64,000 nt of DNA from Janibacter sp. CX7 (GTDB taxonomy: Bacteria; Actinomycetota; Actinomycetes; Actinomycetales; Dermatophilaceae): contig NZ_CP101464.1 in the NCBI RefSeq assembly GCF_024362365.1, positions 1,240,001 to 1,304,000 on the forward strand, in the 5' to 3' direction. Below the pieces are notes generated by a model. The model made no database searches. It was given only the letters and a program-made list of their open reading frames with translations, and was not told the DNA's origin. Below are positions 1 through 64,000 of the stretch, piece by piece. Numbering within the stretch: position 1 is the first letter of the stretch; every line of letters begins with the position of its first letter. The position numbers and the translations under genes are program-made.

Positions 1-1044
1 GCCGTGCGCGTGCCCGCCTGGGTGCACCGAGATCGAGCCCTTGCCGATGCCCGAGCCCTTGCGCGCCTCGTAGTCGCCGTCGACGTAGAACATGATCTCG
101 TCGCTGTCGACGTTGGAGTGGTAGTACGGCACCGGCACGGCGAGCTCGTGGTAGTCGACCTTGCGCGGCACGAAGTTGCAGATGACGAAGTTGTGCCCCT
201 CGAAGACCTGGTGCACCGGCGGGGGCTGGTGCACCTTGCCCGTGATCGGCATGTAGTCGCGGATGTTGAAGACGTAGGGGTAGAGGCAGCCGTCCCAGCC
301 CACGACGTCGAAGGGGTGCTCCGGCACCGTGTGGATCGTGCCGGCGATGCCGCTCGGGCCGCGCCCGCGGTGCTTGATGTGCACGTCGACGTCCTGCTCG
401 TCGACGAGCAGCGGCTCGGTCGGGCCGCGCAGGTCGCGCTCGCAGTAGGGCGCGTGCTCGAGCAGCTGGCCGTAGCGGGAGAGATAGCGCTTCGGCGGGG
501 CGATGTGGCTGCTCGCCTCGATCGCGTAGAGGCGCGCGGTCTCGCCCTCGCGCAGCACCCACCGGTGGATCGTCGCGCGGGGGATGATCGCGTAGTCGCC
601 CTCGGCCACCTCGAGCGCGCCGAACTGCGTCTCGAGCAGCGCCGACCCGCGCTCGACGTAGACGCACTCGTCCCCGACGGCGTTCTTGTAGAGCGGCGAG
701 GTGGCGCCGACGTGGGCGTAAGAGATGCGCACGTCGCCGTTGCCCAGGACGAGCCGGCGCCCGGTCACCGCATCGGTGGTCGCGGCCTGCTCGTCGGTGA
801 AGAGGTCGTGGAGCTTGAGGTGCCGGGGGAGCAGCGGCTCGTTGGGCGTGAGCGTCTGGTCGGGCAGCTCCCACGGTCGCGCCCCGACGATGCTCGACGG
901 GATGTGCCGGTGGTAGAGCAGCGAGCTGTCGGAGCTGAAGCCCTCCTCGCCCATGAGCTCCTCGGAGAGGATCCGGCCGTCGTCGTCCTTGAAGAGGGTG
1001 TGCCGCTTGTCCGGCACGGGTCCGACCTGGCGGTAGTGGGCCAT
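1..1044 (-). CDS. hmgA: Homogentisate 1,2-dioxygenase (3' end outside window)
   Basis: Opens the ring of homogentisate to maleylacetoacetate in tyrosine, phenylalanine and phenylacetate breakdown; a cytosolic non-haem iron cupin enzyme. The visible 348 codons start MAHYRQVGPVPDK and include the family blocks VGWDGCLYP, PYYHSNVDSDEIMFY (iron-ligand His and Glu region) and HPGGHAHG at the very edge. Bacterial short forms run to roughly 380-390 residues, so about 40 residues are missing beyond base 1. The ATG at 1044 has an AAGGAG ribosome site 6 bases upstream. It is the last visible gene of a same-strand run with a permease, P450 and IclR regulator, which suggests an aromatic-acid catabolic unit. 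Confidence 0.93.
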   Translation of the reverse strand, partial: MAHYRQVGPVPDKRHTLFKDDDGRILSEELMGEEGFSSDSSLLYHRHIPSSIVGARPWELPDQTLTPNEPLLPRHLKLHDLFTDEQAATTDAVTGRRLVLGNGDVRISYAHVGATSPLYKNAVGDECVYVERGSALLETQFGALEVAEGDYAIIPRATIHRWVLREGETARLYAIEASSHIAPPKRYLSRYGQLLEHAPYCERDLRGPTEPLLVDEQDVDVHIKHRGRGPSGIAGTIHTVPEHPFDVVGWDGCLYPYVFNIRDYMPITGKVHQPPPVHQVFEGHNFVICNFVPRKVDYHELAVPVPYYHSNVDSDEIMFYVDGDYEARKGSGIGKGSISVHPGGHAHG

Positions 1045-1111
1045 GGTCACTCCTTCGTCTGCGGCGGGGTCCCCGCCTGGTGGGTGTCGTGGGGTCGGGT
1101 GCGGAGGAGGG

Positions 1112-2692
1112 TCAGAAGGTCCCGACCGTCAGGCCGAGCGCGGTGACGACGACCAGGCCGATGAGCGGCACGACCACGGTCACGGCGAAGATGTCCTTGT
1201 AGGACTCACGGTGCGAGAGCCCGCAGACGAGCAGGAGCGTGATGATCGCTCCATTGTGGGGCAGTGAGTCGAAGCCCGTCGCGGCCATCGCGGTCACCCG
1301 GTGCATCAGCTCCATCGGGATCCCCTGCTCGGTCGCCATCTGCGCGAGCTGCTCGCCGAAGGTCGACAGCGTGATCGTCAGGCCACCGGACGCCGAGCCG
1401 GTGAGACCGGAGATGCCGGTCGTCGAGACCGCGGCGACGATGGCCGGGTTGTCGCTCACGCCGAAGAAGCCGTCGCGCACGGTGGCGAAGACGGCCAGCG
1501 ACGCGATGACCGCGCCGTAGGCCACCTCGCTCGCGGTGTTGAAGACCGGCAGGACGGCATTGCGGGCGCCCTCGGTGATCCCCTCGACGTACGAGGAGGC
1601 GGACCCCGGCCGCAGGGCGAAGACGAGCAGGATGCCGGCGAGCATCGCGACGGTCACCGACCAGATGCCGGTCACGGCGCTCAGGTCGGTGGCGCCGAAC
1701 TTCTCCTCGGCTAGGTAGCTGACGTCGAGGGCGGGGAAGACGACGTAGGTGCACAGCGCGTTGACCGCGACGATGACGAGGATCGGGGCGAGCCCGACAA
1801 GGCCGGCGAGGGCGGTGGGCCGCTGGCCAGTGCCCTCGGTGGCCATGGCCACGGCGGACGAAGGGGAGGGACGCTCGGCCATCGCGACCGCGGTGCGTGC
1901 GGGGCTGGTCTGCGTGGCGCCGGCACCGTCGTGCCCGTCGGCGTCGGGCCCGTCGCCGTCGAGCACGTCCGGGTCGGCGACCCGGGCGCCGCCGGTGGGC
2001 AGCGGGGTCCCGGTGCGCTCGGCCTCCTTGATCTCCGCCTCGGTCGGGTCGGCGAAGGACTCGCCGGCCGCGGCCAGCTGACGCTGACGACGCTCGAGCC
2101 ACAGCATGCCCAGACCGAAGACGACGACCGCGCCGAGCAGGCCCAGGCCGGGCGCGGCGAAGGTGTTCGTGCCGAAGAACTTCGTCGGGATCGTGTTGTG
2201 GATCTGCGGCGAGCCGGGCAGGGCCGCGGTGGCGAAGGTGAAGATGCCCAGCGCGATCGCGGCCGGCATGAGGCGACGCGGGATGTCGGCCTGCGCGAAG
2301 AGCGAGGTGGCGATCGGGAAGATCGTGAAGACGACGACCCATGCGCTCACGCCGCCGTAGGTGAGTAGAGCGGTCGCGAGCGTCGTGACGAGGATGGCGA
2401 AGCGCGGCCCGAGGACCCCGGAGATCCAGCCGGCGATGTCGTGGGCGTAGCCGCTGACCGTCATCAGCCGACCGAAGATCGCGCCGACGAGGAAGAGCGG
2501 GAAGAAGTTGGCCATGAAGCCGCCGAGCGCCGGCATGAAGACCTGCGTGTAGCTGGCGAGCAGCGGCGCGCCCGACATGAGGACGGCGATCGACGCCGCG
2601 ATGGGGGCGACGGCGATCACGGAGTGGCCGCGGTAGGCCAGCGTGATGAGCAGTGCCAGGGAGATGAAGATGCCCAGGAGTGCAATCGACAT
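1112..2692 (-). CDS. GntP-family permease, probably for an organic acid
   Basis: A 526-residue polytopic membrane protein with about 12 hydrophobic segments. The order (short N-terminal helix pair, long SGYAHDIAGW and GGVSAWVVVF segments, central charged loop at about 200-275, second hydrophobic half ending LIGLVVVTALGLTVG) matches the GntP gluconate/H+ symporter family. The central loop rich in Asp, Gly and Pro is longer than usual. An AAGG ribosome site precedes ATG 2692. It sits 67 bases upstream of hmgA and 41 bases downstream of the P450 on the same strand, so it probably imports the substrate of this pathway (an aromatic or other carboxylate) rather than gluconate; the substrate is inferred. 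Confidence 0.85.
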   Translation of the reverse strand: MSIALLGIFISLALLITLAYRGHSVIAVAPIAASIAVLMSGAPLLASYTQVFMPALGGFMANFFPLFLVGAIFGRLMTVSGYAHDIAGWISGVLGPRFAILVTTLATALLTYGGVSAWVVVFTIFPIATSLFAQADIPRRLMPAAIALGIFTFATAALPGSPQIHNTIPTKFFGTNTFAAPGLGLLGAVVVFGLGMLWLERRQRQLAAAGESFADPTEAEIKEAERTGTPLPTGGARVADPDVLDGDGPDADGHDGAGATQTSPARTAVAMAERPSPSSAVAMATEGTGQRPTALAGLVGLAPILVIVAVNALCTYVVFPALDVSYLAEEKFGATDLSAVTGIWSVTVAMLAGILLVFALRPGSASSYVEGITEGARNAVLPVFNTASEVAYGAVIASLAVFATVRDGFFGVSDNPAIVAAVSTTGISGLTGSASGGLTITLSTFGEQLAQMATEQGIPMELMHRVTAMAATGFDSLPHNGAIITLLLVCGLSHRESYKDIFAVTVVVPLIGLVVVTALGLTVGTF

Positions 2693-2732
2693 TGGTTGCC
2701 TTCGGTGTGGGTCGGTGGGTGGACGAAGGGGG

Positions 2733-5075
2733 TCAGAGCCCGAGGACGAGCCGGTCGCCGACTGCGCGCGAGCAGCACGACATCATCCGGTCGCCGGCTC
2801 GGCGTTCGGCTGTGGACAGGACGACGTCGCGGTGGTCGACCGCCCCGTCGAGGACCGGCACCTCGCAGGTGCCGCACAGGCCCTCCTCGCAGTTGGACGG
2901 GATCTCCCGGCCGGCGTCCCGCAGGGTCTGCAGGAGGGTGCGGTCGTTGGCGACGACGAGGTCGACGTCGGCGTCCTCCAGGTGCACGGTGAACTCGTGC
3001 TCCTGCTCGGGGTCGAGGGCGCCGAGCGTGGAGGAGAAGTGCTCGAAGACGACCGTGTCCTCCGGCCAGTCGTCGCTCCGTGCGGTGAGGTCGTCGATCA
3101 TCCGCTGGGGTCCGCAGGCGTAGACGTGCACCCGGCCCGCGCGCCCCTCCTCGGCGAGATCCCCCATGAGGCGACGCAGGTCGGCGCGGCCGCCCTCTCC
3201 GGAGCAGTGGACCAGCAGGTGCTCCCCGTGCTCGTCGGCGAGCTCGTCGAGGAAGGCCATCCGGGAGCGCTCGCGACCGAGGTAGTGGATCTCGTAGGGG
3301 ACACCGTCGCGTCGTGCCCGCGCCGCCATCGACCGGATCGGGGTGATCCCGATGCCACCGGCGACGAAGACAAGCCGATGGGCCTGGTCCGGCAGCCGGA
3401 AGTGGTTGCGCGGACCGCGGACGGTGAGGACCTCCCCTTCGCGCACGTGGTCGTGCACCCAGGTGGAGCCGCCACGCGACTCCTCCTCGCGCAGCACGGC
3501 GATCTCGTAGCGCTCGGGACGCGGGGCGTGCGGGACGGGGCAGCCCTCCGGCTGGACCGGCGCGGGCGGAGCACCGCACAGCGAGTACTGGCGCACGATG
3601 CCGGTGTCGCCGCACTCGATGTCGATGTGCGCACCGGGGGTGAAGGCCGGCAGGGCGGTGCCGTCGGCGCTCACGAGGGTGATGTGGCGGACCCCGTCGG
3701 CCGCGTCGACCACTCGCTCGACCCGCAGCGGGCGACTGTGGTGCGCCGCCGTCGGCTCGCCGATGTTGACCTGCAGCCGAGGCTGCAGGACCGCGGGGTC
3801 GGTGCGCTCGGGGTTGGCCGCCGGGTCCCACTCGACCCACAGGTGCTCCGGCCCGCGGAAGGAGGTGTTGGGCACGTAGGTGAAGTCCTGCTCGGCCAGC
3901 CGCATGTGCGGAAGCCGGGAGGTCAGCTCCTCGAGGAAGATCTGCATCTCCATGCGGGCGAGGTTCTTGCCCAGGCACTGGTGGGCGCCGTAGCCGAAGG
4001 TCAGGTGGTCGGCTGCGTCGTCACGGTGGACGTCGACGAGCTCGGGGTCCTCGAATCGTCGCGCGTCGTGGTTGCCCGACGACGAGACCATGAGGATGCG
4101 TGCGCCCTCGGGGATCGCGACCCCGCCGACCTCGGTGGCCCTGGTCGTGATGCGCCGCCAGGCGGCCTGGGAGCCGTTGTGCCGCAGGCACTCCTCGACG
4201 GCGTTGGGGATGAGCGAGGGGTCGGCGCAGATCTGGTCCCAGATGACGCGGTGCTCGAGCAGCAGCTTGACGGCGTTGGCGATGCCGTTGGCGGTGGTCT
4301 CGTGCGCGGCGACGATGCCGGCCATCATCATCGAGTGCAGGTAGGAGTCGGTGACGACCTCGGGCTGCTCACGCTGGGCCCGGATGCCGTACTGCATCCA
4401 CCCCTCGTCGTCGGGGCGCTGGCGCATCCGCTCGAGCACCCCGCCGGCGTACTGCCAGAAGTTGCCGACGGCGTGGGCGACGGCCACCTGCTCCTCGGGC
4501 TCGGGGCGCCCCCAGGTGTTGACGGTGTGCGCCACGGAGTACTCCCGCAGCTTCGGCTTGTCGTCGTCGGGCACCCCGAGGAACTCCAGTGCCACGGTGA
4601 GCGGGACCTCCCAGAACATCTCGTCGACGAGGTCGGCCCGGCCGGTGTCGACGAAGGCGTCGACGTGCTCGCGGACGAGTCGTCGGACCGCCGGCTCGTG
4701 GTGGGACAGGTGCTCGGGTGCGAAGGGAGCCATGAGCGCACGTCGTCGTTCCATGTGGGCCGGCTCGTCCTCGTTCACCAGGGTCCGGGCCATGCCGTAG
4801 CCGTAGGAGGCGAGCACCGCGTCGGCCTCGTCGCTCGTCGGCGTGATCTTCTCCAGCGCGACCGCGGGGGAGAAGGTGAGGTTGTCCCGGAAGATCGCCT
4901 TGATGTCGTCGTAGCGGGTGACGACCCAGTAGCCCAGCTGCGGTGACCAGAAGACCGGCTCCTCCTCGCGCGACCAGGCGACGTAGGCCGGCGGGTCCTG
5001 CTGGTAGCCGTCGCCGAAGGGGTCGAAGTCGGCCGCAGCCGCCGACACGGCTCCGGTGATGGGGCAGGTGGTCAT
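2733..5075 (-). CDS. Self-sufficient cytochrome P450 (P450-reductase-[2Fe-2S] fusion, CYP116B-like)
   Basis: One polypeptide of 780 residues carries the whole electron chain. Residues 1-430 are a P450: oxygen-activating helix AGIVAAHETT (about 252-261), ExxR pair EECLR (295-298) and haem loop FGYGAHQCLGKN with ligand Cys 367. Residues about 445-690 are a phthalate-dioxygenase-type FMN/NADH reductase (RQYSLCG, GGIGITPIRSM). The last 85 residues are a plant-type ferredoxin with CEEGLCGTC plus a later Cys. This order is that of P450-RhF/CYP116B enzymes. I chose ATG 5075 over an upstream in-frame ATG at 5105 because AAGGGAG lies about 10 bases upstream and the upstream stretch overlaps the operator. 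The neighbours suggest a monooxygenase that feeds homogentisate; the substrate is unknown. Confidence 0.92.
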   Translation of the reverse strand: MTTCPITGAVSAAAADFDPFGDGYQQDPPAYVAWSREEEPVFWSPQLGYWVVTRYDDIKAIFRDNLTFSPAVALEKITPTSDEADAVLASYGYGMARTLVNEDEPAHMERRRALMAPFAPEHLSHHEPAVRRLVREHVDAFVDTGRADLVDEMFWEVPLTVALEFLGVPDDDKPKLREYSVAHTVNTWGRPEPEEQVAVAHAVGNFWQYAGGVLERMRQRPDDEGWMQYGIRAQREQPEVVTDSYLHSMMMAGIVAAHETTANGIANAVKLLLEHRVIWDQICADPSLIPNAVEECLRHNGSQAAWRRITTRATEVGGVAIPEGARILMVSSSGNHDARRFEDPELVDVHRDDAADHLTFGYGAHQCLGKNLARMEMQIFLEELTSRLPHMRLAEQDFTYVPNTSFRGPEHLWVEWDPAANPERTDPAVLQPRLQVNIGEPTAAHHSRPLRVERVVDAADGVRHITLVSADGTALPAFTPGAHIDIECGDTGIVRQYSLCGAPPAPVQPEGCPVPHAPRPERYEIAVLREEESRGGSTWVHDHVREGEVLTVRGPRNHFRLPDQAHRLVFVAGGIGITPIRSMAARARRDGVPYEIHYLGRERSRMAFLDELADEHGEHLLVHCSGEGGRADLRRLMGDLAEEGRAGRVHVYACGPQRMIDDLTARSDDWPEDTVVFEHFSSTLGALDPEQEHEFTVHLEDADVDLVVANDRTLLQTLRDAGREIPSNCEEGLCGTCEVPVLDGAVDHRDVVLSTAERRAGDRMMSCCSRAVGDRLVLGL

Positions 5076-5090
5076 GCAGGGCACTCCCTT

Positions 5091-5125
5091 GTGCGGACAG
5101 CGCACGTTGTGTGCGTTCAGCGCAC
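5091..5125. promoter_or_regulatory. Paired IclR-type operator upstream of the P450
   Basis: Two copies of the palindrome GTGCG-N5-CGCAC lie at 5091-5105 and 5111-5125, exactly 20 bp apart, about two helical turns, so both face the same side of the DNA. They sit between the end of the iclR gene (5176) and the P450 start (5075). IclR proteins commonly bind short palindromes of this kind as dimers of dimers. That the adjacent IclR protein is the ligand-responsive binder is inferred. Confidence 0.6.
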
Positions 5126-5175
5126 AACCTAGAGCAGGCAGGAGTCCCGGTCAAGACCCGTTGAGCCGGGTGGGG

Positions 5176-5847
5176 TCAGAGTTGGGAGACGAGGTCCCGA
5201 GCCCGCTGCACGTGGGGGAGCAGGCTGTCGATGTCGAGGTCGGCAGGGGCCCCGAGGCGGATGACGCCGATCGAGCCCTCGACCTCGTCGGCGATGCTCC
5301 CCGTGCCGATGGCCAGGCCGACGGTGCCCGGCTGGACCTGGCCGTCGGAGACGGCATAGCCCAGCTCGCGGGCGACCCGCACGGCCTCGGCGTCGGTCGC
5401 TGCGGCGGGTCGCTGTGCGAGGATCGCGATGCCGTCGGCGCCGTGGGCGATCGGGTGGCGGGTGCCGATCTGGTAGCTGATGCCGATGGCGCCGCGCGCG
5501 CCCGGCTCGGCGACGGCGACGGCGACCGACTCGTCGCGGTCGGCGATCGAGACGAAGGCCGTGCAGCCCGTGCCGTCGGCGAGGTCCTGCACGAGCGGCT
5601 GCGCCGCCAGGCGGTACTGGCTCATGAAGCGTCCGGCGTAGGCGAGCGCGCCGGAGCCGAGCCGGTAGAGGCCGTCGCTGCCCTTGGCGACGAGGTGTCG
5701 CTGCTCGAGGGTCGCGAGCACCCGGTAGGCCCCGGCGCGGTGCACCCCGAGCTCGTCCGCGAGCGCCGCCGGGGAGGTGCCGCTCGTGCGCCGCGAGATG
5801 ATCTCGATCGCCTCGAGGCCGCGGTCGAGGGTCTGCAGGGTGCTCAT
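5176..5847 (-). CDS. IclR-family transcriptional regulator
   Basis: A 223-residue regulator. Residues 1-65 form a winged helix (EIISRRTSGTSPAALADELG, then HRAGAYRVLATLEQRHLV). The remainder is the GAF-like effector domain of IclR proteins (TGCTAFVSIADRDESVAV, PIAHGADGIAILA, VSDGQVQPGTVGLAI). It lies 12 bases downstream of the hydrolase gene and 100 bases upstream of the P450, all on one strand. The paired palindrome at 5091-5125 is its likely target. Proteins of this family usually sense an aromatic or short carboxylic acid of the pathway they control; here that would be an intermediate on the way to homogentisate. Confidence 0.9.
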   Translation of the reverse strand: MSTLQTLDRGLEAIEIISRRTSGTSPAALADELGVHRAGAYRVLATLEQRHLVAKGSDGLYRLGSGALAYAGRFMSQYRLAAQPLVQDLADGTGCTAFVSIADRDESVAVAVAEPGARGAIGISYQIGTRHPIAHGADGIAILAQRPAAATDAEAVRVARELGYAVSDGQVQPGTVGLAIGTGSIADEVEGSIGVIRLGAPADLDIDSLLPHVQRARDLVSQL

Positions 5848-5859
5848 GGCTCCCGCAGT

Positions 5860-6618
5860 CTACGCAGCAGGCAGGGTCGCCTCGATGGCTGCCAGCAGGC
5901 CGAGCGGCGACTCGAACATCGCGTAGTGCCCGGCGTCGGGCAGCACCGTCAGCTCGCAGCCGGGGATCTGCTCCAACCACGTCGCGCGCATCGTCTCCTC
6001 GCCGAGGGCCGGGTCGTGGGCGCCGGCGACGGCGCGCACGGGGATGCTCGGCGCGGGCAGCTCGTCGGCGAAGTCGGCCCCGGTCCACGAGGCGAGGTAG
6101 CCGGCCACGGCCTCTGGCGTGGAGTGCTCCTGCGAGTAGGCGGTCATCGCGTCGAGCCAGCTGCCGGGGTGCCGGTTGCCCGTCGTGAAGTCGATGATCG
6201 CGCGCCGGTTGCCCGGCTCCTGCGCGGCCCCGCCGAAGAGCGCCTGTCCGTCGGCGTCGAGCGGCACGCCGGACGCGGGCACGGGGGAGATGCCGACGAT
6301 CGCGGTGATGCGCTCGGGGTGCCGGCTCCAGGCGCGCAGCACCATGGCGCCGCCCATCGAGTGACCGACGAGCGCGAAGCTGTCCCAGCCGAGCTCGTCG
6401 GCCAGCGTGAAGACGTCGTCAGCGACGTCGTCGAGGGAGAAGTCGGTGGCCTCGCCCTGCCGCGCCCCGTAGCCGCGCAGGTCGAGGAAGGCGAAGGTGA
6501 AGGCCTCGGTGTCGACGAGATCGGGCAGGAGTCCCCACCCGTCGGCGCCGCCGAACCAGCCGTGCACGGCGATGACCTTGGTCGGGCCGTGGCCCACGAG
6601 AGTCGGGGAGATCGTCAT
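5860..6618 (-). CDS. Alpha/beta-fold hydrolase
   Basis: A 252-residue alpha/beta hydrolase. Visible features are the oxyanion-hole strand VIAVHGWFGGADGW near the N-terminus, the nucleophile elbow GHSMGG (Ser about 95), the acid region VAGAHDPALGEE and the C-terminal His in PDAGHYAMFE. Family members are esterases, lactonases, epoxide hydrolases or C-C hydrolases; the sequence alone does not choose. It is 12 bases upstream of iclR on the same strand and is probably part of the aromatic cluster, where a lactonase or esterase step would fit. ATG 6618 is the first start and the gene is compact against its neighbours. Confidence 0.85.
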   Translation of the reverse strand: MTISPTLVGHGPTKVIAVHGWFGGADGWGLLPDLVDTEAFTFAFLDLRGYGARQGEATDFSLDDVADDVFTLADELGWDSFALVGHSMGGAMVLRAWSRHPERITAIVGISPVPASGVPLDADGQALFGGAAQEPGNRRAIIDFTTGNRHPGSWLDAMTAYSQEHSTPEAVAGYLASWTGADFADELPAPSIPVRAVAGAHDPALGEETMRATWLEQIPGCELTVLPDAGHYAMFESPLGLLAAIEATLPAA

Positions 6619-6682
6619 TGACCGTCCTTGTCGTCGGGCGCGACGCGGCGGTCGCGCGCAGCTCGTCGAAGTGCTCCGGAGT

Positions 6683-7651
6683 CTACGCAGGGGCCGGGCG
6701 CCGGCGGCCGCCCCGCAGGAGCCGGCTCACTTCCGCGGCGGCGGGCCCGACGGCGTGCCCGAGCCGGGTGGCCGCCTCGACGTCGTCCTGGTGGCTGCCG
6801 CCGACGCAGACGGTCACCCCGTCGTGGTCGGCGAGGGTCCCGACGAGCGTGCGGGCCGCGCGGGCGTCCGGGCGCCGCGGCACGCCGATGACCACGCACC
6901 GCGCGGTGTGGGCCGTCAGAGCAGCGGTCCAGGCGTCGGTCGGCAGGTCGGCGCCCAGGTAGACGACGTCGACGCCCAGCCGACGCAGGGCGACGGCGAA
7001 GGCGAAGATCCCCAGCTCGTGGTGCGCCCCGGCGGGCAGGCCGACGATCACGCGTGGTCCACCGGTCCGGCTGGCGGCGGCGTCGAAGGCGGCAGCGAGC
7101 CGTCGCAGCACGGTGTGCGCGACGAGGTGCTCGCCGGCGACCGTGACCCGGCCGTCGGCCCAGGCTTCGCCGAGCTCGACGAGGGCGGGCATCAGCCAGT
7201 CGTCGACGACCGCCTCGAAGGAGCCGGTGGCGAATCGCTCGTCGAGAACCGCGGCGACCCCGGCCGGGTCCATCGCAGCGGCGGCGTCGAGCAGCCGCCG
7301 GGTCGCCTCGTCGCCGGACGAAGGCGGTGTGCTGAGGTGCGACGGAGGAGCCTCGACGTGGGGGCCGTCCGCCCGCGAGGGGGCGGGTGGGTCGGGGGTG
7401 GCCGATGGTGCGGGGGAGGGTGACCCCGTGCCGCTGTGGCGTCGGCCTGCCTCTGCCGCAGCATTGCTCGCCGTCCAGCCGTCGGCGACGAGCTCGGCCA
7501 TCGTGCGCAGCCGCGCCAGCGTCTCGTCGTCGTAGAGGCGGTATCCGGCTTCGGTGCGCTGCGGCTCGACCACGTCGTAGCGGCGCTCCCAGGCCCGCAG
7601 CGTGGCGGCGGGGACGCCGGTCAGCTCGGCGGCGCGTTTGATCGTGTACAT
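6683..7651 (-). CDS. carH: CarH/LitR-type MerR regulator with B12-binding light-sensor domain
   Basis: A 322-residue photoreceptor-type repressor. Residues 1-70 are a MerR winged helix (YTIKRAAELTGVPAATLRAW, ERRYDVVEPQRTEAGYRLY). A Pro/Ser-rich linker runs from about 72 to 112. Residues 113-195 are the cobalamin-cap four-helix bundle with the diagnostic W-x9-E-H motif (Trp164, Glu174, His175). Residues about 200-315 are a B12 Rossmann fold whose HHELG supplies the probable cobalt ligand (His211). In CarH/LitR proteins adenosylcobalamin stabilises a DNA-bound tetramer in the dark and light breaks it. It lies 21 bases downstream of the SRPBCC gene, and the repeats at 8123-8182 are its likely operator. 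Part of the linker is encoded by a 25-bp repeat found again at 38050. Confidence 0.9.
   Translation of the reverse strand: MYTIKRAAELTGVPAATLRAWERRYDVVEPQRTEAGYRLYDDETLARLRTMAELVADGWTASNAAAEAGRRHSGTGSPSPAPSATPDPPAPSRADGPHVEAPPSHLSTPPSSGDEATRRLLDAAAAMDPAGVAAVLDERFATGSFEAVVDDWLMPALVELGEAWADGRVTVAGEHLVAHTVLRRLAAAFDAAASRTGGPRVIVGLPAGAHHELGIFAFAVALRRLGVDVVYLGADLPTDAWTAALTAHTARCVVIGVPRRPDARAARTLVGTLADHDGVTVCVGGSHQDDVEAATRLGHAVGPAAAEVSRLLRGGRRRPAPA
7331..7355 (-). repeat. 25-bp repeat, copy 1 (inside carH linker)
   Basis: These 25 bases recur identically at 38050-38074. Read on the minus strand they begin CGAGGCTCC and end CACCTCAGC, with GAGG/CCTC ends able to pair. Here they encode part of the disordered linker of the B12 regulator, so the element appears to have been tolerated as an in-frame insertion. 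Confidence 0.6.
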
Positions 7652-7672
7652 CGGGGGGGTCCTCCGGCTCCG

Positions 7673-8110
7673 TCACAGCCGTGGCAGCACCCGGGCGAGC
7701 GCCTGCTCGGCGTCGTCACCCAGGCGCGTCAGCGGGCGCCGGAGCAGCGGCGTGGCCAGCCGGGCGAGTCCCTTGAAGCGGAAGTCGGCCTCGTAGACGA
7801 GCGCGCTACCCCTCCCGCCGGTACCCGGGCGGATCGACATCCGGTCGTGCACGACGACGCTCGAGTTCTCCCCGCGCATGACGACGAGCCGGTCCGGCTG
7901 CAGGTCGACGGTGACGTAGGTCAGCTCGGTCTCGCGTCCGCGGAAGACGGAGCGGTTGCGGTAGCGGCTGCCGACTCCGCCGTCGCCCTCGACGAGGGTC
8001 GTCTGGAGCGTGCCGGGGTCCCACTCCTCGCTCGTGGTGAAGTCGCTGAGGTAGGCGAAGACGGCACTCGGGGGGGTGTCGGGGGCGGGGATCGTGCGGG
8101 TGATCTTCAC
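7673..8110 (-). CDS. SRPBCC-family (START-like) protein
   Basis: A 145-residue single-domain protein of the polyketide cyclase/dehydrase-like SRPBCC fold: N-terminal strand MKITRTIPAP followed by AVFAYLSDF, the central WDPG turn, alternating strands, and a long C-terminal helix LARLATPLLRRPLTRLG. These proteins form a deep hydrophobic pocket for lipids or other ligands; the ligand is unknown. It is the first gene of the minus-strand transcript leading into carH (21-base gap) and faces the lipid-modifying operon across a shared promoter region. SRPBCC genes are recurrent partners in actinobacterial light-induced clusters, which fits a role on a membrane-derived lipid. Confidence 0.82.
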   Translation of the reverse strand: MKITRTIPAPDTPPSAVFAYLSDFTTSEEWDPGTLQTTLVEGDGGVGSRYRNRSVFRGRETELTYVTVDLQPDRLVVMRGENSSVVVHDRMSIRPGTGGRGSALVYEADFRFKGLARLATPLLRRPLTRLGDDAEQALARVLPRL

Positions 8111-8122
8111 GGCGAACCATCC

Positions 8123-8182
8123 TTGGACAAAGGTTTGACATGCGGGCAGATCTCACCCTACCTTTTGGACAAAGGTTGAACA
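8123..8182. promoter_or_regulatory. Divergent promoter with 11-bp-spaced CarH-type direct repeats
   Basis: Two pairs of direct repeats stand at 8123-8129 (TTGGACA) with 8134-8140 (TTTGACA), and at 8165-8171 (TTGGACA) with 8176-8182 (TTGAACA); within each pair the spacing is exactly 11 bp, as in characterised CarH operators. They cover a plus-strand promoter (TTGACA 8135-8140, 18-bp spacer, TACCTT 8159-8164) and a minus-strand promoter (TTGTTC complement of 8178-8183, 17-bp spacer, TAGGGT complement of 8155-8160). Repression of both directions by the adjacent B12 regulator in the dark is inferred. Confidence 0.65.
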
Positions 8183-8249
8183 ATCCTTGCGGCCCTTCGG
8201 CGACGAACCCGTGAGGTCCCCCCCTTCGTCCCCCGTTGGAGCGCACGAC

Positions 8250-9539
8250 GTGACCGAGCCCCGAGACCGAGCCTCTCGACCCACCGCAGCCATCATTGGT
8301 GGCGGGGTCTCCGGCCTGACCGCCGCCCACGTCCTCGCCCGGTCCTACGACGTCACCCTCTTCGAGGCGGACGAGCGCCTCGGCGGCCACGCCCACACGC
8401 ACACTGTGGACACCGCCGCCGGGGAGGTCCGGGTCGACTCGGGCTTCATCGTCCACAACGAGCGCACCTACCCCCACCTTCTGCGACTCTTCCGCGAGCT
8501 CGACATCGCGACTCGGCCGACCGAGATGAGCATGTCCATCACCTGCGACGGGTGCGGCCTGTCGTGGGCCGGGGGGCGTGGCGCCGCAGCGGTGCTCGCG
8601 CAGCCCCGGCGGGCGGCCGACCCCCGCTTCGTGCGGATGCTCTGGGAGATCCCGCGCTTCCACCGCGCCGCGCGGGCGCTCCTGCACCAGCCGGGGGGAG
8701 GGCAGTCCCCGGACGACCCGACGTGGGGCGAGTTCCTCGAGGAGGGCGGCTTCTCGTCGTACTTCGTGGCGCACTTCGCGCTCCCGCTCGTCTCCTGCGT
8801 CTGGTCGTCCGGGGACGATGACTCGCTCGACTACCCCGCCCGGCACCTCTTCGCCTTCCTCGAGCACCACGGCATGCTCAGCGTCTCCGGCTCGCCCACG
8901 TGGCGGACCGTGGTCGGCGGATCCGCCACCTATGTCGACGCGCTCGCCGCGCGGCTGGGCGAGGTGCGCACCAGTGCTCCGGTCACCTCCGTGACGCGAC
9001 ACCCCGACGGCGTCGACGTGCGCACCGCCGCCGGGGTTACGTCCTTCGACCGGGCGGTCGTCGCGACCCACGCCGACCAGGCGCTCGCCCTGCTCGCCGA
9101 CGCGACTCTGCAGGAGAGGGAGGACCTCGCCGCGATCCGCTACTCCCGCAACGCGACGGTGCTGCACCGCGATGCCAGCCTGCTCCCGACGGCACCGCGG
9201 GCCCGGGCCTCGTGGAACTACCGCAGCGCCACGTGCGGTGGCGCCGACCGGCCCCGGGTCACCTACTGGATGAACCGCTTGCAGGGCTTTGACGAGACCG
9301 GTGACCAGTTGCTCGTCTCGCTCAACTCTGCCGATGACTTCGCCGAAGGGAGTGTCGTCGCCCGGATGGACTACGCACACCCGGTCTTCACCCGGGAGGC
9401 CGTCGCTGCCGCCGCGCGGCTGCGCACCGCGGGCGGCGACCGGCTCGCCTTCGCGGGGGCGCACCTGGGCTGGGGATTCCACGAGGACGGGTGCCGCTCG
9501 GGCGTCGAGGCCGCGCAGCGTCTCGGGGTGACCTGGTGA
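8250..9539 (+). CDS. FAD-dependent oxidoreductase (amine-oxidase fold) of light-induced operon
   Basis: A flavin amine-oxidase/desaturase-fold protein of 429 residues. The dinucleotide motif IIGGGVSGLTAA is at residues 15-26, followed by the acidic strand end LFEADERLGGHAHT; the C-terminal FAD block is FAGAHLGWGFHEDGC. I chose GTG 8250 (GGAG at 8238-8241) over the in-frame TTG at 8187, because the extra 21 residues precede the FAD strand and look non-coding. It heads the operon behind the CarH-type promoter and overlaps the DUF1365 gene by a GTGA quartet. The same trio (FAD protein, DUF1365, cyclopropane-synthase-like enzyme) occurs in bacterial singlet-oxygen and light regulons tied to unusual fatty acids. 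Confidence 0.88.
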   Translation: MTEPRDRASRPTAAIIGGGVSGLTAAHVLARSYDVTLFEADERLGGHAHTHTVDTAAGEVRVDSGFIVHNERTYPHLLRLFRELDIATRPTEMSMSITCDGCGLSWAGGRGAAAVLAQPRRAADPRFVRMLWEIPRFHRAARALLHQPGGGQSPDDPTWGEFLEEGGFSSYFVAHFALPLVSCVWSSGDDDSLDYPARHLFAFLEHHGMLSVSGSPTWRTVVGGSATYVDALAARLGEVRTSAPVTSVTRHPDGVDVRTAAGVTSFDRAVVATHADQALALLADATLQEREDLAAIRYSRNATVLHRDASLLPTAPRARASWNYRSATCGGADRPRVTYWMNRLQGFDETGDQLLVSLNSADDFAEGSVVARMDYAHPVFTREAVAAAARLRTAGGDRLAFAGAHLGWGFHEDGCRSGVEAAQRLGVTW

Positions 9540-10300
9540 CCACCGCGCCCACATTCACCACGCTTCCGTCCCTGCCGAGCCTCGTCGTCGGGACGGTGAG
9601 CCATCGACGCCGGACCCCCATGGACCACTCCTTCACGCACCCGCACTACCAGTGGCTCGTCGACCTCGCCGACCTGCCGCGGCACCGGTGGCCGCTGCGG
9701 CTGCTCACTCGCATCGAGGCGCGCGACCACCTCTCGGGTGGCGCGGCAGGAGGCGGGATCCGTGGCGACCTCGAGCGCTTCCTCGCTCGTCGGGGCGTCG
9801 ACCTCGATCCCACCGACCGGGTCGTCATGCTCGCCCACGCGCGCGTGCTCGGCCACGTCTTCGACCCGCTCACCGTCTACTGGTGCCTCGCGCCCGACGG
9901 GGGGCTGCGCGCCACGGTCCTCGAGGTGCACAACACCTACGGCGAGCGGCACGCCTACCTGCTCGACCTCGACGACCGAGGGCGGACGCGTACCGACAAG
10001 CAGTTCTACGTCTCGCCCTTCAACGACACCCGCGGCACCTACGATGTGCGCGTGCACCTCGACGCGGACCGGGTCGCGGTCACCGTCGCGCTCGATCGCG
10101 ACGGCGAGCGGGTGCTCACGGCGACGACCACCGGGGCGATCCGGCAGGCGTCGCGAGCTGCGGTGGTGCGCACCGCCCTTCGCCACCTGCCCATGACCTG
10201 GCGGGTCACCGCTCTGATCCGACTCCACGGCGTCTGGCTGTGGGCCAGGCGCCTGCCGATCCAGCCCCGCAGCCCCCACCACCAGGAGGACCTGAGATGA
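9536..10300 (+). CDS. DUF1365 family protein
   Basis: A 254-residue member of the DUF1365 family, recognisable from VGTVSHRRRTP near the N-terminus, then MLAHARVLGHVFDPLTVYWC, LEVHNTYGERHAYLL and KQFYVSPFNDTRGTY. No catalytic mechanism is established for the family. It starts at GTG 9536, overlapping the upstream stop (GTGA), and ends overlapping the next start (ATGA 10297-10300), so translation is coupled on both sides. Constant company with an FAD oxidoreductase and a cyclopropane-synthase-like methyltransferase points to a role in modifying membrane fatty acids, by inference. Confidence 0.9.
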   Translation: MTTAPTFTTLPSLPSLVVGTVSHRRRTPMDHSFTHPHYQWLVDLADLPRHRWPLRLLTRIEARDHLSGGAAGGGIRGDLERFLARRGVDLDPTDRVVMLAHARVLGHVFDPLTVYWCLAPDGGLRATVLEVHNTYGERHAYLLDLDDRGRTRTDKQFYVSPFNDTRGTYDVRVHLDADRVAVTVALDRDGERVLTATTTGAIRQASRAAVVRTALRHLPMTWRVTALIRLHGVWLWARRLPIQPRSPHHQEDLR

Positions 10301-11556
10301 CTGCCCCCGCCCTCGACCGACCGCTGTGCCTGCGCCGGCCCTCCCTCCGACCGTGGTGCGTGCGCGCGCACCTGGCCCGCCCGATCCTCGCCACGGTGCT
10401 CGGCCGGGTCCCGGTCCGGGTCACCCTGCCCGACGGTCGCGCGCTCGGCGGCGCGGCCGACGACCCCGCCGCTCCGACCCTGCGGATGCTGCGCCCCACC
10501 GCGCTCTACGAGCGGATGGCGCACCACCCGAAGATCGGGCTCGGCGAGGGCTACATGGCCGGCGACTGGGACGCGGCGCCGGGCACCGACTTGGCCGACG
10601 CGCTCGTGCCCTTCGCGGAGCGGATGACGACGATGATCCCGGCTGGCCTCAGCCGACTGCGCCGGGTCGTCGACCGGAGCATCCCGGCCGCTACCCGCAA
10701 CACTCTCTCCGGGTCCCGGACCAACATCGAGGCGCACTACGACCTGAGCAACGAGCTCTTCGCCGCCTTCCTCGACGAGACGCTCAGCTACAGCTCTGCG
10801 CTCTTCGACCCCTCCCGACCCGTGGCGGAGCAGAGCCTCGAGGAGGCGCAGCGGGCCAAGATCGAGGCGGTGCTCGACGCCGCCGACGTGCGGGCCGGCG
10901 CCCGGGTCCTCGAGATCGGGTCCGGGTGGGGGTCACTCGCGATTGCCGCCGCCCAGCGCGGGGCGCACGTCACGACGATCACGCTGTCGGGCGAGCAGGC
11001 CGAGCTCGCCCGCGAGCGCATCGCGGCTGCCGGGCTCGCGGAGCAGGTCGAAGTGCGGGTGCAGGACTACCGCGAGGTCGCCGGGGAGTTCGACGCGGTC
11101 GTCAGCGTCGAGATGATCGAGGCGGTCGGCGAGGAGTACTGGCCGACCTACTTCCGGGCGATCGACGACTTGCTCGCCCCCGGTGGGGTTGCCGCGATCC
11201 AGTCGATCCTCATGTCGCACGACCGCTACCTCGCGACCCGTCGCTCCTACGGGTGGATCCAGAAGCACATCTTCCCCGGAGGCCTCATCCCCTCGACCCG
11301 GGCGATCGAGGAGACGACCGAGCGGCACACCTCGCTGCGGGTGACGAGCGCGCACCACTTCGGCCAGGACTACGCGGTGACGCTGCGCCGGTGGCGCGAG
11401 CGCTTCCTGGAGCAGTGGCCGACGATCTCCGCGGCGGGCTTCGACGAGACCTTCCGGCGCACGTGGGAGTTCTACCTCGCCTACTGCGAGGCCGGCTTCG
11501 CTGCCGGCTACCTCGACGTGGCGCAGATCCGCCTCGAGCGCGAGGTGCTGTTGTGA
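10297..11556 (+). CDS. Cyclopropane-fatty-acid-synthase-like SAM methyltransferase
   Basis: A 419-residue enzyme of the mycolic acid/CFA synthase family. The N-terminal 140 residues hold the lipid-side domain (HPKIGLGEGYMAGDWDA). The methyltransferase core follows: IEAHYDLSNELFAAFLD, the SAM loop VLEIGSGWGSLAI, VSVEMIEAVGEEYW, and the C-terminal block RRWRERFLEQWP. Family members add a methylene or methyl group to, or desaturate, phospholipid acyl chains. In Rhodobacter a homologue in the singlet-oxygen regulon acts in furan-fatty-acid formation, so a similar photoprotective lipid is a reasonable guess here. It is coupled by ATGA and GTGA overlaps to both neighbours. Confidence 0.9.
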   Translation: MTAPALDRPLCLRRPSLRPWCVRAHLARPILATVLGRVPVRVTLPDGRALGGAADDPAAPTLRMLRPTALYERMAHHPKIGLGEGYMAGDWDAAPGTDLADALVPFAERMTTMIPAGLSRLRRVVDRSIPAATRNTLSGSRTNIEAHYDLSNELFAAFLDETLSYSSALFDPSRPVAEQSLEEAQRAKIEAVLDAADVRAGARVLEIGSGWGSLAIAAAQRGAHVTTITLSGEQAELARERIAAAGLAEQVEVRVQDYREVAGEFDAVVSVEMIEAVGEEYWPTYFRAIDDLLAPGGVAAIQSILMSHDRYLATRRSYGWIQKHIFPGGLIPSTRAIEETTERHTSLRVTSAHHFGQDYAVTLRRWRERFLEQWPTISAAGFDETFRRTWEFYLAYCEAGFAAGYLDVAQIRLEREVLL

Positions 11557-12305
11557 GCAGCCTGGTGGGGCAGCGGGTCTGGCTCGTCGGGGCGTCGAGC
11601 GGCATCGGCGCGGCTCTCGCCGATGAGCTGCACGAGCGCGGCGCGATCGTCGCCGTGAGCGCGCGCCGGGCGGATCGGCTCGACGAGCTGTCCCGCGGGC
11701 GCTTCGCGACCGTCCCGGTCGACGTGACCGACCACGCCGCGGTGCTCGAGGGGGCACGGCAGGTGGGCGAGACCATCGGGCCCATCGACACGGTCGTGTG
11801 GTGTGCCGGCTACTGGCACACCTTCGACGCGACCGACTGGCAGGCCGAGGAGTTCGCCCGGCATGTCGAGGTCAACCTGCTCGGGCTCGGGCACGTCATC
11901 GACGCGACCGTGCCCGAGATGGTCGCCCGGCGCAGCGGGCACGTCGTGGGGGTCGCGTCGGTCGCAGGCTACCGCGGGCTCTCCGGTGCAGAGGCCTACG
12001 CCGCAACGAAGTCGGCCCAGATCACCCTCCTGGAGTCCATGCGAGCGTCCTTGTCCGCGAAGGGAGTTCGCGTTACGACGGTCTGCCCCGGCTTCGTCCG
12101 GACGGAGATGACGGAGAGCAACTCCTTCCCCATGCCTTTCATCATCGACGCCGACGAGGCGGCGCGCGAGATCGCCGACGGCCTCGAGTCGGGCCGACCC
12201 GAGATCGTCTTCCCGTGGCCCATGGCGGTGACGATGAAGCTCGCCCGCCTCCTGCCGGTGCGCGCATGGACGGCGCTGTCCGCGCGACTGGCGGGGAGCT
12301 CGTGA
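11553..12305 (+). CDS. Short-chain dehydrogenase/reductase
   Basis: A classical SDR of 250 residues. The cofactor loop is GASSGIGAA near the N-terminus with basic SARRADR afterwards (NADP preference likely), the NNAG-equivalent is WCAGYW, catalytic Ser lies in VASVAGY, and the YxxxK pair is YAATK. GTG 11553 overlaps the stop of the methyltransferase gene (GTGA), and its own stop overlaps a GTG at 12302 that begins the photolyase remnant. Its place as the fourth gene of the light operon suggests it acts on the same modified acyl chain, reducing or oxidising an oxygen function; the substrate is unknown. Confidence 0.9.
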   Translation: MSSLVGQRVWLVGASSGIGAALADELHERGAIVAVSARRADRLDELSRGRFATVPVDVTDHAAVLEGARQVGETIGPIDTVVWCAGYWHTFDATDWQAEEFARHVEVNLLGLGHVIDATVPEMVARRSGHVVGVASVAGYRGLSGAEAYAATKSAQITLLESMRASLSAKGVRVTTVCPGFVRTEMTESNSFPMPFIIDADEAAREIADGLESGRPEIVFPWPMAVTMKLARLLPVRAWTALSARLAGSS

Positions 12306-12403
12306 CCAGCGTGATGTGGTTTCGCCGGGACCTGCGCCTGGCCGACCACACGGTGCGGCCGCGACGTGTAAGGCTGGACCGTTACGAGCAAGTGCGGGCA
12401 TGA
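12302..12403 (+). pseudogene. phr: Photolyase remnant (first ~16 residues) serving as a leader ORF
   Basis: The 33-residue reading frame begins VTSVMWFRRDLRLADH, the unmistakable N-terminus of class I DNA photolyase/cryptochrome. After that the frame loses all similarity and stops at TGA 12401-12403. Intact photolyases are about 450 residues, so more than 95% of the gene is gone. The start overlaps the SDR stop (GTGA), as expected for an original fifth gene of the light operon, and the stop overlaps the CPBP start (ATGA at 12400). A deletion seems to have joined the photolyase start to the sequence in front of the CPBP gene. Confidence 0.8.
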
Positions 12404-13122
12404 TCCACCCCGTGGTGGAGCTGCGGGCCTTCATCGCAGCAGCGGTTGTCGCGCCGGTGCCGCGTGATCACCGGGAGCCCGACGCGCTGGTACGCCGACG
12501 CCGGGTGGTCAGCGCGCTGACCCTCGTCGTCGGAGCGGTCGTCCTCGCGGTGACCCTGCGCATCCCGCCTGGTGACGAGTCCTTCTACGTCGGCGGGCTG
12601 GCGCTCGCCGGGGTGTGGGCGGTCGGGAGCCTGGCGGCCGGGAGGCTGCACGTCGGGTGGGCACACACGCGCGAGTCCGGGCTGGCGCGACCGGTGGTGC
12701 AGCCCGTGGCACTGGCGCTGCTCGCCGTCGGAGTCTTCGTCGCCGGCGCCGTCGTCGTCGGCGCGGTGCCGTGGCTCGCCGACCGGGTCGATGCGGTGCT
12801 CGACCACGCCCGCTACGGCTCGCTGCCGATCGTCTGGCTCATCACCGTCGTGACGGGGGTCGGCGAGGAGCTCTTCTTCCGCGGGGCCCTCTTCGCCGCG
12901 GTCGGTAGTCGGCACGCGCTCGCCGTGACGACCCTCGTCTACACACTTGTCACCGCCGCCACCGGCAACGTCATGCTCACCTTTGCTGCCCTGCTGCTGG
13001 GGCTGCTCACCGGGGCCCAGCGTCGGGTCACCGGGGGAGTGCTCGCCCCGGTCATCACCCATGTCATCTGGTCCAGCTCGATGCTCGTGCTCCTTCCACC
13101 CGCCCTCGACCTCCTGAGGTGA
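12400..13122 (+). CDS. CPBP-family intramembrane metalloprotease, copy 1
   Basis: A 240-residue membrane protein with about seven hydrophobic segments. The family motif EExxxR appears as GEELFFRG near residue 155, and the last helix pair has THVIWSS, giving the His expected of CPBP (Rce1-like) glutamic/metal proteases. It is co-linear without gaps with the protein at 58606-59328 and roughly two-thirds identical by eye. ATG 12400 overlaps the stop of the photolyase remnant, and its own stop lies 7 bases before the NAD(P)-binding gene. No specific substrate can be named; bacterial CPBP proteins often act in bacteriocin immunity, prenyl-protein processing or membrane-protein handling. Confidence 0.82.
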   Translation: MIHPVVELRAFIAAAVVAPVPRDHREPDALVRRRRVVSALTLVVGAVVLAVTLRIPPGDESFYVGGLALAGVWAVGSLAAGRLHVGWAHTRESGLARPVVQPVALALLAVGVFVAGAVVVGAVPWLADRVDAVLDHARYGSLPIVWLITVVTGVGEELFFRGALFAAVGSRHALAVTTLVYTLVTAATGNVMLTFAALLLGLLTGAQRRVTGGVLAPVITHVIWSSSMLVLLPPALDLLR

Positions 13123-13129
13123 TCCACCC

Positions 13130-14083
13130 ATGACCGAAACTTCCACCCCCTTCGCCGCGCCGGAAGAGCCCGGCACCGCACTCGTCACCGGCGCCACCGG
13201 CTACATCGGCGGGCTGCTCGTGCCCCGGCTGCTCGACGACGGCTGGACGGTGCGGGTCCTCACGCGCTCGAGTGAGCGGCTGCGCGGCCGCGACTGGGCC
13301 GACCGTGTCGAGGTCGTCGAGGGCGACGCGACGTCCGAGGCCGACCTGCGCCGGGCACTGTCGGGGACCGACGTCGCCTATTACCTCGTGCACTCGATGG
13401 ACGGCGGGGGTGATCTCGCGCGCCGCGACCGAGAGCTCGCTGAGGGCTTCGCCGCGGCCGCGGACGAGGCCGGAGTGGGGCGCATCGTCTACCTGGGCGG
13501 CTTGCACCCCGAGGGTGCGGACCTGTCGGAGCACCTCGCCTCGCGCGTCGAGGTCGGGCAGATCCTGCTCGACGGGCCGGTGCCGGCCGCGGTGCTCCAG
13601 GCGGCGGTCGTGCTGGGCGACGGGTCGGTCTCCTTCGACATGCTGCGCTACCTCACCGAGCGGCTACCCGTGATGGTCGCGCCGCGGTGGTTGCGCAACC
13701 GGATCCAGCCGATCGCGATCGACGACGCGCTGCACTACCTCGTCGGTGCGGCGTCCCTGCCCGCTGAGGTCGACCGGGCCTTCGACATCGGGGGGCCCGA
13801 GGTGCTGACCTACGAGCAGATGATCCAGCGCTTCGCGACGGTGACCGGACTGCGGCGACGGGTGGTCGTCACGCTGCCGGTGCTCACGCCGTGGCTCGCG
13901 AGCCACTGGGTCGGGGTCGTCACCCCGGTCGACGCCGGCGTGGCGAAGCCGCTCGTCGGCAGCCTCGTGCACGAGGTAGTGCGGCGCGAGCACGACCTCG
14001 ACGCCCTCGTGGGTCTGCCCGCGCAGGGACTCGTCGGCTTCGACGAGGCGGTCCGGCGGGCGATGCGCGGGGTGCGGCGCTAG
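13130..14083 (+). CDS. NAD(P)H-binding atypical SDR (epimerase-like), copy 1
   Basis: A 317-residue Rossmann protein of the atypical SDR-a5/NmrA-like group. The cofactor motif is VTGATGYIGGLLVP (about 19-32); LVHSMDGGGDLARRDR, VYLGGLHPEG, SRVEVGQILL and RNRIQPIAIDDALHYL follow in the family order. The canonical YxxxK is replaced, usual for this group, so redox or purely sensory roles are both possible. A paralogue with 50 extra C-terminal residues is at 59333 and a more distant one at 61621. It lies 7 bases after the CPBP gene, as does copy 2, so the pair is a conserved module. Similar proteins are common beside actinobacterial photolyases. Confidence 0.85.
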   Translation: MTETSTPFAAPEEPGTALVTGATGYIGGLLVPRLLDDGWTVRVLTRSSERLRGRDWADRVEVVEGDATSEADLRRALSGTDVAYYLVHSMDGGGDLARRDRELAEGFAAAADEAGVGRIVYLGGLHPEGADLSEHLASRVEVGQILLDGPVPAAVLQAAVVLGDGSVSFDMLRYLTERLPVMVAPRWLRNRIQPIAIDDALHYLVGAASLPAEVDRAFDIGGPEVLTYEQMIQRFATVTGLRRRVVVTLPVLTPWLASHWVGVVTPVDAGVAKPLVGSLVHEVVRREHDLDALVGLPAQGLVGFDEAVRRAMRGVRR

Positions 14084-14151
14084 CCGGGTCACGGCATCGT
14101 CAGGGGGACTTCATGGCCCGGTCAGGTCGTGCCCGCCGGTCGCGAAGGGAG

Positions 14152-14178
14152 GACCGCTCGCCTCACTACCGAGCGGTC
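14152..14178. terminator. Hairpin after the light operon
   Basis: GACCGCTCG at 14152-14160 and CGAGCGGTC at 14170-14178 form a perfect 9-bp stem with a 9-base loop. It follows the NAD(P)-binding gene by 68 bases and precedes the peptidase gene by 62. No T-run follows, as is common in high-GC actinobacteria. A terminator role is inferred. Confidence 0.5.
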
Positions 14179-14240
14179 ACCCTTGGGTCGCTCGGGTGCT
14201 CGGCGACAGCCTGCGCTGACCACCGACAAAGGAGTCGCAG

Positions 14241-15833
14241 ATGCACAGCTCGCCCGACGAGACCCCTGACCGGACCGCTGACCGCCCTACCGGTGACGAC
14301 CACGCCACGACCAGCCGACTGCCGCGCCGCGCCTTCCTCGGCGGCGTGGGTGTCGCCGTCATGGGGGTGGCCACCGCGGGAGGCGCCGGGGCCTTCCAGC
14401 GCACGTCGCCCCCTTCGACCGGCATGTCGGGGGCGGCGATCCCGGCCGCGGACATGGACCCGCTCGACCTGCTCAAGCGGATGCTGTCCTTCGACACGCA
14501 GAACAGCGGCCAGGGTGGCAAGACCCGGCCGCACGCCGAGATGCTCAAGGCGGTGTGGGAGCGCGCCGGCGTGACGGCCGAGATCATCGACACCCCGCAG
14601 CCGGACAACGTCCACCTGCTCGCCCGCATCCCCGGACAGGGCAGCGAGAAGCCGCTGCTCATCCTCGGCCACTCCGACGTCGTGCCCGTAGAGGAGGAAA
14701 ACTGGGACGTCGACCCCTTCGCCGGCGAGGTCGTCGACGGCGAGATCTACGGCCGCGGTGCGCTCGACATGAAGGGCGCCAACTCCGCGATGATCAGCGC
14801 CCTGCTCCGACACCTCGACGAGGGCGCCACCTTCGACCGCGACATCATCGTGCTCACCGACTGCGACGAGGAGGCCGGCTCCTACGGCTCGGGCTGGCTG
14901 GCGGAGAACCACTGGGACAAGATCGACGCGGGTTGCGTTCTGACAGAAGGAGGTTGGTTCCTCGCGCAGAGCGACAAGACGACGCCGATGCTCATCACCG
15001 CCACCCGGCAGGACAACGTCTACTTCAACATCGACATCGTCGCGAAGGGCACCGCCACGCACTCGTCGAAGCCGATGCCCGACGACTCCGCGATCGTCAC
15101 GCTCTCGCGGGCGCTGACGACGCTCGGCGAGTGGGAGGCGCGGGTGGAGCTCACCGACGTCACCCGCGAGTACTTCCAGGCGCTCGCCGACGCGACGACC
15201 AACCGGGACTTCGCCAAGGCGATCCGCCTGATGCTCAAGGCGAAGAGCCAGCCCTCGCGCGAGCGGGCCGCCGCGCTCGTCGTCAAGCACTCCGACTACC
15301 CCTATTTGCACCGCGCGCTGCTGCGCACGACGCACGCCTTCGTCATCCAGGAGGCGGGGTACAAGGAAAACGTCATCCCCTCGGAGGCGACGACGCGCGT
15401 CAACTGCCGCGGGATCCCCGGTGGGGAGAAGCCGCGCGAGTTCCTCGCCGCGGTGCGCAAGCTGCTCGCGGACAAGGAGGTCGAGGTCGTCCTCGCCGGC
15501 AACCCCGGCGAGAGCGAGGAGCAGGCGCTGGCCCGGCTCGACACGACCTGGGCGACGCCGCCGGCCGACATCGACACCGACCTGTGGCGGGCGCTCGAGT
15601 CGGCCGCGGAGGAGACCTACGAGGGCACCCCCTTCGCCCCGGCGCTCTTCGAGGCCGGCACGAGCCTCGGCCCGTGGCGGGAGAAGGGCGTGCCCGGCTA
15701 CGGCGTCTACCCCTATGTGCTGAGCAACGAGCAGCTCATCGGCATGCACGGCAACAACGAGCGGATCTACGTCGAGGCGCTCCAGCAGGGCAGCGACTAC
15801 ATGTACGAGGTCTTCGGCGCGCTGCGGGTCTGA
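14241..15833 (+). CDS. Secreted M20-family metallopeptidase (Tat signal)
   Basis: A 530-residue zinc aminopeptidase/carboxypeptidase of family M20. A twin-arginine signal is at 29-36 (RRAFLGGV) followed by a hydrophobic Ala/Gly stretch to about 50, so it is exported folded. Metal and catalytic residues are visible: HSDVV (His144, Asp146), RGALDMKG (Asp176) and DCDEEAGS (Glu210/211). A dimerisation domain lies at about 260-430. It resembles the long M20 dipeptidase/acylase group. ATG 14241 has AAAGGAG at a good distance. It is monocistronic between a hairpin and an unrelated membrane protein. Extracytoplasmic peptide or acyl-amino-acid scavenging is inferred. Confidence 0.9.
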   Translation: MHSSPDETPDRTADRPTGDDHATTSRLPRRAFLGGVGVAVMGVATAGGAGAFQRTSPPSTGMSGAAIPAADMDPLDLLKRMLSFDTQNSGQGGKTRPHAEMLKAVWERAGVTAEIIDTPQPDNVHLLARIPGQGSEKPLLILGHSDVVPVEEENWDVDPFAGEVVDGEIYGRGALDMKGANSAMISALLRHLDEGATFDRDIIVLTDCDEEAGSYGSGWLAENHWDKIDAGCVLTEGGWFLAQSDKTTPMLITATRQDNVYFNIDIVAKGTATHSSKPMPDDSAIVTLSRALTTLGEWEARVELTDVTREYFQALADATTNRDFAKAIRLMLKAKSQPSRERAAALVVKHSDYPYLHRALLRTTHAFVIQEAGYKENVIPSEATTRVNCRGIPGGEKPREFLAAVRKLLADKEVEVVLAGNPGESEEQALARLDTTWATPPADIDTDLWRALESAAEETYEGTPFAPALFEAGTSLGPWREKGVPGYGVYPYVLSNEQLIGMHGNNERIYVEALQQGSDYMYEVFGALRV

Positions 15834-15871
15834 CCCGGACAGGGGAGCGGGGTGCGTGGTAGTCATCGAAG

Positions 15872-16552
15872 GTGCCTCCTGACGAAGTCCACGCGCTCCG
15901 CTCCTACCGCCGCACCGCCGCCTGGGTCTTCCGCGGCGGTGCCGCTCTGCTCGTCGCGATCGTCGTCGGCACGGTCGCGGTGGCCCTCGGCGCCCAGGAT
16001 CGGCGCGAGCATCTCCTCGGGCAGAGCGTGCACACGCAGGCGACGGTCGTCGGCGTCGACGCGGGTGGTCTGTGCGGCCGGAGCGCGCAGCGCGAGCACC
16101 ACTACACGCTCACCTGGGACGAAGGGGGCGCCTCCCGTCAGGAGACCATCACCCGTTGCGGGAGTGGCGAGTACGACGTCGGTGAGCGCGTCGAGATCTG
16201 GTCGACGTCGGGCATGCCCTACACGGAGTCCGCGCTGGTGTGGCGACTGCTCGTCGGCGGCATCGCCCTCGTCTTCCTGCTGCTGGCGGCCGGGGCGCTG
16301 TGGCAGGAGCGCCGCCTGCGTCGTGACGTCGACGCGGTGCTCGGCGGGGCGCAGCCGGCGACGTCGTATGCGGTGGCGGACCTGTCGCGGTGGTGGCTGC
16401 CCTTCCACCGCACCGTGTACCCGAAGGGGGCTTCCGGCCCGCACCCGCCGCCCGGGACCGTGTACCCCCTTCGCCTGGGGAGGCGCGGTCGGCCGCGTGG
16501 GCTGACCCTGCACGTCGCGCCGGACGGTGCGCGGCGGTGGTACTCGACGTGA
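15872..16552 (+). CDS. DUF3592-like membrane protein
   Basis: A 226-residue protein with two transmembrane helices (about 18-42 and 123-145) flanking a roughly 80-residue beta-rich domain (ATVVGVDAG, HYTLTWDEGG, YDVGERVEIW). This arrangement is that of DUF3592 proteins, whose function is not established. A basic, Pro-rich 80-residue tail follows the second helix. The GTG at 15872 has no strong ribosome site, so the exact start is uncertain. It stands alone between the peptidase and the flavin oxidoreductase, both on the same strand. Confidence 0.6.
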   Translation: MPPDEVHALRSYRRTAAWVFRGGAALLVAIVVGTVAVALGAQDRREHLLGQSVHTQATVVGVDAGGLCGRSAQREHHYTLTWDEGGASRQETITRCGSGEYDVGERVEIWSTSGMPYTESALVWRLLVGGIALVFLLLAAGALWQERRLRRDVDAVLGGAQPATSYAVADLSRWWLPFHRTVYPKGASGPHPPPGTVYPLRLGRRGRPRGLTLHVAPDGARRWYST

Positions 16553-16584
16553 GGGGCGCCGCGCCCGTTTGCGACGATGGCGCG

Positions 16585-17655
16585 ATGACCTCGCTGCACG
16601 ATCGCCTCGACCTCACCCACGGGCCCGCGTGGGCCAACCGGCTCGCCCTGGCGCCGCTGACCAACACGCAGAGCCACGCGGACGGGACGCTCTCGGACGA
16701 CGAGTACCGGTGGCTGGTGGCGCGGGCCGAGGGCGGCTTCGGCATGACGATGACCTGCGCGACCTACGTGGCGCGCGCGGGGCAGGCGTGGGGTGGCCAG
16801 CTGGGCATCAGCGACGACCGCCACCTCGAGGGTCTGACCCGGCTCGCCGACGGCATCCGCGCCGCGGGCAGCGTCTCGTCGGTGCAGCTGCACCACGGCG
16901 GCCGGCGATCCGACCCGGGCGTCACCGGGGTCGACAACGTCGCGCCGTGGGAGGACCCCGAGCGCGGGGTGCGGGCGCTGAGCACCGGTGAGGTCCAGCA
17001 GGCCGTCGAGGACTTCGTCGTCGGGGCGGAGCGCGCGCAGCGTGCGGGCTTCGACGGCGTCGAGGTCCACGGTGCGCACGGCTATCTCCTGTGCCAGTTC
17101 CTCGACGGGCGGCACAACCACCGCACCGACGGCTACGGCGGGTCGCTCGAGGACCGGGCGCGGGTGATCTTCGAGGTGCTCCGCGGGATCCGTGAGCGCA
17201 CCGGCCCGGACTTCCAGGTCGGCATCCGGCTGACGCCGCAGGGCAACGGGATCGTCCTCGACGAAGGCGTCACCGTCGCGCAGTGGACCCTCGACTCCGG
17301 CCTCGTGGACTACGTCGACATGTCGCTGTGGGATGCCTTCATGACCGTCGGCGAAGGGGAGGACCTCCTCATCGACGCCTTCACCGGGCTCGAGCGGGGC
17401 CGGACGCGGTTGGGTGTCGCGGGCAAGATCCGCTCCGCGCAGCAGGCGCGGTGGTGCCTGGCGAAGGGGGCGGACTTCGTCGACCTCGGACGCGCCGCGA
17501 TCATCCACCACGACATGCCGCGGCGGATCGAGCAGGACTCGAGCTTCGCGATGGCGGCGCTGCCGGTGAGCCGGCAGCACCTGCGTGACGAGCGGGTGAG
17601 CGACACCTTCATCGACTACCTCGACGCGGGGTGGCCTGACTTCGTGGCGGGGTGA
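16585..17655 (+). CDS. NADH:flavin oxidoreductase, old-yellow-enzyme family
   Basis: A 356-residue FMN TIM-barrel enzyme. Diagnostic blocks are RLALAPLTNTQS at the N-terminus, VQLHHGGR (FMN/ligand His), FDGVEVHGAHGYLLCQFLD, the GGSLEDRAR turn and the late GADFVDLGRAAI phosphate-binding strand. Such enzymes reduce activated alkenes (enones, dienoyl compounds) with NAD(P)H. It lacks the Fe-S and FAD domains of the FadH-type protein at 46083, so it is the single-domain form. ATG 16585 lies 32 bases after the previous gene. The natural substrate is unknown. Confidence 0.9.
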   Translation: MTSLHDRLDLTHGPAWANRLALAPLTNTQSHADGTLSDDEYRWLVARAEGGFGMTMTCATYVARAGQAWGGQLGISDDRHLEGLTRLADGIRAAGSVSSVQLHHGGRRSDPGVTGVDNVAPWEDPERGVRALSTGEVQQAVEDFVVGAERAQRAGFDGVEVHGAHGYLLCQFLDGRHNHRTDGYGGSLEDRARVIFEVLRGIRERTGPDFQVGIRLTPQGNGIVLDEGVTVAQWTLDSGLVDYVDMSLWDAFMTVGEGEDLLIDAFTGLERGRTRLGVAGKIRSAQQARWCLAKGADFVDLGRAAIIHHDMPRRIEQDSSFAMAALPVSRQHLRDERVSDTFIDYLDAGWPDFVAG

Positions 17656-17683
17656 CGTCGGCTGGCGGTGCGGTCGGGGCGAC

Positions 17684-18651
17684 TCAGCGGGTCAGGCGGG
17701 TGCGGGTGCCGAGGACCTCGAGGGTGTCGACGGGCTCGTCCTGCAGGTCGGCGACGGTGGCGATGTCCTGCCACTGACCGCCGTTGACGCGGTACTGGCC
17801 GGTGAGTCGGGCGTCGACCTTGATCTCCCGGGTGCCGGTGTCCTTGTAGGTGTGGACGACGTCGCCGTCGGGGTAGGTCCCGCCGGTGCTCGTCGTCCAG
17901 CCGGAGGTCGTGCCGTCGCCGAAGTCGTAGCGGTACTCCTTGGCTGCGACCTTGAACTCGACGGTCCAGGACAGGAGTTTGATCTTGTCGCTGACCTCGC
18001 CGGGCTCGAGGCCCGAGTCGTCGGGCCACTGGGCCGCGTAGAAGGTCTTGAGGCCCTTGAGCGTCTTGTTGCCCCTGGGCTGGACGGTGACGCTCGGCTT
18101 GCTGAAGGGCAGCTCGCGGAAGGCGGTCTGGATCTGGGCGAAGGTCGGGACCGGCGGCGCCTGGACCGGAACCGTTCGCGGGGGCTGCCCGGGTGCGCCT
18201 GGAACCGTCACCGAGTCAGGGATACCGCATGAGACCCGGACGGGCTCCCAAGGCCCGTTGTTGACCCGGACGGAGGTCACGATGGGGGTATCGAAGTTGC
18301 TGGGGTCTCCCGAGAGCGTGATGCACCCTGCGCGTGTGCCGTTGCACTCGTCCATGTCCGGTTCGCACGGGGGTCGTACATGACCTCGATCTTGTCTGCT
18401 TTCTTCGTGCCCTTCACCGTCGGCTGCGAGATGTTGGCGGATCGGGGTGTCCCCGAGCGCGCCGCAGGCGCGCCGCCTGCCTCCGCGCCCTTGGTCGTAC
18501 CTGGCAAAACGCCGTGCTCTTCAACGGACGCTTCCGCGAAGCCGTCCGTGAGATCACTATGCGGACTGCCGTGGTCTGCATACGCGATCTGAGGGCCTGC
18601 GAACAACGCAGCCAGCAGGATGCAGAAGGCCCACAGGCTTGGCCGTGTCAC
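17684..18651 (-). pseudogene. Secreted PKD-domain protein, interrupted by a frameshift
   Basis: The minus strand encodes an exported protein in two frames. The first runs from GTG 18651 with a signal peptide (MTRPSLWAFCILLAALFAG) through KADKIEVMYDPR. The second picks up as CEPDMDECNGTR and continues to a PKD-like domain (EYRYDFGDGTTSGW, VVHTYKDTGTREI) ending at 17684. Adding one base near 18370, next to a run of five G, restores a single protein of about 322 residues. This is either a recent frameshift or a homopolymer sequencing error. The GTG start overlaps the stop of the upstream lipoprotein gene (GTGA), a pairing that suggests a joint cell-surface role. Confidence 0.7.
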
Positions 18652-19271
18652 GTGACAATCCAATCCTTGACCTGCCAGCGGCCATCCGCCCAGGACACGT
18701 GCTCGGTCACTGTGTAACTCGTGGCATTCACATCTCCGTTTGACACGCCCTTCGAGTCGATGCGGTGATGGCTAGCGACAGTCACGTCAAGGACAACCTT
18801 GTAGCCCTCGTCGGGCCGCTTTGTAGCGACTGCCCGTCGGACCGTGTATGGGTTCTTGTCCTTCTTCCAGCCCTTGGCCTTGTCAGCCTCGATGTTCTTG
18901 ATGGCGGTTGCACAGACGCTGCAATCGCTGGCCCCAAGGGTCTGGAAGACAGTGGTATCGGCACTCTTGGCAGCGTCTCCGTATGCGAGAAGGAAGTACT
19001 CGCCGAAGGCTGCTGCGCCTTCCTTCGTCTCTTCGCGGGCCTCGGCTGGCATGTCGTCAGGCAAGGACGGGTCATCACTTGAGGTGCTCGGCTCCGAGCT
19101 GGACTCGGACGAGGAACTCGAATCCGAAGACGTGGACGACGACTTGCTCGCGTCGATGGGGGAGGCGGTGGTCGTCGACTCCTCTGGCTCGCTGTCGTCA
19201 CCACAGGCGGCCAGGCCGCCGGTCAGGACTGCCACGGCAGCAAGGATCGCTGCACCTCGCGTGGACTGCAC
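18648..19271 (-). CDS. DUF6318-like lipoprotein
   Basis: A 207-residue lipoprotein: hydrophobic signal ILAAVAVLTGGLAAC with a lipobox Cys, a low-complexity Ser/Glu/Thr linker of about 50 residues, then a compact NTF2-like domain beginning AAFGEYFLLAYGDAA with paired Cys in SDCSVCATAI and ending VSWADGRWQVKDW. This layout matches the DUF6318 family of actinobacterial lipoproteins, whose function is unknown. I chose GTG 19271 because AAGGGGAG lies 5-6 bases upstream, over an ATG at 19292. The gene overlaps the PKD-domain gene by four bases. Confidence 0.75.
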   Translation of the reverse strand: MQSTRGAAILAAVAVLTGGLAACGDDSEPEESTTTASPIDASKSSSTSSDSSSSSESSSEPSTSSDDPSLPDDMPAEAREETKEGAAAFGEYFLLAYGDAAKSADTTVFQTLGASDCSVCATAIKNIEADKAKGWKKDKNPYTVRRAVATKRPDEGYKVVLDVTVASHHRIDSKGVSNGDVNATSYTVTEHVSWADGRWQVKDWIVT

Positions 19272-19775
19272 GGGCTCTCCCCTTCGTCGCATGTGGGGCA
19301 GAGCCCGCCCCCGAACTGCATCCACCGTAGTGAAATCCGGGGAAGCCGCCTCTTGACGATCCACAGGCCCGGCGTGGCCCGTCGTACGGAGCAACGGCGT
19401 AGTCGCCGATTTGGCCCGACAGGGCGCGGTTCTGGGGGCCTCAGGAGTGCCCCGCCCACCAGCGCCGCCGACGACTCATCGCCCCGCCGGTGGGCCGGCG
19501 GGGCGAAGGGAGTCGTGGGTCAGTTCGGCGGCTGCTTGACGCGCGAGTTGGTCATGAGGGTCTGCTCGACCCAGGCCATGACGAAGGGGAGGGCCGCGAC
19601 CGAGATCGTCGCCGCTCCCGTCAGAAGGCCTGTCGTGAGGTTCATGTCATCCACGGTTGCACCGATGGCACGATCCGGCGATCCAGAGTGGCGAGTCGGC
19701 GATCTCGTCACCGGATCTTGACCTTAGGGCCCGAACTCGTCCCGCCATGCGGACCGCGCGCCGGCCGACGCCGCG
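19272..19775. other. 500-bp stretch without a secure gene
   Basis: Between the lipoprotein start and the NAD(P)-binding gene there is only one possible small frame (19520-19645, minus). A GGCGGGGCGA-rich segment at 19480-19510 has weak inverted symmetry. No promoter, repeat family member or RNA gene could be recognised with confidence. Confidence 0.5.
19520..19645 (-). CDS. Possible 41-residue single-pass membrane peptide
   Basis: The frame from ATG 19645 encodes a short peptide with one hydrophobic segment (LLTGAATISVAALPFVMAW) and a polar tail ending VKQPPN. The composition is plausible for a small membrane protein and the codons end in G or C as in neighbours. The ribosome site is weak and a longer form from the in-frame start at 19711 is possible. 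I do not recognise it. Confidence 0.3.
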   Translation of the reverse strand: MNLTTGLLTGAATISVAALPFVMAWVEQTLMTNSRVKQPPN

Positions 19776-20420
19776 TCAGTGGGCGACGGTGAAGCGCTGG
19801 CGCGGGTGCTTGCGCTGCTCGATCTCGTCGACGTAGGCCAGGGCGAAGTCGGTCCCGGAGATCTCCGAGTTGCCCTCGGCGTCGGTGACGAGCTCGTCGC
19901 CGCCGAGCCGGTAGCTGCCGGTGGTCTCGCCAGGAGCGAAGGAACCGAAGAGGGCAGCGGGGGAGACGTAGAACCAGTCGAGCTCGGCCGGGCCCTCGCG
20001 CAGGGCGTCGAGCACCTTGGCGTGGGAGAGGGCCTCCGGCTTCCAGTCCTCGTGGAAGTCCGGGGTGTCGATGAGGCGGGGACCGCCCTTCGCCACGTGC
20101 AGGGACCCGGCGCCGCCGACGAAGGACAGGCGCGCGCCGTGGTCGATGGCGGCGGAGGTGAGGCGGGCGACGTGGTCGACGAGCGGGGAGCCGCCGACGT
20201 CGGCGCCGTGCGTGGCCACGACCAGGTCGTCGGCGTCGGCCGCGGCCTGCGCGAGGACGGTGTCGTCGGTGAGCGAGCCGGTGCGGTACTCCACGCCCTC
20301 GGCCTGCTCGGCCGGGGCGGTGCGGCTGTAGGAGATGACCTGGTGGCCGCGGGAGGCGGCTTCGCGGGCGATGTTGCCGCCGGCGTATCCGGTGCCGCCG
20401 AAGATGACGATGGTGCTCAT
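19776..20420 (-). CDS. NAD(P)H-binding atypical SDR
   Basis: A 214-residue Rossmann protein beginning MSTIVIFGGTGYAGGNIARE (glycine-rich dinucleotide loop), with VVATHGADVGG, the strand LSFVGGAGSLHV and WFYVSPAALF in the order seen in NAD(P)H-binding proteins of the NmrA/YwnB type. These bind NAD(P)H and act as reductases or redox sensors; the substrate is unknown. Start 20420 is preceded by TAGGA at 6 bases. It lies 7 bases downstream of the LLM-class flavin oxidoreductase gene, so the two form an operon, and a shared role in flavin or quinone redox chemistry is likely. Confidence 0.82.
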   Translation of the reverse strand: MSTIVIFGGTGYAGGNIAREAASRGHQVISYSRTAPAEQAEGVEYRTGSLTDDTVLAQAAADADDLVVATHGADVGGSPLVDHVARLTSAAIDHGARLSFVGGAGSLHVAKGGPRLIDTPDFHEDWKPEALSHAKVLDALREGPAELDWFYVSPAALFGSFAPGETTGSYRLGGDELVTDAEGNSEISGTDFALAYVDEIEQRKHPRQRFTVAH

Positions 20421-20427
20421 GGTGTTC

Positions 20428-21489
20428 CTATCTGTTGGGGTTACAGGCGGGGATGGGCGCGACGGGGCCGTCGCTGTTGCGGCGCCACCCGAGCTCGGGG
20501 GCGACGTGCTGGGCGAAGGCCTCGAGGATGTGCAGGTTGTAGTCGACGCCCAGCTGGCTCGGGATGGTGAGCATGACGGTGTCGGCGGCCTCGATGGCAG
20601 GGTCGGCCTTGAGCTGCTCGACGAGCTGGTCGGGCTCGGCGGCATAGGTCTTGCCGAAGGTCGAGCGGAAGCCGTCGATGATGCCGACCTGGTCGCTGCC
20701 CTGGCCCTGCAGGCCGAAGAAGTGCCGGTCGAGGTCGCTGACGATCGGGAAGATGCTGCGGGAGACCGACACCCGCGGCGACCAGTCGTGGCCCGCCTCG
20801 CGCCACGCGGCGCGGTAGAGGTCGATCTGCTCGCGCTGGAGCTCGCCGAAGGAGGCGCCGGTGGCCTCGGTGAGCAGCGTCGAGCTCATGAGGTTGACTC
20901 CCTGGCGCGCGGTCCACTCGGCGGTCTCGCGGCTGCCGGCGCCCCACCAGATGCGGCGGTCGAGGCCGGGGGAGTGCGGCTCGACCCGCAGCCGGCCGGC
21001 GGGACCCTGCGTCGGGTCGGCGTCGACGACTTTGTCCCCTCGGACCGCGGACATGAAGGTGTCGAAGTGCTCGCGGGCGATGTCGGCGCCGCGCGGATCG
21101 CGAGCACCGGTGTGGCCGAAGGCTTCCCACCCACGCAGGGCCGGCTCCGGTGACCCCCTGCTCACGCCGAGCGCGACCCTCCCTTCGGAGATCAGGTCGA
21201 GGGCCGCAGCCTCCTCGGCCAGCTGCAGCGGGGTCTCGTAGCGCATGTCGATGACGCCGGTGCCGACCTCGATGTGCTTGGTCCGGGCCGCGATCGCCGA
21301 CAGGACCGGCATGGGCGCCGCGCCCTGCCGGGCGAAGTGGTGGACGCGGAAGTAGGCGCCGTTGACGCCGATCTCGTCCGCCCCGACCCCGATCTCGACG
21401 GCATCGCGCAGGGCCTGGCCCGCGTCGGGGTCACCAGGCCCGCTGCCGTGGCCGTAGTGCCCGAAGCTCAAGAATCCGAAGGCGTGCAT
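20428..21489 (-). CDS. LLM-class flavin-dependent oxidoreductase
   Basis: A 353-residue luciferase-like TIM-barrel protein. Family blocks are the N-terminal FGFLSFGHYG, PMPVLSAIAARTKHIEVGTGV, YETPLQLAEEAAALDLISEGRVALGVSRG and RIWWGAGSRETAEWTARQG. Such enzymes use FMNH2 or F420 supplied by a partner; the companion NAD(P)H-binding protein 7 bases downstream could take part. The upstream region carries two AGTTGC direct repeats overlapping a GTTG-N6-CAAC palindrome. The ribosome site before ATG 21489 is weak, so a leaderless or coupled start is possible. The substrate is not deducible. Confidence 0.85.
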   Translation of the reverse strand: MHAFGFLSFGHYGHGSGPGDPDAGQALRDAVEIGVGADEIGVNGAYFRVHHFARQGAAPMPVLSAIAARTKHIEVGTGVIDMRYETPLQLAEEAAALDLISEGRVALGVSRGSPEPALRGWEAFGHTGARDPRGADIAREHFDTFMSAVRGDKVVDADPTQGPAGRLRVEPHSPGLDRRIWWGAGSRETAEWTARQGVNLMSSTLLTEATGASFGELQREQIDLYRAAWREAGHDWSPRVSVSRSIFPIVSDLDRHFFGLQGQGSDQVGIIDGFRSTFGKTYAAEPDQLVEQLKADPAIEAADTVMLTIPSQLGVDYNLHILEAFAQHVAPELGWRRNSDGPVAPIPACNPNR

Positions 21490-21496
21490 GACCCGT

Positions 21497-21518
21497 GCAA
21501 CTGGTTGTCACGGCAACT
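21497..21518. promoter_or_regulatory. Candidate operator upstream of the LLM oxidoreductase
   Basis: GCAACT occurs at 21497-21502 and 21513-21518 (16-bp period), and the palindrome GTTG-TCACGG-CAAC spans 21504-21517. It starts 8 bases upstream of the ATG, a position fitting repression by a MarR- or HxlR-type regulator. No cognate regulator lies beside it. Confidence 0.35.
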
Positions 21519-21560
21519 AATTCCCGGACGTCGCCCGACCTCGGCGGCAGGGGCGGGTGC

Positions 21561-22400
21561 TCAGGCCCAGGGGCGCGCGGCGAGGCCGTGGTCCTGCGCG
21601 TAGGCAGCACGCTCCGGCGGGGTCCAACCCTCGAGCGCGGCGTCGGGGACCTGGTAGACCTCGATGCCGAGCGGGCGGCAGACCGCCTCCGTGTCGCCGG
21701 CCTCGGGGCCGAACATCGGCACCGACAGGTCGCCGCCGGGGCACGTCGACAGCGCAGCGAGGATGTCGATCTCGGCGAAGAACTCGAAGTAGTCGCCCTG
21801 CTGCGCAGGGCAGGTCTTCATGAAGTACTGGTCGTCGTCGTTCAGCCCCGTGCACTGGAAGACGTTGAGCACGTCGTGCACGTCGAACTCCGTGAGGTGC
21901 CACGGTCGCACGGCCCGCGTCAGGTTGGAGTGGCAGTGGTAGTCGAAGGGGGCGTCGTTGAGCATCTGGTTGACGTAGGGATCGCAGCGGGTTCCGAGCA
22001 GATCGTGGACGCGCCCCCCTTCGTCATCGACGCCGTAGTCGGCCAGCGAGTCACCGGTGATCGTCACGAGAGGACGCAGGAAGGGCAGGGTCGACCACAG
22101 TCGGTCGAAGACCGAGACGTGCGCGGCCTGCAGCTGCCGGGTGCGCGAGGCCCACAGACGCTCGCGGGGGTCGTGCAGGTTCCACAGGTTGAGGTCGGCG
22201 ACCTGCGGACCCTCGATGGTGACGATCCGGCACACGTGCCCAGCCGGCACCTCCCAGGCCCGACCGCTGCGGATCGGGATGGTGAAGGAGTCGACGAGCT
22301 CCCGCCCTTCGGTCGTCGAGCCGATGCGGCCGTAGAGCTCGCGGTCGACGTCGAGGGGGCCGCCGGGGTCGGCCTGGTAGGCGGCTTCGGTGAGGTCCAT
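21561..22400 (-). CDS. DUF1989 / urea-carboxylase-associated family protein
   Basis: A 279-residue protein of the DUF1989 (urea carboxylase-associated) family. Visible blocks are IPIRSGRAWEVPAGHVCRI, GPQVADLNLWNLHDPRERLW, GTRCDPYVNQ, DYHCHSNLTRA and NVFQCTGLNDDDQYF, with conserved Cys and His suited to metal binding. The biochemical role is not established; homologues lie beside urea carboxylase, allophanate hydrolase or guanidine genes. ATG 22400 has AGGAG at a good distance. A GntR regulator starts 8 bases upstream on the same strand and a divergent Nramp-like transporter lies beyond, so it probably belongs to a small uptake-and-breakdown locus for a nitrogen compound. Confidence 0.87.
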   Translation of the reverse strand: MDLTEAAYQADPGGPLDVDRELYGRIGSTTEGRELVDSFTIPIRSGRAWEVPAGHVCRIVTIEGPQVADLNLWNLHDPRERLWASRTRQLQAAHVSVFDRLWSTLPFLRPLVTITGDSLADYGVDDEGGRVHDLLGTRCDPYVNQMLNDAPFDYHCHSNLTRAVRPWHLTEFDVHDVLNVFQCTGLNDDDQYFMKTCPAQQGDYFEFFAEIDILAALSTCPGGDLSVPMFGPEAGDTEAVCRPLGIEVYQVPDAALEGWTPPERAAYAQDHGLAARPWA

Positions 22401-22408
22401 GGGGTCTC

Positions 22409-23071
22409 CTATCGGTGGGTGGTCTGGCGGCGGACCATGTCGAGCACGGTCAGCTCGGAGTCGTGGAGGTAACCACGCAGGAGGCGCTCGGCACCCGCAC
22501 GGTCGCCGTCGGCGAGGTGCTCCCAGATCGCGCGGTCGCGCGGGCCCCATGGGCGCTGGAAGGAACTGGTGTCGCCGGCGGCGTGGAACGCGAGACGCAG
22601 CCGACCGAGGATCGTGTCGAAGAACTGGTCGAGCAGGGGAGAGCCGAGCAGGCGGACGAGCGCGGAGTGGAACTCCAGGCTCGAGCTGGCGTAGTCCTCC
22701 CACCGCGCTGCGCGCTCGGCGGTCTCGGTCGTCTCGACGGCCCGGCGCAGCTCGTCGAGCGCGTCGTCGGGGGCGTAGGCGGCGTCCTGGACTGCGCGCA
22801 CCTCGAGGGCGATGCGGGCGGCGTAGATGTCCCGCACGTCGGCCGTCGTCAGGGTGCGCACGACGAAGCCCTGGTGGTTGCGGTGATCGAGCAGGCCCTC
22901 GTGCCGCAGGAGGCTGAGCGCCTCGCGGGCGGTGTTGCGGGAGACGCCCAGTTCGGCGGCAACGGCAGAGTCGCGCACGGGTGCCCCCGGGGCGAGGTCT
23001 CCGGTGATGATGCGCGAGCGCAGAATGGCCGCGAGCTGCGAGGTCGTGCCGCCCGGCTGGTCCTGAGTCAT
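22409..23071 (-). CDS. GntR/FCD-family transcriptional regulator
   Basis: A 220-residue regulator: winged helix (AAILRSRIITGDLAPGAP, ELGVSRNTAREALSLLRHEGLL) followed by an all-helical FCD effector domain (DIYAARIALEVRAV, LEFHSALVRLLGSPLL, HLADGDRAGAERLLRGYL). ATG 23071 is chosen; the in-frame TTG at 23110 lies inside the operator. Its stop is 8 bases before the DUF1989 start, so the two are co-transcribed. Three TTGnTGAGCA-like boxes between it and the divergent transporter suggest that it controls both directions, probably released by the transported compound. Confidence 0.88.
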   Translation of the reverse strand: MTQDQPGGTTSQLAAILRSRIITGDLAPGAPVRDSAVAAELGVSRNTAREALSLLRHEGLLDHRNHQGFVVRTLTTADVRDIYAARIALEVRAVQDAAYAPDDALDELRRAVETTETAERAARWEDYASSSLEFHSALVRLLGSPLLDQFFDTILGRLRLAFHAAGDTSSFQRPWGPRDRAIWEHLADGDRAGAERLLRGYLHDSELTVLDMVRRQTTHR

Positions 23072-23099
23072 GGGGGAGACAGTAGCGACGTCGCGACGA

Positions 23100-23186
23100 T
23101 TGCTCAACAAATCTCACGTGCCAACGCTCGAAGAGTCGACAGTTGGTTGAGAAGGCGTTGACGAACTGCTCAACAATCCCTAACGT
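23100..23186. promoter_or_regulatory. GntR boxes and promoter of the Nramp-like gene
   Basis: TTGCTCAACAA at 23100-23110 and CTGCTCAACAA at 23166-23176 are near-identical, with an inverted partial copy TTGGTTGAGA at 23143-23152. The third box fills the spacer of a good promoter for the plus-strand transporter: TTGACG at 23158-23163, 17-bp spacer, TAACGT at 23181-23186. Steric repression by the adjacent GntR protein is the simple reading. Confidence 0.6.
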
Positions 23187-23221
23187 CTGGTGACTCACCC
23201 ACCCCTGACGAGACGGAGCAC

Positions 23222-24511
23222 GTGGTGGCACGCAGCAGACTCAACGACGAGTCCACACAGGCAGAGCAGGTCGGCGACCCCTCGGCACGCAAGGGCATCT
23301 GGGAGCGGATGGGTCCCGGGCTGATCATCAGCGCCTCGTTCATCGGCCCGGGGACGATCACGACGGCGACGGTCACCGGCTCGTCGTACGGCTACGCCTT
23401 GGCGTGGGCGATCGCCTTCTCCATCGTCGCGACGATCATCCTGCAGGAGATGTCGGCGCGGCTCGGGATCGCGACCGGGCAGGGGCTCGGCGAGGCGCTG
23501 CGCACGACCTTCCAGCACCCGGTCCTGCGGTTCGCGATGGTCGCGCTCATCGTCGCGGCCATCGGCGTCGGTGGAGCCAGCTATGCGGGCGGGGACACCA
23601 CGGGCACGGCCCTCGGCCTCTCCGGGCTGACGGGTCTGTCGCCCAAGCTGCTCGTCGTGGTCGTCGGGCTGATCATCTTCGGGCTGCTCATCACGGGCAG
23701 CTACAAGGTGCTGGAGCGGGCGCTCGTCGTCATGGTGGCCGTGCTCGCGGCCGTCTTCCTCCTCACGATGATCGTCGTCCGGCCCGACGTCGGGGCGATC
23801 CTGCGAGGCACCTTCACGCCCACGATCCCGAGCGGTGCGCTGCTCACGACGATCGCCCTCATCGGCACCACGGTCGTGCCGTACAACCTCTTCCTCCACG
23901 CCAACCTCGCCCAGGAGAAGTGGGGTGGCCTCCCCAAGGACCGCGCGATCCGTGACGCCAAGGTCGACACGATCGTGTCGATCCTGATCGGCGGCGTCAT
24001 CACCCTCGCGATCATGATCACCGCAGCTGCCGCGATGTGGACGAAGGGAGTGACCGCCGAGTCGGGTGCGGACATGGCCACGCAGCTGGAGCCGCTGCTC
24101 GGCGCGGCCGCGCCGTACGTCTTCGCGCTGGGGCTCTTCGCCGCCGGCATGACGAGCGCCGTCGCCGGTCCGCTCGGCGCCGCCTACGCGATCTGCGGAG
24201 TCATGGGCTGGGGGAGCGACCTGAAGTCGCCCCGATTTCGAGCCGTGTGGATCGCGGTCATGGGGATCGGCATGGTCATCGCCCTCACCGGGGTCAACCC
24301 GATCCAGATCATCCTGCTGGCCCAGGCCGCCAACGGCTTGCTCCTGCCGATCGTCGCCGGCTTCCTCCTCGTGGTGATGAGCCGCTCGTCCGTGCTCGGC
24401 CGCCACAAGAACGGCCCGGTCGCCACGACGCTCGGTGTGCTGGTCTTCATCGTCGTCACCGGGCTGGCGATCTACCAGTTCGCCGACATCCTCGGGCTGC
24501 TGCCGGAGTGA
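23222..24511 (+). CDS. Atypical Nramp-family transporter
   Basis: A 429-residue membrane protein with about 11 helices in the Nramp order. The metal-binding helix 1 motif DPGN reads GPGTI (SFIGPGTITTA), and the helix 6 MPHN motif reads VPYN (GTTVVPYNLFLHA). Loss of the Asp and the helix 6 Met argues against classical Mn/Fe transport. The position, divergent from a GntR regulator and a DUF1989 protein, resembles Nramp-like proteins encoded beside urea, guanidine or oxoproline genes. Uptake of an organic nitrogen compound or Mg2+ is possible. GTG 23222 (or 23225) follows GGAG at 5 bases. Confidence 0.85.
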   Translation: MVARSRLNDESTQAEQVGDPSARKGIWERMGPGLIISASFIGPGTITTATVTGSSYGYALAWAIAFSIVATIILQEMSARLGIATGQGLGEALRTTFQHPVLRFAMVALIVAAIGVGGASYAGGDTTGTALGLSGLTGLSPKLLVVVVGLIIFGLLITGSYKVLERALVVMVAVLAAVFLLTMIVVRPDVGAILRGTFTPTIPSGALLTTIALIGTTVVPYNLFLHANLAQEKWGGLPKDRAIRDAKVDTIVSILIGGVITLAIMITAAAAMWTKGVTAESGADMATQLEPLLGAAAPYVFALGLFAAGMTSAVAGPLGAAYAICGVMGWGSDLKSPRFRAVWIAVMGIGMVIALTGVNPIQIILLAQAANGLLLPIVAGFLLVVMSRSSVLGRHKNGPVATTLGVLVFIVVTGLAIYQFADILGLLPE

Positions 24512-24609
24512 CCTTGAGCGCTGCCTGACACGCCGACGGTTGCGGACCTCCCTTCGACACGGTGTCATGGAGGCGACGCGACAGGGGGTCGCGACGAAGG
24601 GGAATCGGT

Positions 24610-25398
24610 ATGTACCGCACCGCAATCACGTCCTGCGCCGCCGCGCTGCTGCTCGTGGGCGCCACTGCCTGCGGGTCGGGGGATGACGCCGGCGACTCGC
24701 CCACCGTCATGGAGACGACCTCGGTGAGCACGACCGAAGGGGGCGAGACCGAGACCTCGTCGTCGACCACGGCGCCGTCGAGCACGTCATCCTCCGTCGA
24801 GTCCACGACCACGACCTCCAGCCCCACGTCGAGCGAGGCGGACGGCGATGACGACGGTGACGACGACGGCGCCGCGGGACCTGCGACTCAGGTCGTCAAC
24901 GTCTGGGTCGACGACTCGTGGAAGGTCGAGGAGGTCGACGAGGACGTGTGCGGCGGGTCGGCCTACCAGTCGCAGTTCTCGACGCAGGACGACGTCTACA
25001 CGTGCGGGGCGACGGCATCGAGCGCCCTCGCCTGCCTCGACGACGAGGGCGGCGAGACGGCCACGTGTGTCGCCAACGGCCAGGACCGCATCGCGATCCA
25101 CTTCCCGCACCAGCCGATCGACCCCGCCAAGGTCAGCAAGCGCGAGGCCGAGGCCATCCCGCTCTACGTCGAGCTCGGCGACGGCACGACGTGCGGGGTG
25201 CTCAGCCACGACCAGGCCCAGCACTGGGACGACATGTTCAGCTGGTACGGCTGCTCCGACGGCTCCGAGCTGCTGACCGAGGAGCAGATCGCCGACACCT
25301 TCGACGACGACGAGCAGGCGTGGACCGTGGAGCGCTCGACCAACAAGGGCAAGCCGGTGGAGACTCCTGTGGCCAAGGCGGTCTTCGCCGGGAAGTAG
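24610..25398 (+). CDS. Secreted lipoprotein with Ser/Thr-rich linker
   Basis: A 262-residue lipoprotein: signal CAAALLLVGATACG with lipobox Cys at about 21, a Ser/Thr/Glu/Asp linker to residue 90, then a globular domain with six or more Cys (DEDVCGG, VYTCGATA, ALACLDDEGG, ATCVANG, TTCGVLSH, WYGCSDG), suggesting disulfides. The family is not recognised. ATG 24610 follows AAGGGG. It stands alone between the transporter and a convergent hypothetical gene. Confidence 0.75.
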   Translation: MYRTAITSCAAALLLVGATACGSGDDAGDSPTVMETTSVSTTEGGETETSSSTTAPSSTSSSVESTTTTSSPTSSEADGDDDGDDDGAAGPATQVVNVWVDDSWKVEEVDEDVCGGSAYQSQFSTQDDVYTCGATASSALACLDDEGGETATCVANGQDRIAIHFPHQPIDPAKVSKREAEAIPLYVELGDGTTCGVLSHDQAQHWDDMFSWYGCSDGSELLTEEQIADTFDDDEQAWTVERSTNKGKPVETPVAKAVFAGK

Positions 25399-25405
25399 AG
25401 GCTGG

Positions 25406-25975
25406 TCACCGTGGGGTCAGGCAGGAGATCTCCAGACGAGACCCACCCGCGAACTCACGAGCAGAGCTGTCCGCCAGCAGCATCCGGGTGCCGTGCCTCT
25501 CGGGTGGGCCAGCGGTGACGACCTCGGCAAGGGGCAGCCATGCGCCCCCTTCGGACCGGCCGCGGACCAGCCACGTCGTGCGCGGCGCGCTCCACACGAA
25601 GGGCTCCACCACCGTGACGACGACATCGCGCAGGGTGGCGTCGCCCGCGAGCTCGACCTGACGGTGCAGGTCGACCTGGTCGCCTGAGTGGGCGTCGACG
25701 CGCTGGGTGTCGACGAGGAGGGCGCCGGGGGCGCGGGGCTCGAGCAGGGGGCCGACGACGGTCCAGCCGTCCGCATCGGGCACTCGACGCGCCGCTTCGT
25801 CCCGCGTGATGACCGCGGGCCGGTTGGCGGGCTGCATGTCCCACCACGCGCCGCACCGGCTGCAGTGGCGGATCTGCACCCAGTCGGCTGTCGCCACCTG
25901 GCGCACGCTGGGGTGGCGGGCTGCGTGGATGCACGCCGCGGTGCACACCTCACAGGCGCCTGCGTAGCTCGACAT
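25406..25975 (-). CDS. Hypothetical protein with a zinc-ribbon-like N-terminus
   Basis: A 189-residue soluble protein. The first 45 residues contain CEVCTAAC with His residues and HCSRCGAWWD, a likely zinc site of two CxxC pairs. The rest is beta-rich (WTVVGPLLEPR, VVVTVVEPFVW, RTTWLVRGRS). I do not recognise a family and no function is proposed. The gene is convergent with the lipoprotein gene (7-base gap) and is followed upstream by a small conserved-looking gene on the same strand. Confidence 0.6.
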   Translation of the reverse strand: MSSYAGACEVCTAACIHAARHPSVRQVATADWVQIRHCSRCGAWWDMQPANRPAVITRDEAARRVPDADGWTVVGPLLEPRAPGALLVDTQRVDAHSGDQVDLHRQVELAGDATLRDVVVTVVEPFVWSAPRTTWLVRGRSEGGAWLPLAEVVTAGPPERHGTRMLLADSSAREFAGGSRLEISCLTPR

Positions 25976-26000
25976 CAGTGGACTCAGCGCGAGGCGACGA

Positions 26001-26180
26001 TCACCGGGGGAGTCCGGTCTGCTCGTCGTAGAGGTCGTCCCCGTCGGTCACTACGCGGTCCCGGCCGGGCGGGGTGTCTCCGTAGGCCCGCACGATGGTG
26101 TGGACCCGATCGATCTTGGCCGCGAGACGTCCCTCGTCCGGGTCGGTGTCGTTGGTGATGTCCATGCCCATGGACCCCAT
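26001..26180 (-). CDS. Small 59-residue acidic protein
   Basis: A short gene beginning MGSMGMDITNDTDPDEGR and ending DGDDLYDEQTGLPR. ATG 26180 has a strong AGGAGGGA ribosome site 4-5 bases upstream, which is the main support for expression. The composition is polar with one possible helix (AAKIDRVHTIVRAYG); there is no signal or membrane segment. It is divergent from the amino-acid permease across about 175 bases. Function unknown. Confidence 0.55.
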   Translation of the reverse strand: MGSMGMDITNDTDPDEGRLAAKIDRVHTIVRAYGDTPPGRDRVVTDGDDLYDEQTGLPR

Positions 26181-26357
26181 CTTCCCTCCTCGCGCCGCTC
26201 GAGAGCCGGTCCTTTGCCGGTGGCGTGGTGCTGCTGCGATACGTGCGACCAGCTGCCTGCCCAGACGGTGGACTGCGTCTCGGTCCACCGCGCCTCGACG
26301 TCGCGACGATGCCATGCTGACCCGACCACCTCTTCCGACGACGCAGGAGGCGCGATC

Positions 26358-27809
26358 GTGAGCACCCGGACCGACACCAGCCCGCACGGCAGCGAGAGGT
26401 TCAAGCGCTCGCTCGGGCGCATCGAGATCTTCTTCATCGGCTTCGGCGCGATGATCGGCTTCGGGTGGATCACCTCGACGAGCACGTGGCTCAACGACGC
26501 CGGCATGCTCGGTGCTGCGATCGCCTTCGTCATCGGTGGCGCGATCATGGGGCTCGTCGGCCTGGTCTACGCCGAGCTCGTCGCGGCGATGCCGCTCGCG
26601 GGTGGCGAGCACAACTACCTCATGCGCGGCTTCGGGCCGCGGCTGGCCTTCATCGGTTCGTGGGGCATCATCGGCGGCTACATCAGCGTCGCGGCCTTCG
26701 AGGCGGTGGCGATCCCGCGGACGGTCGCCTACATCTTCCCCGACGTCTACTCGATCCCGCTGTGGAGCGTCGCCGGCTCGCAGGTCTACCTCGTGTGGGC
26801 GCTCATCGGGACGATCACGAGCATCGTGCTGACGGCGCTGAACATCCGCGGCATCAAGGCGGCGAGCCTGCTGCAGAGCTCGGTGATCGTCTTCCTCGTC
26901 GTCATGGCCTTCGCCCTCGTCGGCCTCTCGCTCTTCGAGGGCGACACGAGCAATGCCGAGCCGCTCTTCACCGACAGCGCCGGGCTGCTCGCGGTCCTGG
27001 TCGTCGTCCCCTTCTTCTTCGTCGGCTTCGATGTCATCCCGCAGTCGGCCGAAGAGGTCAAGGTCCCGCCCCACAAGGTCGGCCGCCTCGTCATCGTCTC
27101 GGTCGCCATGGCGACGGCCTTCTACGTCGCCATCATCGTCACGACCGGTCTGGCGCTGCCGGCATCGGAGATGCAGGACTTCGACCTCGTCACCGCGGAG
27201 GCGATGGCGGCGCTGTCCGGTGAGTTCTGGGGCAACCTCGTGGTCGCTGGCGGGCTCGCCGGCCTGCTCACCTCGTGGAACGCCTTCCTCATCGGCGCCT
27301 CCCGACTCATGTGGGCCATGGCCAACTCGGGGATGCTGCCGGCGTGGTTTGCCAAGCTGCACCCGCAGCACAAGACCCCGGTCAACGCCCTGCTCTTCAT
27401 CGGCGCCATCTGCGCGGTCGCGCCCTTCTTCGGCGAGGTGATGATGGGCTGGCTCGTCGACTCGAGCTCGGTGTCGATCGTCATCACCTATCTGCTCGTG
27501 TCCGCCGTCTTCATCGTGCTGCGTCGGCGTGAGCCCGAGATGGACCGCCCGCTGCGAGTCGGTGGTCGCTCGGCGGCCGGTGGCATCGCGGTGGGCGTCG
27601 CCGCCGTCATCACCACCGCCTGCCTGCTCGCGCTCTACGTCCCCGGCATGCCCGCGATGCTCGACGTGCAGCCCTACGTGATCCTCGGCCTGTGGTGGCT
27701 GCTCGGTGTCGTCTTCCTCGTGCGGGTGCCCGGGGGAGTGGCGCCCGGTCAGGATGCTGAGGAGCGGCTGCTGGAGAGGCTGGCGGAGCGGCGGTCCTCC
27801 GCTTCCTGA
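26358..27809 (+). CDS. APC-superfamily amino-acid permease
   Basis: A 483-residue permease with about 12 transmembrane helices. The unwound first helix FIGFGAMIGFGWI is the APC substrate motif; YAELVAAMPLAGGEHNYLMRGFGP is the conserved helix 2-3 block, and FFFVGFDVIPQSAEEVKVPP is the helix 6 block. Substrate (amino acid or amine) is not evident. GTG 26358 follows AGGAGG at 8 bases and is preferred over upstream in-frame starts that overlap the divergent small gene's promoter region. It appears monocistronic. Confidence 0.88.
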   Translation: MSTRTDTSPHGSERFKRSLGRIEIFFIGFGAMIGFGWITSTSTWLNDAGMLGAAIAFVIGGAIMGLVGLVYAELVAAMPLAGGEHNYLMRGFGPRLAFIGSWGIIGGYISVAAFEAVAIPRTVAYIFPDVYSIPLWSVAGSQVYLVWALIGTITSIVLTALNIRGIKAASLLQSSVIVFLVVMAFALVGLSLFEGDTSNAEPLFTDSAGLLAVLVVVPFFFVGFDVIPQSAEEVKVPPHKVGRLVIVSVAMATAFYVAIIVTTGLALPASEMQDFDLVTAEAMAALSGEFWGNLVVAGGLAGLLTSWNAFLIGASRLMWAMANSGMLPAWFAKLHPQHKTPVNALLFIGAICAVAPFFGEVMMGWLVDSSSVSIVITYLLVSAVFIVLRRREPEMDRPLRVGGRSAAGGIAVGVAAVITTACLLALYVPGMPAMLDVQPYVILGLWWLLGVVFLVRVPGGVAPGQDAEERLLERLAERRSSAS

Positions 27810-27835
27810 GGCGAAGGGGGTTGCTCGCGCCGTGG

Positions 27836-28077
27836 TCAGGCCCTGAGCGTGGCGACGTCGTAGGCGTCGATCTGCGGGTCGCTCGTCACCACGATCGCTT
27901 CCTCGCAGAGGGCCTGTGCGACCAGGAGCCTGTCGAAGGGGTCGCGGTGGTGCCAGCGCTCAGCAGTGGTTCGTTGCCTGGGTCGCTGATGAGTTCCGTG
28001 GCCTCGGGCGAGATGGAGTCGCGGTCGCCGAGGAGCAGGCGGACCACGACATTGGTGTCGAGCAGATATCGCGTCAT
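27836..28077 (-). pseudogene. vapC: VapC-like PIN toxin with an internal deletion
   Basis: The frame from ATG 28077 gives a normal PIN start (MTRYLLDTNVVVRLLLGDRD) with the first catalytic Asp, and breaks after EPLLSAG near 27960. A second frame then supplies the PIN C-terminus (HHRDPFDRLLVAQALCEEA, VVTSDPQIDAYD) to the stop at 27836. The middle 50 or so residues with the central acidic site are missing and the two parts are out of frame. The toxin is dead. The start overlaps the antitoxin stop (ATGA), as in intact modules. Confidence 0.75.
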
Positions 28078-28291
28078 GAGTAGTCGGCGAAGTCGGCCAC
28101 GGGCGCGTCGAAGTCGTCGGGCAAGGAGCCGGCGAGGTCGCCCCAGATCATGCGCTGCTCGGTGACCAAGGGCGCAGGGCTGAGATCGCGACCCGGTGGG
28201 CGCCCCGCCGGATGACGATCGTCTCGCCAGCCTCCACCCTCCGCAGCAGTCGGGAGAGGTGGGTCTTGGCCTCGTGCACCGTGACCTCCAT
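28074..28291 (-). pseudogene. vapB: Phd/YefM-type antitoxin with a frameshift
   Basis: Starts MEVTVHEAKTHLSRLLRRVE, a clear Phd/YefM N-terminus (DNA-binding part), but about residue 36 the frame runs to an early TGA at 28148. The shifted frame contains the expected toxin-neutralising tail (LVTEQRMIWGDLAGSLPDDF) ending at TGA 28074-28076, overlapping the toxin ATG. One lost base near 28185 explains it. With the toxin also broken, the module has decayed. Confidence 0.7.
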
Positions 28292-28323
28292 ACCGTCAAC
28301 GGTAAGTTGGTCAATTTGGTTGG

Positions 28324-29454
28324 TTAACGTGTCTCGACGCGCTCGCGAAGGGCATCGAGTGCCCTCTTCTCGATCTGGCGGATCCGCTCGCGGGTGACGC
28401 CGAAGCGCTTGCCGATCTCGTCGAGGGTCATCGGCGGCTGACCGGTGAGCCCGTGCCGCAGCTGCAGCACGGTGACCGCGCGAGTGCCGAGGCCAGGCAG
28501 CTCGACCAGGCTCTCGAGCAGGTCGTGGACGTCGGCCTCGTCGTCGAGCCGGTCGATGCACTGCTCGATCGGGTCGAGGCCCGGGTCGTCGTCGACGACG
28601 TCGAGCTCTGCGCCGACCTGGTCGAGGCTCAGGCACGGCCGCAGATGGGTCTGGGCCTTCGCGATGTCGTCACTCGTCGCGTCGAGACCGAGCCGGCCGG
28701 GGTCGGCGAGGGCCTCCTGCCAGGTGAGTCCCTCCCTTCGCCTTGGGGTGTCGATGCGACGCGCGGACTCGAGGGCATGGACCGGGATGCGGACCACGCG
28801 GGCCTCGTCATCGATGGCGCGGCTGATGCTCTGCTTGATCCACCACGTGGCGTAGGTGGAGAACTTGTGCCCAAGCGTGTGGTCGAACTTGTCGACCGCG
28901 CGCATGAGGCCGATGAGGCCGGCCTGCTGGACGTCGTCGAACTGCATGCCTTGACCCACGCGCGGCAGCGCCTTGCGCGCGATGCTCGTGACGAGCCGGA
29001 CGTTGGCGAGGATCATCCGCTCGCGGGCTTCGTCGGCGGTGCGCACGACGTGCTCGAGGCCGCGACGCTCGGTGCGGCGCAGCTCGACACCGGAGTCGAG
29101 GCGCTGCTGCGCGAAGGCGCCGGCCTCGATGCGGCGGGCGAGGACGACCTCCTGCTCCGCGGTCAGCAGGGGAGTGCGGTGGGCGCGCCGTCCGAAGGCG
29201 GACTGGCCGACCGCTCCGGAGCTCGTCCACTCGTCGTCGCTGTGGTCAAGGACCCACGGGGTGGTGTCCTCGGTGGTCTGCGCTTCGCGGGCCGCGAGGA
29301 GCTCCGCGAGGTGTGCCTCGAGCGCGGAGATCTCCGCGTCGATGTCGATGTGCGCCTCACGCAGGTTGAGGCGCGAGGCCGCCTGCGGCCGAAGCCTCGA
29401 AACCGCCCCCACCCCCACCGGCTGCGTCGCCGGCCTCATCACCATGTCGGTCAT
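28324..29454 (-). CDS. RNA polymerase sigma-70 factor, group 2 (SigB/HrdB-like)
   Basis: A 376-residue sigma factor. Region 1.2 is LTAEQEVVLARRIEAG; region 2 contains the core-binding and -10-recognition blocks DVQQAGLIGLMRAVDKFD and HKFSTYATWWIKQSISRAI; region 3 has RIPVHALESARR; region 4.2 ends with the -35 helix GVTRERIRQIEKRALDALR. It lacks the long acidic region 1.1 of primary sigma factors, so an alternative, stress or stationary-phase factor is likely. ATG 29454 is the first Met of a reasonable N-terminus; the 90 N-terminal residues before region 1.2 are poorly conserved and include a Gly/Ala hairpin-coding segment. No anti-sigma gene lies beside it. Confidence 0.9.
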   Translation of the reverse strand: MTDMVMRPATQPVGVGAVSRLRPQAASRLNLREAHIDIDAEISALEAHLAELLAAREAQTTEDTTPWVLDHSDDEWTSSGAVGQSAFGRRAHRTPLLTAEQEVVLARRIEAGAFAQQRLDSGVELRRTERRGLEHVVRTADEARERMILANVRLVTSIARKALPRVGQGMQFDDVQQAGLIGLMRAVDKFDHTLGHKFSTYATWWIKQSISRAIDDEARVVRIPVHALESARRIDTPRRREGLTWQEALADPGRLGLDATSDDIAKAQTHLRPCLSLDQVGAELDVVDDDPGLDPIEQCIDRLDDEADVHDLLESLVELPGLGTRAVTVLQLRHGLTGQPPMTLDEIGKRFGVTRERIRQIEKRALDALRERVETR

Positions 29455-29704
29455 GAGAACAGTCAAGCGGTGACCACCGACATTCAGCCTCTGAGTGGGT
29501 CCGCGGGCGGGCCGAACAACCGACCGGGACACGTGGTGATCCCTGTACTGCTGAGTGGTCGCCCGCGGGCTCGGTGTCTGGTCGAGCGGTGTCCCTGTTC
29601 GGGAACTTGAAGCCAGCCCGTTGAGCCGATCGAGGGGGATTGCTGCACGGATAGGTGACATCTGATCTGTGGCGTCGAGGGACGCTGCTGGAAGGATGGA
29701 CACC

Positions 29705-29998
29705 GTGCCCAAGACCTATCCCAAAGAGTTCCGTGACGACGTGGTCCGGGTGGCCAGGAGTCGTCAGCCGGGTTAGCAGTTGAAGCAGATCGCTGCTGAC
29801 TTCGGGATCAGCGAGTCGTGCCTGACGAACTGGTTCAAGCGCGCTGACGTCGAGGACGGGAACGCGACAGCCATCACGAGCGAGCAGAACGCTGACCATC
29901 GGGATGCGAAGAGACGCATCCGTTTGCTGGAGCAGGAGAACGAGGTCCTGCGTCGAGCGGCGGCATACCTGTCGCAGGCGAACCTGCCGGGAAAATGA
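29705..29998 (+). pseudogene. IS3-family transposase OrfA with internal stop
   Basis: Encodes the OrfA helix-turn-helix protein of IS3-type elements: MPKTYPKEFRDDVVRVA, then after an in-frame TAG at 29774-29776, LKQIAADFGISESCLTNWF and the leucine-zipper region RLLEQENEVLRRAAAYLSQ ending LPGK. The stop codon separates the first helix from the rest. The OrfB start (ATGAGAGAGCTG, 29995) stops after four codons, and no DDE catalytic domain follows. The insertion sequence is dead and has lost most of OrfB. It borders the low-GC defence operon. Confidence 0.8.
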
Positions 29999-30292
29999 GA
30001 GAGCTGTGAGAGATGAACTCGAAGGATCACGCGGTGGCCGCGCCTACGTCCACGACCGAGACGAACTCAGGCACCGCGCTACACCACTATCGGGGACTCA
30101 ACTGAACGGGCGAAGGCCAGGACCGGCGACGATCTGGACCAGGCTCCGGGGGCCGTCTTCGAGTCTGGGTTAGGGAAGGGAAGCTTGATGGACTCATCGT
30201 TACCAGCAGGACCTCGAGGAGGGCCCCGACCCGGTCCGCGCAATAAAGTGAAGAGTTTGAGGGACCGTCAATAACGAGCGGGTGCAGGTATT
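29999..30292. other. Junction between dead IS3 element and the RT/HEPN operon
   Basis: This stretch holds scrambled remains of IS3 OrfB and the flank of the low-GC island. The composition changes from GC-rich to AT-richer near 30170. No intact gene, inverted repeat or terminator could be assigned; a run AATAAAGTG near 30240 is only noted. Confidence 0.4.
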
Positions 30293-30865
30293 TCAAAGAT
30301 CGACTATATCGTGGCTTGATTGACGCACCTCAGAGTCGAGTCGTAGGACGAAATCCGTGCACGCTGTGAGGCATTGCTTGAGTGAGTCACCGGAAAGTGA
30401 TAACCGGCCATCGACCACGACTACTCCAAGGCTCGCGCCCTTTAGCGCTTCGCTCGGCTTCTGCTTGCGAGTGAGACTGCCCCGGCCATGGGCAATCCCA
30501 TTTCGGACCCAGACGGCGCAGTCGAACAGTTGCCACTCGGGCCACTGCTGAATTGACGTGTGCAGTCCCCAATTCAGAGTGTCCCTTCGTGAATCCCAGC
30601 TTTGGTATGCGTTTTTACGATGCCTCTTAACGAGCTCTTTCGCCACGCCTTGGGCCGTGGTCTCCGCAGCCTCTAGGAGGAACTCGACAATTTTGTCTGA
30701 ATAGAACTCGACGTAACTGACTAGACTCGTCCAGGTACCCGCTAATACTAGGTTGCGGGTGTGTGAATCGGCCGCATTTCGGGTCAACGTCTCCGCGCAG
30801 CCGCCCTCCGAGTGTCTCAGTAGGAGCAGGGTCTCTTCGGTTGCTCCGAGGATCGGCTGGATCAT
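30293..30865 (-). CDS. HEPN-domain protein partnered with a reverse transcriptase
   Basis: A 190-residue mostly helical protein with the HEPN ribonuclease signature R-x4-H: VRNGIAHGRG (Arg121, Asn122, His126). A helix-rich N-terminal half (WTSLVSYVEFYSDKIVEFLLEAA) fits the HEPN four-helix bundle. HEPN proteins are typically RNases in abortive-infection and toxin systems. ATG 30865 overlaps the stop of the reverse-transcriptase gene (ATGA), so the two are translated together. Base composition is much lower in GC than the flanks, indicating acquisition. In AbiA a similar HEPN domain is fused to the C-terminus of an RT; here it is a separate chain. Its activity as a phage-triggered RNase is inferred. 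Confidence 0.7.
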   Translation of the reverse strand: MIQPILGATEETLLLLRHSEGGCAETLTRNAADSHTRNLVLAGTWTSLVSYVEFYSDKIVEFLLEAAETTAQGVAKELVKRHRKNAYQSWDSRRDTLNWGLHTSIQQWPEWQLFDCAVWVRNGIAHGRGSLTRKQKPSEALKGASLGVVVVDGRLSLSGDSLKQCLTACTDFVLRLDSEVRQSSHDIVDL

Positions 30866-32373
30866 GAGTTCGTGACGATCCGTCGTAGGAGTGGTTCATC
30901 GAAGGCCTTTGCGCCTTTGGTTGGATCGTCTACGTGAGACATGGCCGCGGCGTAAAAGATACTTAGTGCGGTCGGCGCTGAGTTGTTAAAGTTCATGATT
31001 TGGGGAGCGTCAACCTCATGATGGCGTGCGAGGACCCAGACCCCATGGGCGCTCAAAATTGCATTCGATCGACTTTCCGTCTCATGACGGATCCATTCAA
31101 TGCGTGAGGTTCGATTTCGCTTGAGGGTCAGGCATCCGGTCGCGTCGTAGGCATGGATAATCCAAGTCTTTTGCCAGTCGTTCAGGGCCGCTTTATGGGC
31201 CAGCTCATCCAAGACGGCCGCAATTCTGGTGCGAGACCTTTTGGCTTGACCAAGTTGAATGAGGTATCGCATTGCGCTGGGCGTGACGGGAGCCATGAAC
31301 CGAACAATTTCTGCCACGGAGTCGAGTGCGCGAAGGTCTTTGCTCTTAGCGAGAGAAGATAGGGCTCTTCTTGCCATCCTAACTTCGGCGGCTCCCGCGT
31401 CCCTCAGGGAGAGCTGGGCGTCGCCGTCCGGTGTGGGGGAAAATCTCTCGAGATACTCGGCGGCGCTGTCTGGATCTTGATCGAAATCGTCAGTGTAGTC
31501 GCCGACGATGTCCTCAGCGTCTTCCTTTTGTATTGGCCCACCGGGACTCTCTTCGAGGTCCATGGAATCGAGGTAATAGTTGGCATACGAAGGTGTTGTT
31601 GTCTTGAACTCGTTAAGTGTTAGCCCCATTGATCGAAGGGCTTGGTCTAGATCGTCGATGGCATCCATCGTATGCGTGTAACTGGTGCATGCGATTCGAA
31701 AGTCGTCACTGAATCTCCAAACGTGGTGACCGCGTCGAATCATGGAGCGCTCTACTGCGCTGATATAAACCTCTGCCAGGATATCTGATGGAGTGGAGGC
31801 TTGGGGGAGACCCGTCGAGCGCCCTTGTAGTTCACCCAGAAATTGCATTAGGTATGTAATTGCTTCATAGTCGCCTCCGATCAGCGTCAACTGATCCCTG
31901 AGGAGTTCGTGGTCCACGTGCCTATAGAAGGCAACGACGTCGGATTTGACGACATACTTGAACTTTGTGCTAAATGGAAGAAAGAATTTCGGCACATTCG
32001 GTTGCATTTCAGCCTCGGCGGCCAAGATCGGCTCCCGTACGAATTTGAGCCAGTCGCTGGGCCCTGAGTTCGGGGTGGAGGAACCTGCGGTCGCTGCGTC
32101 GACCAGCGCGGCATAGATTATGCGCTCATGGACACCCAAGACTGGGATGGGTCTTAGGCCGTGCCGGGACTTGCGTGCGGAAATTTGCGCAGGGGCATGA
32201 ATGGGCATGCCTTGTGACAATTGTGCCTGAATTGATTGGGAGACAATGTGGGCGTGCCCTTTGACTCGCCAGTTGGGCTCTTCGGGCAGGAGGCTTCGTC
32301 CTAGTGTGTCCTTTTCAAGCGCAGCCTGGTGGAGCTTCAAGCGCGAAATTAGGGAGGTGGGCATAGGTTGCAT
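30862..32373 (-). CDS. Abi-type reverse transcriptase (defence RT)
   Basis: A 503-residue RT. Residues 60-260 hold the palm and fingers: RPIPVLGVHERIIYAAL (72-90), the first catalytic Asp in KSDVVAFY (Asp145), GLPQASTPSDILAE (188-201), the active site RFSDDFRIA (Asp223/224) and LTLNEFKT (251-258). The C-terminal 240 residues are helical and unrecognised, as in the Abi/UG group where this part is HEAT-like. There is no maturase, endonuclease or intron RNA signature. GC content is far below the flanks. ATG 32373 has AGGT about 7 bases upstream; 32364 is an alternative. It is coupled to the HEPN gene. Antiphage function by RT-dependent nucleic-acid synthesis is inferred. Confidence 0.85.
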   Translation of the reverse strand: MQPMPTSLISRLKLHQAALEKDTLGRSLLPEEPNWRVKGHAHIVSQSIQAQLSQGMPIHAPAQISARKSRHGLRPIPVLGVHERIIYAALVDAATAGSSTPNSGPSDWLKFVREPILAAEAEMQPNVPKFFLPFSTKFKYVVKSDVVAFYRHVDHELLRDQLTLIGGDYEAITYLMQFLGELQGRSTGLPQASTPSDILAEVYISAVERSMIRRGHHVWRFSDDFRIACTSYTHTMDAIDDLDQALRSMGLTLNEFKTTTPSYANYYLDSMDLEESPGGPIQKEDAEDIVGDYTDDFDQDPDSAAEYLERFSPTPDGDAQLSLRDAGAAEVRMARRALSSLAKSKDLRALDSVAEIVRFMAPVTPSAMRYLIQLGQAKRSRTRIAAVLDELAHKAALNDWQKTWIIHAYDATGCLTLKRNRTSRIEWIRHETESRSNAILSAHGVWVLARHHEVDAPQIMNFNNSAPTALSIFYAAAMSHVDDPTKGAKAFDEPLLRRIVTNS

Positions 32374-32428
32374 CGACTACCTGCCTGTCGCGAGCGACGG
32401 ATATTTCTCAATTGGCTGTCCTCAGGGC

Positions 32429-32868
32429 TTAGTATGTGCCGCCAAGGTATGTTAAGAGGGTTTTTTGGAAGTCCGGGTTCGCGAAGAACTGGGAGAAGAG
32501 TGTCCCGTTCTTGTCGTGTCGGTCCAGCATGAGCTCCTTGATCCAAGCTGCGTGTCGTTGTGCAGGAGGCTCGGGAACGTGAGTGGGGAGAGGTTGTAGA
32601 AGCGGTGCCCCGCCGCTCGCTTGAGCAACTCGTCGATGGCCCCGTCGGCAGGCTTGCCGATCGTCTTGCGGTCGGCCTTGAGCGCTCCGAGCTTGACGGC
32701 CTCGTCCAGGACTGCGTCCGCGGTGGGAGCGAGAACCGCGTCCATGCGCCGGAGGACGAGCAGGGGGAGCATGACCGACCCGTACTCGTGCTGCTTGAAG
32801 GTGCCGCGCAACCTGTCGGCGACCTTCCACACGAACGCGACCTTGTCCGCGAAGCCAACTGGCGCCAT
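32429..32868 (-). pseudogene. hsdM: Truncated type I restriction-modification M subunit
   Basis: From ATG 32868 the frame gives a typical HsdM N-terminus (GFADKVAFVWKVADRLRG, QHEYGSVMLPLLVLRRMDAV, AAGHRFYNLSPLTF) for about 105 residues. Then similarity stops near 32555; a different frame continues as WIKELMLDRHDKNGTLFSQF to a stop at 32429, an origin I cannot assign. The helical recognition domain, SAM-binding and NPPY motifs are all missing, so no methylase is made. A deletion probably happened when the RT/HEPN operon arrived next to it. No hsdS or hsdR is present in the window. Confidence 0.75.
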
Positions 32869-32972
32869 CTCTTCCCTTCGTTGGTGTGGTTGGGGTGAGC
32901 CTATGGCCACGACGAACCGCGGGTGCGGTAGGGCGCGGGCTTATGTCGCGGAAGATGCGGCACAGTGGCTGC

Positions 32973-33812
32973 ATGAGTCAGTTGAGCCCTGCCGGAGACC
33001 TGACGCTCGGCCATGTCATGGACGCCGCTGGCCTCGCCGCGGAGGACGTCGTCGTCATCCGGCACACCTACAACGCAGGTGGACTGGTCGAGGGGCAGAC
33101 CCCGCCCGAGGTCGTGCTGCGATACACGCAGCGACAGAGTGTCTCGTGGAGCGTTGGGGCGTCGGCCAAGACATGGTTGTGCTTCTTTGCCGACGGCCAG
33201 CGGAGGTCGCGGTACTACGGAGCCTTCACCAACCGCGGTGAGGTCGCCGAGCACCGGACTAGCGAGCTCAAGTACTTCGACCTGGAGGCCACGGACGTGT
33301 TGTCGTCCCTTCGGGGCCGCTTGGTCATCCAGTGGTCTCTCGATGCGGTGAACTGGTCCAAGAAGGGCTCGTTGGCGAGTTCCTTCCCGGTCGTGGAGAT
33401 CGCTGACCGGCAAGAGGAGGTGTTTCCGGGCTTCGAGCGCCTGAGCTTGCCGTACTGGAAGCTCGTCGAGGTGATGACTGAGTCGCGCTACGCCAACTGG
33501 CGATCAGCCCTCGGATCCGTGCAAGGCATCTACGTCATCGCCGACACCACCAACGGCAAGCTCTACGTGGGGAAGGCGGACGGGCGTGAGCGCATCCTGG
33601 GGCGCTGGCGGCAATACGCGGCCGACGGGCATGGCGGCAACGTTGCCCTGAAGGAGGTCTCGGACTCGGCGCCCGACCACCGGCACAACTTCGTCTTCAG
33701 CGTGCTGCGTGTCTACGACCCGTCGGTCCCGCTGAAGGTCGTAAACGAGGGGGAGTCGTACTTCAAGGCCGCGCTGATGAGTAGGACCCCGCTTGGATAC
33801 AACAAGAACTGA
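32973..33812 (+). CDS. GIY-YIG nuclease family protein
   Basis: A 279-residue protein whose C-terminal 95 residues are a GIY-YIG nuclease: QGIYVIAD (GIY 185-187), LYVGKADG (YVG 198-200), the catalytic Arg in GRWRQYA (211), the metal Glu in NEGESYFK (about 261) and the terminal Asn of GYNKN. The N-terminal 170 residues are a separate domain (WLCFFADGQRRSRYYGAF, SELKYFDLEA) that I do not recognise and that may bind the target. ATG 32973 is chosen because upstream residues are Arg/Gly-rich and lie before a plausible promoter. It stands divergently from the hsdM remnant in a defence-type neighbourhood. Confidence 0.8.
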   Translation: MSQLSPAGDLTLGHVMDAAGLAAEDVVVIRHTYNAGGLVEGQTPPEVVLRYTQRQSVSWSVGASAKTWLCFFADGQRRSRYYGAFTNRGEVAEHRTSELKYFDLEATDVLSSLRGRLVIQWSLDAVNWSKKGSLASSFPVVEIADRQEEVFPGFERLSLPYWKLVEVMTESRYANWRSALGSVQGIYVIADTTNGKLYVGKADGRERILGRWRQYAADGHGGNVALKEVSDSAPDHRHNFVFSVLRVYDPSVPLKVVNEGESYFKAALMSRTPLGYNKN

Positions 33813-33824
33813 AGCTTGCATCGG

Positions 33825-34373
33825 CTAGCTACGACGTGTGCCACGACCCCCGATGTAGCGAGAGCGAAATCGAGTGGCCAAGACTTCCTGGCGCTGCTTG
33901 TTCGCGAGGAGGCCGGACACGAAGCCTACGGCGATGGCGGAGATCGCGGCGCCCATCGAATTCCACAGCAAGACGCTCGAACCCATGACGACGAGCATCC
34001 ATCCGATGAATGAAGGCGGACCCTTCGACAACAGGTCCTGGTCGTCGGCGGACAGGGTCTCGTCGATGCGAATGGGGAAGATGCGTTGGGGGAAGGCGGC
34101 GGTGAGGATCAGGAGGCGTAGGGCCAAGAGGGCCGAGATGGCAGTCCCTCCGAGAAACAGGATGACGACTGCCGGAGACTGGGGCGCGAAGGCCAAGGCG
34201 ATGAGGGTGAACACCAGAGCAAGGAACTGGTACGTGGGGTCCTTCGCCAGGTCGGACCAGCCTTCGTCGCTCTCGAGCACCTGGCGCAGCGCGTTGAGAG
34301 GTGTGAGCGCGGTCGACATCTGGTGAGCGCCTCCGGCGATCACCATGAGTGTCCCGATCGTCGTGCTGTCCAT
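33825..34373 (-). CDS. Four-helix membrane protein of unknown function
   Basis: A 182-residue protein with hydrophobic segments at about 48-64, 68-92, 122-137 and 142-157, a short N-terminal soluble part (MSTALTPLNALRQVLESDEG) and a basic tail ending GGRGTRRS. No family is recognised. It is convergent with the GIY-YIG gene (12-base gap) and divergent from another membrane protein gene about 175 bases away. GC content is somewhat lower than the genome average, suggesting that it belongs to the accessory region. Confidence 0.6.
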   Translation of the reverse strand: MDSTTIGTLMVIAGGAHQMSTALTPLNALRQVLESDEGWSDLAKDPTYQFLALVFTLIALAFAPQSPAVVILFLGGTAISALLALRLLILTAAFPQRIFPIRIDETLSADDQDLLSKGPPSFIGWMLVVMGSSVLLWNSMGAAISAIAVGFVSGLLANKQRQEVLATRFRSRYIGGRGTRRS

Positions 34374-34549
34374 GCGCCCTCCGCCGTCCAGTCGAATAGC
34401 CGTCTTCAGTCCCGCGCGTCTCTTCGAGCGAAGGTACTGGGAGCCGGTGACAGGGCCGGTCGTGGCAGTCCCAGCGGGGTGGGTCGAAGTTGGTTGTCAC
34501 ACCTGGTTGATATGCCTACGGCTTAAGCAGCAGTGACTCCAGAGGGGCG

Positions 34550-35719
34550 ATGGCGATGCAGCATTCGGCACGTGACGACACCAACCGTGACGGCGCTCTC
34601 GGTCGCGCCCAAGTGCGGTTCCGAGGGGCTGAAGGTTGGCGCGACAGTGAGCTCCGACAGCAACGGGAGCGTCGGCGTCGGATCGCCGGGCGGAAGTGGC
34701 TTGTTCGCGCCGTTGTGCCGGTGCTGCTCGTCTTGGTCTCGGGCCTCGTGGTTCTGGTGATAGGACTCGGAGCTGCAGTCCTGGATAGGGGAGGTGGCGA
34801 GTCAGTCCGCCCCGAACCTATGGAGAAGGGGTGGGAGCTGCTCAGGGCCTCACGCGGGATCGCCGTCGGTGACGAGCTATTGCTGCTCGCCTTCTTCGGG
34901 GCTCCGACGTTTGCCGTGCTCAAGCCGTTTCCGGCCGGCGAGGACCTGACGCACTTTCAGGGCGTACACACAGTGGAGACGCGTGGCGATGCGGAGAACC
35001 GCCTCGGAATGCTCATCTGTGCTCTCCTCTTTGGGTCATTCTCGTCCCTCTGGGTGGCCGTCCCCCCGGACGATCAGTGGCTGCCGCACGTCAGCGTTCT
35101 GGCGCTGTTCATGGCGTGGATGACCGCCTTTGCTGCACTGCAACTGGTCATGCCCCGGATGTCTTCGCGTGATGCCATGCGGTGGACCGACTCTCACATC
35201 GCGCTCCTCCGAGCGCGCCTCGAGGTCTTGAAGGTCCGTGCCTCCCAGCGCCAAGGACACGACCTCACGCCGATGTCTTGGCGGTCGTGGTGGAGACTCG
35301 GCCTGCTGCCTGGCGCGGCAGCGGTCCTGGGAGGTCTGGTTGTATCGGCGGCGACAGCCGATCAAGCTGGCGTCATGTGGTCGCTGGGGCTTGGCGCGAC
35401 GCTCATGGTCTGTGCCCCTGCCATGACGTATGTCGCCGGTCAGGTGGGGTCGTCGGGATGGGCGGCGCGCTCCCTGACGTGCCTCAGTGCGACCACCGCC
35501 GCCCTGATGTTGGCCTGGTGGATCGTGTCCGCGTGGCTTCTCTGGGACGGGCGGTTGCTCCCGCTGGCACTGACCCTCGGGGGCCTGGGAGGGGTGTGGG
35601 TAGCCGTTCGAGAGCATCGGGGTCAGCACATGCGAGTTGAGGCCGCGCTCATACGTGCGGAACTCAAGCAATTGTCCCGGTTGAGAGCGCGGCACGTGCA
35701 GGGGCGAATGGTGATCTGA
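34550..35719 (+). CDS. Polytopic membrane protein of unknown function
   Basis: A 389-residue protein: a basic N-terminus of about 50 residues (RQQRERRRRIAGRKW), then hydrophobic segments near 53-78, 105-118, 153-170, 178-200, 246-266, 272-292, 305-325 and 330-347, and a basic helical tail. No motif allowed a family assignment. ATG 34550 follows GAGGGG closely; ATG 34556 is a second choice. A strong hairpin follows the stop codon. Together with the divergent four-helix protein it could form a membrane pair, but nothing in the sequence proves this. Confidence 0.6.
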   Translation: MAMQHSARDDTNRDGALGRAQVRFRGAEGWRDSELRQQRERRRRIAGRKWLVRAVVPVLLVLVSGLVVLVIGLGAAVLDRGGGESVRPEPMEKGWELLRASRGIAVGDELLLLAFFGAPTFAVLKPFPAGEDLTHFQGVHTVETRGDAENRLGMLICALLFGSFSSLWVAVPPDDQWLPHVSVLALFMAWMTAFAALQLVMPRMSSRDAMRWTDSHIALLRARLEVLKVRASQRQGHDLTPMSWRSWWRLGLLPGAAAVLGGLVVSAATADQAGVMWSLGLGATLMVCAPAMTYVAGQVGSSGWAARSLTCLSATTAALMLAWWIVSAWLLWDGRLLPLALTLGGLGGVWVAVREHRGQHMRVEAALIRAELKQLSRLRARHVQGRMVI

Positions 35720-35722
35720 CGA

Positions 35723-35744
35723 CGCGACGGTCCTGACCGTCGCG
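35723..35744. terminator. Hairpin after the membrane protein gene
   Basis: CGCGACGGT at 35723-35731 pairs perfectly with ACCGTCGCG at 35736-35744 around a CCTG loop, 3 bases after the stop codon at 35719. The position and 9-bp GC stem fit an intrinsic terminator lacking a T-run. Confidence 0.55.
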
Positions 35745-35747
35745 GGC

Positions 35748-35796
35748 CCTTCGAGACGGCCCCTTCGAGACGGCTCGTTCCTCGCCTCCTCAGGGA
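35748..35796 (-). repeat. Dispersed hairpin element, with a duplicated end
   Basis: On the plus strand this reads CCCTTCGAGACGG twice and ends CTCCTCAGGGA, the inverted form of the element family seen also at 39809, 39859, 43164, 49274, 53482, 54986 and 56181. The central stem here (GGCTCG/CTCGCC) is imperfect, so this copy looks degenerate. Confidence 0.6.
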
Positions 35797-35843
35797 CGAA
35801 GGGGTGGGCCTCCCCGGGGATCGGTGTGTGGGAGGTTGGGGCA

Positions 35844-36467
35844 ATGGACGTCCTGCCGATGTTTCCCCTCGGAACGGTGCTGCTGCCCGGGCAGCCCCTG
35901 CCGCTGCAGGTCTTCGAGCCGCGCTACCTGACGATGCTGCGCGACGTCGCGGCCGGCGCCGGGGGCTTCGGCGTGGTGCTCATCGAGCGGGGCTTCGAGG
36001 TCGGTGGGGGAGACCAGCGGTTCGCCATCGGGTGCGTGGCGAGCATCGAGCAGGTCCGGCCGATGCCCGGTGGTCGCGTGGGACTGCTGGCGCGAGGACA
36101 GGAGCGCATCGAGGTCGTCGACTGGCTGTCCGACGATCCCTACCCGCGAGCGGAGGTGCGGCGCCTGCCGGACCTGACGTGAGCCGACGATGACGCCCCG
36201 CGTCTGGCCGAGACCGAGCGGACCGTCCGGCGAGCCCTGACGGTGATGAGCGGGTACCGATCGCCGGCGCTGCCCGCCGACATCGAGCTGGCCGACGACC
36301 CGGTCACGCGCAGCTGGCAGCTGGCGTGGGTCGCCCCGCTCGGCGCCCTCGACCAGTTGACCCTCCTGCGGTCAGCATCGGTCAGCGAGCTCCTGCACAC
36401 CACCGCGCGCCTCACGAGCGAAGCCCTCGAGCTGCTGCCGCTCCAGTCACCCGACAAGTCCGACTGA
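35844..36467 (+). pseudogene. LON-substrate-binding-domain protein, nonsense mutation (copy 1)
   Basis: Encodes a stand-alone Lon N-terminal domain protein: MDVLPMFPLGTVLLPGQPLP, FEPRYLTMLRDV, GFGVVLIERGFEVGGGDQRF, then helical C-terminal ADIELADDPVTRSWQLAW. The frame is open for 208 codons except for one TGA at 36180-36182, exactly where the paralogue at 39927 has TGG (Trp). A single G-to-A change therefore cuts the protein to 112 residues and removes the helical half. The upstream 20 bases (GTGTGGGAGGTTGGGGC) match those before copy 2. Such proteins are thought to be Lon-like substrate adaptors, but no function is proven. Confidence 0.75.
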
Positions 36468-36502
36468 CGGCCTCCGGGCGGCGTCGGCAGTCGCGCCCGC
36501 CC

Positions 36503-37990
36503 TCAGTCCGCCTCGACGAAGAGCGGCCTCGACGCCTTGCCCGAGGCCAGCACCTCACCCATCGTGCGGTACTCGCCCCGCTCGAAGACCTCCGCGAGCT
36601 TCGCCTGGTCGACGAGGTGCGCCGACTGCAGCTCACCACCGGCGAACTGCAGCAGCGACCCGACCGGCAGCCCGAGGTAGGGGCCGAAGGTGCGGTCGCA
36701 TGCTTGCAGCTCGCCCGCGTCGATGTTGCGCAGCGCGCGCTCCTCGTCGCTCTGCGCCGACGGCAAGACGATCGACCAGCCGGACCGGCGGGTGCCATCG
36801 GTCAGGGCCTGCGCGCCGGGGTCGAGCTCGAAGCGCTCCATGACGAACGCGGCGGGCTGCCCCAGGACGATCGCGTCGAGGGCAGCCGACTGGATCGCGA
36901 TGGTCTCGGTGGCCCTGACCGGTGCCGCGTCCACGCCTGCCTGGCGAGCCTTCTGCAACTGCTCGACCTGCCCGATCAGCGCGCCGGTGAGGTCGTCGGT
37001 CGTCCGCTCCCGATAGGCCTCGGGAGAGGAGAAGTCCGGGGTCGTGACGAGGAGGACGCCCCCTTCGTCCGTGGCCTCGAGCGTGTACGGCGCATACGAC
37101 ATCTGCAGCCGGGCGCCCGGCTGCAGCGGACCGGCCGCGCCGGCGGCGAAGGCCATGAGGACGCTGCCGGCCAGCGGCGCGAGCTGCGGGTGGGTCCGCG
37201 CGCGCAGGGTCACGCCGTCGACGACCTCTTCGATCGTCTCGGTGGTGGGTGCCGCCGGGCTCTGCTCGCCGATGGGAGCACCCGCGCCGCGACCGTCGTC
37301 GAGCAGCTGCCGGTCCGCAGCGGTGACGGTGCCGTCTGTGGCCCGCGTGGCCCAGGCACCGAGGAACCGGCCGTCGGCGACCCGCGCCACCGTCCCCGTC
37401 GGCAGCGCGAGCAACGGCACGAGGTAGGCGGCCGACTGCACGAGCAGCCCGGCGAGGATCTCAACCTCCTTGTTGCGCAGGAAGGACTTCTCGGCCGTGC
37501 GCACCAGCCAGCCGGAGTCGTCCTCCGACGTCGACGGGCGCCGCACGAGGACGAGCTCGTCGGTCCGACCCTTTTCGACGACCGTCAGAGCCGCCTTGGT
37601 GAAGGTCACGCCCATCGCCATGTCGATCGGCGCGCCATCGACTTCCGCGCGGCTGAGCGTGTCCGCCTGGGCGGCCTCGATCCACAGCGCGAGCGTCAGG
37701 TCGTCGGTCGTGGCGTCGACGAAGTCTTCCGCCGCGTAGTCCGGCGCCGTGATCGCGAACTGCGTCTCCCGGTCCTGCCGCAGCTGCCAGAAGCCGAAGC
37801 CCACGATCGTCCGCAGCCCGTCCTCCGTGTTGCCCGCCTCGTGGTGGCGGCGGTAGCGGTCGACGACCGGCCGGGCGAAGGGAGCCACCTCGGTCGCGCA
37901 GCGCAGCGTCGCCACGGTGCCACCACCGAGGTCGACGGCAGGCTGCGGCTCGGGCTGGGTCGAAGGGAGTGGGAGCGGGAAGGTCGTCAT
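36503..37990 (-). CDS. Large soluble protein of unknown function
   Basis: A 495-residue protein without signal or membrane helices. It is rich in mixed alpha/beta blocks (IVGFGFWQLRQDRETQFAI, FTKAALTVVEKGRTDELVLV, GSVLMAFAAGAAGPLQPGA, MGEVLASGKASRPLFVEAD) and contains no motif I recognise. Length, codon use and a clean frame support a real gene. ATG 37990 or 37999 are equally possible starts; neither has a strong ribosome site. It is convergent with the LON pseudogene and divergent from a small Cys-containing protein. Confidence 0.6.
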   Translation of the reverse strand: MTTFPLPLPSTQPEPQPAVDLGGGTVATLRCATEVAPFARPVVDRYRRHHEAGNTEDGLRTIVGFGFWQLRQDRETQFAITAPDYAAEDFVDATTDDLTLALWIEAAQADTLSRAEVDGAPIDMAMGVTFTKAALTVVEKGRTDELVLVRRPSTSEDDSGWLVRTAEKSFLRNKEVEILAGLLVQSAAYLVPLLALPTGTVARVADGRFLGAWATRATDGTVTAADRQLLDDGRGAGAPIGEQSPAAPTTETIEEVVDGVTLRARTHPQLAPLAGSVLMAFAAGAAGPLQPGARLQMSYAPYTLEATDEGGVLLVTTPDFSSPEAYRERTTDDLTGALIGQVEQLQKARQAGVDAAPVRATETIAIQSAALDAIVLGQPAAFVMERFELDPGAQALTDGTRRSGWSIVLPSAQSDEERALRNIDAGELQACDRTFGPYLGLPVGSLLQFAGGELQSAHLVDQAKLAEVFERGEYRTMGEVLASGKASRPLFVEAD

Positions 37991-38049
37991 GGGCGACATA
38001 CTTTCGGCCCCGGCGACCCGCGGACAGGGGGAGCGCTCCCCGCATGTTG

Positions 38050-38074
38050 GCTGAGGTGCGACGGAGGAGCCTCG
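38050..38074 (-). repeat. 25-bp repeat, copy 2
   Basis: Identical over 25 bases to 7331-7355, where it lies in the carH linker. Here it is intergenic, between two divergent hypothetical genes. The GAGG/CCTC ends could pair. Confidence 0.6.
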
Positions 38075-38147
38075 CAGCAGTCCGACGCCCGAGCGTTGTC
38101 GGTGCCCGCACCTAGTGTTGGCCTCGTCGGCGGAGGACGAAGGGGGA

Positions 38148-38492
38148 GTGACCTTGGGTGGGATGACGGACGGCCTGCGGAGCGGTCTGGGCACGGGCGA
38201 GCTGGCCGCGCTGGCGCAGCGGGTTCTGGACGAGTGGCGTCGCGGGTCAGCCACTCGGGCCGAGCAGATGGAGGTCTGCGACTGCTGTGGCGACTGGGTC
38301 GACGTCGAGCACCCCAGGGATCGGGAGATGGCCGACCAGTGGCGTGAGGCGACGGCCGAGCGCGCCCGCATGGAGTCCCTGCGCTCCGGCTCCGGCCCCG
38401 GGTGGCCGGGGCCGGAGATCGTGCCCGACGATGCGGTGACCGGCTGGACTGGGTCCCGCGCCCCCGAGTGGTGCCTCGACGAGCTGCTCTAG
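38148..38492 (+). CDS. Small hypothetical protein with CxCC motif
   Basis: A 114-residue soluble protein. The middle carries MEVCDCCGDWVDVEH, a cluster of three Cys that could bind metal, in a helical context (LAALAQRVLDEWRRG, QWREATAERARMESL). No family recognised. The start is GTG 38148 or ATG 38163; a G-rich ribosome site is present before each and I cannot choose firmly. The 3' end is 4 bases from the convergent metallo-hydrolase gene. Confidence 0.5.
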   Translation: MTLGGMTDGLRSGLGTGELAALAQRVLDEWRRGSATRAEQMEVCDCCGDWVDVEHPRDREMADQWREATAERARMESLRSGSGPGWPGPEIVPDDAVTGWTGSRAPEWCLDELL

Positions 38493-38496
38493 GACG

Positions 38497-39723
38497 TCAG
38501 CCGCGACCTCGTCCCTTATTGCGCAGCGGCAGGGTGAAGCGGTCGAGGTCCTGCCCGATCGTCACCTTGTCGCGGTACCCCTTCTGCGCATCGCGTCGCC
38601 ACTGGTTCTTGTCGACCTTGGCCGCGCCCAGGTCGGCGTAGTGCGAGACGACGAGGTGCTTGGCGTGGGCCGCCTCGGCGACGAGACCCACCTTGTCGCT
38701 CTCGACGTGCGACTGGAGCATGTGGTCGAGCGAGGCCTCGCCGAGCCCGGCTCCCTTCACGCCGATCGCCTCGTGCACGAGCAGGTCGGTGCGCTCGGCC
38801 ATCTCGATGAGGTTGTCGGAGTGGCGCGTGTCTCCGCTGAAGGTCACCGACCCGTACTCGGTGTCGAAGCGGAAGGCGTAGGCGGGGAAGACCGGCCCGT
38901 GCGGCACGAGCGTCGCGGTTACCGTCACCTTGTCGTCGGCGAAGATCGTGAAGGGCCGCATCCGCGGAGCCGTGTCGAGGTAGGTCGCGTGCACGCCGGC
39001 CGGCAGGGCGATGTCGCGCACGTCCATGAGCGTGCGGATGTCGACGACGTTCATGTCCCGCAGGAAGACGTTCATGCTGTACGCGTAGGCCGCGTGCAGC
39101 GACTGCGTCATCTCGACGGTGCCGGGCGTCGGGTTCGCGGGGTTGACCGTCGGCGCCTCGCCGCCGCCGAACTTCGGCTGCAGACCACCGGCGGCACCGG
39201 GCCCGAAGACCGGGACCTGCCGCTCGATGTGGTCACCGGCCTGGTTCTTGATGTGCCCGCCGAGCATGAAGAAGTTGTAGTAGTCGGCGATGTGGTCCGC
39301 GTGCAGGTGGGTGAGGAAGATCCCCGCGATCGAGTCGAAGCGCAGCCCCGCTGCGGCAAACTGGGTCACCGACGCGCGACCGCAGTCGACCACATAGGTG
39401 CGGCCGTCGACGACGAGGGCGCTCGCCGCGCCCACCTGGTGCAGGTCCACCGGCGGGCCCGCGCGGGTGCCGAGGAGGACGAGCTCCAGGCCATTGCCAC
39501 GCGGCGGGCGAGCCTTCGCTCCCTTCGACGAAGGGGAGGCCGCCGCCATCCCGGGGACGAGCGCGAGACCCGAGGCGGCGCCGACGCCGGCCATGATCGA
39601 GCGGCGCGAGATCCCGAGGCCACGACGCGCCTCGTCAATCGCCTCCTCGCGCTCCGAGTGGACAGGCTCGTGGGGGAGCTGGTCGCACAGGCAATGAGGG
39701 CCGTGCTCGGGGTGCTGGGACAT
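38497..39723 (-). CDS. Tat-exported MBL-fold metallo-hydrolase
   Basis: A 408-residue metallo-beta-lactamase-fold hydrolase. A twin-arginine signal (ISRRSIMAGVGAASGLAL, Arg 40-41) directs export. The metal motif is THLHADH (139-144); further ligands are expected in FSGDTRHSDN and VVSHYADL. Spacing resembles the RNase Z/arylsulfatase-like branch, which acts on phosphodiesters, sulfate esters or lactones; the exported location disfavours tRNA processing. ATG 39723 follows AAAGGAG. The linker after the signal (PSSKGAKARPP) is encoded by a CTCCCTTC/GAAGGGGAG hairpin. The substrate is unknown. Confidence 0.88.
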   Translation of the reverse strand: MSQHPEHGPHCLCDQLPHEPVHSEREEAIDEARRGLGISRRSIMAGVGAASGLALVPGMAAASPSSKGAKARPPRGNGLELVLLGTRAGPPVDLHQVGAASALVVDGRTYVVDCGRASVTQFAAAGLRFDSIAGIFLTHLHADHIADYYNFFMLGGHIKNQAGDHIERQVPVFGPGAAGGLQPKFGGGEAPTVNPANPTPGTVEMTQSLHAAYAYSMNVFLRDMNVVDIRTLMDVRDIALPAGVHATYLDTAPRMRPFTIFADDKVTVTATLVPHGPVFPAYAFRFDTEYGSVTFSGDTRHSDNLIEMAERTDLLVHEAIGVKGAGLGEASLDHMLQSHVESDKVGLVAEAAHAKHLVVSHYADLGAAKVDKNQWRRDAQKGYRDKVTIGQDLDRFTLPLRNKGRGRG

Positions 39724-39808
39724 GTGAACTCCTTTGTTCGACGTCGTCGCCAAAGGTAGGGACGAGGCAAAGAGGGGATCAGCCCGTTCGTCAGGCGGGA
39801 ACGCCCGC

Positions 39809-39846
39809 CCCTTCCAGACGGTCGCTTCGCGACCTCCTCAGGGAAC
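39809..39846 (-). repeat. Dispersed hairpin element
   Basis: Inverted copy: CCCTTCCAGAC, stem GGTCGC-TTC-GCGACC, then TCCTCAGGGA. The ends match the family consensus while the stem differs from the copy 50 bp away, yet remains fully paired. Confidence 0.75.
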
Positions 39847-39858
39847 GTGGGGATCCGG

Positions 39859-39897
39859 CCCTTCGAGACGCTTGCTGCGCAAGCTCCTCAGGGACCG
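39859..39897 (-). repeat. Dispersed hairpin element
   Basis: Inverted copy: CCCTTCGAGAC, stem GCTTGC-TGC-GCAAGC, then TCCTCAGGGACC. It is the reverse complement of the copy at 43164-43200 over nearly its whole length. It precedes LON-domain copy 2. Confidence 0.8.
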
Positions 39898-39926
39898 TGG
39901 GTCAGCGGGTGTGGGAGGTTGGGGCG

Positions 39927-40549
39927 ATGGACGTCCTGCCGATGTTCCCCCTTGGGCGGCGCTGCTGCCCGGCCGACCGCTGCCCCTCCAGATCTTCGAG
40001 CCGCGCTACCTCGCGATGCTTCGTGACATCGCGGCGGGCGAAGGGAGGTTCGGCGTCGTCCTCATCGAGCGCGGCTTCGAGGTCGGCGGTGGAGACCACC
40101 GCTTCTCCGTCGGCACCGTCGCCGCGGTCGAGCGGGCGTGGCCGACGCCTGACGGGCGGGTCCTGCTGCTGGCGCGGGGGCAGGAGCGCTTCGAGGTCGT
40201 CCGCTGGCTGCCCGACGACCCCTACCCGCGCGCCGAGGTGCGGCTTCTGCCCGAGCTCAGGTGGAGCAGGGAGCACGCCGAGATCCTCGCCGAGACCGAG
40301 GCGACGGTCTGCCGCGCCCTCGCGGTGATGAGCGAGCACCGCTCCGACACCTGGCCCGCCGACGTCGAGCTCGCCGACGATGCCGTCACCCGCAGCTGGC
40401 AACTCGCCGGCATCGCACCGGTCGGTGCCCTCGACCAGCTGACCCTGCTGCGCTCGTCCTCCGTCGACGAGCTGCTCGAGACCACGGCGCGAGTGGCGAC
40501 GGAAGCGGTCGACCTGCTGGCGATGCAATTGCCGGATGACCCGGCGTGA
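39927..40549 (+). pseudogene. LON-substrate-binding-domain protein, frameshifted (copy 2)
   Basis: Starts MDVLPMFPLG like copy 1, but in the G-run near 39955 one base is missing; the family sequence resumes in another frame as LLPGRPLPLQIFEPRYLAML and stays open to 40549 (RFGVVLIERGFEVGGGDHRF, ADVELADDAVTRSWQLAG). The C-terminal half is intact, unlike copy 1. The lesion lies in a homopolymer, so a sequencing error is possible. If real, both paralogues in the window are dead by different mutations. Confidence 0.72.
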
Positions 40550-40641
40550 GCCGCGCCCCTGGTGATGCGGGGGCAGGACGTGGCTGTCGAAGGGCGACGC
40601 GCTGCACCTGATCTGAACCATGATTCACATATGGTGGACCC

Positions 40642-40950
40642 ATGATCAACGTCGTAGCCCGCATCTCCGCCAAGCCCGAGTCCACCGACGCCATCGAGGC
40701 CGCCGTCGCCGCGGCGCGGGGCACATTCCTCGCCGACGAGGGGTGTCTGCGCTACGACCTCCAGCGCGTCGCCAAGAGCGAGGGTGAGTACATCCTCCTC
40801 GAGGCCTACGACTCCACGGAGGCGCTGAAGCGGCACGGCGAGATGGACGCCTTCGCCGAGTTCAGCCAGACCGTCGCGCCGCACCTGCTCGCTCAGCCCG
40901 AGGTCATCGTGCTCTCGCCCGTCGGTGACCAGGTCGATCTCGCGGTCTGA
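40642..40950 (+). CDS. Antibiotic biosynthesis monooxygenase (ABM) family protein
   Basis: A 102-residue dimeric ferredoxin-like-fold protein: MINVVARISAKPESTDAI, EGCLRYDLQRV, EYILLEAYDSTEALKRH and PHLLAQPEVI are the usual ABM order. Members include quinol monooxygenases and haem-degrading enzymes; no haem-specific pair is evident. The ATG at 40642 is preceded by an AT-rich promoter-like stretch and a palindrome CCAT-N9-ATGG (40618-40634), which could be a regulator site. It lies alone between two pseudogenes. Confidence 0.85.
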   Translation: MINVVARISAKPESTDAIEAAVAAARGTFLADEGCLRYDLQRVAKSEGEYILLEAYDSTEALKRHGEMDAFAEFSQTVAPHLLAQPEVIVLSPVGDQVDLAV

Positions 40951-40952
40951 GG

Positions 40953-41205
40953 TCAGCCGCGCCGGGCCCGTTCGGCGAAGACGTCGAGCGCCGACGTCAC
41001 CTGCGGAGCCGCCCACCCGGCGTCGACGCTGTAGGCCCGCCGCCTTGGTGACGACGCCAGCGTCACGCCGGCGCGCGATGACGGCGTCTGCGGTCGGCTG
41101 TGACAGACCGATCTCGCGCTGAACCATCGCCGATGTGATCGATGGCTGCCGAGAGAGCAGCGCCCGCCAGATCGCCACCGTCCGGCGGGCCCAGATCGCC
41201 GACAC
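40953..41205 (-). pseudogene. Fic-protein C-terminal fragment
   Basis: The minus strand encodes a degraded copy of the C-terminal winged helix of the Fic protein at 44210: RRTVAIWRALLSRQPSITSA, QREIGLSQPTADAVIARRRD, and, after a frameshift near 41020, PQVTSALDVFAERARRG at the same stop position. The Fic catalytic domain is absent. It looks like the tail left by deletion of a paralogous fic gene. Nothing recognisable lies in 41206-41324. Confidence 0.65.
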
Positions 41206-41324
41206 CCAGCCCTCTGGATCTCGATGAGGTCGCCGTCCCGGTGGGCCTCGCGCGGTGACCTGCTGCGCCGCGGCCTGTTCGACCCATCGGCTCCCCTTCG
41301 CCGCGCATCGTCGCGCCGAAGTCA

Positions 41325-42121
41325 TCAGGGCGCGGCAGCATGAGCTTCCTGCCGGGCGACGCGCAGGAAGGAGTCTGCTGCGGGGTTGCGGCGACGATCG
41401 CGGTGCCAGGCGATCGCGACCGTGCGCGGTGTGACGTGCTGGAGCGGGAGAGTGCGCAGTCCCTCGCGGGCCGAGTCCACGGACAGCCACGAGATCACGG
41501 CGGCACCCACGCCTTCGGCGGCCAGTCCCAGGATCGTGCCGTTGTCGTTGGAGCGCAGCAGGATCTGATCGAAGAGCTCCGGACGCCCCAAGCGGTTTTC
41601 GATGGCGTGGACCTCACGCATGTGCCCGTAGGTGAGCAGCGGCATGCCGGTCAGCTCGCGAGGGTGGATCGGCCCACCGTCCGCCACGAGGGGCTGTCCT
41701 CTCGGACCACGACGACGTAGGGGTCCTCCAGCAGCTCCTGATAGCCGAAGGGCCCGCTCATCATCGGCAGGACGACGAAGGTGAGGTCGAGCTCGCCACT
41801 CTCGACGAGGTCCAGGAGCTGCTCGTCGTTTTCCGCCTCGGTCAGCTCTATGCGCACCTGAGGCCATGCCGTGCGGAACTCGCGGACCACGCGGGGCCGG
41901 AGCCGGGAGCCCACGCTCTGGTAGCAGCCGACGCGCAGCGCGCCGGACTCCCCTTCCGCCAACGCCCGCAGGTCGGCCCGGGCACTGTCCAAGCGGGCGA
42001 CGATCGCCCCCGCGTGCCCCAGCAGGAGCTCTCCCGCAGCGGTGAGCTGGACCGCGCGCGGTCCGCCAGGGCGCTCCACCCCGATCAGGGGTACGAGGCC
42101 ACGGATCAACTCTGTCCTCAC
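41325..42121 (-). pseudogene. LysR-family regulator, truncated and frameshifted
   Basis: Contains most of the LysR effector domain: PRAVQLTAAGELLLGHAGAI, ALRVGCYQSVGSRLRPRVV, ELDLTFVVLPMMSG in one frame, then, after a shift near 41695, LLTYGHMREVHAIENRL and NDNGTILGLAAEGVGAAVI in another, ending at 41325. The N-terminal DNA-binding helix-turn-helix is missing: the frame opens at what is normally about residue 45. Both lesions make it non-functional. It shows that the 40.9-42.2 kb stretch has undergone deletion. Confidence 0.75.
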
Positions 42122-42197
42122 CTACGGTGAGCGCCCCGACATGGTGCTCAACGACCTGACCTCCGAGTTGTTCCACGGCCGCACGTCGACCTGAGCG

Positions 42198-43223
42198 TCA
42201 CGCCCCCCAGCCCACGAGCAGGACGAGCGCGAGCGAGGTCCCGGCGGCGATGAGCGTCGAGATCGTCGCGAGGGTGAGCACCTGCACCGGCAGCGGCCAC
42301 AGGTCACGGGCGCGGATGCCCATGCCGAGGCCGTACATGCCGGCCGCGAGCAGCAGCGTCGTCAGCACGTCGGTGACCGACAGGACCCCCTGCGGCAGCA
42401 GGCCGCTCGTGCGGACCGCGACGGCGCCGACGAAGGCGACGATGAACCACGGGACGAGGGGAGCGGTCGCTCCCTTCGCCCCGGGGGTGGTGCGGGCGAG
42501 CACGACCGACAGCGGTGCGAGCAGGGCGACCCGGCCGAGCTTGACCGTCATGGCCAGCGCCACGGCGGAGGTGCCGATGAGCGAGCCCGCCGCGGCCACC
42601 TGCGCGACCTCGTGGATGCTCGCGCCGGCCCAGATCGCCGCCTGCTCATCGCTCAGACCGATGACCCCGGCGAGCCAGGGCACGGCGACGATCATCGCCG
42701 AGCCATAGATCGTCACCATGGCGACGGCCAGGGCGACGTGCTGCTGCCTGGCTCGGACGGTGTCCTCGACGGCGGCGATGGCCGCGGCGCCGCAGATGGA
42801 GAAGCCGGTGCCGATGAGTATGACCAGTCCGTCCTCCAGGCCGAGCCGCCGACCGACGTACTGCGTGCCCGTGAAGGTCGCGAGCACCGTGGCCGCGATG
42901 ACGACGAGCCCGCTCGGCCCGATCGAGACGATGTCGGCGAAGGGGAGGCGCAGCCCGAGCGCGGCCACGCCCAGCCGGAGGAGGAACTTCGTGGTGCCGC
43001 CGTGATCGGCGATGGCCGGGTGGCTGCCCAGACGGCTGTTGACCACGACCACCCCGATGACCAGGGCGATGAGCAGGGGGCCGAGCAGCGGGACCACCGT
43101 GCCCAAGGCCAGCGCCAGGGCGGCGGCCGCCAGTGGCGCGACGAGGGTCGCTGCCGACCCTCGCTCCCTGAGGAGCTTGCGCAGCAAGCGTCTCGAAGGG
43201 GGCCGCGCGGTCATCGTCTGCAT
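42198..43223 (-). CDS. yeiH: YeiH-family putative sulfate/anion exporter
   Basis: A roughly 341-residue membrane protein with about ten helices of the YeiH/UPF0324 family: LGSHPAIADHGGTTKFLLRLGVAALGLRL, GTQYVGRRLGLEDGLVILIGTGFSICGAAAIAA, and GASIHEVAQVAAAG are hallmark blocks. E. coli YeiH is controlled by the LysR protein YeiE; here a LysR gene is divergent. The N-terminal PPSRRLLRKLLRERGS is encoded by a dispersed hairpin element, so the native start is uncertain: ATG 43223, 43214 or 43283 are possible, the last lying inside the palindrome shared with lysR. The transported anion is not established. Confidence 0.85.
   Translation of the reverse strand: MQTMTARPPSRRLLRKLLRERGSAATLVAPLAAAALALALGTVVPLLGPLLIALVIGVVVVNSRLGSHPAIADHGGTTKFLLRLGVAALGLRLPFADIVSIGPSGLVVIAATVLATFTGTQYVGRRLGLEDGLVILIGTGFSICGAAAIAAVEDTVRARQQHVALAVAMVTIYGSAMIVAVPWLAGVIGLSDEQAAIWAGASIHEVAQVAAAGSLIGTSAVALAMTVKLGRVALLAPLSVVLARTTPGAKGATAPLVPWFIVAFVGAVAVRTSGLLPQGVLSVTDVLTTLLLAAGMYGLGMGIRARDLWPLPVQVLTLATISTLIAAGTSLALVLLVGWGA
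43164..43200 (+). repeat. Dispersed hairpin element inside the yeiH 5' end
   Basis: CTCCCTGAGGA, stem GCTTGC-GCA-GCAAGC, then GTCTCGAAGGG. It lies within the N-terminal codons of the YeiH gene, adding a basic RRLLRKLL segment before the first membrane helix. Confidence 0.8.
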
Positions 43224-43280
43224 GACCACCACGGTGCCGTGGGCGCGAGCCCCTCGGTAGACCCCGAACCCGGCACGGGT

Positions 43281-43297
43281 CATAGTCTTGGACTATG
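43281..43297. promoter_or_regulatory. Palindrome containing the lysR start codon
   Basis: CATAGTC-TTG-GACTATG is a perfect 7-bp inverted repeat. Its right end is the ATG of the plus-strand lysR gene (43295) and its left end gives an in-frame ATG (43283) for the divergent yeiH frame. A LysR-type site over both starts would give autoregulation and control of yeiH; leaderless translation is possible. Confidence 0.55.
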
Positions 43298-44179
43298 GCT
43301 GAGCTGCCCGACCTCGATATCGAGACCCTCCGGCTGGTCGTCGCCGTCGACGACTCCGGGAGCCTGAGCGCGGCCGCACGCGATCGAGGGCTCAGCCAGC
43401 CCTCGGCGAGCGCCCGGGTGCGGGCCTTCGAGGCTCGATGGCAGCTGACGCTGCTCGACCGCACCCCGCGGGGCTCGCGGCTGACCACCGACGGGCAGGC
43501 CGTCGTTGCCTGGGCGCGGCAGGTGCTGCGCGAGGCCGACACGATGCGCTCGGGCCTGGCCTCGCTGCGGGGAGCCCGGCGGGGCGAGGTGAGCGTCGCG
43601 GCCAGCCTGACGATCGCCGAGCACATCCTGCCGCGCTGGCTCGGTGAGCTGGGCGACCGCCTCGAGGTCCACCCCCAGCTGCACGTCGTCAACAGCGACC
43701 GGGTCGCCGACATGGTCCGTAGCCGGCTCGTGGACATCGGCTTCGTCGAGACGACGATGACGACCCCTGGCCTCGAGCACCGCGTCGTCGGCGCCGACCG
43801 ACTCGTCGTCGTCGTGCCACCCGACCACCCCTGGGCGCGACGCCGTTCGCCGCTGAGCGCACCAGCACTCGGCGCTGCCGAGTGGGTGCTGCGCGAGGAG
43901 GGTAGCGGGACGCGCAGCACCTTCGAGCGGGCGCTCGGGCAGCGGCCGACCGTGGCCCTGCAGGCAGGCTCGACCGCTGCGCTGCTCGGCGCGGTCCGCG
44001 CCGGTCTCGGGCCGGCGGTGGTCTCGCAGCGGGCGGTCGACGCCGAGGTGGACGCCGGAGGGCTCGTCGTCGTACCGACGACCCTGGACCTCGAGCGCCC
44101 GCTGACGGCGGTGTGGCGCAAGGGCGCTCGGCTCAGCCCGGCGACCTCGGCGCTGCTGGCGGTGGCCTCGGGGGGATGA
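43295..44179 (+). CDS. LysR-family regulator divergent from yeiH
   Basis: A 294-residue LysR protein. The N-terminal winged helix is LRLVVAVDDSGSLSAAARDRGLSQPSASARVRAFEARW; the effector domain follows with RGEVSVAASLTIAEHILPRWL, VDIGFVETTMTTPG and AGSTAALLGAVRAGLGPAVV. Divergent pairing with a YeiH protein is the classical YeiE arrangement, so it probably controls the exporter. ATG 43295 lies inside a perfect palindrome, so the transcript may be leaderless. Confidence 0.9.
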   Translation: MAELPDLDIETLRLVVAVDDSGSLSAAARDRGLSQPSASARVRAFEARWQLTLLDRTPRGSRLTTDGQAVVAWARQVLREADTMRSGLASLRGARRGEVSVAASLTIAEHILPRWLGELGDRLEVHPQLHVVNSDRVADMVRSRLVDIGFVETTMTTPGLEHRVVGADRLVVVVPPDHPWARRRSPLSAPALGAAEWVLREEGSGTRSTFERALGQRPTVALQAGSTAALLGAVRAGLGPAVVSQRAVDAEVDAGGLVVVPTTLDLERPLTAVWRKGARLSPATSALLAVASGG

Positions 44180-44209
44180 CCGCAGCGTCGCCCCCTTCGT
44201 CAGGTGACG

Positions 44210-45409
44210 TCAGCCGCGTCGAGCCCGCTCGCCGAAGGCGTCCAGCGCGCTGGTCACCTCAGGTGCGACCCACGCGACGTAGCGCTGCCTGCCGCTTGCG
44301 CGACTGACGATGTCGTGGTCGCGCAGCCGGGCGATCACGGCATCGGCTGCTGGCTGCGAGAGGCCGATCTCGGTCTGGATCGTCGCGGAGGTGATGACGG
44401 GCTGCCGCAGCAGCAGGGTGAGCACCCGCCAGATCGCGGCCGTGCGCCGCGCGGTGATCCTCGCCGTCCACGTCTCGTGGATCTCGACGAGGTCGTGCGC
44501 GAGCTGCCGGCCATTGCCGATCGCGGCGAAGGCGGCGTCGGCGAACCGGGTGACGATCGGGGATGCGTCACCCTCGCGATAGGCCGTGAGGGCGTCGACG
44601 TAGCTGCGGGTGTCGCCGAGGAGACCGGCGGAGACGGGGACGGTGGCGCGGGTCGTCGCGCCGGAGTGCTGGAGCATGGCGTGCACGAGGGCTCGCCCCA
44701 CGCGTCCGTTGCCGTCGACGAAGGGATGGATCGTCTCGAACTGCGCGTGCGCGATCGCGCACTGCACGACGAGGGGCACGTCGGTGCGCCCGATGAAGGC
44801 GCACAGGTCGTCGATGGCCGCGGGGACCCAGTCGTGGTGCGGGGCGACGAAGCTCGCCCCGTGCGGTGAGACCGACGAGCCGCCGACCCAGACCTGCTGG
44901 TCGCGGAAGGCGCCCGGGTCCGCAGTCGGCGTGCCGTGCATGAGGGCCGCGTGCACGGCGAGGATCGAGGCGGGCGAGATCTCCTCGGCGAGCTCGACGG
45001 CGCGCCGCATCGCCTCGACGTTGGCGGCGACCAGCTGGGCATTGCTGCCGGGGCGGGCCAGGTCGAGCTCCGCCATGGCGAGCGCCCGCGCCCCGGCAGT
45101 GACGTCCTCGATCTGGGAGGAGGAGGCCGACTCGGTGCGCAGCAGGACCGAGGCGAGCGGGGCCAGCTCGGCGCCCGGCAGCAGGGTCGACAGCTCGGCG
45201 TCGAAGCGTGAGATCTCGGCCCGCGCGTCGTCGGCAGCTGCAGCGGCGTCTGCCGTGATCGTGGGAGCGAGCGTCGCGATGCGTCGGGGGATGGCGGCCT
45301 CGTACCTCGACGTGATCCGGGCGCGCTGGCTGCGGGAGAGGACCTGCCGAGGGTCGCGATCCCACGGCAGGGTCTCCCAGGTGATCGAGGTGTCACCTGC
45401 ACGAGCCAT
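44210..45409 (-). CDS. Fic-domain protein (probable AMP-transferase) with C-terminal winged helix
   Basis: A 399-residue Fic protein. The catalytic motif HPFVDGNGRVGR is at 228-239. An inhibitory-helix-like SESASSSQIE segment (residues 93-101) precedes it, as in class II Fic proteins, with ED in place of EG. The last 90 residues are a winged helix (RQPVITSATIQTEIGLSQPAADAVIARLRD). Such proteins AMPylate target proteins and often regulate themselves. An inverted repeat ACATAGG-N14-CCTATGT lies just upstream of ATG 45409 and could be bound by the winged helix. A dead fragment of a paralogue is at 40953. Confidence 0.9.
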   Translation of the reverse strand: MARAGDTSITWETLPWDRDPRQVLSRSQRARITSRYEAAIPRRIATLAPTITADAAAAADDARAEISRFDAELSTLLPGAELAPLASVLLRTESASSSQIEDVTAGARALAMAELDLARPGSNAQLVAANVEAMRRAVELAEEISPASILAVHAALMHGTPTADPGAFRDQQVWVGGSSVSPHGASFVAPHHDWVPAAIDDLCAFIGRTDVPLVVQCAIAHAQFETIHPFVDGNGRVGRALVHAMLQHSGATTRATVPVSAGLLGDTRSYVDALTAYREGDASPIVTRFADAAFAAIGNGRQLAHDLVEIHETWTARITARRTAAIWRVLTLLLRQPVITSATIQTEIGLSQPAADAVIARLRDHDIVSRASGRQRYVAWVAPEVTSALDAFGERARRG

Positions 45410-45420
45410 GGGACGATTTT

Positions 45421-45448
45421 ACATAGGGTAAGTGTTCTTCACCTATGT
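45421..45448. promoter_or_regulatory. Inverted repeat upstream of fic
   Basis: ACATAGG at 45421-45427 and CCTATGT at 45442-45448 are perfect inverted repeats 14 bases apart, 12 bases upstream of the Fic start. The AT-rich spacer is unusual for this genome. Autoregulation by the Fic C-terminal winged helix is possible. Confidence 0.45.
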
Positions 45449-45532
45449 TAGGTGGACGTGGCGGGCCGTTAGGTCCCAATCATCGCGGGCCCGCCGGAGT
45501 ACTGTGCCCCCAGGGGATCGAAGGGGGACGCG

Positions 45533-46003
45533 ATGTCGCGTTGGCAGTGGGCCGTGGTGGCCGTGGTCATGTCCGTCGTGCTGGTGGGGGCAGGGGCGTA
45601 TGTGCTCGTCGGGCCGCGGGAGCAGGTGCCGGTGCCGACGGCGCAGGCGACGCCCGAGGAGGTGGCTCGCGCGTGGATCGACGCCGCCAACGCCCGCGAC
45701 CTGGGCACGATGCGGGCGATCGCCTCTGAGGACCGGGCCGATCACTTCGTGCCGTCCTACGTCGACCTGCTGACCCAGCAGGACCTCGTCGTCACCGACG
45801 ACAGCATCGGCAGGGCGCGGGACTACTGGCTGGCCGGCACGAGGCTGAACGGCTGGCAGCAGGTCCAGTACGTTCCGGTGCAGTTTCGGGTGCTCCAGTC
45901 CGACGGGTCCTTCTCCCCGACGAGTCGCACGACCTGGGGCTACGTCTTCGCGCGCAACGGCGACGACGAGCGGTGGCGCCTCGTCGACCAGGGCGTCGGC
46001 TGA
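45533..46003 (+). CDS. Membrane-anchored NTF2-like extracytoplasmic protein
   Basis: A 156-residue protein: an N-terminal transmembrane anchor (WAVVAVVMSVVLVGAGAYVLV), a short linker, and a soluble NTF2/SnoaL-like domain (ATPEEVARAWIDAANARDLG, HFVPSYVDLL, VQFRVLQSDGS, DDERWRLVDQG). No catalytic motif is visible. AGGGGGA precedes ATG 45533. It is divergent from fic and just upstream of the FadH-type gene, with no evidence for a functional link. Confidence 0.65.
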   Translation: MSRWQWAVVAVVMSVVLVGAGAYVLVGPREQVPVPTAQATPEEVARAWIDAANARDLGTMRAIASEDRADHFVPSYVDLLTQQDLVVTDDSIGRARDYWLAGTRLNGWQQVQYVPVQFRVLQSDGSFSPTSRTTWGYVFARNGDDERWRLVDQGVG

Positions 46004-46082
46004 GCCGCGACACCTTCCGCGACCACCGGTCGACGTGGCAGACTCCACCTAGACAACAAATTGACCATTGGAGTCGTCGACC

Positions 46083-48101
46083 ATGCCTCACTCGTACCCC
46101 CACCTGCTCGAGCCGATCACCGTCGGGCGGACCACCCTGCGCAACCGCGTCCTCATGGGCTCGATGCACGTCGGCCTCGAGGAGCAGCCCGACGGCTTCG
46201 AACGGATGGCCGCCTTCTACGCCGAGCGGGCGAAGGGGGGAGCCGGCCTCATCGTCACCGGCGGCATCGCGCCCAACGACGAGGGCGCCCCACTGCCCGG
46301 AGGCAAGACGCTGACGAGCGTGGACGACGTCGCCGACCACCGCCTCATCACCGACGCGGTCCACGCCGAGGGCGGCAAGATCGCGATGCAGATCCTGCAC
46401 ACCGGCCGCTACGCCTACCACCCGCAGATGGTCGCGCCGTCGCCGATCCAGGCGCCGATCAGCCGCTTCGTCCCGCGGGAGATGACCGAGGCCGACATCC
46501 AGCGCACGATCGAGGACTACGCACGTTGCGCTCGCCTGGCCCAGCAGGCCGGCTACGACGGCGTCGAGATCATGGGCTCCGAGGGCTACCTCATCAACCA
46601 GTTCATCGTCACGCGGACCAACCAGCGCACCGATGGCTGGGGCGGCTCCTACGCCAACCGCATGCGCTTCCCGCTCGAGATCATCCGCCGCGTGCGCGCC
46701 GCCGTCGGCGGCGACTTCGTCCTCGTCTACCGCCTGTCGATGCTCGACCTCGTGCCCGACGGCTCGACCCACGACGAGGTCGTCGAGCTGGCCCGAGAGG
46801 TCGAGGCCGCCGGCGCCGACATCATCAACACCGGCATCGGGTGGCACGAGGCCCGCGTTCCCACGATCGCCACCCAGGTTCCGCGTGCCGCGTGGGCCGG
46901 CGTGACGAAGCGCCTCATGGGCGCCGTCACCATCCCGCTCGTCGCGACCAACCGGATCAACACCCCCGAGGTCGCCGAGCAGCTCCTCGCCGACGGCTTC
47001 GCCGACATGATCTCGATGGCCCGGCCCTTCCTCGCCGACCCCGAGCTGGTCAACAAGGCCGCCGCCGGTGCCCCCGAGACGATCAACACCTGCATCGGCT
47101 GCAACCAGGCCTGCCTCGACCACACCTTCGCCGGCAAGATCACCTCCTGCCTCGTCAACCCCCGCGCCTGCCACGAGACCGAGCTGGTCATCGGCCCGAC
47201 CCGGCTGGCGAAGCGGATTGCCGTCGTCGGTGCTGGGCCGGCCGGCCTGGCCTTCGCGACGACCGCCGCCGAGCGCGGCCATCACGTCACGCTCTTCGAC
47301 GCGGCCGACGATATCGGCGGCCAGCTCGACGTCGCGCGGCGCGTCCCGGGCAAGGAGGAGTTCGACGAGACCCTGCGCTACTTCCGGCACAAGCTCGCCG
47401 ACACCGGGGTCGACGTCAAGCTCGGCGCCCGTGTCGAGGCCGACGACCTCGAGGGCTACGACGAGGTGGCGATCGCCACCGGCGTCACCCCGCGTGTGCC
47501 CGAGCTGCCGGGAGTCGACCACGACAAGGTCGTGGGCTACCTCGACGTGCTGCGCGGCGGCGCCCCGGTGGGGGAGCGCGTCGCGATCCTCGGCGCGGGC
47601 GGCATCGGCTTCGACGTCGCCGCCTTCGTCACCGACCCCGGCGACGACGCGAGCCTCGACATCGCGGCCTTCCAGCAGACCTGGGGCATCGACGAGGCCG
47701 AGACCACGCCGGGTGGGCTGACCTCCCCTTCGCACCGGTCGGCAGCACGCGAGGTGACCCTCCTGCAGCGCAAGACCTCCAAGGTCGGTGCCGGCCTGGG
47801 CATGACGACGGGCTGGATCCACCGCACCGAGCTCAAGGCCCGTGGGGTGACCATGGTCCCGGGCGTCACCTACGAGCGGATCGACGACGACGGTCTGCAC
47901 GTGACCGTGGACGGGGCACCGCAGGTCCTCGACGTCGACACGATCGTCCTGTGCACCGGGCAGGAGCCCAACCGCACCCTCCACGACGAGCTCCAGGCGA
48001 AGGGGGTCACCGTGCACCTCATCGGTGGTGCCGACGTCGCCGCCGAGCTCGACGCCAAGCGAGCGATCGACCAGGGCACCCGCGTCGCCGCTGCGGTCTG
48101 A
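46083..48101 (+). CDS. fadH: 2,4-dienoyl-CoA reductase-type NADPH flavo-iron-sulfur enzyme
   Basis: A 672-residue three-domain enzyme. Residues 1-330 are an FMN TIM barrel (ILHTGRYAYHP, GYDGVEIMGSEGYLINQF). The 4Fe-4S cluster motif C-x2-C-x3-C-x11-C is CIGCNQACLDH followed by SCLVNP. Then a FAD/NADP part begins VVGAGPAGLAFATTAAERG, with LGAGGIGFDVAAFV as the second Rossmann motif. Domain order, Cys spacing and length equal E. coli FadH, which reduces 2,4-dienoyl-CoA in beta-oxidation of unsaturated fatty acids. ATG 46083 has GGAG 9 bases upstream. The dienoyl-CoA role is inferred from similarity. Confidence 0.9.
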   Translation: MPHSYPHLLEPITVGRTTLRNRVLMGSMHVGLEEQPDGFERMAAFYAERAKGGAGLIVTGGIAPNDEGAPLPGGKTLTSVDDVADHRLITDAVHAEGGKIAMQILHTGRYAYHPQMVAPSPIQAPISRFVPREMTEADIQRTIEDYARCARLAQQAGYDGVEIMGSEGYLINQFIVTRTNQRTDGWGGSYANRMRFPLEIIRRVRAAVGGDFVLVYRLSMLDLVPDGSTHDEVVELAREVEAAGADIINTGIGWHEARVPTIATQVPRAAWAGVTKRLMGAVTIPLVATNRINTPEVAEQLLADGFADMISMARPFLADPELVNKAAAGAPETINTCIGCNQACLDHTFAGKITSCLVNPRACHETELVIGPTRLAKRIAVVGAGPAGLAFATTAAERGHHVTLFDAADDIGGQLDVARRVPGKEEFDETLRYFRHKLADTGVDVKLGARVEADDLEGYDEVAIATGVTPRVPELPGVDHDKVVGYLDVLRGGAPVGERVAILGAGGIGFDVAAFVTDPGDDASLDIAAFQQTWGIDEAETTPGGLTSPSHRSAAREVTLLQRKTSKVGAGLGMTTGWIHRTELKARGVTMVPGVTYERIDDDGLHVTVDGAPQVLDVDTIVLCTGQEPNRTLHDELQAKGVTVHLIGGADVAAELDAKRAIDQGTRVAAAV

Positions 48102-48105
48102 TCGC

Positions 48106-48876
48106 ATGACGGGACAGCCGCTGCGCTACGTCGCCATCGGCGACAGCCTCTCGGAGGGCATCGGCGACGAGCTGTGGCCCGACGGCACGCCGCGGGGCTG
48201 GACCGACCGGCTCGCGGCGCTGCTCGCCGCGCACCACGGGGAGGTCGACTACGCCAACCTCGCGGTGCGTGGCCTGCGTGCCCACGAGGTGCTCGCTACG
48301 CAGGTTGGGCCGGCGCTGGCGATGGAGCCGGACGTCGTGACGCTCACCGCGGGCATGAACGACCTGCTGCGTCCGCGCTTCGACGCCGCCACGCTGCGGG
48401 CGACGCTCGCCGAGATCGTCGCCCCCTTCACGGCGAAGGGGGCGCGTCTCGTCGTCGTGCCGATCCCCGACATCCGGTCGGTCTCGCCGGCCGGGCGGCT
48501 GCTCGCGCGGCGGCGGGTGGTGCTCAACGAGATCTATGCGTGGCTGTCGACCGAGCACGGCATGGAGCCGCCGGCGGTGACGACCGGGACGGTCTTCGAG
48601 GACCGGCGGGCCTGGGCCGACGACCGGCTGCACCTGTCGCCGCTCGGGCACGAGCGTCTGGCGATGGCCGCGGCGGACGCTCTCGGGGTGCCGGACGTCG
48701 GCGCGTGGGCGGCTGTGCCGCAGGGGGATCCGCCGCGTCGGTCGGTGCGCACGGAGGCGGTCTGGGTGCGCGAGCACGTCGGCCCGTGGGTCGGGCGGCG
48801 GCTCACCGGACGCTCGTCGGGTGACGGGGTCGTGGCCAAGCGGCCGGACCTCACCGGCTGGCGGCCGCCTGCTTGA
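48106..48876 (+). CDS. SGNH/GDSL-family hydrolase
   Basis: A 256-residue esterase-type hydrolase. Block I is YVAIGDSLSEGIGDE (nucleophile Ser), block II Gly in NLAVRGLR, block III TAGMNDLLRP (Asn), and block V DRLHLSPLGHERL (Asp and His). The C-terminal 50 residues are basic and unstructured. It starts 4 bases after fadH on the same strand and its 3' end overlaps the convergent SnoaL gene by 26 bases. An acyl or acetyl ester is the likely substrate. A GCCCCCTTC/GAAGGGGGC hairpin lies inside the coding sequence (48420-48442). Confidence 0.88.
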   Translation: MTGQPLRYVAIGDSLSEGIGDELWPDGTPRGWTDRLAALLAAHHGEVDYANLAVRGLRAHEVLATQVGPALAMEPDVVTLTAGMNDLLRPRFDAATLRATLAEIVAPFTAKGARLVVVPIPDIRSVSPAGRLLARRRVVLNEIYAWLSTEHGMEPPAVTTGTVFEDRRAWADDRLHLSPLGHERLAMAAADALGVPDVGAWAAVPQGDPPRRSVRTEAVWVREHVGPWVGRRLTGRSSGDGVVAKRPDLTGWRPPA

Positions 48877-49231
48877 TCGCCTCGAAGCGCTCGGCCATCC
48901 GGGCGGCGAGCGCCTGCGATGCCTTGAGCGGGCGGGTCATCACCATGAACTCGATGACCTTGCCCTCGTCGTCGAGCGTGAGGAAGTCGCATCCGGTGAT
49001 GTCGAGCCCATCGACCTTCGCCTCGAAGACGTAGGCCTCCTCCGACCCGTCACGCAGCTGGCGCACGTAGCGGAAGTCCTCGAAGACCTCCACGACCTCG
49101 CGCAGGATCGCGCTCGTGATCGCCTTGCCGGGGTAGGGGGTGTGGGCGACCGGGCTGCGGAAGACGACGTCCTCCGCGAGCAGAGCGTCGACCGCGTCGA
49201 GGTCCTTGGCTTCCACTGCGTCTCGGAACAT
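48851..49231 (-). CDS. SnoaL/NTF2-like protein
   Basis: A 126-residue cone-shaped NTF2-like domain: AVEAKDLDAVDALLAEDVVF, VVEVFEDFRYVRQL, YVFEAKVDGLDITGCDFL and a C-terminal helical tail. Members are isomerases, hydrolases or binding proteins; no catalytic residue can be chosen. Its 3' end overlaps the GDSL gene on the other strand by 26 bases. It is divergent from padR with a hairpin element between. Confidence 0.8.
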   Translation of the reverse strand: MFRDAVEAKDLDAVDALLAEDVVFRSPVAHTPYPGKAITSAILREVVEVFEDFRYVRQLRDGSEEAYVFEAKVDGLDITGCDFLTLDDEGKVIEFMVMTRPLKASQALAARMAERFEAIKQAAASR

Positions 49232-49273
49232 GACGCCAACCTACTCAACAAAGTGAATAAGAGGAACCCCTCT

Positions 49274-49318
49274 GTCCCTGAGGAGGGAGGCCGCCCGCGG
49301 CCGACCGTCTCGAAGGGA
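49274..49318 (+). repeat. Dispersed hairpin element
   Basis: GTCCCTGAGGAG, then a stem GGCCGC-CC-GCGGCC with 4-base insertions on each side, then CCGTCTCGAAGGGA. It lies between the SnoaL gene and padR. Confidence 0.75.
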
Positions 49319-49334
49319 CGCCTACGATCGCCCC

Positions 49335-49892
49335 ATGGCCCTCCAGGACGCGATCCTCACCGCTCTCGCCCACGACGAGTCGTCGGGCTATGACCTGGCC
49401 AAGGCCTTCGACGTGTCGGTCGCCAACTACTGGACCGCGAGCCCGCAGCAGCTCTATCGCGAGCTGGACAAGATGGAGGAGGCCGGCCTCGTCGCCGCCC
49501 GCCACGTCGCCCAGTCCAAGCGTCCCGACAAGCGGGTCTTCCGACTCACCGCCGCCGGCCGCAAGGCGCTGCGGGCGCACACCCTGCGCTCGCCCAAGCC
49601 GCTCGCGGTGCGCGACGAGATGCTCGTCCAGGTCGCCGCACTCGAGTCCGGTGATCCCGAGGCGATCCGTGAGCACGTCGTCGAGCGGATGGAGACCTTC
49701 GAGGCGAAGCTCGCGACCTACCGCCTCGTCCAGGAGCGCACCCTCGCCGGCCGCAGCGAGGAGGACTTCCTCGCCTCGGGCGAGCCGGTGGGCCAGTACC
49801 TCACGTTGCTGCGGGGGATCAGCTTCGAGGAGGAGAACCTGCGCTGGGGCCGCCGGGTCGTCGCCGTCCTCGACGCCCGCTCCGACGCCTGA
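49335..49892 (+). CDS. PadR-family transcriptional regulator
   Basis: A 185-residue regulator. Residues 1-85 are the PadR winged helix (AILTALAHDESSGYDLAKAF, QQLYRELDKMEEAGLV, RVFRLTAAGRKALR); the rest is the helical C-terminal dimerisation domain (REHVVERMETFEAKLATYRL, YLTLLRGISFEEENLRWG). Members respond to phenolic acids or drugs and often control a neighbouring transporter; none is obvious here. The last 45 bases of the gene are the start of a 156-bp unit repeated downstream, so the C-terminal codons exist twice. Confidence 0.9.
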   Translation: MALQDAILTALAHDESSGYDLAKAFDVSVANYWTASPQQLYRELDKMEEAGLVAARHVAQSKRPDKRVFRLTAAGRKALRAHTLRSPKPLAVRDEMLVQVAALESGDPEAIREHVVERMETFEAKLATYRLVQERTLAGRSEEDFLASGEPVGQYLTLLRGISFEEENLRWGRRVVAVLDARSDA

Positions 49893-50159
49893 CCCCGCCC
49901 CCTTCGCATCTCCTGGAGGTCGTGCGCACCCAACTCCGCAAAACCCTAGGGTCTTGCAGAGTTCTAGCTCGTGCTCTGGAGCAACGGCATAGCCGACGAA
50001 GGGGGCCGCCGGGTCATCGCCGTCCTCGACGCCCGCGCCGACGGCTGACCCCGCCCCCTTCGCATCTCCTGGAGGTCGTGCGCACCCAACTCTGCAGAAC
50101 CCTAGGGTCTTGCAGAGTTCTGGCTCGTGCTCTGGAGCAACGGCATAGCCGACGAAGGG
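49848..50159 (+). repeat. Two tandem 156-bp units after padR
   Basis: The sequence from 49848 repeats from 50004 with an exact 156-bp period and a few substitutions; a third start (first ~10 bases) appears at 50160. Each unit contains the padR C-terminal codons, CCCCCTTCGCATCTCC, and a 32-bp imperfect palindrome centred on CCTAGG. It fills the gap between convergent padR and SPFH genes. Confidence 0.85.
49930..49961. repeat. Long palindrome, unit 1
   Basis: AACTCCGCAAAACCCT faces AGGGTCTTGCAGAGTT: a 16-bp-arm inverted repeat with a few mismatches centred on CCTAGG. The second unit has the same structure at about 50086-50117. It could act as a transcription terminator for either strand. Confidence 0.65.
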
Positions 50160-50192
50160 GGCCGCCCCGGTCTCCCGGGACGGCCCCCTTCG
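50153..50192. terminator. Bidirectional hairpin between padR and SPFH genes
   Basis: CGAAGGGGGCCG at 50153-50164 pairs perfectly over 12 bp with CGGCCCCCTTCG at 50181-50192; the 16-base loop can also pair internally. It lies between two convergent transcription units, which is the expected place for a bidirectional terminator. Confidence 0.7.
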
Positions 50193-50206
50193 CACAGCCT
50201 CGGACC

Positions 50207-51571
50207 TCAGTCCTGGGTGCGCTCCTGCACGGCCTCGGCGGCCCGCTGCGCGGCTTGGCCGACGGCCCCGCTGACCTGCCGCGGAGCCCGCGGCGCGGCG
50301 CCACCACCGGACTGCAGCTGCGGCAGCAGCTGGGCCATGAGCAGCGTCGACAGCGCTGAGCTGTCCCCGGCACCGGCGTCGGTGTGCACGATGACCGGGC
50401 GCGGGGCGTCCTCGGCGAGGGTCGCGCCGACGTCGAGGCGACGACGGGCCAGCTCGTAGCCGAGCACCGCGCGGTTGTCGCGATAGGCGGTGGCCAGCTG
50501 CTCCTGGGCCTTCGCCTCGCCCTGTGCCGCAACGAGGTTGGTGCGGGCGCGGGTCTCGATCTCGTAGCGCACCTTCTGCGCCTCGGTCTCGCGCTCCTCG
50601 AGCATCTGGGCGACGTCCTTGCGCGCCTTGTTGAGCGAGGCCTGGACCTCGACGACCTTGGCGTCGCGCACCTTCTTCGACCGCTCGATCTCGAGCAGCA
50701 GGGTGTCGATGCGGCGCTTGCGCGTCAGCTCCCACTCCTTCTCGTAGGCCACGAGCTCCTTGGCCACCCGCTCCCGCGTCGCGAGGTGCTCGCGGTACTG
50801 GTCCGGCAGCTGCACGTCGGGGATGTTGCAGCCCATGATCTGCACGCCATAGCGGGTCAGCTGGCGGTTGAGCAGGTCCTGCATGTCCTTGACGTCGCTG
50901 CCGCGCAGGTCGTAGGCCTGCTCGGTGCGCACCTGGCGGCTGCGCTGCCGGATCGCGTCCTGCACCGAGTTGCTCAGCACGAGGTCGAAGTTGCCCGCGC
51001 CGATCGTCTGGACGAAGCGGATCGCGTCGACGATGCGGAAGCGCAGGAAGAACTCGATCGACTTCAGCGGCACGTTCTCGTGCGTCGGCGAGCTGAGCAC
51101 CGGTGCGGTGTAAGGGATCTCGGTCGTCACGTCGACGACGTAGGCGACCCGCGCCCACGGGTGCCACAGGTAGTGGCGGCCGGGGGAGAGACCGGGGCCG
51201 GTGATCGCGCCGAACTTCGTCAGCACGCCGACCGTGCCCTCCTCGATCTCGATGATCGAGCTGCGCCACCACCACAGGGCCGACAGCATGAAGGCGAGGA
51301 TCGCGACGAAGATCGACAGCCCGCCGAGGGCGCCGTGGTCGGTCGCGGCGAGGAGGACACCGCTGAGCAGTGCCCACACGCCGAACCACACGAGGGAGGT
51401 CCAGCGCATCCCGCGCTTGTCCTTGGGGATGACGACCGGTACGAGCGAGCCGGAGTCGCCACCGCGCAGGTAGCGCGCGACGTCGCCCCACCCGGAGACG
51501 ACCTCCTTGATCGAGCTCATGCCCTGGCCGCGCACCGCGCGGACCGCCTGCTCCATCATCTGGTCACTCAC
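50207..51571 (-). CDS. SPFH (band 7)-domain membrane protein, small paralogue
   Basis: A 454-residue prohibitin/stomatin-like protein. Two hydrophobic segments (about 60-75 and 80-98) anchor it; the SPFH domain follows (IIEIEEGTVGVLTKFGAI, ENVPLKSIEFFLRFRIVD, YGVQIMGCNIPDVQLP). A long coiled coil of charged residues (ERVAKELVAYEKEWELTRKR, RKDVAQMLEERETEAQ) precedes a Gly/Ala/Pro tail. SPFH proteins form membrane-bound rings or scaffolds. GTG 51571 is favoured (GGAGG 9 bases upstream) over GTG 51580. It overlaps the upstream SPFH gene by a few bases, so both are co-expressed and may form a hetero-oligomer. Confidence 0.82.
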   Translation of the reverse strand: MSDQMMEQAVRAVRGQGMSSIKEVVSGWGDVARYLRGGDSGSLVPVVIPKDKRGMRWTSLVWFGVWALLSGVLLAATDHGALGGLSIFVAILAFMLSALWWWRSSIIEIEEGTVGVLTKFGAITGPGLSPGRHYLWHPWARVAYVVDVTTEIPYTAPVLSSPTHENVPLKSIEFFLRFRIVDAIRFVQTIGAGNFDLVLSNSVQDAIRQRSRQVRTEQAYDLRGSDVKDMQDLLNRQLTRYGVQIMGCNIPDVQLPDQYREHLATRERVAKELVAYEKEWELTRKRRIDTLLLEIERSKKVRDAKVVEVQASLNKARKDVAQMLEERETEAQKVRYEIETRARTNLVAAQGEAKAQEQLATAYRDNRAVLGYELARRRLDVGATLAEDAPRPVIVHTDAGAGDSSALSTLLMAQLLPQLQSGGGAAPRAPRQVSGAVGQAAQRAAEAVQERTQD

Positions 51572-53390
51572 TGCGCTCACCCTCCGTCGACATGTCGGTC
51601 ACCTGGACGCGCGGGGCCGGAGCCACGCGGGGTGCCGGCGGCACCGGCGGGGCACCCGGGGCGGGCGGTGCCAGGCCCGGCGGCGGGGGCGGCGGGTCCT
51701 CCCCTTCGTCCTGCAGGTCGGACCGCGGGTTGGTGTCCTCCGGGACCGAAGGGGGCGGGGTCGCCTCCTCCTGCACGGCACCGATGGCCTCGGTGACGCT
51801 CTCGTCGGTCACGGACTGCCGGATCTCGTCGAGACGCTGCGCGCCCTCGGCGTCGAGGTCGGACTCGGTGACCGGAAGGATCTCGACGTCGCTCTCCTCG
51901 GGCACCTGCAGCAGCTGCTCGATGTCGGCCTCGCGCTCGGAGACGCGGGCGGCGATGTCGGCCTGGCGGGCGCGGATGGCCTCCATGTCCTCGGCGGTGA
52001 AGAGCTGGGCGCCTTGACCGCCGACGAGCTGGCGGGCGATCTGCAGGTAGTCGACGCCCTCCGACTCCTCGCCGACGCGCACGATCTGCGGCAGCGACCC
52101 GGAGACGCCCTCCATCTTGTCGAGCATGTCCTGCTGGTAGCGGTAGTCGAGGATCTCCGGCGCGAGGGCCGCGCTCAGTGCGCGGATGTCGAGGGCCTGG
52201 GCCTCGAGCAGCGCGGCATTGGCATTGGCCTCGGACTCCGACTCGACGAAGCGCTGGCGCGCGACGGCGTTGGCCCGGTTGGTCTCCCGCTCGAGGGCGG
52301 TGTCCATCTGCGCCTGGTAGCGGGCGATGTCGGCCTGGATGGCGGAGAGGTTCTCGTTGAGCGAGGCGAGGTCCTTGTTGAGGTCACCCTCGTTCTGCTC
52401 CTTCTTCAGCCCCAGCTCGTAGTCATAGGTGTAGGCCTCCTTGGCGACCCGGATCATCTCCGGCGCCGCGAGGTCCATCCGGTACTCCTGCGCCGACGGC
52501 TCCGCGTGCGTGATGTTGGCCGTCGTCAGCTCGACTGCGGGGGCGAACTGCGCGTTGAGCTGCTCGAGCAGTCGCGCGGTGCTCTCGCCGACGAGGTCGT
52601 AGATGCCCGAGGCCTCCTGCTCGTAGATGAGCGAGCGGGTCGTCTCCGAGATCGCGTTGTTGAGCTTGTCCTGGAATCCCTGGACGGCACCGAGGACGAA
52701 GACGAACTCACGGGCGCTGACGATGCGGAACTGCAGGAAGAGGTCGACCGACGCCTGCACGCCCGACTTCGTCGGTGCCGAGCGGATCGGCGCGTTGAAG
52801 GGGTACTCGCGGGTGGTGTTGACGATGTAGGACACGCGCTTCCACGGGTTCCACAGCGTCACCCGGCCGGGACCGACCTCGGCCTCGACCTTGCCGAAGC
52901 GCGAGATCAGCGCGGTGCAGCCCTCGGGAACCATGACCATGCCCTGGCGCCACCAGAGGAAGGCCGCGGCGACGAGCACGAGCAGCCAGTAGTGCGGCCC
53001 GAAGACCCCGAAGCTCAGGTCGAAGGGGATGAGCACGACCCCGCCGGCGATGCCGATGAGGACGAGCGCGATGACCGGGATCATGGCGCGCAGACGGCCG
53101 CCCTTGGGCATGACCATCGGGGTGATGACGTGCACCGGGCCGGTCTGGCTCATCTCGTAGCGGCTGCGGCTGAGCGCCTCGGCCGCGTCGTCGAGCGAGA
53201 CGTGCTCCGCGTTGATCCGGGTGCCGGCGGACCCCCCTTCGCCCCGGGCCGCAGGGAAGTCCCGCGCATTGAGGTCGAAGCCGGTGCCCTGCTGCACCTG
53301 CTCCAACGCCTGGTCGACGGCGCCACCCATGCCGGCCGCTCCCGCGACCTGGCGGGCAGCGTTCATGAACTGCTGTGCCCCTGTGCTCAA
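51564..53390 (-). CDS. SPFH (band 7)-domain membrane protein, large paralogue
   Basis: A 608-residue protein: a Gly/Ala-rich N-terminus, two transmembrane helices (about 103-122 and 132-147), an SPFH domain (VMVPEGCTALISRFGKVEAEVG, KSGVQASVDLFLQFRIV, AVELTTANITHAEPSAQE), a long acidic coiled coil (EQNEGDLNKDLASLNENLSA, EMEAIRARQADIAARVSERE) and a Pro-rich tail (PPPPPPGLAPPAPG). The Pro-rich end suggests a binding surface. TTG 53390 follows AAGGGG. It lies directly upstream of and overlaps the smaller SPFH gene. A scaffold or envelope-stress role is inferred. Confidence 0.82.
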   Translation of the reverse strand: MSTGAQQFMNAARQVAGAAGMGGAVDQALEQVQQGTGFDLNARDFPAARGEGGSAGTRINAEHVSLDDAAEALSRSRYEMSQTGPVHVITPMVMPKGGRLRAMIPVIALVLIGIAGGVVLIPFDLSFGVFGPHYWLLVLVAAAFLWWRQGMVMVPEGCTALISRFGKVEAEVGPGRVTLWNPWKRVSYIVNTTREYPFNAPIRSAPTKSGVQASVDLFLQFRIVSAREFVFVLGAVQGFQDKLNNAISETTRSLIYEQEASGIYDLVGESTARLLEQLNAQFAPAVELTTANITHAEPSAQEYRMDLAAPEMIRVAKEAYTYDYELGLKKEQNEGDLNKDLASLNENLSAIQADIARYQAQMDTALERETNRANAVARQRFVESESEANANAALLEAQALDIRALSAALAPEILDYRYQQDMLDKMEGVSGSLPQIVRVGEESEGVDYLQIARQLVGGQGAQLFTAEDMEAIRARQADIAARVSEREADIEQLLQVPEESDVEILPVTESDLDAEGAQRLDEIRQSVTDESVTEAIGAVQEEATPPPSVPEDTNPRSDLQDEGEDPPPPPPGLAPPAPGAPPVPPAPRVAPAPRVQVTDMSTEGERSE

Positions 53391-53481
53391 GGCGATTCCC
53401 CTTCGTGGTGCTGGTCTGGCGCGATCCTTTCACGCAGAGGGCCGCCCACGGGAGGGGGAGCACTCCCCGCCCCGACGTCCC

Positions 53482-53520
53482 GGTCCCTGAGGAGCTTGCT
53501 CTGCAAGCGTCTCGAAGGGA
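53482..53520 (+). repeat. Dispersed hairpin element
   Basis: GGTCCCTGAGGA, stem GCTTGC-TCT-GCAAGC, then GTCTCGAAGGGA. It is placed immediately after the stop of the GH3 gene (minus strand) and upstream of the SPFH operon, so it may help terminate the GH3 transcript. Confidence 0.8.
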
Positions 53521-54939
53521 CTACAGCTGCGTGTTGAGGTACCGCTGCAGCTGCACCGTCGTCCGCGGCGTCCACCGCGTCGCCCCGTCACGACTGATGC
53601 CGAGGTAGTCCTGCAGCGTCCGAATCGACGCGGGGTCCCAGCGGCCCGAGGTGGTCGCCCCGATGCGCCACTGGAGGGACGTGATCGTCGCGGAGTCCCA
53701 GACGCGGGTCTCGGGCTTGCCGAGCCAGCGCTGGATCCGCCCGACGAGATAGGGGCTGAAGGTGCCGGTCGGCGTCATCCGCGTCCCGAGCATCCCGGCG
53801 GCCTCCTTGGCGCGCAGCACCCGCAGGGAGGCGGCGTCGACCTTCGCCCGGAAGGTCGCGTCGCTCGCGGCCCGGCTGCGCACCGCCGAGACCATCTGCG
53901 GCAGCGTGTCGGTCCGGGCGGTGAGGACCATGTCGCCGCCGGCGTCGATGAACTTCGTCGCCCGCTGCCCGGGAGTCCACGCCGCGAGCTGCTTCGCGTT
54001 GCCGACGTCATCGGTCATCACGACGCCGTCGAAGCCCATCCGCTCCCGCAGGATCGTGCGGATCACGGTGGGGGAGAAGACCGCTGGCTGCGAGGAGTCG
54101 ATCCGCGAGTAGGAGGCCGACGACATCATGACGAAGGGGGTCCCCGCCGTCACGGCGTCGGAAAAGGGCGTGAGCAGTGCCGACGTGCTCGTCGTGACGG
54201 TGTCGGTGACCCCGCTCGTGGTGTCGGTGTTGCCCGTGACCCGCCCCAGACCGGGGAAGTGCTTGACCGTCGTCGCGACCCCGGCGCGCGACATGCCGGC
54301 CCGCACGGCACCTCCCTTCGTCGTCACGGTGGCGGAGTAGGCGCCGTACTCGCGGTCCCAGCGACCGATCGGCTCGTTGGTCGCCTTGTACGCCGACGGG
54401 ACGGTGTCGAGCACGGGCCCGAGGTTGGTGTTGACCCCCGCCCGCGACAGCTGCGTGCCCCAGCGCACGGCATTGGTCTGGAGGGTCGACGTGGCCTGCG
54501 TGCCCTGCGAGAGCGCCGTCGGCATCCGCGAAAATCCGGAACCCTGCAGCACCTGCACGTTGCCGCCCTCCTGGTCCGCGGAGAGGAAGGCCGGCACCGC
54601 GGCCGTCGCGTCGGCGGGCTCGGTGAGCCGCTGCAGCGAGGTCGTCACCGAGCGGATGTGGTCGGCCCCGCTCGTGCTGCGCCCCATGAGGATGACGTTG
54701 CCGACGTGCTGCTCGCTGACGGCCGAGCGCAGGCCCGCGGACACCGAGTCGGCGGGGGTGGCCACCATGAAGAGCTGCCCGATGCGTTGGTCCCGGGTCA
54801 TCGCCGCGTGCACCTGGTCGGCCCGGCTGGCGGTCACGACCGAAGGGGGCGCCGCTCCCGTCGTCGGTGCGGCGGAGGCCGACGCCGCGGTGACCGCGAG
54901 AACCGCGGCGGCGCTGGTCAGGGCGAGCGTGCGCTTCAC
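53521..54939 (-). CDS. Exported glycoside hydrolase family 3 (NagZ-like) with C-terminal repeats
   Basis: A 472-residue secreted enzyme. A signal peptide (LALTSAAAVLAVTAASASAA) precedes the GH3 barrel: RIGQLFMVATPADS, PAFLSADQEGGNVQVL, the KHFPGLGRVTGNTDT block, and the nucleophile region GFDGVVMTDDVG. The NagZ DSH triad is not intact (NTDT), so the catalytic acid may differ. From about 390 are two short repeats ending RWxPxTxxxLQxYL that resemble peptidoglycan-binding modules. A beta-N-acetylhexosaminidase acting on the cell wall is likely. GTG 54939 lies close after GGAGG; the start may be leaderless. Confidence 0.85.
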   Translation of the reverse strand: MKRTLALTSAAAVLAVTAASASAAPTTGAAPPSVVTASRADQVHAAMTRDQRIGQLFMVATPADSVSAGLRSAVSEQHVGNVILMGRSTSGADHIRSVTTSLQRLTEPADATAAVPAFLSADQEGGNVQVLQGSGFSRMPTALSQGTQATSTLQTNAVRWGTQLSRAGVNTNLGPVLDTVPSAYKATNEPIGRWDREYGAYSATVTTKGGAVRAGMSRAGVATTVKHFPGLGRVTGNTDTTSGVTDTVTTSTSALLTPFSDAVTAGTPFVMMSSASYSRIDSSQPAVFSPTVIRTILRERMGFDGVVMTDDVGNAKQLAAWTPGQRATKFIDAGGDMVLTARTDTLPQMVSAVRSRAASDATFRAKVDAASLRVLRAKEAAGMLGTRMTPTGTFSPYLVGRIQRWLGKPETRVWDSATITSLQWRIGATTSGRWDPASIRTLQDYLGISRDGATRWTPRTTVQLQRYLNTQL

Positions 54940-54977
54940 CCCTCCAGAGTGGCACTGATCGGCGCCCTCCGCCTCCC

Positions 54978-56156
54978 TTACCGCTGGCTGAGGAGGTCGC
55001 CCCGCGACCGTCTCGAAGCCACCGCCAGGGGCAGGGTGACGAGCGCAAAGATCGCCGTGGCGAGCAGCGCCGTGGGGAAGTCCGAGGCCGTCGCGATGGC
55101 ACCGACGAGCATGGAGCCGATGGCGGTGCCGAGGTCGTAGCCGACATTCCAGATCGAGCTGGCGAGCCCCACGTGCCGGCGGGAGACCGCGGCGAAGGAG
55201 AGCACGAGCGTGAGGTTCTGCAGCGCGCCGTAGGCGCTGCCGAGCACGAGCGCACCCACGAGCAGCAGCGGCACGGACTGCTCGTCGACGGCCCAGGCGA
55301 TAGCGCTGACCCCGAGCACCGTGAGGACGACGAAGGGGGCGACGAACCGCTGTGCACCGTGCCGGTCCGCGACGCCGCCGATCCACCAGCGGAAGATCGC
55401 GGCCATGAGCTCCATGAGGGCGAGGGTGGGGATGACGACCGCGGGGTCGCGCACCATCTGCGGCCCGAAGGTCAGCACGGCGCCGCCGGCGATCGTCGCG
55501 CCCATGAGCAGGACCATCGGCCGCAGCAGGGTGAGCGCGACCCGCGGCGTGCTCGGGCCACCGGCGTCCTCGTCCCCGGCCGACGGGTGCGGCAGCCGGG
55601 AGAGGACCCGACCGAGCGCGAGCGCGGCGGGCGCGCCGAGCAGGGGCACGGCGCCGACGACGAAGACCCAGGCGAAGCCGATCGTCTCGGCCACCCACGA
55701 CCCGAGCGGCAGGAGGACGACCTGCGGCCCGGCGACGGCCAGCCCGTAGGCGCCCACGGCCTTGCCGCGGGTCTTGGGGGTCGACAGCTCGGCGACGGCC
55801 GCGCTGCCGGTGACGGTGAGGATGCCGAAGCCGACGCCGCGCACGGCGGACAGGGCCAGGACCGCCCACAGCTCGTCGCTGGTGATCAGGCCCAGGGACG
55901 GGGCGCCGAGCAGCACCAGCCCGGCGGCCAGGGTCGGCCCCCAGCCGAAGCGCCGCAGCAGCGCCGGGACGGTGAACTGGGTCAGGACGGTGACGAGCAG
56001 CAGCACGCCGTTGACGAGACCGGCGCCCCCTTCGTCCGCACCACCGCGCACGACCCACAGGGGCACGACGGGCATGAGGACGGAAAATCCGCTGAAGCCG
56101 AGGAAGGTCGCCGCCAGCAGCGCGGGCATCCCCCGCGCGGTCCACACACTGCTCAC
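54978..56156 (-). CDS. MFS transporter
   Basis: A 392-residue major-facilitator protein with 12 helices. The first-half signature RRFGWGPTLAAGLVLLG and the second-half GVADRHGAQRFVAP mark the helix 2-3 and 8-9 loops. The central loop (GDEDAGGPSTPR) is short. Such transporters export drugs or import small metabolites; the substrate is unknown. GTG 56156 is used. The last codons (SRRSRGDLLSQR) are encoded by a dispersed hairpin element that has extended the gene's C-terminus. Confidence 0.85.
   Translation of the reverse strand: MSSVWTARGMPALLAATFLGFSGFSVLMPVVPLWVVRGGADEGGAGLVNGVLLLVTVLTQFTVPALLRRFGWGPTLAAGLVLLGAPSLGLITSDELWAVLALSAVRGVGFGILTVTGSAAVAELSTPKTRGKAVGAYGLAVAGPQVVLLPLGSWVAETIGFAWVFVVGAVPLLGAPAALALGRVLSRLPHPSAGDEDAGGPSTPRVALTLLRPMVLLMGATIAGGAVLTFGPQMVRDPAVVIPTLALMELMAAIFRWWIGGVADRHGAQRFVAPFVVLTVLGVSAIAWAVDEQSVPLLLVGALVLGSAYGALQNLTLVLSFAAVSRRHVGLASSIWNVGYDLGTAIGSMLVGAIATASDFPTALLATAIFALVTLPLAVASRRSRGDLLSQR
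54986..55020 (+). repeat. Dispersed hairpin element forming the MFS C-terminus
   Basis: GGCTGAGGA, stem GGTCGC-CCC-GCGACC, then GTCTCGAAGCC. The stem is like that of the copy at 39809. It overlaps the final codons and stop region of the MFS gene. Confidence 0.7.
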
Positions 56157-56180
56157 TGGCAGCAGTCTCTCACCCCCACC

Positions 56181-56217
56181 GGTCCCTGAGGAGGCCGCCC
56201 GCGGCCGTCTCGAAGGG
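56181..56217 (+). repeat. Dispersed hairpin element
   Basis: GGTCCCTGAGGA, stem GGCCGC-CC-GCGGCC, then GTCTCGAAGGG, ending just before the stop codon of the CoA-transferase gene and upstream of the MFS start. The stem equals that of the copy at 49274. Confidence 0.8.
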
Positions 56218-56227
56218 CCGGACCCAC

Positions 56228-57742
56228 TCACCCCTCGCGCATGCTCCCCGTCTCGAGGAAGCGCTCGTGCCAGGCCAGCGCCTCGCCGAGCAGGTGCGGC
56301 GTGTGCACGGCGCCCGGCCGCGCCGCCTGCGCCCGCTCGAGGTAGTCGTGCAGCGCCGGACGGAAGGTCGGGTCGGCGCAGTGCTCGATGATCCGCGGCG
56401 CCCGCTTGCGCGGGGAGAGCCCCCGCAGGTCGGCCAGCCCGTGCTCGCTGACGATGACCTGCACGTCGTGCTCGGTGTGGTCGACGTGGCTGACCATCGG
56501 GACGATGGCGGACACCTTCCCGCCCTTCGCCGTGGACGGGGTGAGGAAGAAGTTGAGGAAGGCATTGCGGGTGAAGTCGCCGCTGCCGCCGATGCCGTTC
56601 ATGATCTGGCTGCCGGCGATGTGGGTGGAGTTGACGTTGCCGTAGATGTCGGCCTCGATCATGCCGTTCATCGCGATGACGCCGAGGCGCCGGACGAGCT
56701 CGGGGTGGTTGGAGATCTCCTCGCTGCGCAGCAGGATGCGCCCCTTGTACGCACTGATGTTGTCGAGGAAGCGCCGGACCCCGACGTCCGAGAGACCGAA
56801 GGATGTCGCCGACGCGGCCCGCACGGTCCCGCTGTCGAGGAGGTCGAGCAGTCCGTCCTGGAGCACCTCGGTGAAGGCGACGAGGTCGGTGAACTCGCTG
56901 CCGTCCAGCCCCGCGAGCACGGCGTTGGCGACGTTGCCGACCCCGGACTGCAACGGCAGGAGCGAAGGGGGGATCCGCCCGGCCTTCACCTCGTGCCGGA
57001 GGAAGTCGACGACGTGACCCGCGATCGCCCGCGAGGTCTCGTCGGGCGGGCTGAAGGGGGAGTTGCGGTCCGGTCGGTCGGTCTCGACGACGGCCACGAC
57101 CTTGGCCGGGTCGACCCGCAGGTAGGGGTCGCCGATGCGCTGCATCGGGTCGGTCAGCTGGATCGGGCGACGGTGCGGCGGCAGCTGGGTGCCGTAGTAG
57201 ACGTCGTGGAAGCCCTCGAACTCGCGCGGCTGCCAGTGGTTGACCTCGAGGATCACCCGGTCGGCCTGCTCGAGCCATGTCTTGTTGTTGCCCACCGAGC
57301 TGCTCGGCACGAGCAGGCCGTTGGGCAGCACTGCGGTGACCTCGACAACGGCGACGTCGAGGTTGCCGTAGAAACCGAACCACATGTGCTGGGCGGAGTG
57401 GCTCAGGTGCGCGTCGACGTAGTCCACCTCGCCGGAGTTGATGAGGCGACGCATCGTCGGGTCCGAGTTGTACGGCAGGCGGGAGGAGACCCCCTTCGCC
57501 TCGGCGAGGACACCGTCGGCGTCGGGTGCGGTGGACGCACCGGTCCACAGCCCGATGCGGAAGTCCTCACCACGTGCGTGGGCCGCGACCATCCGGTCGT
57601 GCAGCGCCGTCGGCAGCGCCTTGGGGTAGCCGGCGCCGGTGAAGCCGCTCATCCCGACGTTGTCGCCGGGGCGGATGTGCTCGACCGCGCTCTCCGCTGT
57701 CGTGACGCGCGTGCTCAGGAGCGGACAGGTGATGCGGGACAT
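56228..57742 (-). CDS. Acetyl-CoA hydrolase/transferase family protein
   Basis: A 504-residue class I CoA-transferase of the succinyl-CoA:acetate group. Blocks visible are NVGMSGFTGAGYPKALP, YVDAHLSHSAQHMWFGFYG, LQSGVGNVANAVLAGL (CoA-binding Gly loop), the active-site Glu in VAFTEVLQDGLLDLL, and GSGDFTRNAF with IVSEHGLADLRG. These enzymes move CoA between acetate and succinate or other acids, letting cells use or excrete acetate. ATG 57742 opens the gene. It is monocistronic, with a hairpin element after it. Confidence 0.88.
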   Translation of the reverse strand: MSRITCPLLSTRVTTAESAVEHIRPGDNVGMSGFTGAGYPKALPTALHDRMVAAHARGEDFRIGLWTGASTAPDADGVLAEAKGVSSRLPYNSDPTMRRLINSGEVDYVDAHLSHSAQHMWFGFYGNLDVAVVEVTAVLPNGLLVPSSSVGNNKTWLEQADRVILEVNHWQPREFEGFHDVYYGTQLPPHRRPIQLTDPMQRIGDPYLRVDPAKVVAVVETDRPDRNSPFSPPDETSRAIAGHVVDFLRHEVKAGRIPPSLLPLQSGVGNVANAVLAGLDGSEFTDLVAFTEVLQDGLLDLLDSGTVRAASATSFGLSDVGVRRFLDNISAYKGRILLRSEEISNHPELVRRLGVIAMNGMIEADIYGNVNSTHIAGSQIMNGIGGSGDFTRNAFLNFFLTPSTAKGGKVSAIVPMVSHVDHTEHDVQVIVSEHGLADLRGLSPRKRAPRIIEHCADPTFRPALHDYLERAQAARPGAVHTPHLLGEALAWHERFLETGSMREG

Positions 57743-57765
57743 GGCGTCATCCTGTCAGGGCCGGG

Positions 57766-58452
57766 TCACGACCCCTTCGGCCAGGAGTCGTCGACGGCGC
57801 GGCCGCCCTCGACGACGGGCTCGTCGGCGGGTGCCTCGTGCGACCACGAGTCCCGGGGTCGGTAGCCGAGCTCGAGCGTCGTGTTGGTCATCGACCAGCG
57901 GCGATTGAGGTTGTCGGAGATCGCGTAGTAGATGCCGAAGCCGATGTCCGCCTCGATCGCGCAGCGCACGACCTGTGCGGCGTCGTCCTCGCTCAGCCAC
58001 ATGGCATGGAGGAGATCGGTGTCGACGAGGGTCGGGTCACCGCAGACCCAGCCGATCCGCAACGCGATGAAGGACAGCCCGTGCTCGTCGAAGTAGTACC
58101 GGCCGAGCGTCTCGCCGAAGACCTTGGACACCCCGTAGAGCGAGTCGGCACGCGGGAGCGTGCCAGGGTAGACCGGCCACTGCTCGAGCCGGTCGTACAT
58201 GCCCATCGCGTGATTGGACGAGGCGAAGACGACCCGTGCCACCCCGGCCAGGTGGACGACGGTGTCGATGCCGTCCATGGCTGCCAGGACCGCGTCGTAG
58301 TCGACCAGGTCGGCCCCGCGGACCACCGGGTCGGCGCCCGGGTCGGGTTCGCGTGCGTGCCCGACGAGGTCGTAGTCGTCGTGCAGGCGCTGGGTCAGGA
58401 TCGTGCCGACCCCGCCCGTCGAACCGGTGATGAGGACACGTCGCTTCGTCAT
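57766..58452 (-). CDS. Uronate-dehydrogenase-like epimerase with an internal deletion
   Basis: A 228-residue extended SDR. The cofactor loop VLITGSTGGVGTIL, VVFASSNHAMGMYDRL, YGVSKVFGETLGRYY (YxxxK) and RIGWVCGD correspond to NAD-dependent uronate dehydrogenases. Between IDTVVHLAG and ARVVFASSN about 27-30 residues normally present (the strand-4/helix-4 segment that carries the partner-binding Asn) are missing, without loss of frame. The protein may therefore be inactive or folded differently. ATG 58452 is the first start. The substrate would be galacturonate or glucuronate if active. Confidence 0.75.
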   Translation of the reverse strand: MTKRRVLITGSTGGVGTILTQRLHDDYDLVGHAREPDPGADPVVRGADLVDYDAVLAAMDGIDTVVHLAGVARVVFASSNHAMGMYDRLEQWPVYPGTLPRADSLYGVSKVFGETLGRYYFDEHGLSFIALRIGWVCGDPTLVDTDLLHAMWLSEDDAAQVVRCAIEADIGFGIYYAISDNLNRRWSMTNTTLELGYRPRDSWSHEAPADEPVVEGGRAVDDSWPKGS

Positions 58453-58605
58453 CCCCCCACTCTGCTGCGTGAGGGCGGTTCGTCAACAGGGCTGGCGCTC
58501 GGCGAGGACGGGTCATCGTGCAGCGGTGACCCGTCCTGCGGTGACCTGGCCGAGGGACGCCATGAGAGGCTCGACGCATTCACAGTCCACCCACGGGAGG
58601 CCGCC

Positions 58606-59328
58606 GTGACCAACCCGGTCAAGGAGCTGCGGGACTTCGCTGCCGCCGCGCTCGTCGAGCCGGTACCGCGTGACCACAGTGAACCCGACGCGCTCTTCCG
58701 TCGGCGACGCGTCATCGCCGGGGTCACGCTCGTCGTCGGCACGGTCGTGCTCGGTCTGACGATCCGGATCCCGCCCGGCGACGACCTCTTCTACCTCGGG
58801 GGTCTCGTGCTCGCCGCGGTCTGGGCCGTGGGTGGACTGATCGCCGGTTCGCTGCACTTGGGCTGGGCGCACTCCCGCGACGGTCGGCTCGTGCGACCCG
58901 TCGTCCAACCCGTCGCCCTCGCCGCCCTGGCCATCGCCATCTTCCTCGCCGGCGCGGTCGTCGTCGGCAGGGTGCCGTGGCTGGCCGGCCCGGTCGACGC
59001 CGTGCTCGACCACGCGCGCTACGGCACGCTCGGTCTCATCTGGGCGATCACCGTCCTGACGGGCATCGGGGAGGAGCTGTACTTCCGCGGGGCCCTCTAC
59101 GCCGCCATCGGGCGACGCCACCCGATCGCCGTCACGACCGTCGTCTACGCCGCCGCCACCGCCCTGACCGGCAACCTGATGCTGGCCTTCGCGGCCGTGC
59201 TGCTGGGGGTGCTCACCGGTGCCCAGCGCCGGGTCACCGGTGGCGTCCTCGCGCCGATCATCACCCACATCCTGTGGTCCAGCGCCATGCTCCTGCTCCT
59301 CCCACCCCTTCTCGACGTCGTCAGGTGA
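58606..59328 (+). CDS. CPBP-family intramembrane metalloprotease, copy 2
   Basis: A 240-residue paralogue of the protein at 12400, the same length and ungapped. GEELYFRG carries the EExxxR motif and THILWSS the late His. The two copies are most alike in RRVTGGVLAPIITH and VQPVALA. GTG 58606 has GGGAGG 5 bases upstream, a stronger signal than copy 1 has. The NAD(P)-binding gene starts 4 bases after its stop, repeating the arrangement of copy 1. No light-operon genes flank this copy, so the module can stand alone. Confidence 0.85.
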   Translation: MTNPVKELRDFAAAALVEPVPRDHSEPDALFRRRRVIAGVTLVVGTVVLGLTIRIPPGDDLFYLGGLVLAAVWAVGGLIAGSLHLGWAHSRDGRLVRPVVQPVALAALAIAIFLAGAVVVGRVPWLAGPVDAVLDHARYGTLGLIWAITVLTGIGEELYFRGALYAAIGRRHPIAVTTVVYAAATALTGNLMLAFAAVLLGVLTGAQRRVTGGVLAPIITHILWSSAMLLLLPPLLDVVR

Positions 59329-59332
59329 TCAC

Positions 59333-60433
59333 ATGACCCCTACCCCCTCCGCCGTCTCGTCCTCCCGCGGGACCGTCCTGGTCACGGGCGCCACCGGCTA
59401 CATCGGCGGCCTGCTCGTGCCCGAGCTCCTCGATGCCGGCTGGAACGTGCGCGCACTGAGCCGCTCGGCCCAGCGCCTGGACTCCCAGCCGTGGGCCGAC
59501 CGGATCGAGATCGTCGAGGGCGATGTCACCTCCGGGCAGGACCTGCGCACGGCGCTGCGCGGTGTCGACGTCGCCTACTACCTCGTGCACTCGATGGACG
59601 GAGGCGGGGACCTGGCCCGGCGGGACCGTGAGCTCGCGCAGGGCTTCGCGGCGGCGGCGTCCGCGGAAGGGGTCGGCCGCATCGTCTACCTCGGCGGGCT
59701 GCACCCCGAGGGCGTCGAGCTCTCGGTCCACCTCGCCTCGCGTGTCGAGGTCGGTCAGGTCCTCCTCGACAGTCCGGTCCCGACCGCGGTGCTGCAGGCC
59801 GCGGTAATCCTCGGCGACGGGTCGGCATCCTTCGACATGCTGCGCTACCTCACCGAGCGGTTGCCAGTCATGGTCGCCCCTCGGTGGCTGCGCAACCGGA
59901 TCCAGCCGATCGCGGTCGACGACGCCCTGCACTATCTGGTCGGGGCCGCGAGCCTGCCCCAGGACGTCAACCGCACCTTCGACATCGGCGGGCCCGAGGT
60001 GATGACCTACGAGCAGATGATCCAGCGCTTCGCCGCGGTCACCGGGTTGCGCCGGCGGGTCATCCTGCCCGTGCCCGTGCTCACCCCGTGGCTGGCCAGC
60101 CACTGGGTCGGGATCATCACCCCGGTGGAGGCCGGAGTCGCCAAGCCTCTCGTCGGCAGCCTCGTCCACGAGGTCGTGCGTCGCGAGTGGGACCTGGACG
60201 AGTACGCCGGACAGCCCGAGCGCGGTCTGCTCGGGTTCGACGAGGCGGTCACTGCGGCGATGCGTGGCGTCGAGCCGGACCACGTGCTGCGCAACGCGCT
60301 CACCGCGGCGGCCGGCGCCATCGGTCTCGGCGTCCTCACGGCCGCGTTCGTCCGCCGCAGCCGGTCGGCCGAGGAGTCGCGGCCCCGTGCCGGTGGTCCC
60401 CGGCGACGCCGGCGACGCCGGCGACCATCATGA
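59333..60433 (+). CDS. NAD(P)H-binding atypical SDR, copy 2, with C-terminal membrane anchor
   Basis: A 366-residue paralogue of the protein at 13130, with the same blocks (VTGATGYIGGLLVPELL, YLVHSMDGGGDLARRDREL, RNRIQPIAVDDALHYLVGA). It adds about 50 residues holding a hydrophobic segment (LTAAAGAIGLGVLTAAF) and a highly basic end (GGPRRRRRRRRPS, encoded by a short CGGCGACGC tandem run). The tail would anchor it in the membrane. It is 4 bases after CPBP copy 2, so the two may act together at the membrane. Its stop is 4 bases before the racemase-like gene. Confidence 0.85.
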   Translation: MTPTPSAVSSSRGTVLVTGATGYIGGLLVPELLDAGWNVRALSRSAQRLDSQPWADRIEIVEGDVTSGQDLRTALRGVDVAYYLVHSMDGGGDLARRDRELAQGFAAAASAEGVGRIVYLGGLHPEGVELSVHLASRVEVGQVLLDSPVPTAVLQAAVILGDGSASFDMLRYLTERLPVMVAPRWLRNRIQPIAVDDALHYLVGAASLPQDVNRTFDIGGPEVMTYEQMIQRFAAVTGLRRRVILPVPVLTPWLASHWVGIITPVEAGVAKPLVGSLVHEVVRREWDLDEYAGQPERGLLGFDEAVTAAMRGVEPDHVLRNALTAAAGAIGLGVLTAAFVRRSRSAEESRPRAGGPRRRRRRRRPS

Positions 60434-60437
60434 CCCC

Positions 60438-61256
60438 ATGAGTACTGCGGCACAGACCCCCTTCGCCCTGGTCGACCGCGCCAAGGTGGAACGCAACATC
60501 GCGCGGTTGCGGGCCCACCTGGACGGTCTGGGCGTTCCCCTGAGGCCGCACGTGAAGACCACCAAGGCGCTCGAGCCGACCGCGATGCTCTTCGACGGTG
60601 GGACGGGGCCGATCACGGTCTCGACGCTGGCCGAGGCGGAGTTCTTCGCCGACGCCGGGTACACCGACATCCTCTACGCGGTCGGGATTGCGCCGAGCAA
60701 GCTCGAGCGCGTCGTGCGGTTGCGCCGGCGCGGCGTCGACCTGACCGTCCTGCTCGACACGCCGGCTCAGGCCCAGGCGGTGCTCGCCCACGCGGTCGAG
60801 CACGACGAGCGCATCCCGGTCCTGATCGAGATCGACGCCGACGGTCACCGCGGCGGGGTGCGCCCCGACGACCCGATGCTGCTCGAGATCGCCCGGTCCC
60901 TGGCCGACGGGGGCGCGCAGGTGCGCGGCGTGATGACCCACGCGGGCGAGTCCTATGGCGCGATCGGGCGGGCTGCGCAGGCACCGGCCGCCGAGGAGGA
61001 GCGGCGCGCGAGCGTCGAGGCGGCGCACCGGCTGCGCGCCGACGGCCACGCCGCGCCCGTGGTGAGCATCGGCTCGACCCCGACCGCTCACGCCGCGCAG
61101 GACCTCACCGGCGTCACCGAAGTGCGGGCCGGGGTCTTCGTCTTCTTCGACCTCGTCATGGCCGGCAACGGCGCGTGCCAGATCGACGACATCGCCCTGT
61201 CGGTCGTGGCGACGGTCATCGGCCGCGGACCCGACGACGCGTCCCTGCTCACCGCC
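60438..61256 (+). pseudogene. Alanine-racemase/D-threonine-aldolase-fold protein, 3' truncated
   Basis: The first about 273 residues are a PLP-dependent barrel of the D-threonine aldolase/D-serine dehydratase-like group: PFALVDRAKVERNIARLRAH, the PLP Lys in PLRPHVKTTKALEP, VSTLAEAEFFADAGYTDILY, GVMTHAGESYGA and VSIGSTPTAHAAQDL. Normal members are about 370-380 residues with a C-terminal metal-binding beta domain; here similarity ends at DDASLLTA (61253) and changes to glycosyltransferase sequence. The catalytic metal ligands of the C-terminal part are lost. ATG 60438 is 4 bases after the upstream gene. Confidence 0.75.
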
Positions 61257-61579
61257 GACCTCGTCCTGGGGCAGGCCCGGCCCGATCCCCGCGACCTCGA
61301 CGAGGCCACGTACCGGGAGTGGGCGCGCTTGCACCCCTCGACCCACCCGACGCGCCACGTGCACGGCGCGACCTCGGGGTGCGCTGGTCGGCCTTCGAGG
61401 CGGCGGGTGGGTTCCCGCCCGTGCCCGAGCACGAGGACGTGCTGCTCGTCGAGGCGGTGGTCGCCGCCGGCGCGAACGTGGCCGCGAGTCCGACGATCCT
61501 CACCTCGGGGCGACTGCGCGGCCGGGTCGCCGGTGGCTTCTCGGGGTACCTGCGCGACCTCGGCGCCAGGCTCGCCTGA
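61257..61579 (+). pseudogene. C-terminal remnant of a GT2 glycosyltransferase
   Basis: From DLVLGQARPDPRDLDE the frame continues as a glycosyltransferase family 2 tail to HVHG; after a one-base shift near 61368 it resumes as DLGVRWSAFEAAGGFPPVPE, HEDVLLVEAVVAAGANV and RGRVAGGFSGYLRDLG, ending at TGA 61577-61579. The GT nucleotide-binding half and DxD motif are missing. A deletion has joined the racemase-like gene to this tail in frame, followed by a second frameshift lesion. Confidence 0.7.
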
Positions 61580-61620
61580 CCCCGCGAGCCCGCGGTGTCC
61601 GGCCTACGGGCGAAGGGGGG

Positions 61621-62634
61621 TCAGAGGGGGTCGGTGGGCGCCCCGCTCATGACATCCCCCTCGCGCGTGGTCCCGGCCGGGCCGGAGCTGTCCAGTGCCC
61701 GTTGCAGTGCCTCGCCGATCGGCACGTAGTCGTACCCCGGCTCCAGGAGCTCGTCGCGGACCGAGTAGTCCTCGCACACCATGTCGTGGCGCAGGCTCAC
61801 GATGAGGTGGTTGACCTCGGTCGACTGCATCCCGGAGATCAGGGCACTGATCCGACCGACCACGGCGCTCGGCAGTCCCGGGACCTCGACCTGCACGCGC
61901 GGCAGGCGGGCGACCTGGGCGAAGAGCCGCAGCAGCTCCACGTACTCCAGGACGTCTTCACCGCCCACGTCGAAGTGGTCGTTCGGCGGCGGCTGGACGG
62001 TCAGTGCCCGGCGGACGAGGTGGAGGACATCCACGATGGCGATGGGCTGGACCTTGCTGTGCATCCAGGTCGGGACCGGGGTGAAGAGGGGGACGCGCTG
62101 GCTCAGTCGCCGCAACAGTTCGTAGGACGTGGATCCGGCCCCGATGATCATCGCGGCGCGCAGCACGACCGTGGGCACCGCGCAGTTGAGGAAGACCTGC
62201 TCGACCTCGTACCGCGAACGAAGGTGGGGGGAGAGCTGGCCGTCCGGGACCAGGCCCGACAGGTAGACGATCCGCTGCACACCGGCCTGCTCGCAGGCCG
62301 ACGCCATCCGCTGGGCAGCCTGGCGATCCCTGCGCTCGAAGTCCTCGGACTCCATGGAGTGCACGAGGTAGATGACGGCGTCGACCCCGTCGACGGCGCT
62401 GGCGACGAGGTCGTCGTCCTCGATGTCGAACTCGCGGGTCTCGACCTCGTCGTCCCACGGGAACTTCTGCGTCCCCGAGCGGCTCGCCGCGACGACGGTG
62501 TGGCCGGCGGCGAGCAGCTCGGGCACGAGGCGGGAGCCGACGTATCCCGTCGCGCCGGTGACCAGGACCCGCAGGGCGCCGTCCTCGTCGGTGGCGTCCG
62601 TGGATGGGCGGGGCGATCTCACGGGAGGAGTCAT
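61621..62634 (-). CDS. NAD(P)H-binding atypical SDR, third paralogue
   Basis: A 337-residue relative of the two NAD(P)-binding proteins at 13130 and 59333 but more diverged: VLVTGATGYVGSRLVPELLA, VIYLVHSMESEDFERRDR, VYLSGLVPDGQLSPHL, SRYEVEQVFL and SKVQPIAIVDVLHLV. It lacks the membrane tail of copy 2 and has no CPBP partner. ATG 62634 is chosen; it faces the lipoprotein gene divergently across about 70 bases. The three copies within 50 kb suggest expansion of the family in this genome. Confidence 0.83.
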   Translation of the reverse strand: MTPPVRSPRPSTDATDEDGALRVLVTGATGYVGSRLVPELLAAGHTVVAASRSGTQKFPWDDEVETREFDIEDDDLVASAVDGVDAVIYLVHSMESEDFERRDRQAAQRMASACEQAGVQRIVYLSGLVPDGQLSPHLRSRYEVEQVFLNCAVPTVVLRAAMIIGAGSTSYELLRRLSQRVPLFTPVPTWMHSKVQPIAIVDVLHLVRRALTVQPPPNDHFDVGGEDVLEYVELLRLFAQVARLPRVQVEVPGLPSAVVGRISALISGMQSTEVNHLIVSLRHDMVCEDYSVRDELLEPGYDYVPIGEALQRALDSSGPAGTTREGDVMSGAPTDPL

Positions 62635-62705
62635 GTGCGTGACAGTAGTGCTCGCGAAGGGCGTGGAGTCTGACCCGACTGGAGCCGCGTGGCTAGCATG
62701 TCCCC

Positions 62706-63191
62706 ATGGTCGTCGGCCTGGGGAATGTCGTGCGTCTGGCAGCCTGCGCCGTGCTCTTGCTGCTTCTTGCCGCGTGCGGGAGCATCCCGCAGGACCCTGA
62801 CGGAACGCTCGACCGGGTGCGTTCATCGGGCGAGATCCGGGTGGGTGTGTCGCACCACCCACCGTGGACCGACGTGACGACGAGCCCGCCCTCCGGCTCC
62901 GAGGTCGAGATCATCACGGGATGGGCCGAATCACTCGGTGCCACGGTCGCCTGGCAGGTCGATGGTGAGGAGGCCCTCGTGGCCGCACTCGAGCGCGGTG
63001 ACATCGATGTCCTCATCGGCGGCCTCACGGACCAGAGCGCGTGGAGCTCGAAGGTCGGACTCACCCGGCCCTACGTCGAGGTCCCTGGTCCGGACGGACC
63101 ACGCGCCCACGTGATGGCGGTCCCGGCCGGCGAGAACGCCGCGCAGTCCTCGCTCGAGCGGTGGCTCGACACCCACGGGAGGGCGCCGTGA
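62706..63191 (+). CDS. Short substrate-binding-protein-like lipoprotein
   Basis: A 161-residue lipoprotein: signal LAACAVLLLLLAACGS with lipobox Cys, then a fragment of a family 3 solute-binding fold (LDRVRSSGEIRVGVSHHPPW, VEIITGWAESLGATVAW, ERGDIDVLIGGLTDQSAWS, VGLTRPYVE). Complete binding proteins have a second lobe of about 100 residues; here the chain ends after lobe one and a short tail (WLDTHGRAP). It may be a truncated gene or a real one-lobed sensor. The stop overlaps the GTG start of the cation-efflux gene (GTGA 63188-63191), so expression is coupled. Confidence 0.7.
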   Translation: MVVGLGNVVRLAACAVLLLLLAACGSIPQDPDGTLDRVRSSGEIRVGVSHHPPWTDVTTSPPSGSEVEIITGWAESLGATVAWQVDGEEALVAALERGDIDVLIGGLTDQSAWSSKVGLTRPYVEVPGPDGPRAHVMAVPAGENAAQSSLERWLDTHGRAP

Positions 63192-64000
63192 GCACGCCGG
63201 GAGCGCTCTCCTTCGGGCGCACCCGTCTACCGGACGAGCAGGGCACGGCCCTGCGGCGGGCCATCCGGCTCGAGTGGGTGACCCTGGGGTATATGGCGAC
63301 CTGCATCGTCGTGGTCTCCTTCGCGATGGGCAGCTCGCAGGCGATGAAGGCGGCGTGGGTGGAGGACATGCTCGCCCTCATCCCGCCGATCGCCTTCCTG
63401 TTCGCGCAGCGGCGCGCCCGACGCCCGGTGGACGCCGAGCACCCCTACGGTCACCATCGCGCCGTCGGTGGCGGACACCTGGCGGCCGCGGTCGCCCTCC
63501 TGGGCATGGGCGTCTACCTCATCGTCGACTCGGCGATGGGTCTGCTGCGCGGCGAGCACCCTCCGGTCGGGACCGTCGACCTCTTCGGTCATGTGGTGTG
63601 GGCGGGCTGGGTGATGATCGCCGCGATGGTCTACACCGCCATCGGCCCCGTCATCCTGGGACGGATCAAGCTGCCGCTCGCGGACACCCTGCACGACCGG
63701 GTCCTGTACAACGACGCCGACATGCAGAAGGCGGACTGGCGCACTGCGACCGGGACGATCGTCGGTGTCCTCGGCATCGGGGTCGGGCTGTGGTGGGCGG
63801 ACGCGGTCGTCGCGATCGCGATCTCCGTGTCGATCATCCGCGACGGGTGGACCAACGTGCGACACGCCTCGGGCGCGCTCATGGACGCCCAGGCCCGCAC
63901 GGTGGACGGGACGCGGCGCCACCCCCTGACCGAGCAGGTCGACGAGGCACTCGAGGAGATCGCGTGGGTGCACAGCAGCCACAGCCGCGTGCGCGACATG
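63188..64000 (+). CDS. Cation-diffusion-facilitator-like transporter (3' end outside window)
   Basis: The visible 271 codons encode a CDF/cation-efflux-type protein with six helices. Helix 1 follows LRRAIRLEWVTLGY; the loop EHPYGHHRAVGGGH after helix 2 is typical; helix 5 region DMQKADWRTATGTIVGVLGIG is followed by GLWWADAVVAIAIS. The usual metal-site HxxxD of helix 5 reads DMQKAD and the helix 2 site WVEDML has one Asp, so metal selectivity may differ from Zn exporters. The start of the cytoplasmic domain (PLTEQVDEALEEI) is reached at the edge. GTG 63188 overlaps the lipoprotein stop. Confidence 0.85.
   Translation, partial: MSTPGALSFGRTRLPDEQGTALRRAIRLEWVTLGYMATCIVVVSFAMGSSQAMKAAWVEDMLALIPPIAFLFAQRRARRPVDAEHPYGHHRAVGGGHLAAAVALLGMGVYLIVDSAMGLLRGEHPPVGTVDLFGHVVWAGWVMIAAMVYTAIGPVILGRIKLPLADTLHDRVLYNDADMQKADWRTATGTIVGVLGIGVGLWWADAVVAIAISVSIIRDGWTNVRHASGALMDAQARTVDGTRRHPLTEQVDEALEEIAWVHSSHSRVRDM

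Follow-up and report, generated by a model that had tools for sequence, protein, structure and literature searches.

A UG22-class reverse transcriptase paired with a separate HEPN protein in Janibacter sp. CX7: a candidate anti-phage operon

The classes of UG and Abi reverse transcriptases (RTs) were reportedly defined by Mestre et al. 2022, and Wang et al. 2026 is said to be the study of DRT4. Abi polymerases and DRT4 are reported to produce DNA by template-independent, protein-primed synthesis (PMC11077055, PMC13314766), and PMC13213688 presents both DRT4 (UG15) and DRT6, a homologue of it, as systems of a single gene. In AbiA, a HEPN domain with an R-x6-H motif is fused to the RT. The priming tyrosines of this protein, Y298 and Y303, sit in a flexible loop (residues 290-310) joining the RT and helical domains, and polymerase activity is lost in the Y298/Y303 double mutant (PMC11077055). 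In DRT1, protein-primed DNA adducts first switch on an enzymatic effector and later lock it, and immunity needs the active sites of both the RT and the effector (PMC13275509). Further background on the UG and Abi classes is provided by PMC8934634, PMC13174585, PMC12596737, PMC12489045, PMC12632851, PMC10952713 and PMC13092281.

Here we describe a two-gene operon located in a window of 64,000 nucleotides of the Janibacter sp. CX7 genome (contig NZ_CP101464.1, positions 1,240,001 to 1,304,000; all coordinates below are those of the window, unless another locus is named). Like AbiA, the operon encodes an RT core with a helical domain, a HEPN protein as the second module and a tyrosine in the RT-helical linker. 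Unlike AbiA, its HEPN is the product of a separate gene and carries an R-x4-H motif, and the RT aligns to AbiA residues 0-478 only. The presence of a HEPN partner gene also distinguishes the operon from DRT4 and DRT6, for which PMC13213688 mentions no such partner. With DRT1, a class 3 RT-nitrilase, the operon would share its logic, in which protein-primed DNA is coupled to an enzymatic effector that abortive infection requires (PMC13275509), but the DRT1 effector is a fused nitrilase, its primer is a serine and its RT belongs to another class. A predicted HEPN RNase-toxin fold beside a nucleotide-polymerising partner recalls the HEPN/MNT (HepT/MntA) type VII systems; in this case, however, the partner is a UG22 RT and not an MNT protein, and the tyrosine of the RX4HXY motif is missing.

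A sequence-only reading of this DNA had presented the operon as an undescribed system and as a split version of AbiA. The first of these claims has to be withdrawn: both proteins match dedicated models of PADLOC-DB 2.0.0 (2023), RT_UG22 and one named RTasHEPN, so the family and the pairing were catalogued earlier, as a candidate anti-phage system. These models are the best ones for the two window proteins, the same gene order and coupling are found in 18 of 21 loci, and nothing structural differs from the catalogued pair. The second claim is misleading, since the RT is of the UG22 class and the HEPN motif is R-x4-H on a separate chain, as opposed to the fused R-x6-H domain of AbiA; a split AbiA is ruled out by the RT profile, the HEPN motif spacing and the separate genes. 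The literature searched yielded no functional study of the family and no paper naming RTasHEPN, or UG22 in connection with RTs; among the papers listed, none dealt with an RT whose HEPN effector is a chain of its own.

The reverse transcriptase and its HEPN partner

The first gene of the operon encodes the UG22-class RT (503 aa; 30862..32373, minus strand; PADLOC RT_UG22, 7.6e-114), and the second encodes the 190-aa HEPN partner RTasHEPN (30293..30865, minus strand; PADLOC RTasHEPN, 6.7e-36). ORF analysis revealed that the stop codon of the RT gene and the start codon of the HEPN gene share an ATGA sequence, i.e. a 4-nt overlap, as had been noticed in the sequence-only reading. Both genes are real and intact, and their identity as a UG22 RT and a HEPN protein is practically certain. 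The GC content of the operon (0.551) is lower than that of the whole window (0.702), which agrees with the earlier remark on its composition, and among 620 windows, each 2,081 bp long, only one has a value as low as this. The low GC content therefore suggests that the operon is a recent acquisition.

The best PADLOC-DB 2.0.0 model for the RT, RT_UG22 (379 bits), was followed by Drt8 (117 bits) and UG21 (109 bits), and the protein is also matched by Pfam RVT_1 (6.7e-11). The PADLOC AbiA model was absent from the 25 best models for the window RT, and for a relative of this protein (locus L020) it scored 27 bits compared with 419 bits for UG22. AbiA was also missing from the 10 sequence matches of the RT profile at 0.01. 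Two other kinds of RT were considered and rejected. The NCBIfam model of group II intron RTs scored 60.6 bits (cutoff 300), which places the protein outside this group, and no intron family of Rfam matched at gathering score within positions 29000-34500. Only one retron model, St85, matched the RT (10.9 bits, cutoff 235), and no Rfam match at gathering score was obtained in a scan that covers Rfam families alone and leaves room for retron RNAs outside Rfam.

The RFSDD active site of an Abi-type RT, recognized earlier from the letters alone, is present. Residue counts were made on a set of 17 RTs rather than 18 (the frame-broken RT of L021 was left out) and on alignment A3, which has 24 rows, 12 of them in common with this set. 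The catalytic aspartate D145 of the KSDVVAFY block (31939..31941, minus strand) shows no variation in either the 17 RTs or A3. D223 and D224 of the RFSDDFR block (31702..31707, minus strand) are both invariant in 17 of the 17 RTs; A3 has no exception for D223 and a single one for D224, an Ala in row P0013.

The AlphaFold model of the RT (mean pLDDT 86.2) supports the C-terminal helical half that had been proposed. According to the secondary structure of the model, residues 328-501 (30871..31392, minus strand) form an alpha-helical, Abi-like domain, which aligns to DRT6, DRT4, AbiK and Abi-P2. In structure comparison the model resembles DRT6, DRT4, AbiK and AbiA across the core and the helical half, and the protein thus appears to display the class 1 UG/Abi trait of an RT followed by a helical (HEAT-like, alphaRep) domain. 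Within the linker between these parts, residues 277-282 and 288-294 were modelled with low confidence. The latter stretch contains Y293 (31495..31497, minus strand), which is a Tyr in every one of the 24 rows of A3 and in all 17 HEPN-paired RTs, most of the surrounding linker being variable. Because of its linker position, as in AbiA (Y298/Y303), and its conservation, Y293 is the best candidate for the DNA-priming residue of the RT. The aligned position is not Tyr in any of three UG22 RTs that lack HEPN, in a gappy stretch where the alignment is uncertain.

The RNase signature of the HEPN superfamily comprises an Rx4-6H motif, a polar residue after the R and an upstream acid (PMC3710099). All of these are found in the second protein of the operon, namely the putative catalytic motif R121-N122-x3-H126 (30488..30505, minus strand), whose R, N and H are each conserved in all 49 rows examined, and E53 (30707..30709, minus strand), which is Glu in 48 rows and Asp in the remaining one. 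Invariant residues in the 49 rows are W90, R121, N122, H126, G127 and G129; T132 is Thr in 48 rows and Ser in the other, Q135 is conserved in 47, and residue 128 is Tyr in none, i.e. the acceptor Tyr of RX4HXY is missing. The rows include three repeats (P0015, P0029 and P0043, which duplicate L011, L021 and L017, respectively), and L021 was kept for these counts despite its frame-broken RT. Judged from its structure model (pLDDT 90.6), the protein appears to have the HEPN fold: the best rows of the second structure aligner were mostly HEPN proteins, and the top structural rows were HepT/MntA entries, HepT-type toxins.

The window HEPN is divergent, showing 19-29% identity to the other 17 partners. 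The 190-aa protein matched no Pfam family, a protein search with the single sequence confirmed none of 176 candidates, a search of PDB sequences with the HEPN profile yielded nothing relevant, and the 31 proteins found with a 13-row HEPN profile contain no Pfam domain. The separate 190-residue HEPN with R-x4-H claimed at the outset is confirmed by the RTasHEPN match.

No conserved non-coding sequence was found in the 800 nt upstream between L016 and L020 (RTs 67% identical) or between L044 and L045 (62%), a comparison of two close pairs that a fast-evolving RNA could escape. For L044 and L045 the sole upstream match is the RT start itself, and the upstream similarities between other loci are short (13-41 nt) and located at unrelated positions. 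Positions 29000-34500 contain no Rfam family at gathering score; the sole match (E 0.9), far below this score, is due to chance. This is consistent with the earlier statement that neither an intron RNA nor a retron RNA is seen at the locus.

Conservation and spread of the gene pair

With the RT alignment as query, the genome_contigs collection (84,980 species) yielded 36 pattern matches. Twelve loci were confirmed, each of them from Actinomycetota according to its record title. These 12 loci, five others obtained in the order, phylum and plasmid searches (L031, L037, L038, L044 and L045) and the window constitute 18 pairs among 21 RT loci, from which L040, a 240-aa RT fragment, was excluded. 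UG22 is the best PADLOC model for all 21 RTs (that of L021 as two pieces). The RTasHEPN gene lies directly downstream of the RT gene, on the same strand, in 18 of the 21 loci, so the pair is conserved elsewhere. All 18 HEPN proteins match the RTasHEPN model (13/13 and 5/5), and each is a separate chain with R-x4-H encoded by its own ORF, which bears out the earlier distinction from the fused AbiA. The gap between the two genes, with start codons chosen by the analyst, ranges from -19 to +4 nt, and an overlap of 4 nt is found in 11 of 18 pairs. RT and HEPN distances are correlated (Mantel r 0.72, 17 loci; 0 of 20,000 permutations, highest permuted value 0.54), and shared species history contributes to this correlation.

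The remaining three loci, L039, L073 and L074 (UG22 best, 252-312 bits), have no HEPN within the 10-12 kb fetched. Directly upstream of the UG22 RT genes of L039 (7385-7888, minus strand) and L073 (4488-5000, plus strand) there are, in place of a HEPN gene, genes encoding small proteins that are unrelated to HEPN but homologous to each other (43% identity over 121 columns). One of them shows a weak match, below cutoff, to the Tse2 ADP-ribosyltransferase toxin (E 0.0043), and the second has no Pfam match. These sequences hint at partner or toxin swapping on a UG22 RT platform.

The RT gave 27 pattern matches in viral contigs, none of which was confirmed, and no match in 50,697 phage records. 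Among plasmids, 109 records match the RT; in two, both from Rhodococcus (L044 and L045), the match spans 80% of the query or more, and each of these two carries a HEPN gene. The UG22 pairs of these two plasmids are 61-62% identical, yet a 451-nt downstream stretch, which in each record overlaps a gene annotated on the reverse strand, shows 92% nucleotide identity.

At E <= 1e-20, and counting the own genome, the UG22 profile matched 8 genomes out of 396 in the order and 31 out of 396 in the phylum. Most of the phylum rows are weak (73-118 bits) and cover the RT core only; their fetched stretches, several of them short, showed no HEPN match, and a few rows gave no locus. The RTasHEPN profile matched 7 of 396 genomes of the phylum, again counting the own genome, and a UG22 pair is present in two of them (own and G369). 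The other five gave weaker matches, and a UG22-like RT was absent from the sequence fetched for them. The first single-protein search with the RT had yielded 2 matches out of 58, i.e. its own genome and, weakly, one more.

Genomic setting

Upstream of the operon there is a 5′ remnant of a type I restriction-modification (R-M) gene, hsdM (32452..32907, minus strand; HsdM_N 3.7e-16), of which positions 32546-32907 share 77.7% nucleotide identity with the 5′ end region of hsdM in another genome of the genus (G006), where the gene is intact. The neighbouring GIY-YIG nuclease of the sequence-only reading is, more exactly, an intact UzuA-type GIY-YIG defence protein encoded divergently, outside the operon (32886..33812, plus strand; PADLOC UzuA, 9.2e-86). 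The operon is also bounded by an IS3-type transposase remnant (29690..29998, plus strand), identified by nucleotide identity to stretches of two same-genus genomes, 73% (29690-29996) to G006 and 85% (29636-29998) to G004; the ORFs beside the matching stretches were read by eye as IS3-type transposases. The truncated hsdM noted previously is thus confirmed, and the dead IS3 element is supported. A dead VapBC is supported in part: a match to the Phd/YefM antitoxin was obtained below cutoff (2.1e-5), and the toxin ORF has no Pfam match at 0.01.

Flanking segments 27444-29482 (97% identity) and 35849-38493 (89-90%) are common to G006, where they lie approx. 27 kb apart and enclose an intact type I hsdM, hsdS, hsdR cassette, as well as a gene matching the PADLOC Orf5, type IV restriction and HEC-06 models. 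In G004, a HEC-06/Orf5-type gene is located a few kb from the right flank. Positions 29500-35800 are therefore likely to represent a defence hotspot, bordered on one side by a sigma-factor gene and on the other by an Imm33-like gene, and the earlier notion of a defence island accords with UzuA beside the operon, the hsdM remnant and the R-M cassette at the same site in G006. The neighbours of other UG22 pairs include genes that match the pPIWI-RE, type I R-M, DrmD, LmuB, SduA and SoFic models, as judged from 25 of 101 matching families in a scan of 109 of 118 listed ORFs without a control set.

The two genes bordering the hotspot have features of their own. The gene at 28324-29712 (minus strand) encodes an extra sigma-70 family protein with long matches (61-92%) in three of 15 other same-genus genomes, two of which have a TAG inside the gene; the other 12 genomes match at 40-42%. 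The gene at 36503-38371 (minus strand) encodes a 622-aa protein with an Imm33-like domain (1.6e-7), whose same-genus matches are split or contain stop codons in several genomes.

Proposed working and competing explanations

On the basis of the Abi, DRT4 and DRT1 precedents and the operon anatomy, a working in which RT, DNA and HEPN are poised together is judged the most likely. The RT would prime itself at the linker residue Y293 and build untemplated DNA that remains covalently attached to it. RT, DNA and HEPN would then form a poised assembly whose state controls HEPN, a putative metal-independent RNase acting via R121, N122, H126 and E53. Disturbance by a phage of the RT, of the DNA it makes or of the pool of nucleotides would cause HEPN to be released or activated, and the active HEPN would cut RNA, stopping the cell or the phage. 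Abortive defence in which a protein-primed, untemplated RT governs a HEPN RNase encoded by its own gene is the best explanation of the operon and, taken as a whole, has about an even chance of being correct. Its parts deserve different degrees of trust. The operon probably acts in phage defence, and HEPN is more likely than not an active RNase effector; protein-primed untemplated synthesis by the RT is only slightly less probable, and DNA-gated control of HEPN is a tentative element. The three of 21 UG22 RTs that stand without HEPN count against the proposal, as does the inactivity of the AbiA HEPN on four RNAs tried in vitro (PMC11077055).

The AbiA result may also be taken as a guide to the operon itself. 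HEPN would then be a catalytically idle subunit that dimerises, binds nucleic acid and assembles the RT, and the source of defence would be untemplated DNA, or the sequestration of recombination or SSB proteins of the phage, rather than the cutting of RNA. The AbiA HEPN dimerises the protein and is required for polymerase activity (PMC11077055), and the RT model resembles AbiA, AbiK and DRT4. However, the conservation of R, N and H in 49 of 49 rows and of E53 in 48 exceeds the needs of a scaffold (though the AbiA HEPN keeps its R-x6-H too), the best structural rows are HepT-type toxins, and all 18 pairs encode HEPN as a chain of its own, which makes this explanation doubtful. Just as doubtful is the idea that the operon works as an RNA-free, two-gene analogue of a retron, in which the assembly with Y293-linked untemplated DNA is the antitoxin that silences HEPN, phage attack on the DNA frees the toxin, and UG22 RTs may swap toxins.

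The HepT/MntA entries at the top of the structural rows point to yet another possibility, a toxin-antitoxin pair of the HEPN/MNT kind in which the RT adds nucleotides onto HEPN, using it as a primer, and thereby silences it. MntA silences HepT with three AMPs on a tyrosine adjacent to the active site (PMC7641770), and the near-invariant T132 follows the catalytic His of the window HEPN. Nevertheless, the acceptor Tyr is missing, the RT has its own conserved linker Tyr, and an RT modifying a HEPN was not found in the literature searched, at the level of listings; we consider this explanation improbable.

It is still less probable that the RT is an RNA-templated, class-2-like DRT with an unrecognised ncRNA, which HEPN would trim or degrade as part of the cycle. 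A short, fast-evolving or distant RNA could be missed, and scattered upstream similarities of 13-45 nt do occur, but these are weak, the two closest pairs have no conserved upstream sequence beyond the RT start, Rfam gave no gathering-score match and the RT model has an Abi-type helical half. Decay of the operon as a mere passenger in the island, devoid of present function like the broken hsdM, IS and TA genes around it, is very improbable in view of its full-length ORFs, intact catalytic residues and maintained coupling.

A poised RT-DNA-HEPN assembly thus remains our preferred explanation, and a phage-defence function of the operon is plausible. The operon bears on how the untemplated DNA made by Abi and DRT polymerases becomes defence. 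In the UG22 family the polymerase and the predicted RNase toxin are separate, co-conserved proteins, and in the fused AbiA they are not separable in the same way. Since the polymerase and HEPN are on separate chains, their roles should be separable by single-gene or point mutants, for which D223/D224 and Y293 of the RT and R121/H126 and E53 of HEPN are the residues to test.
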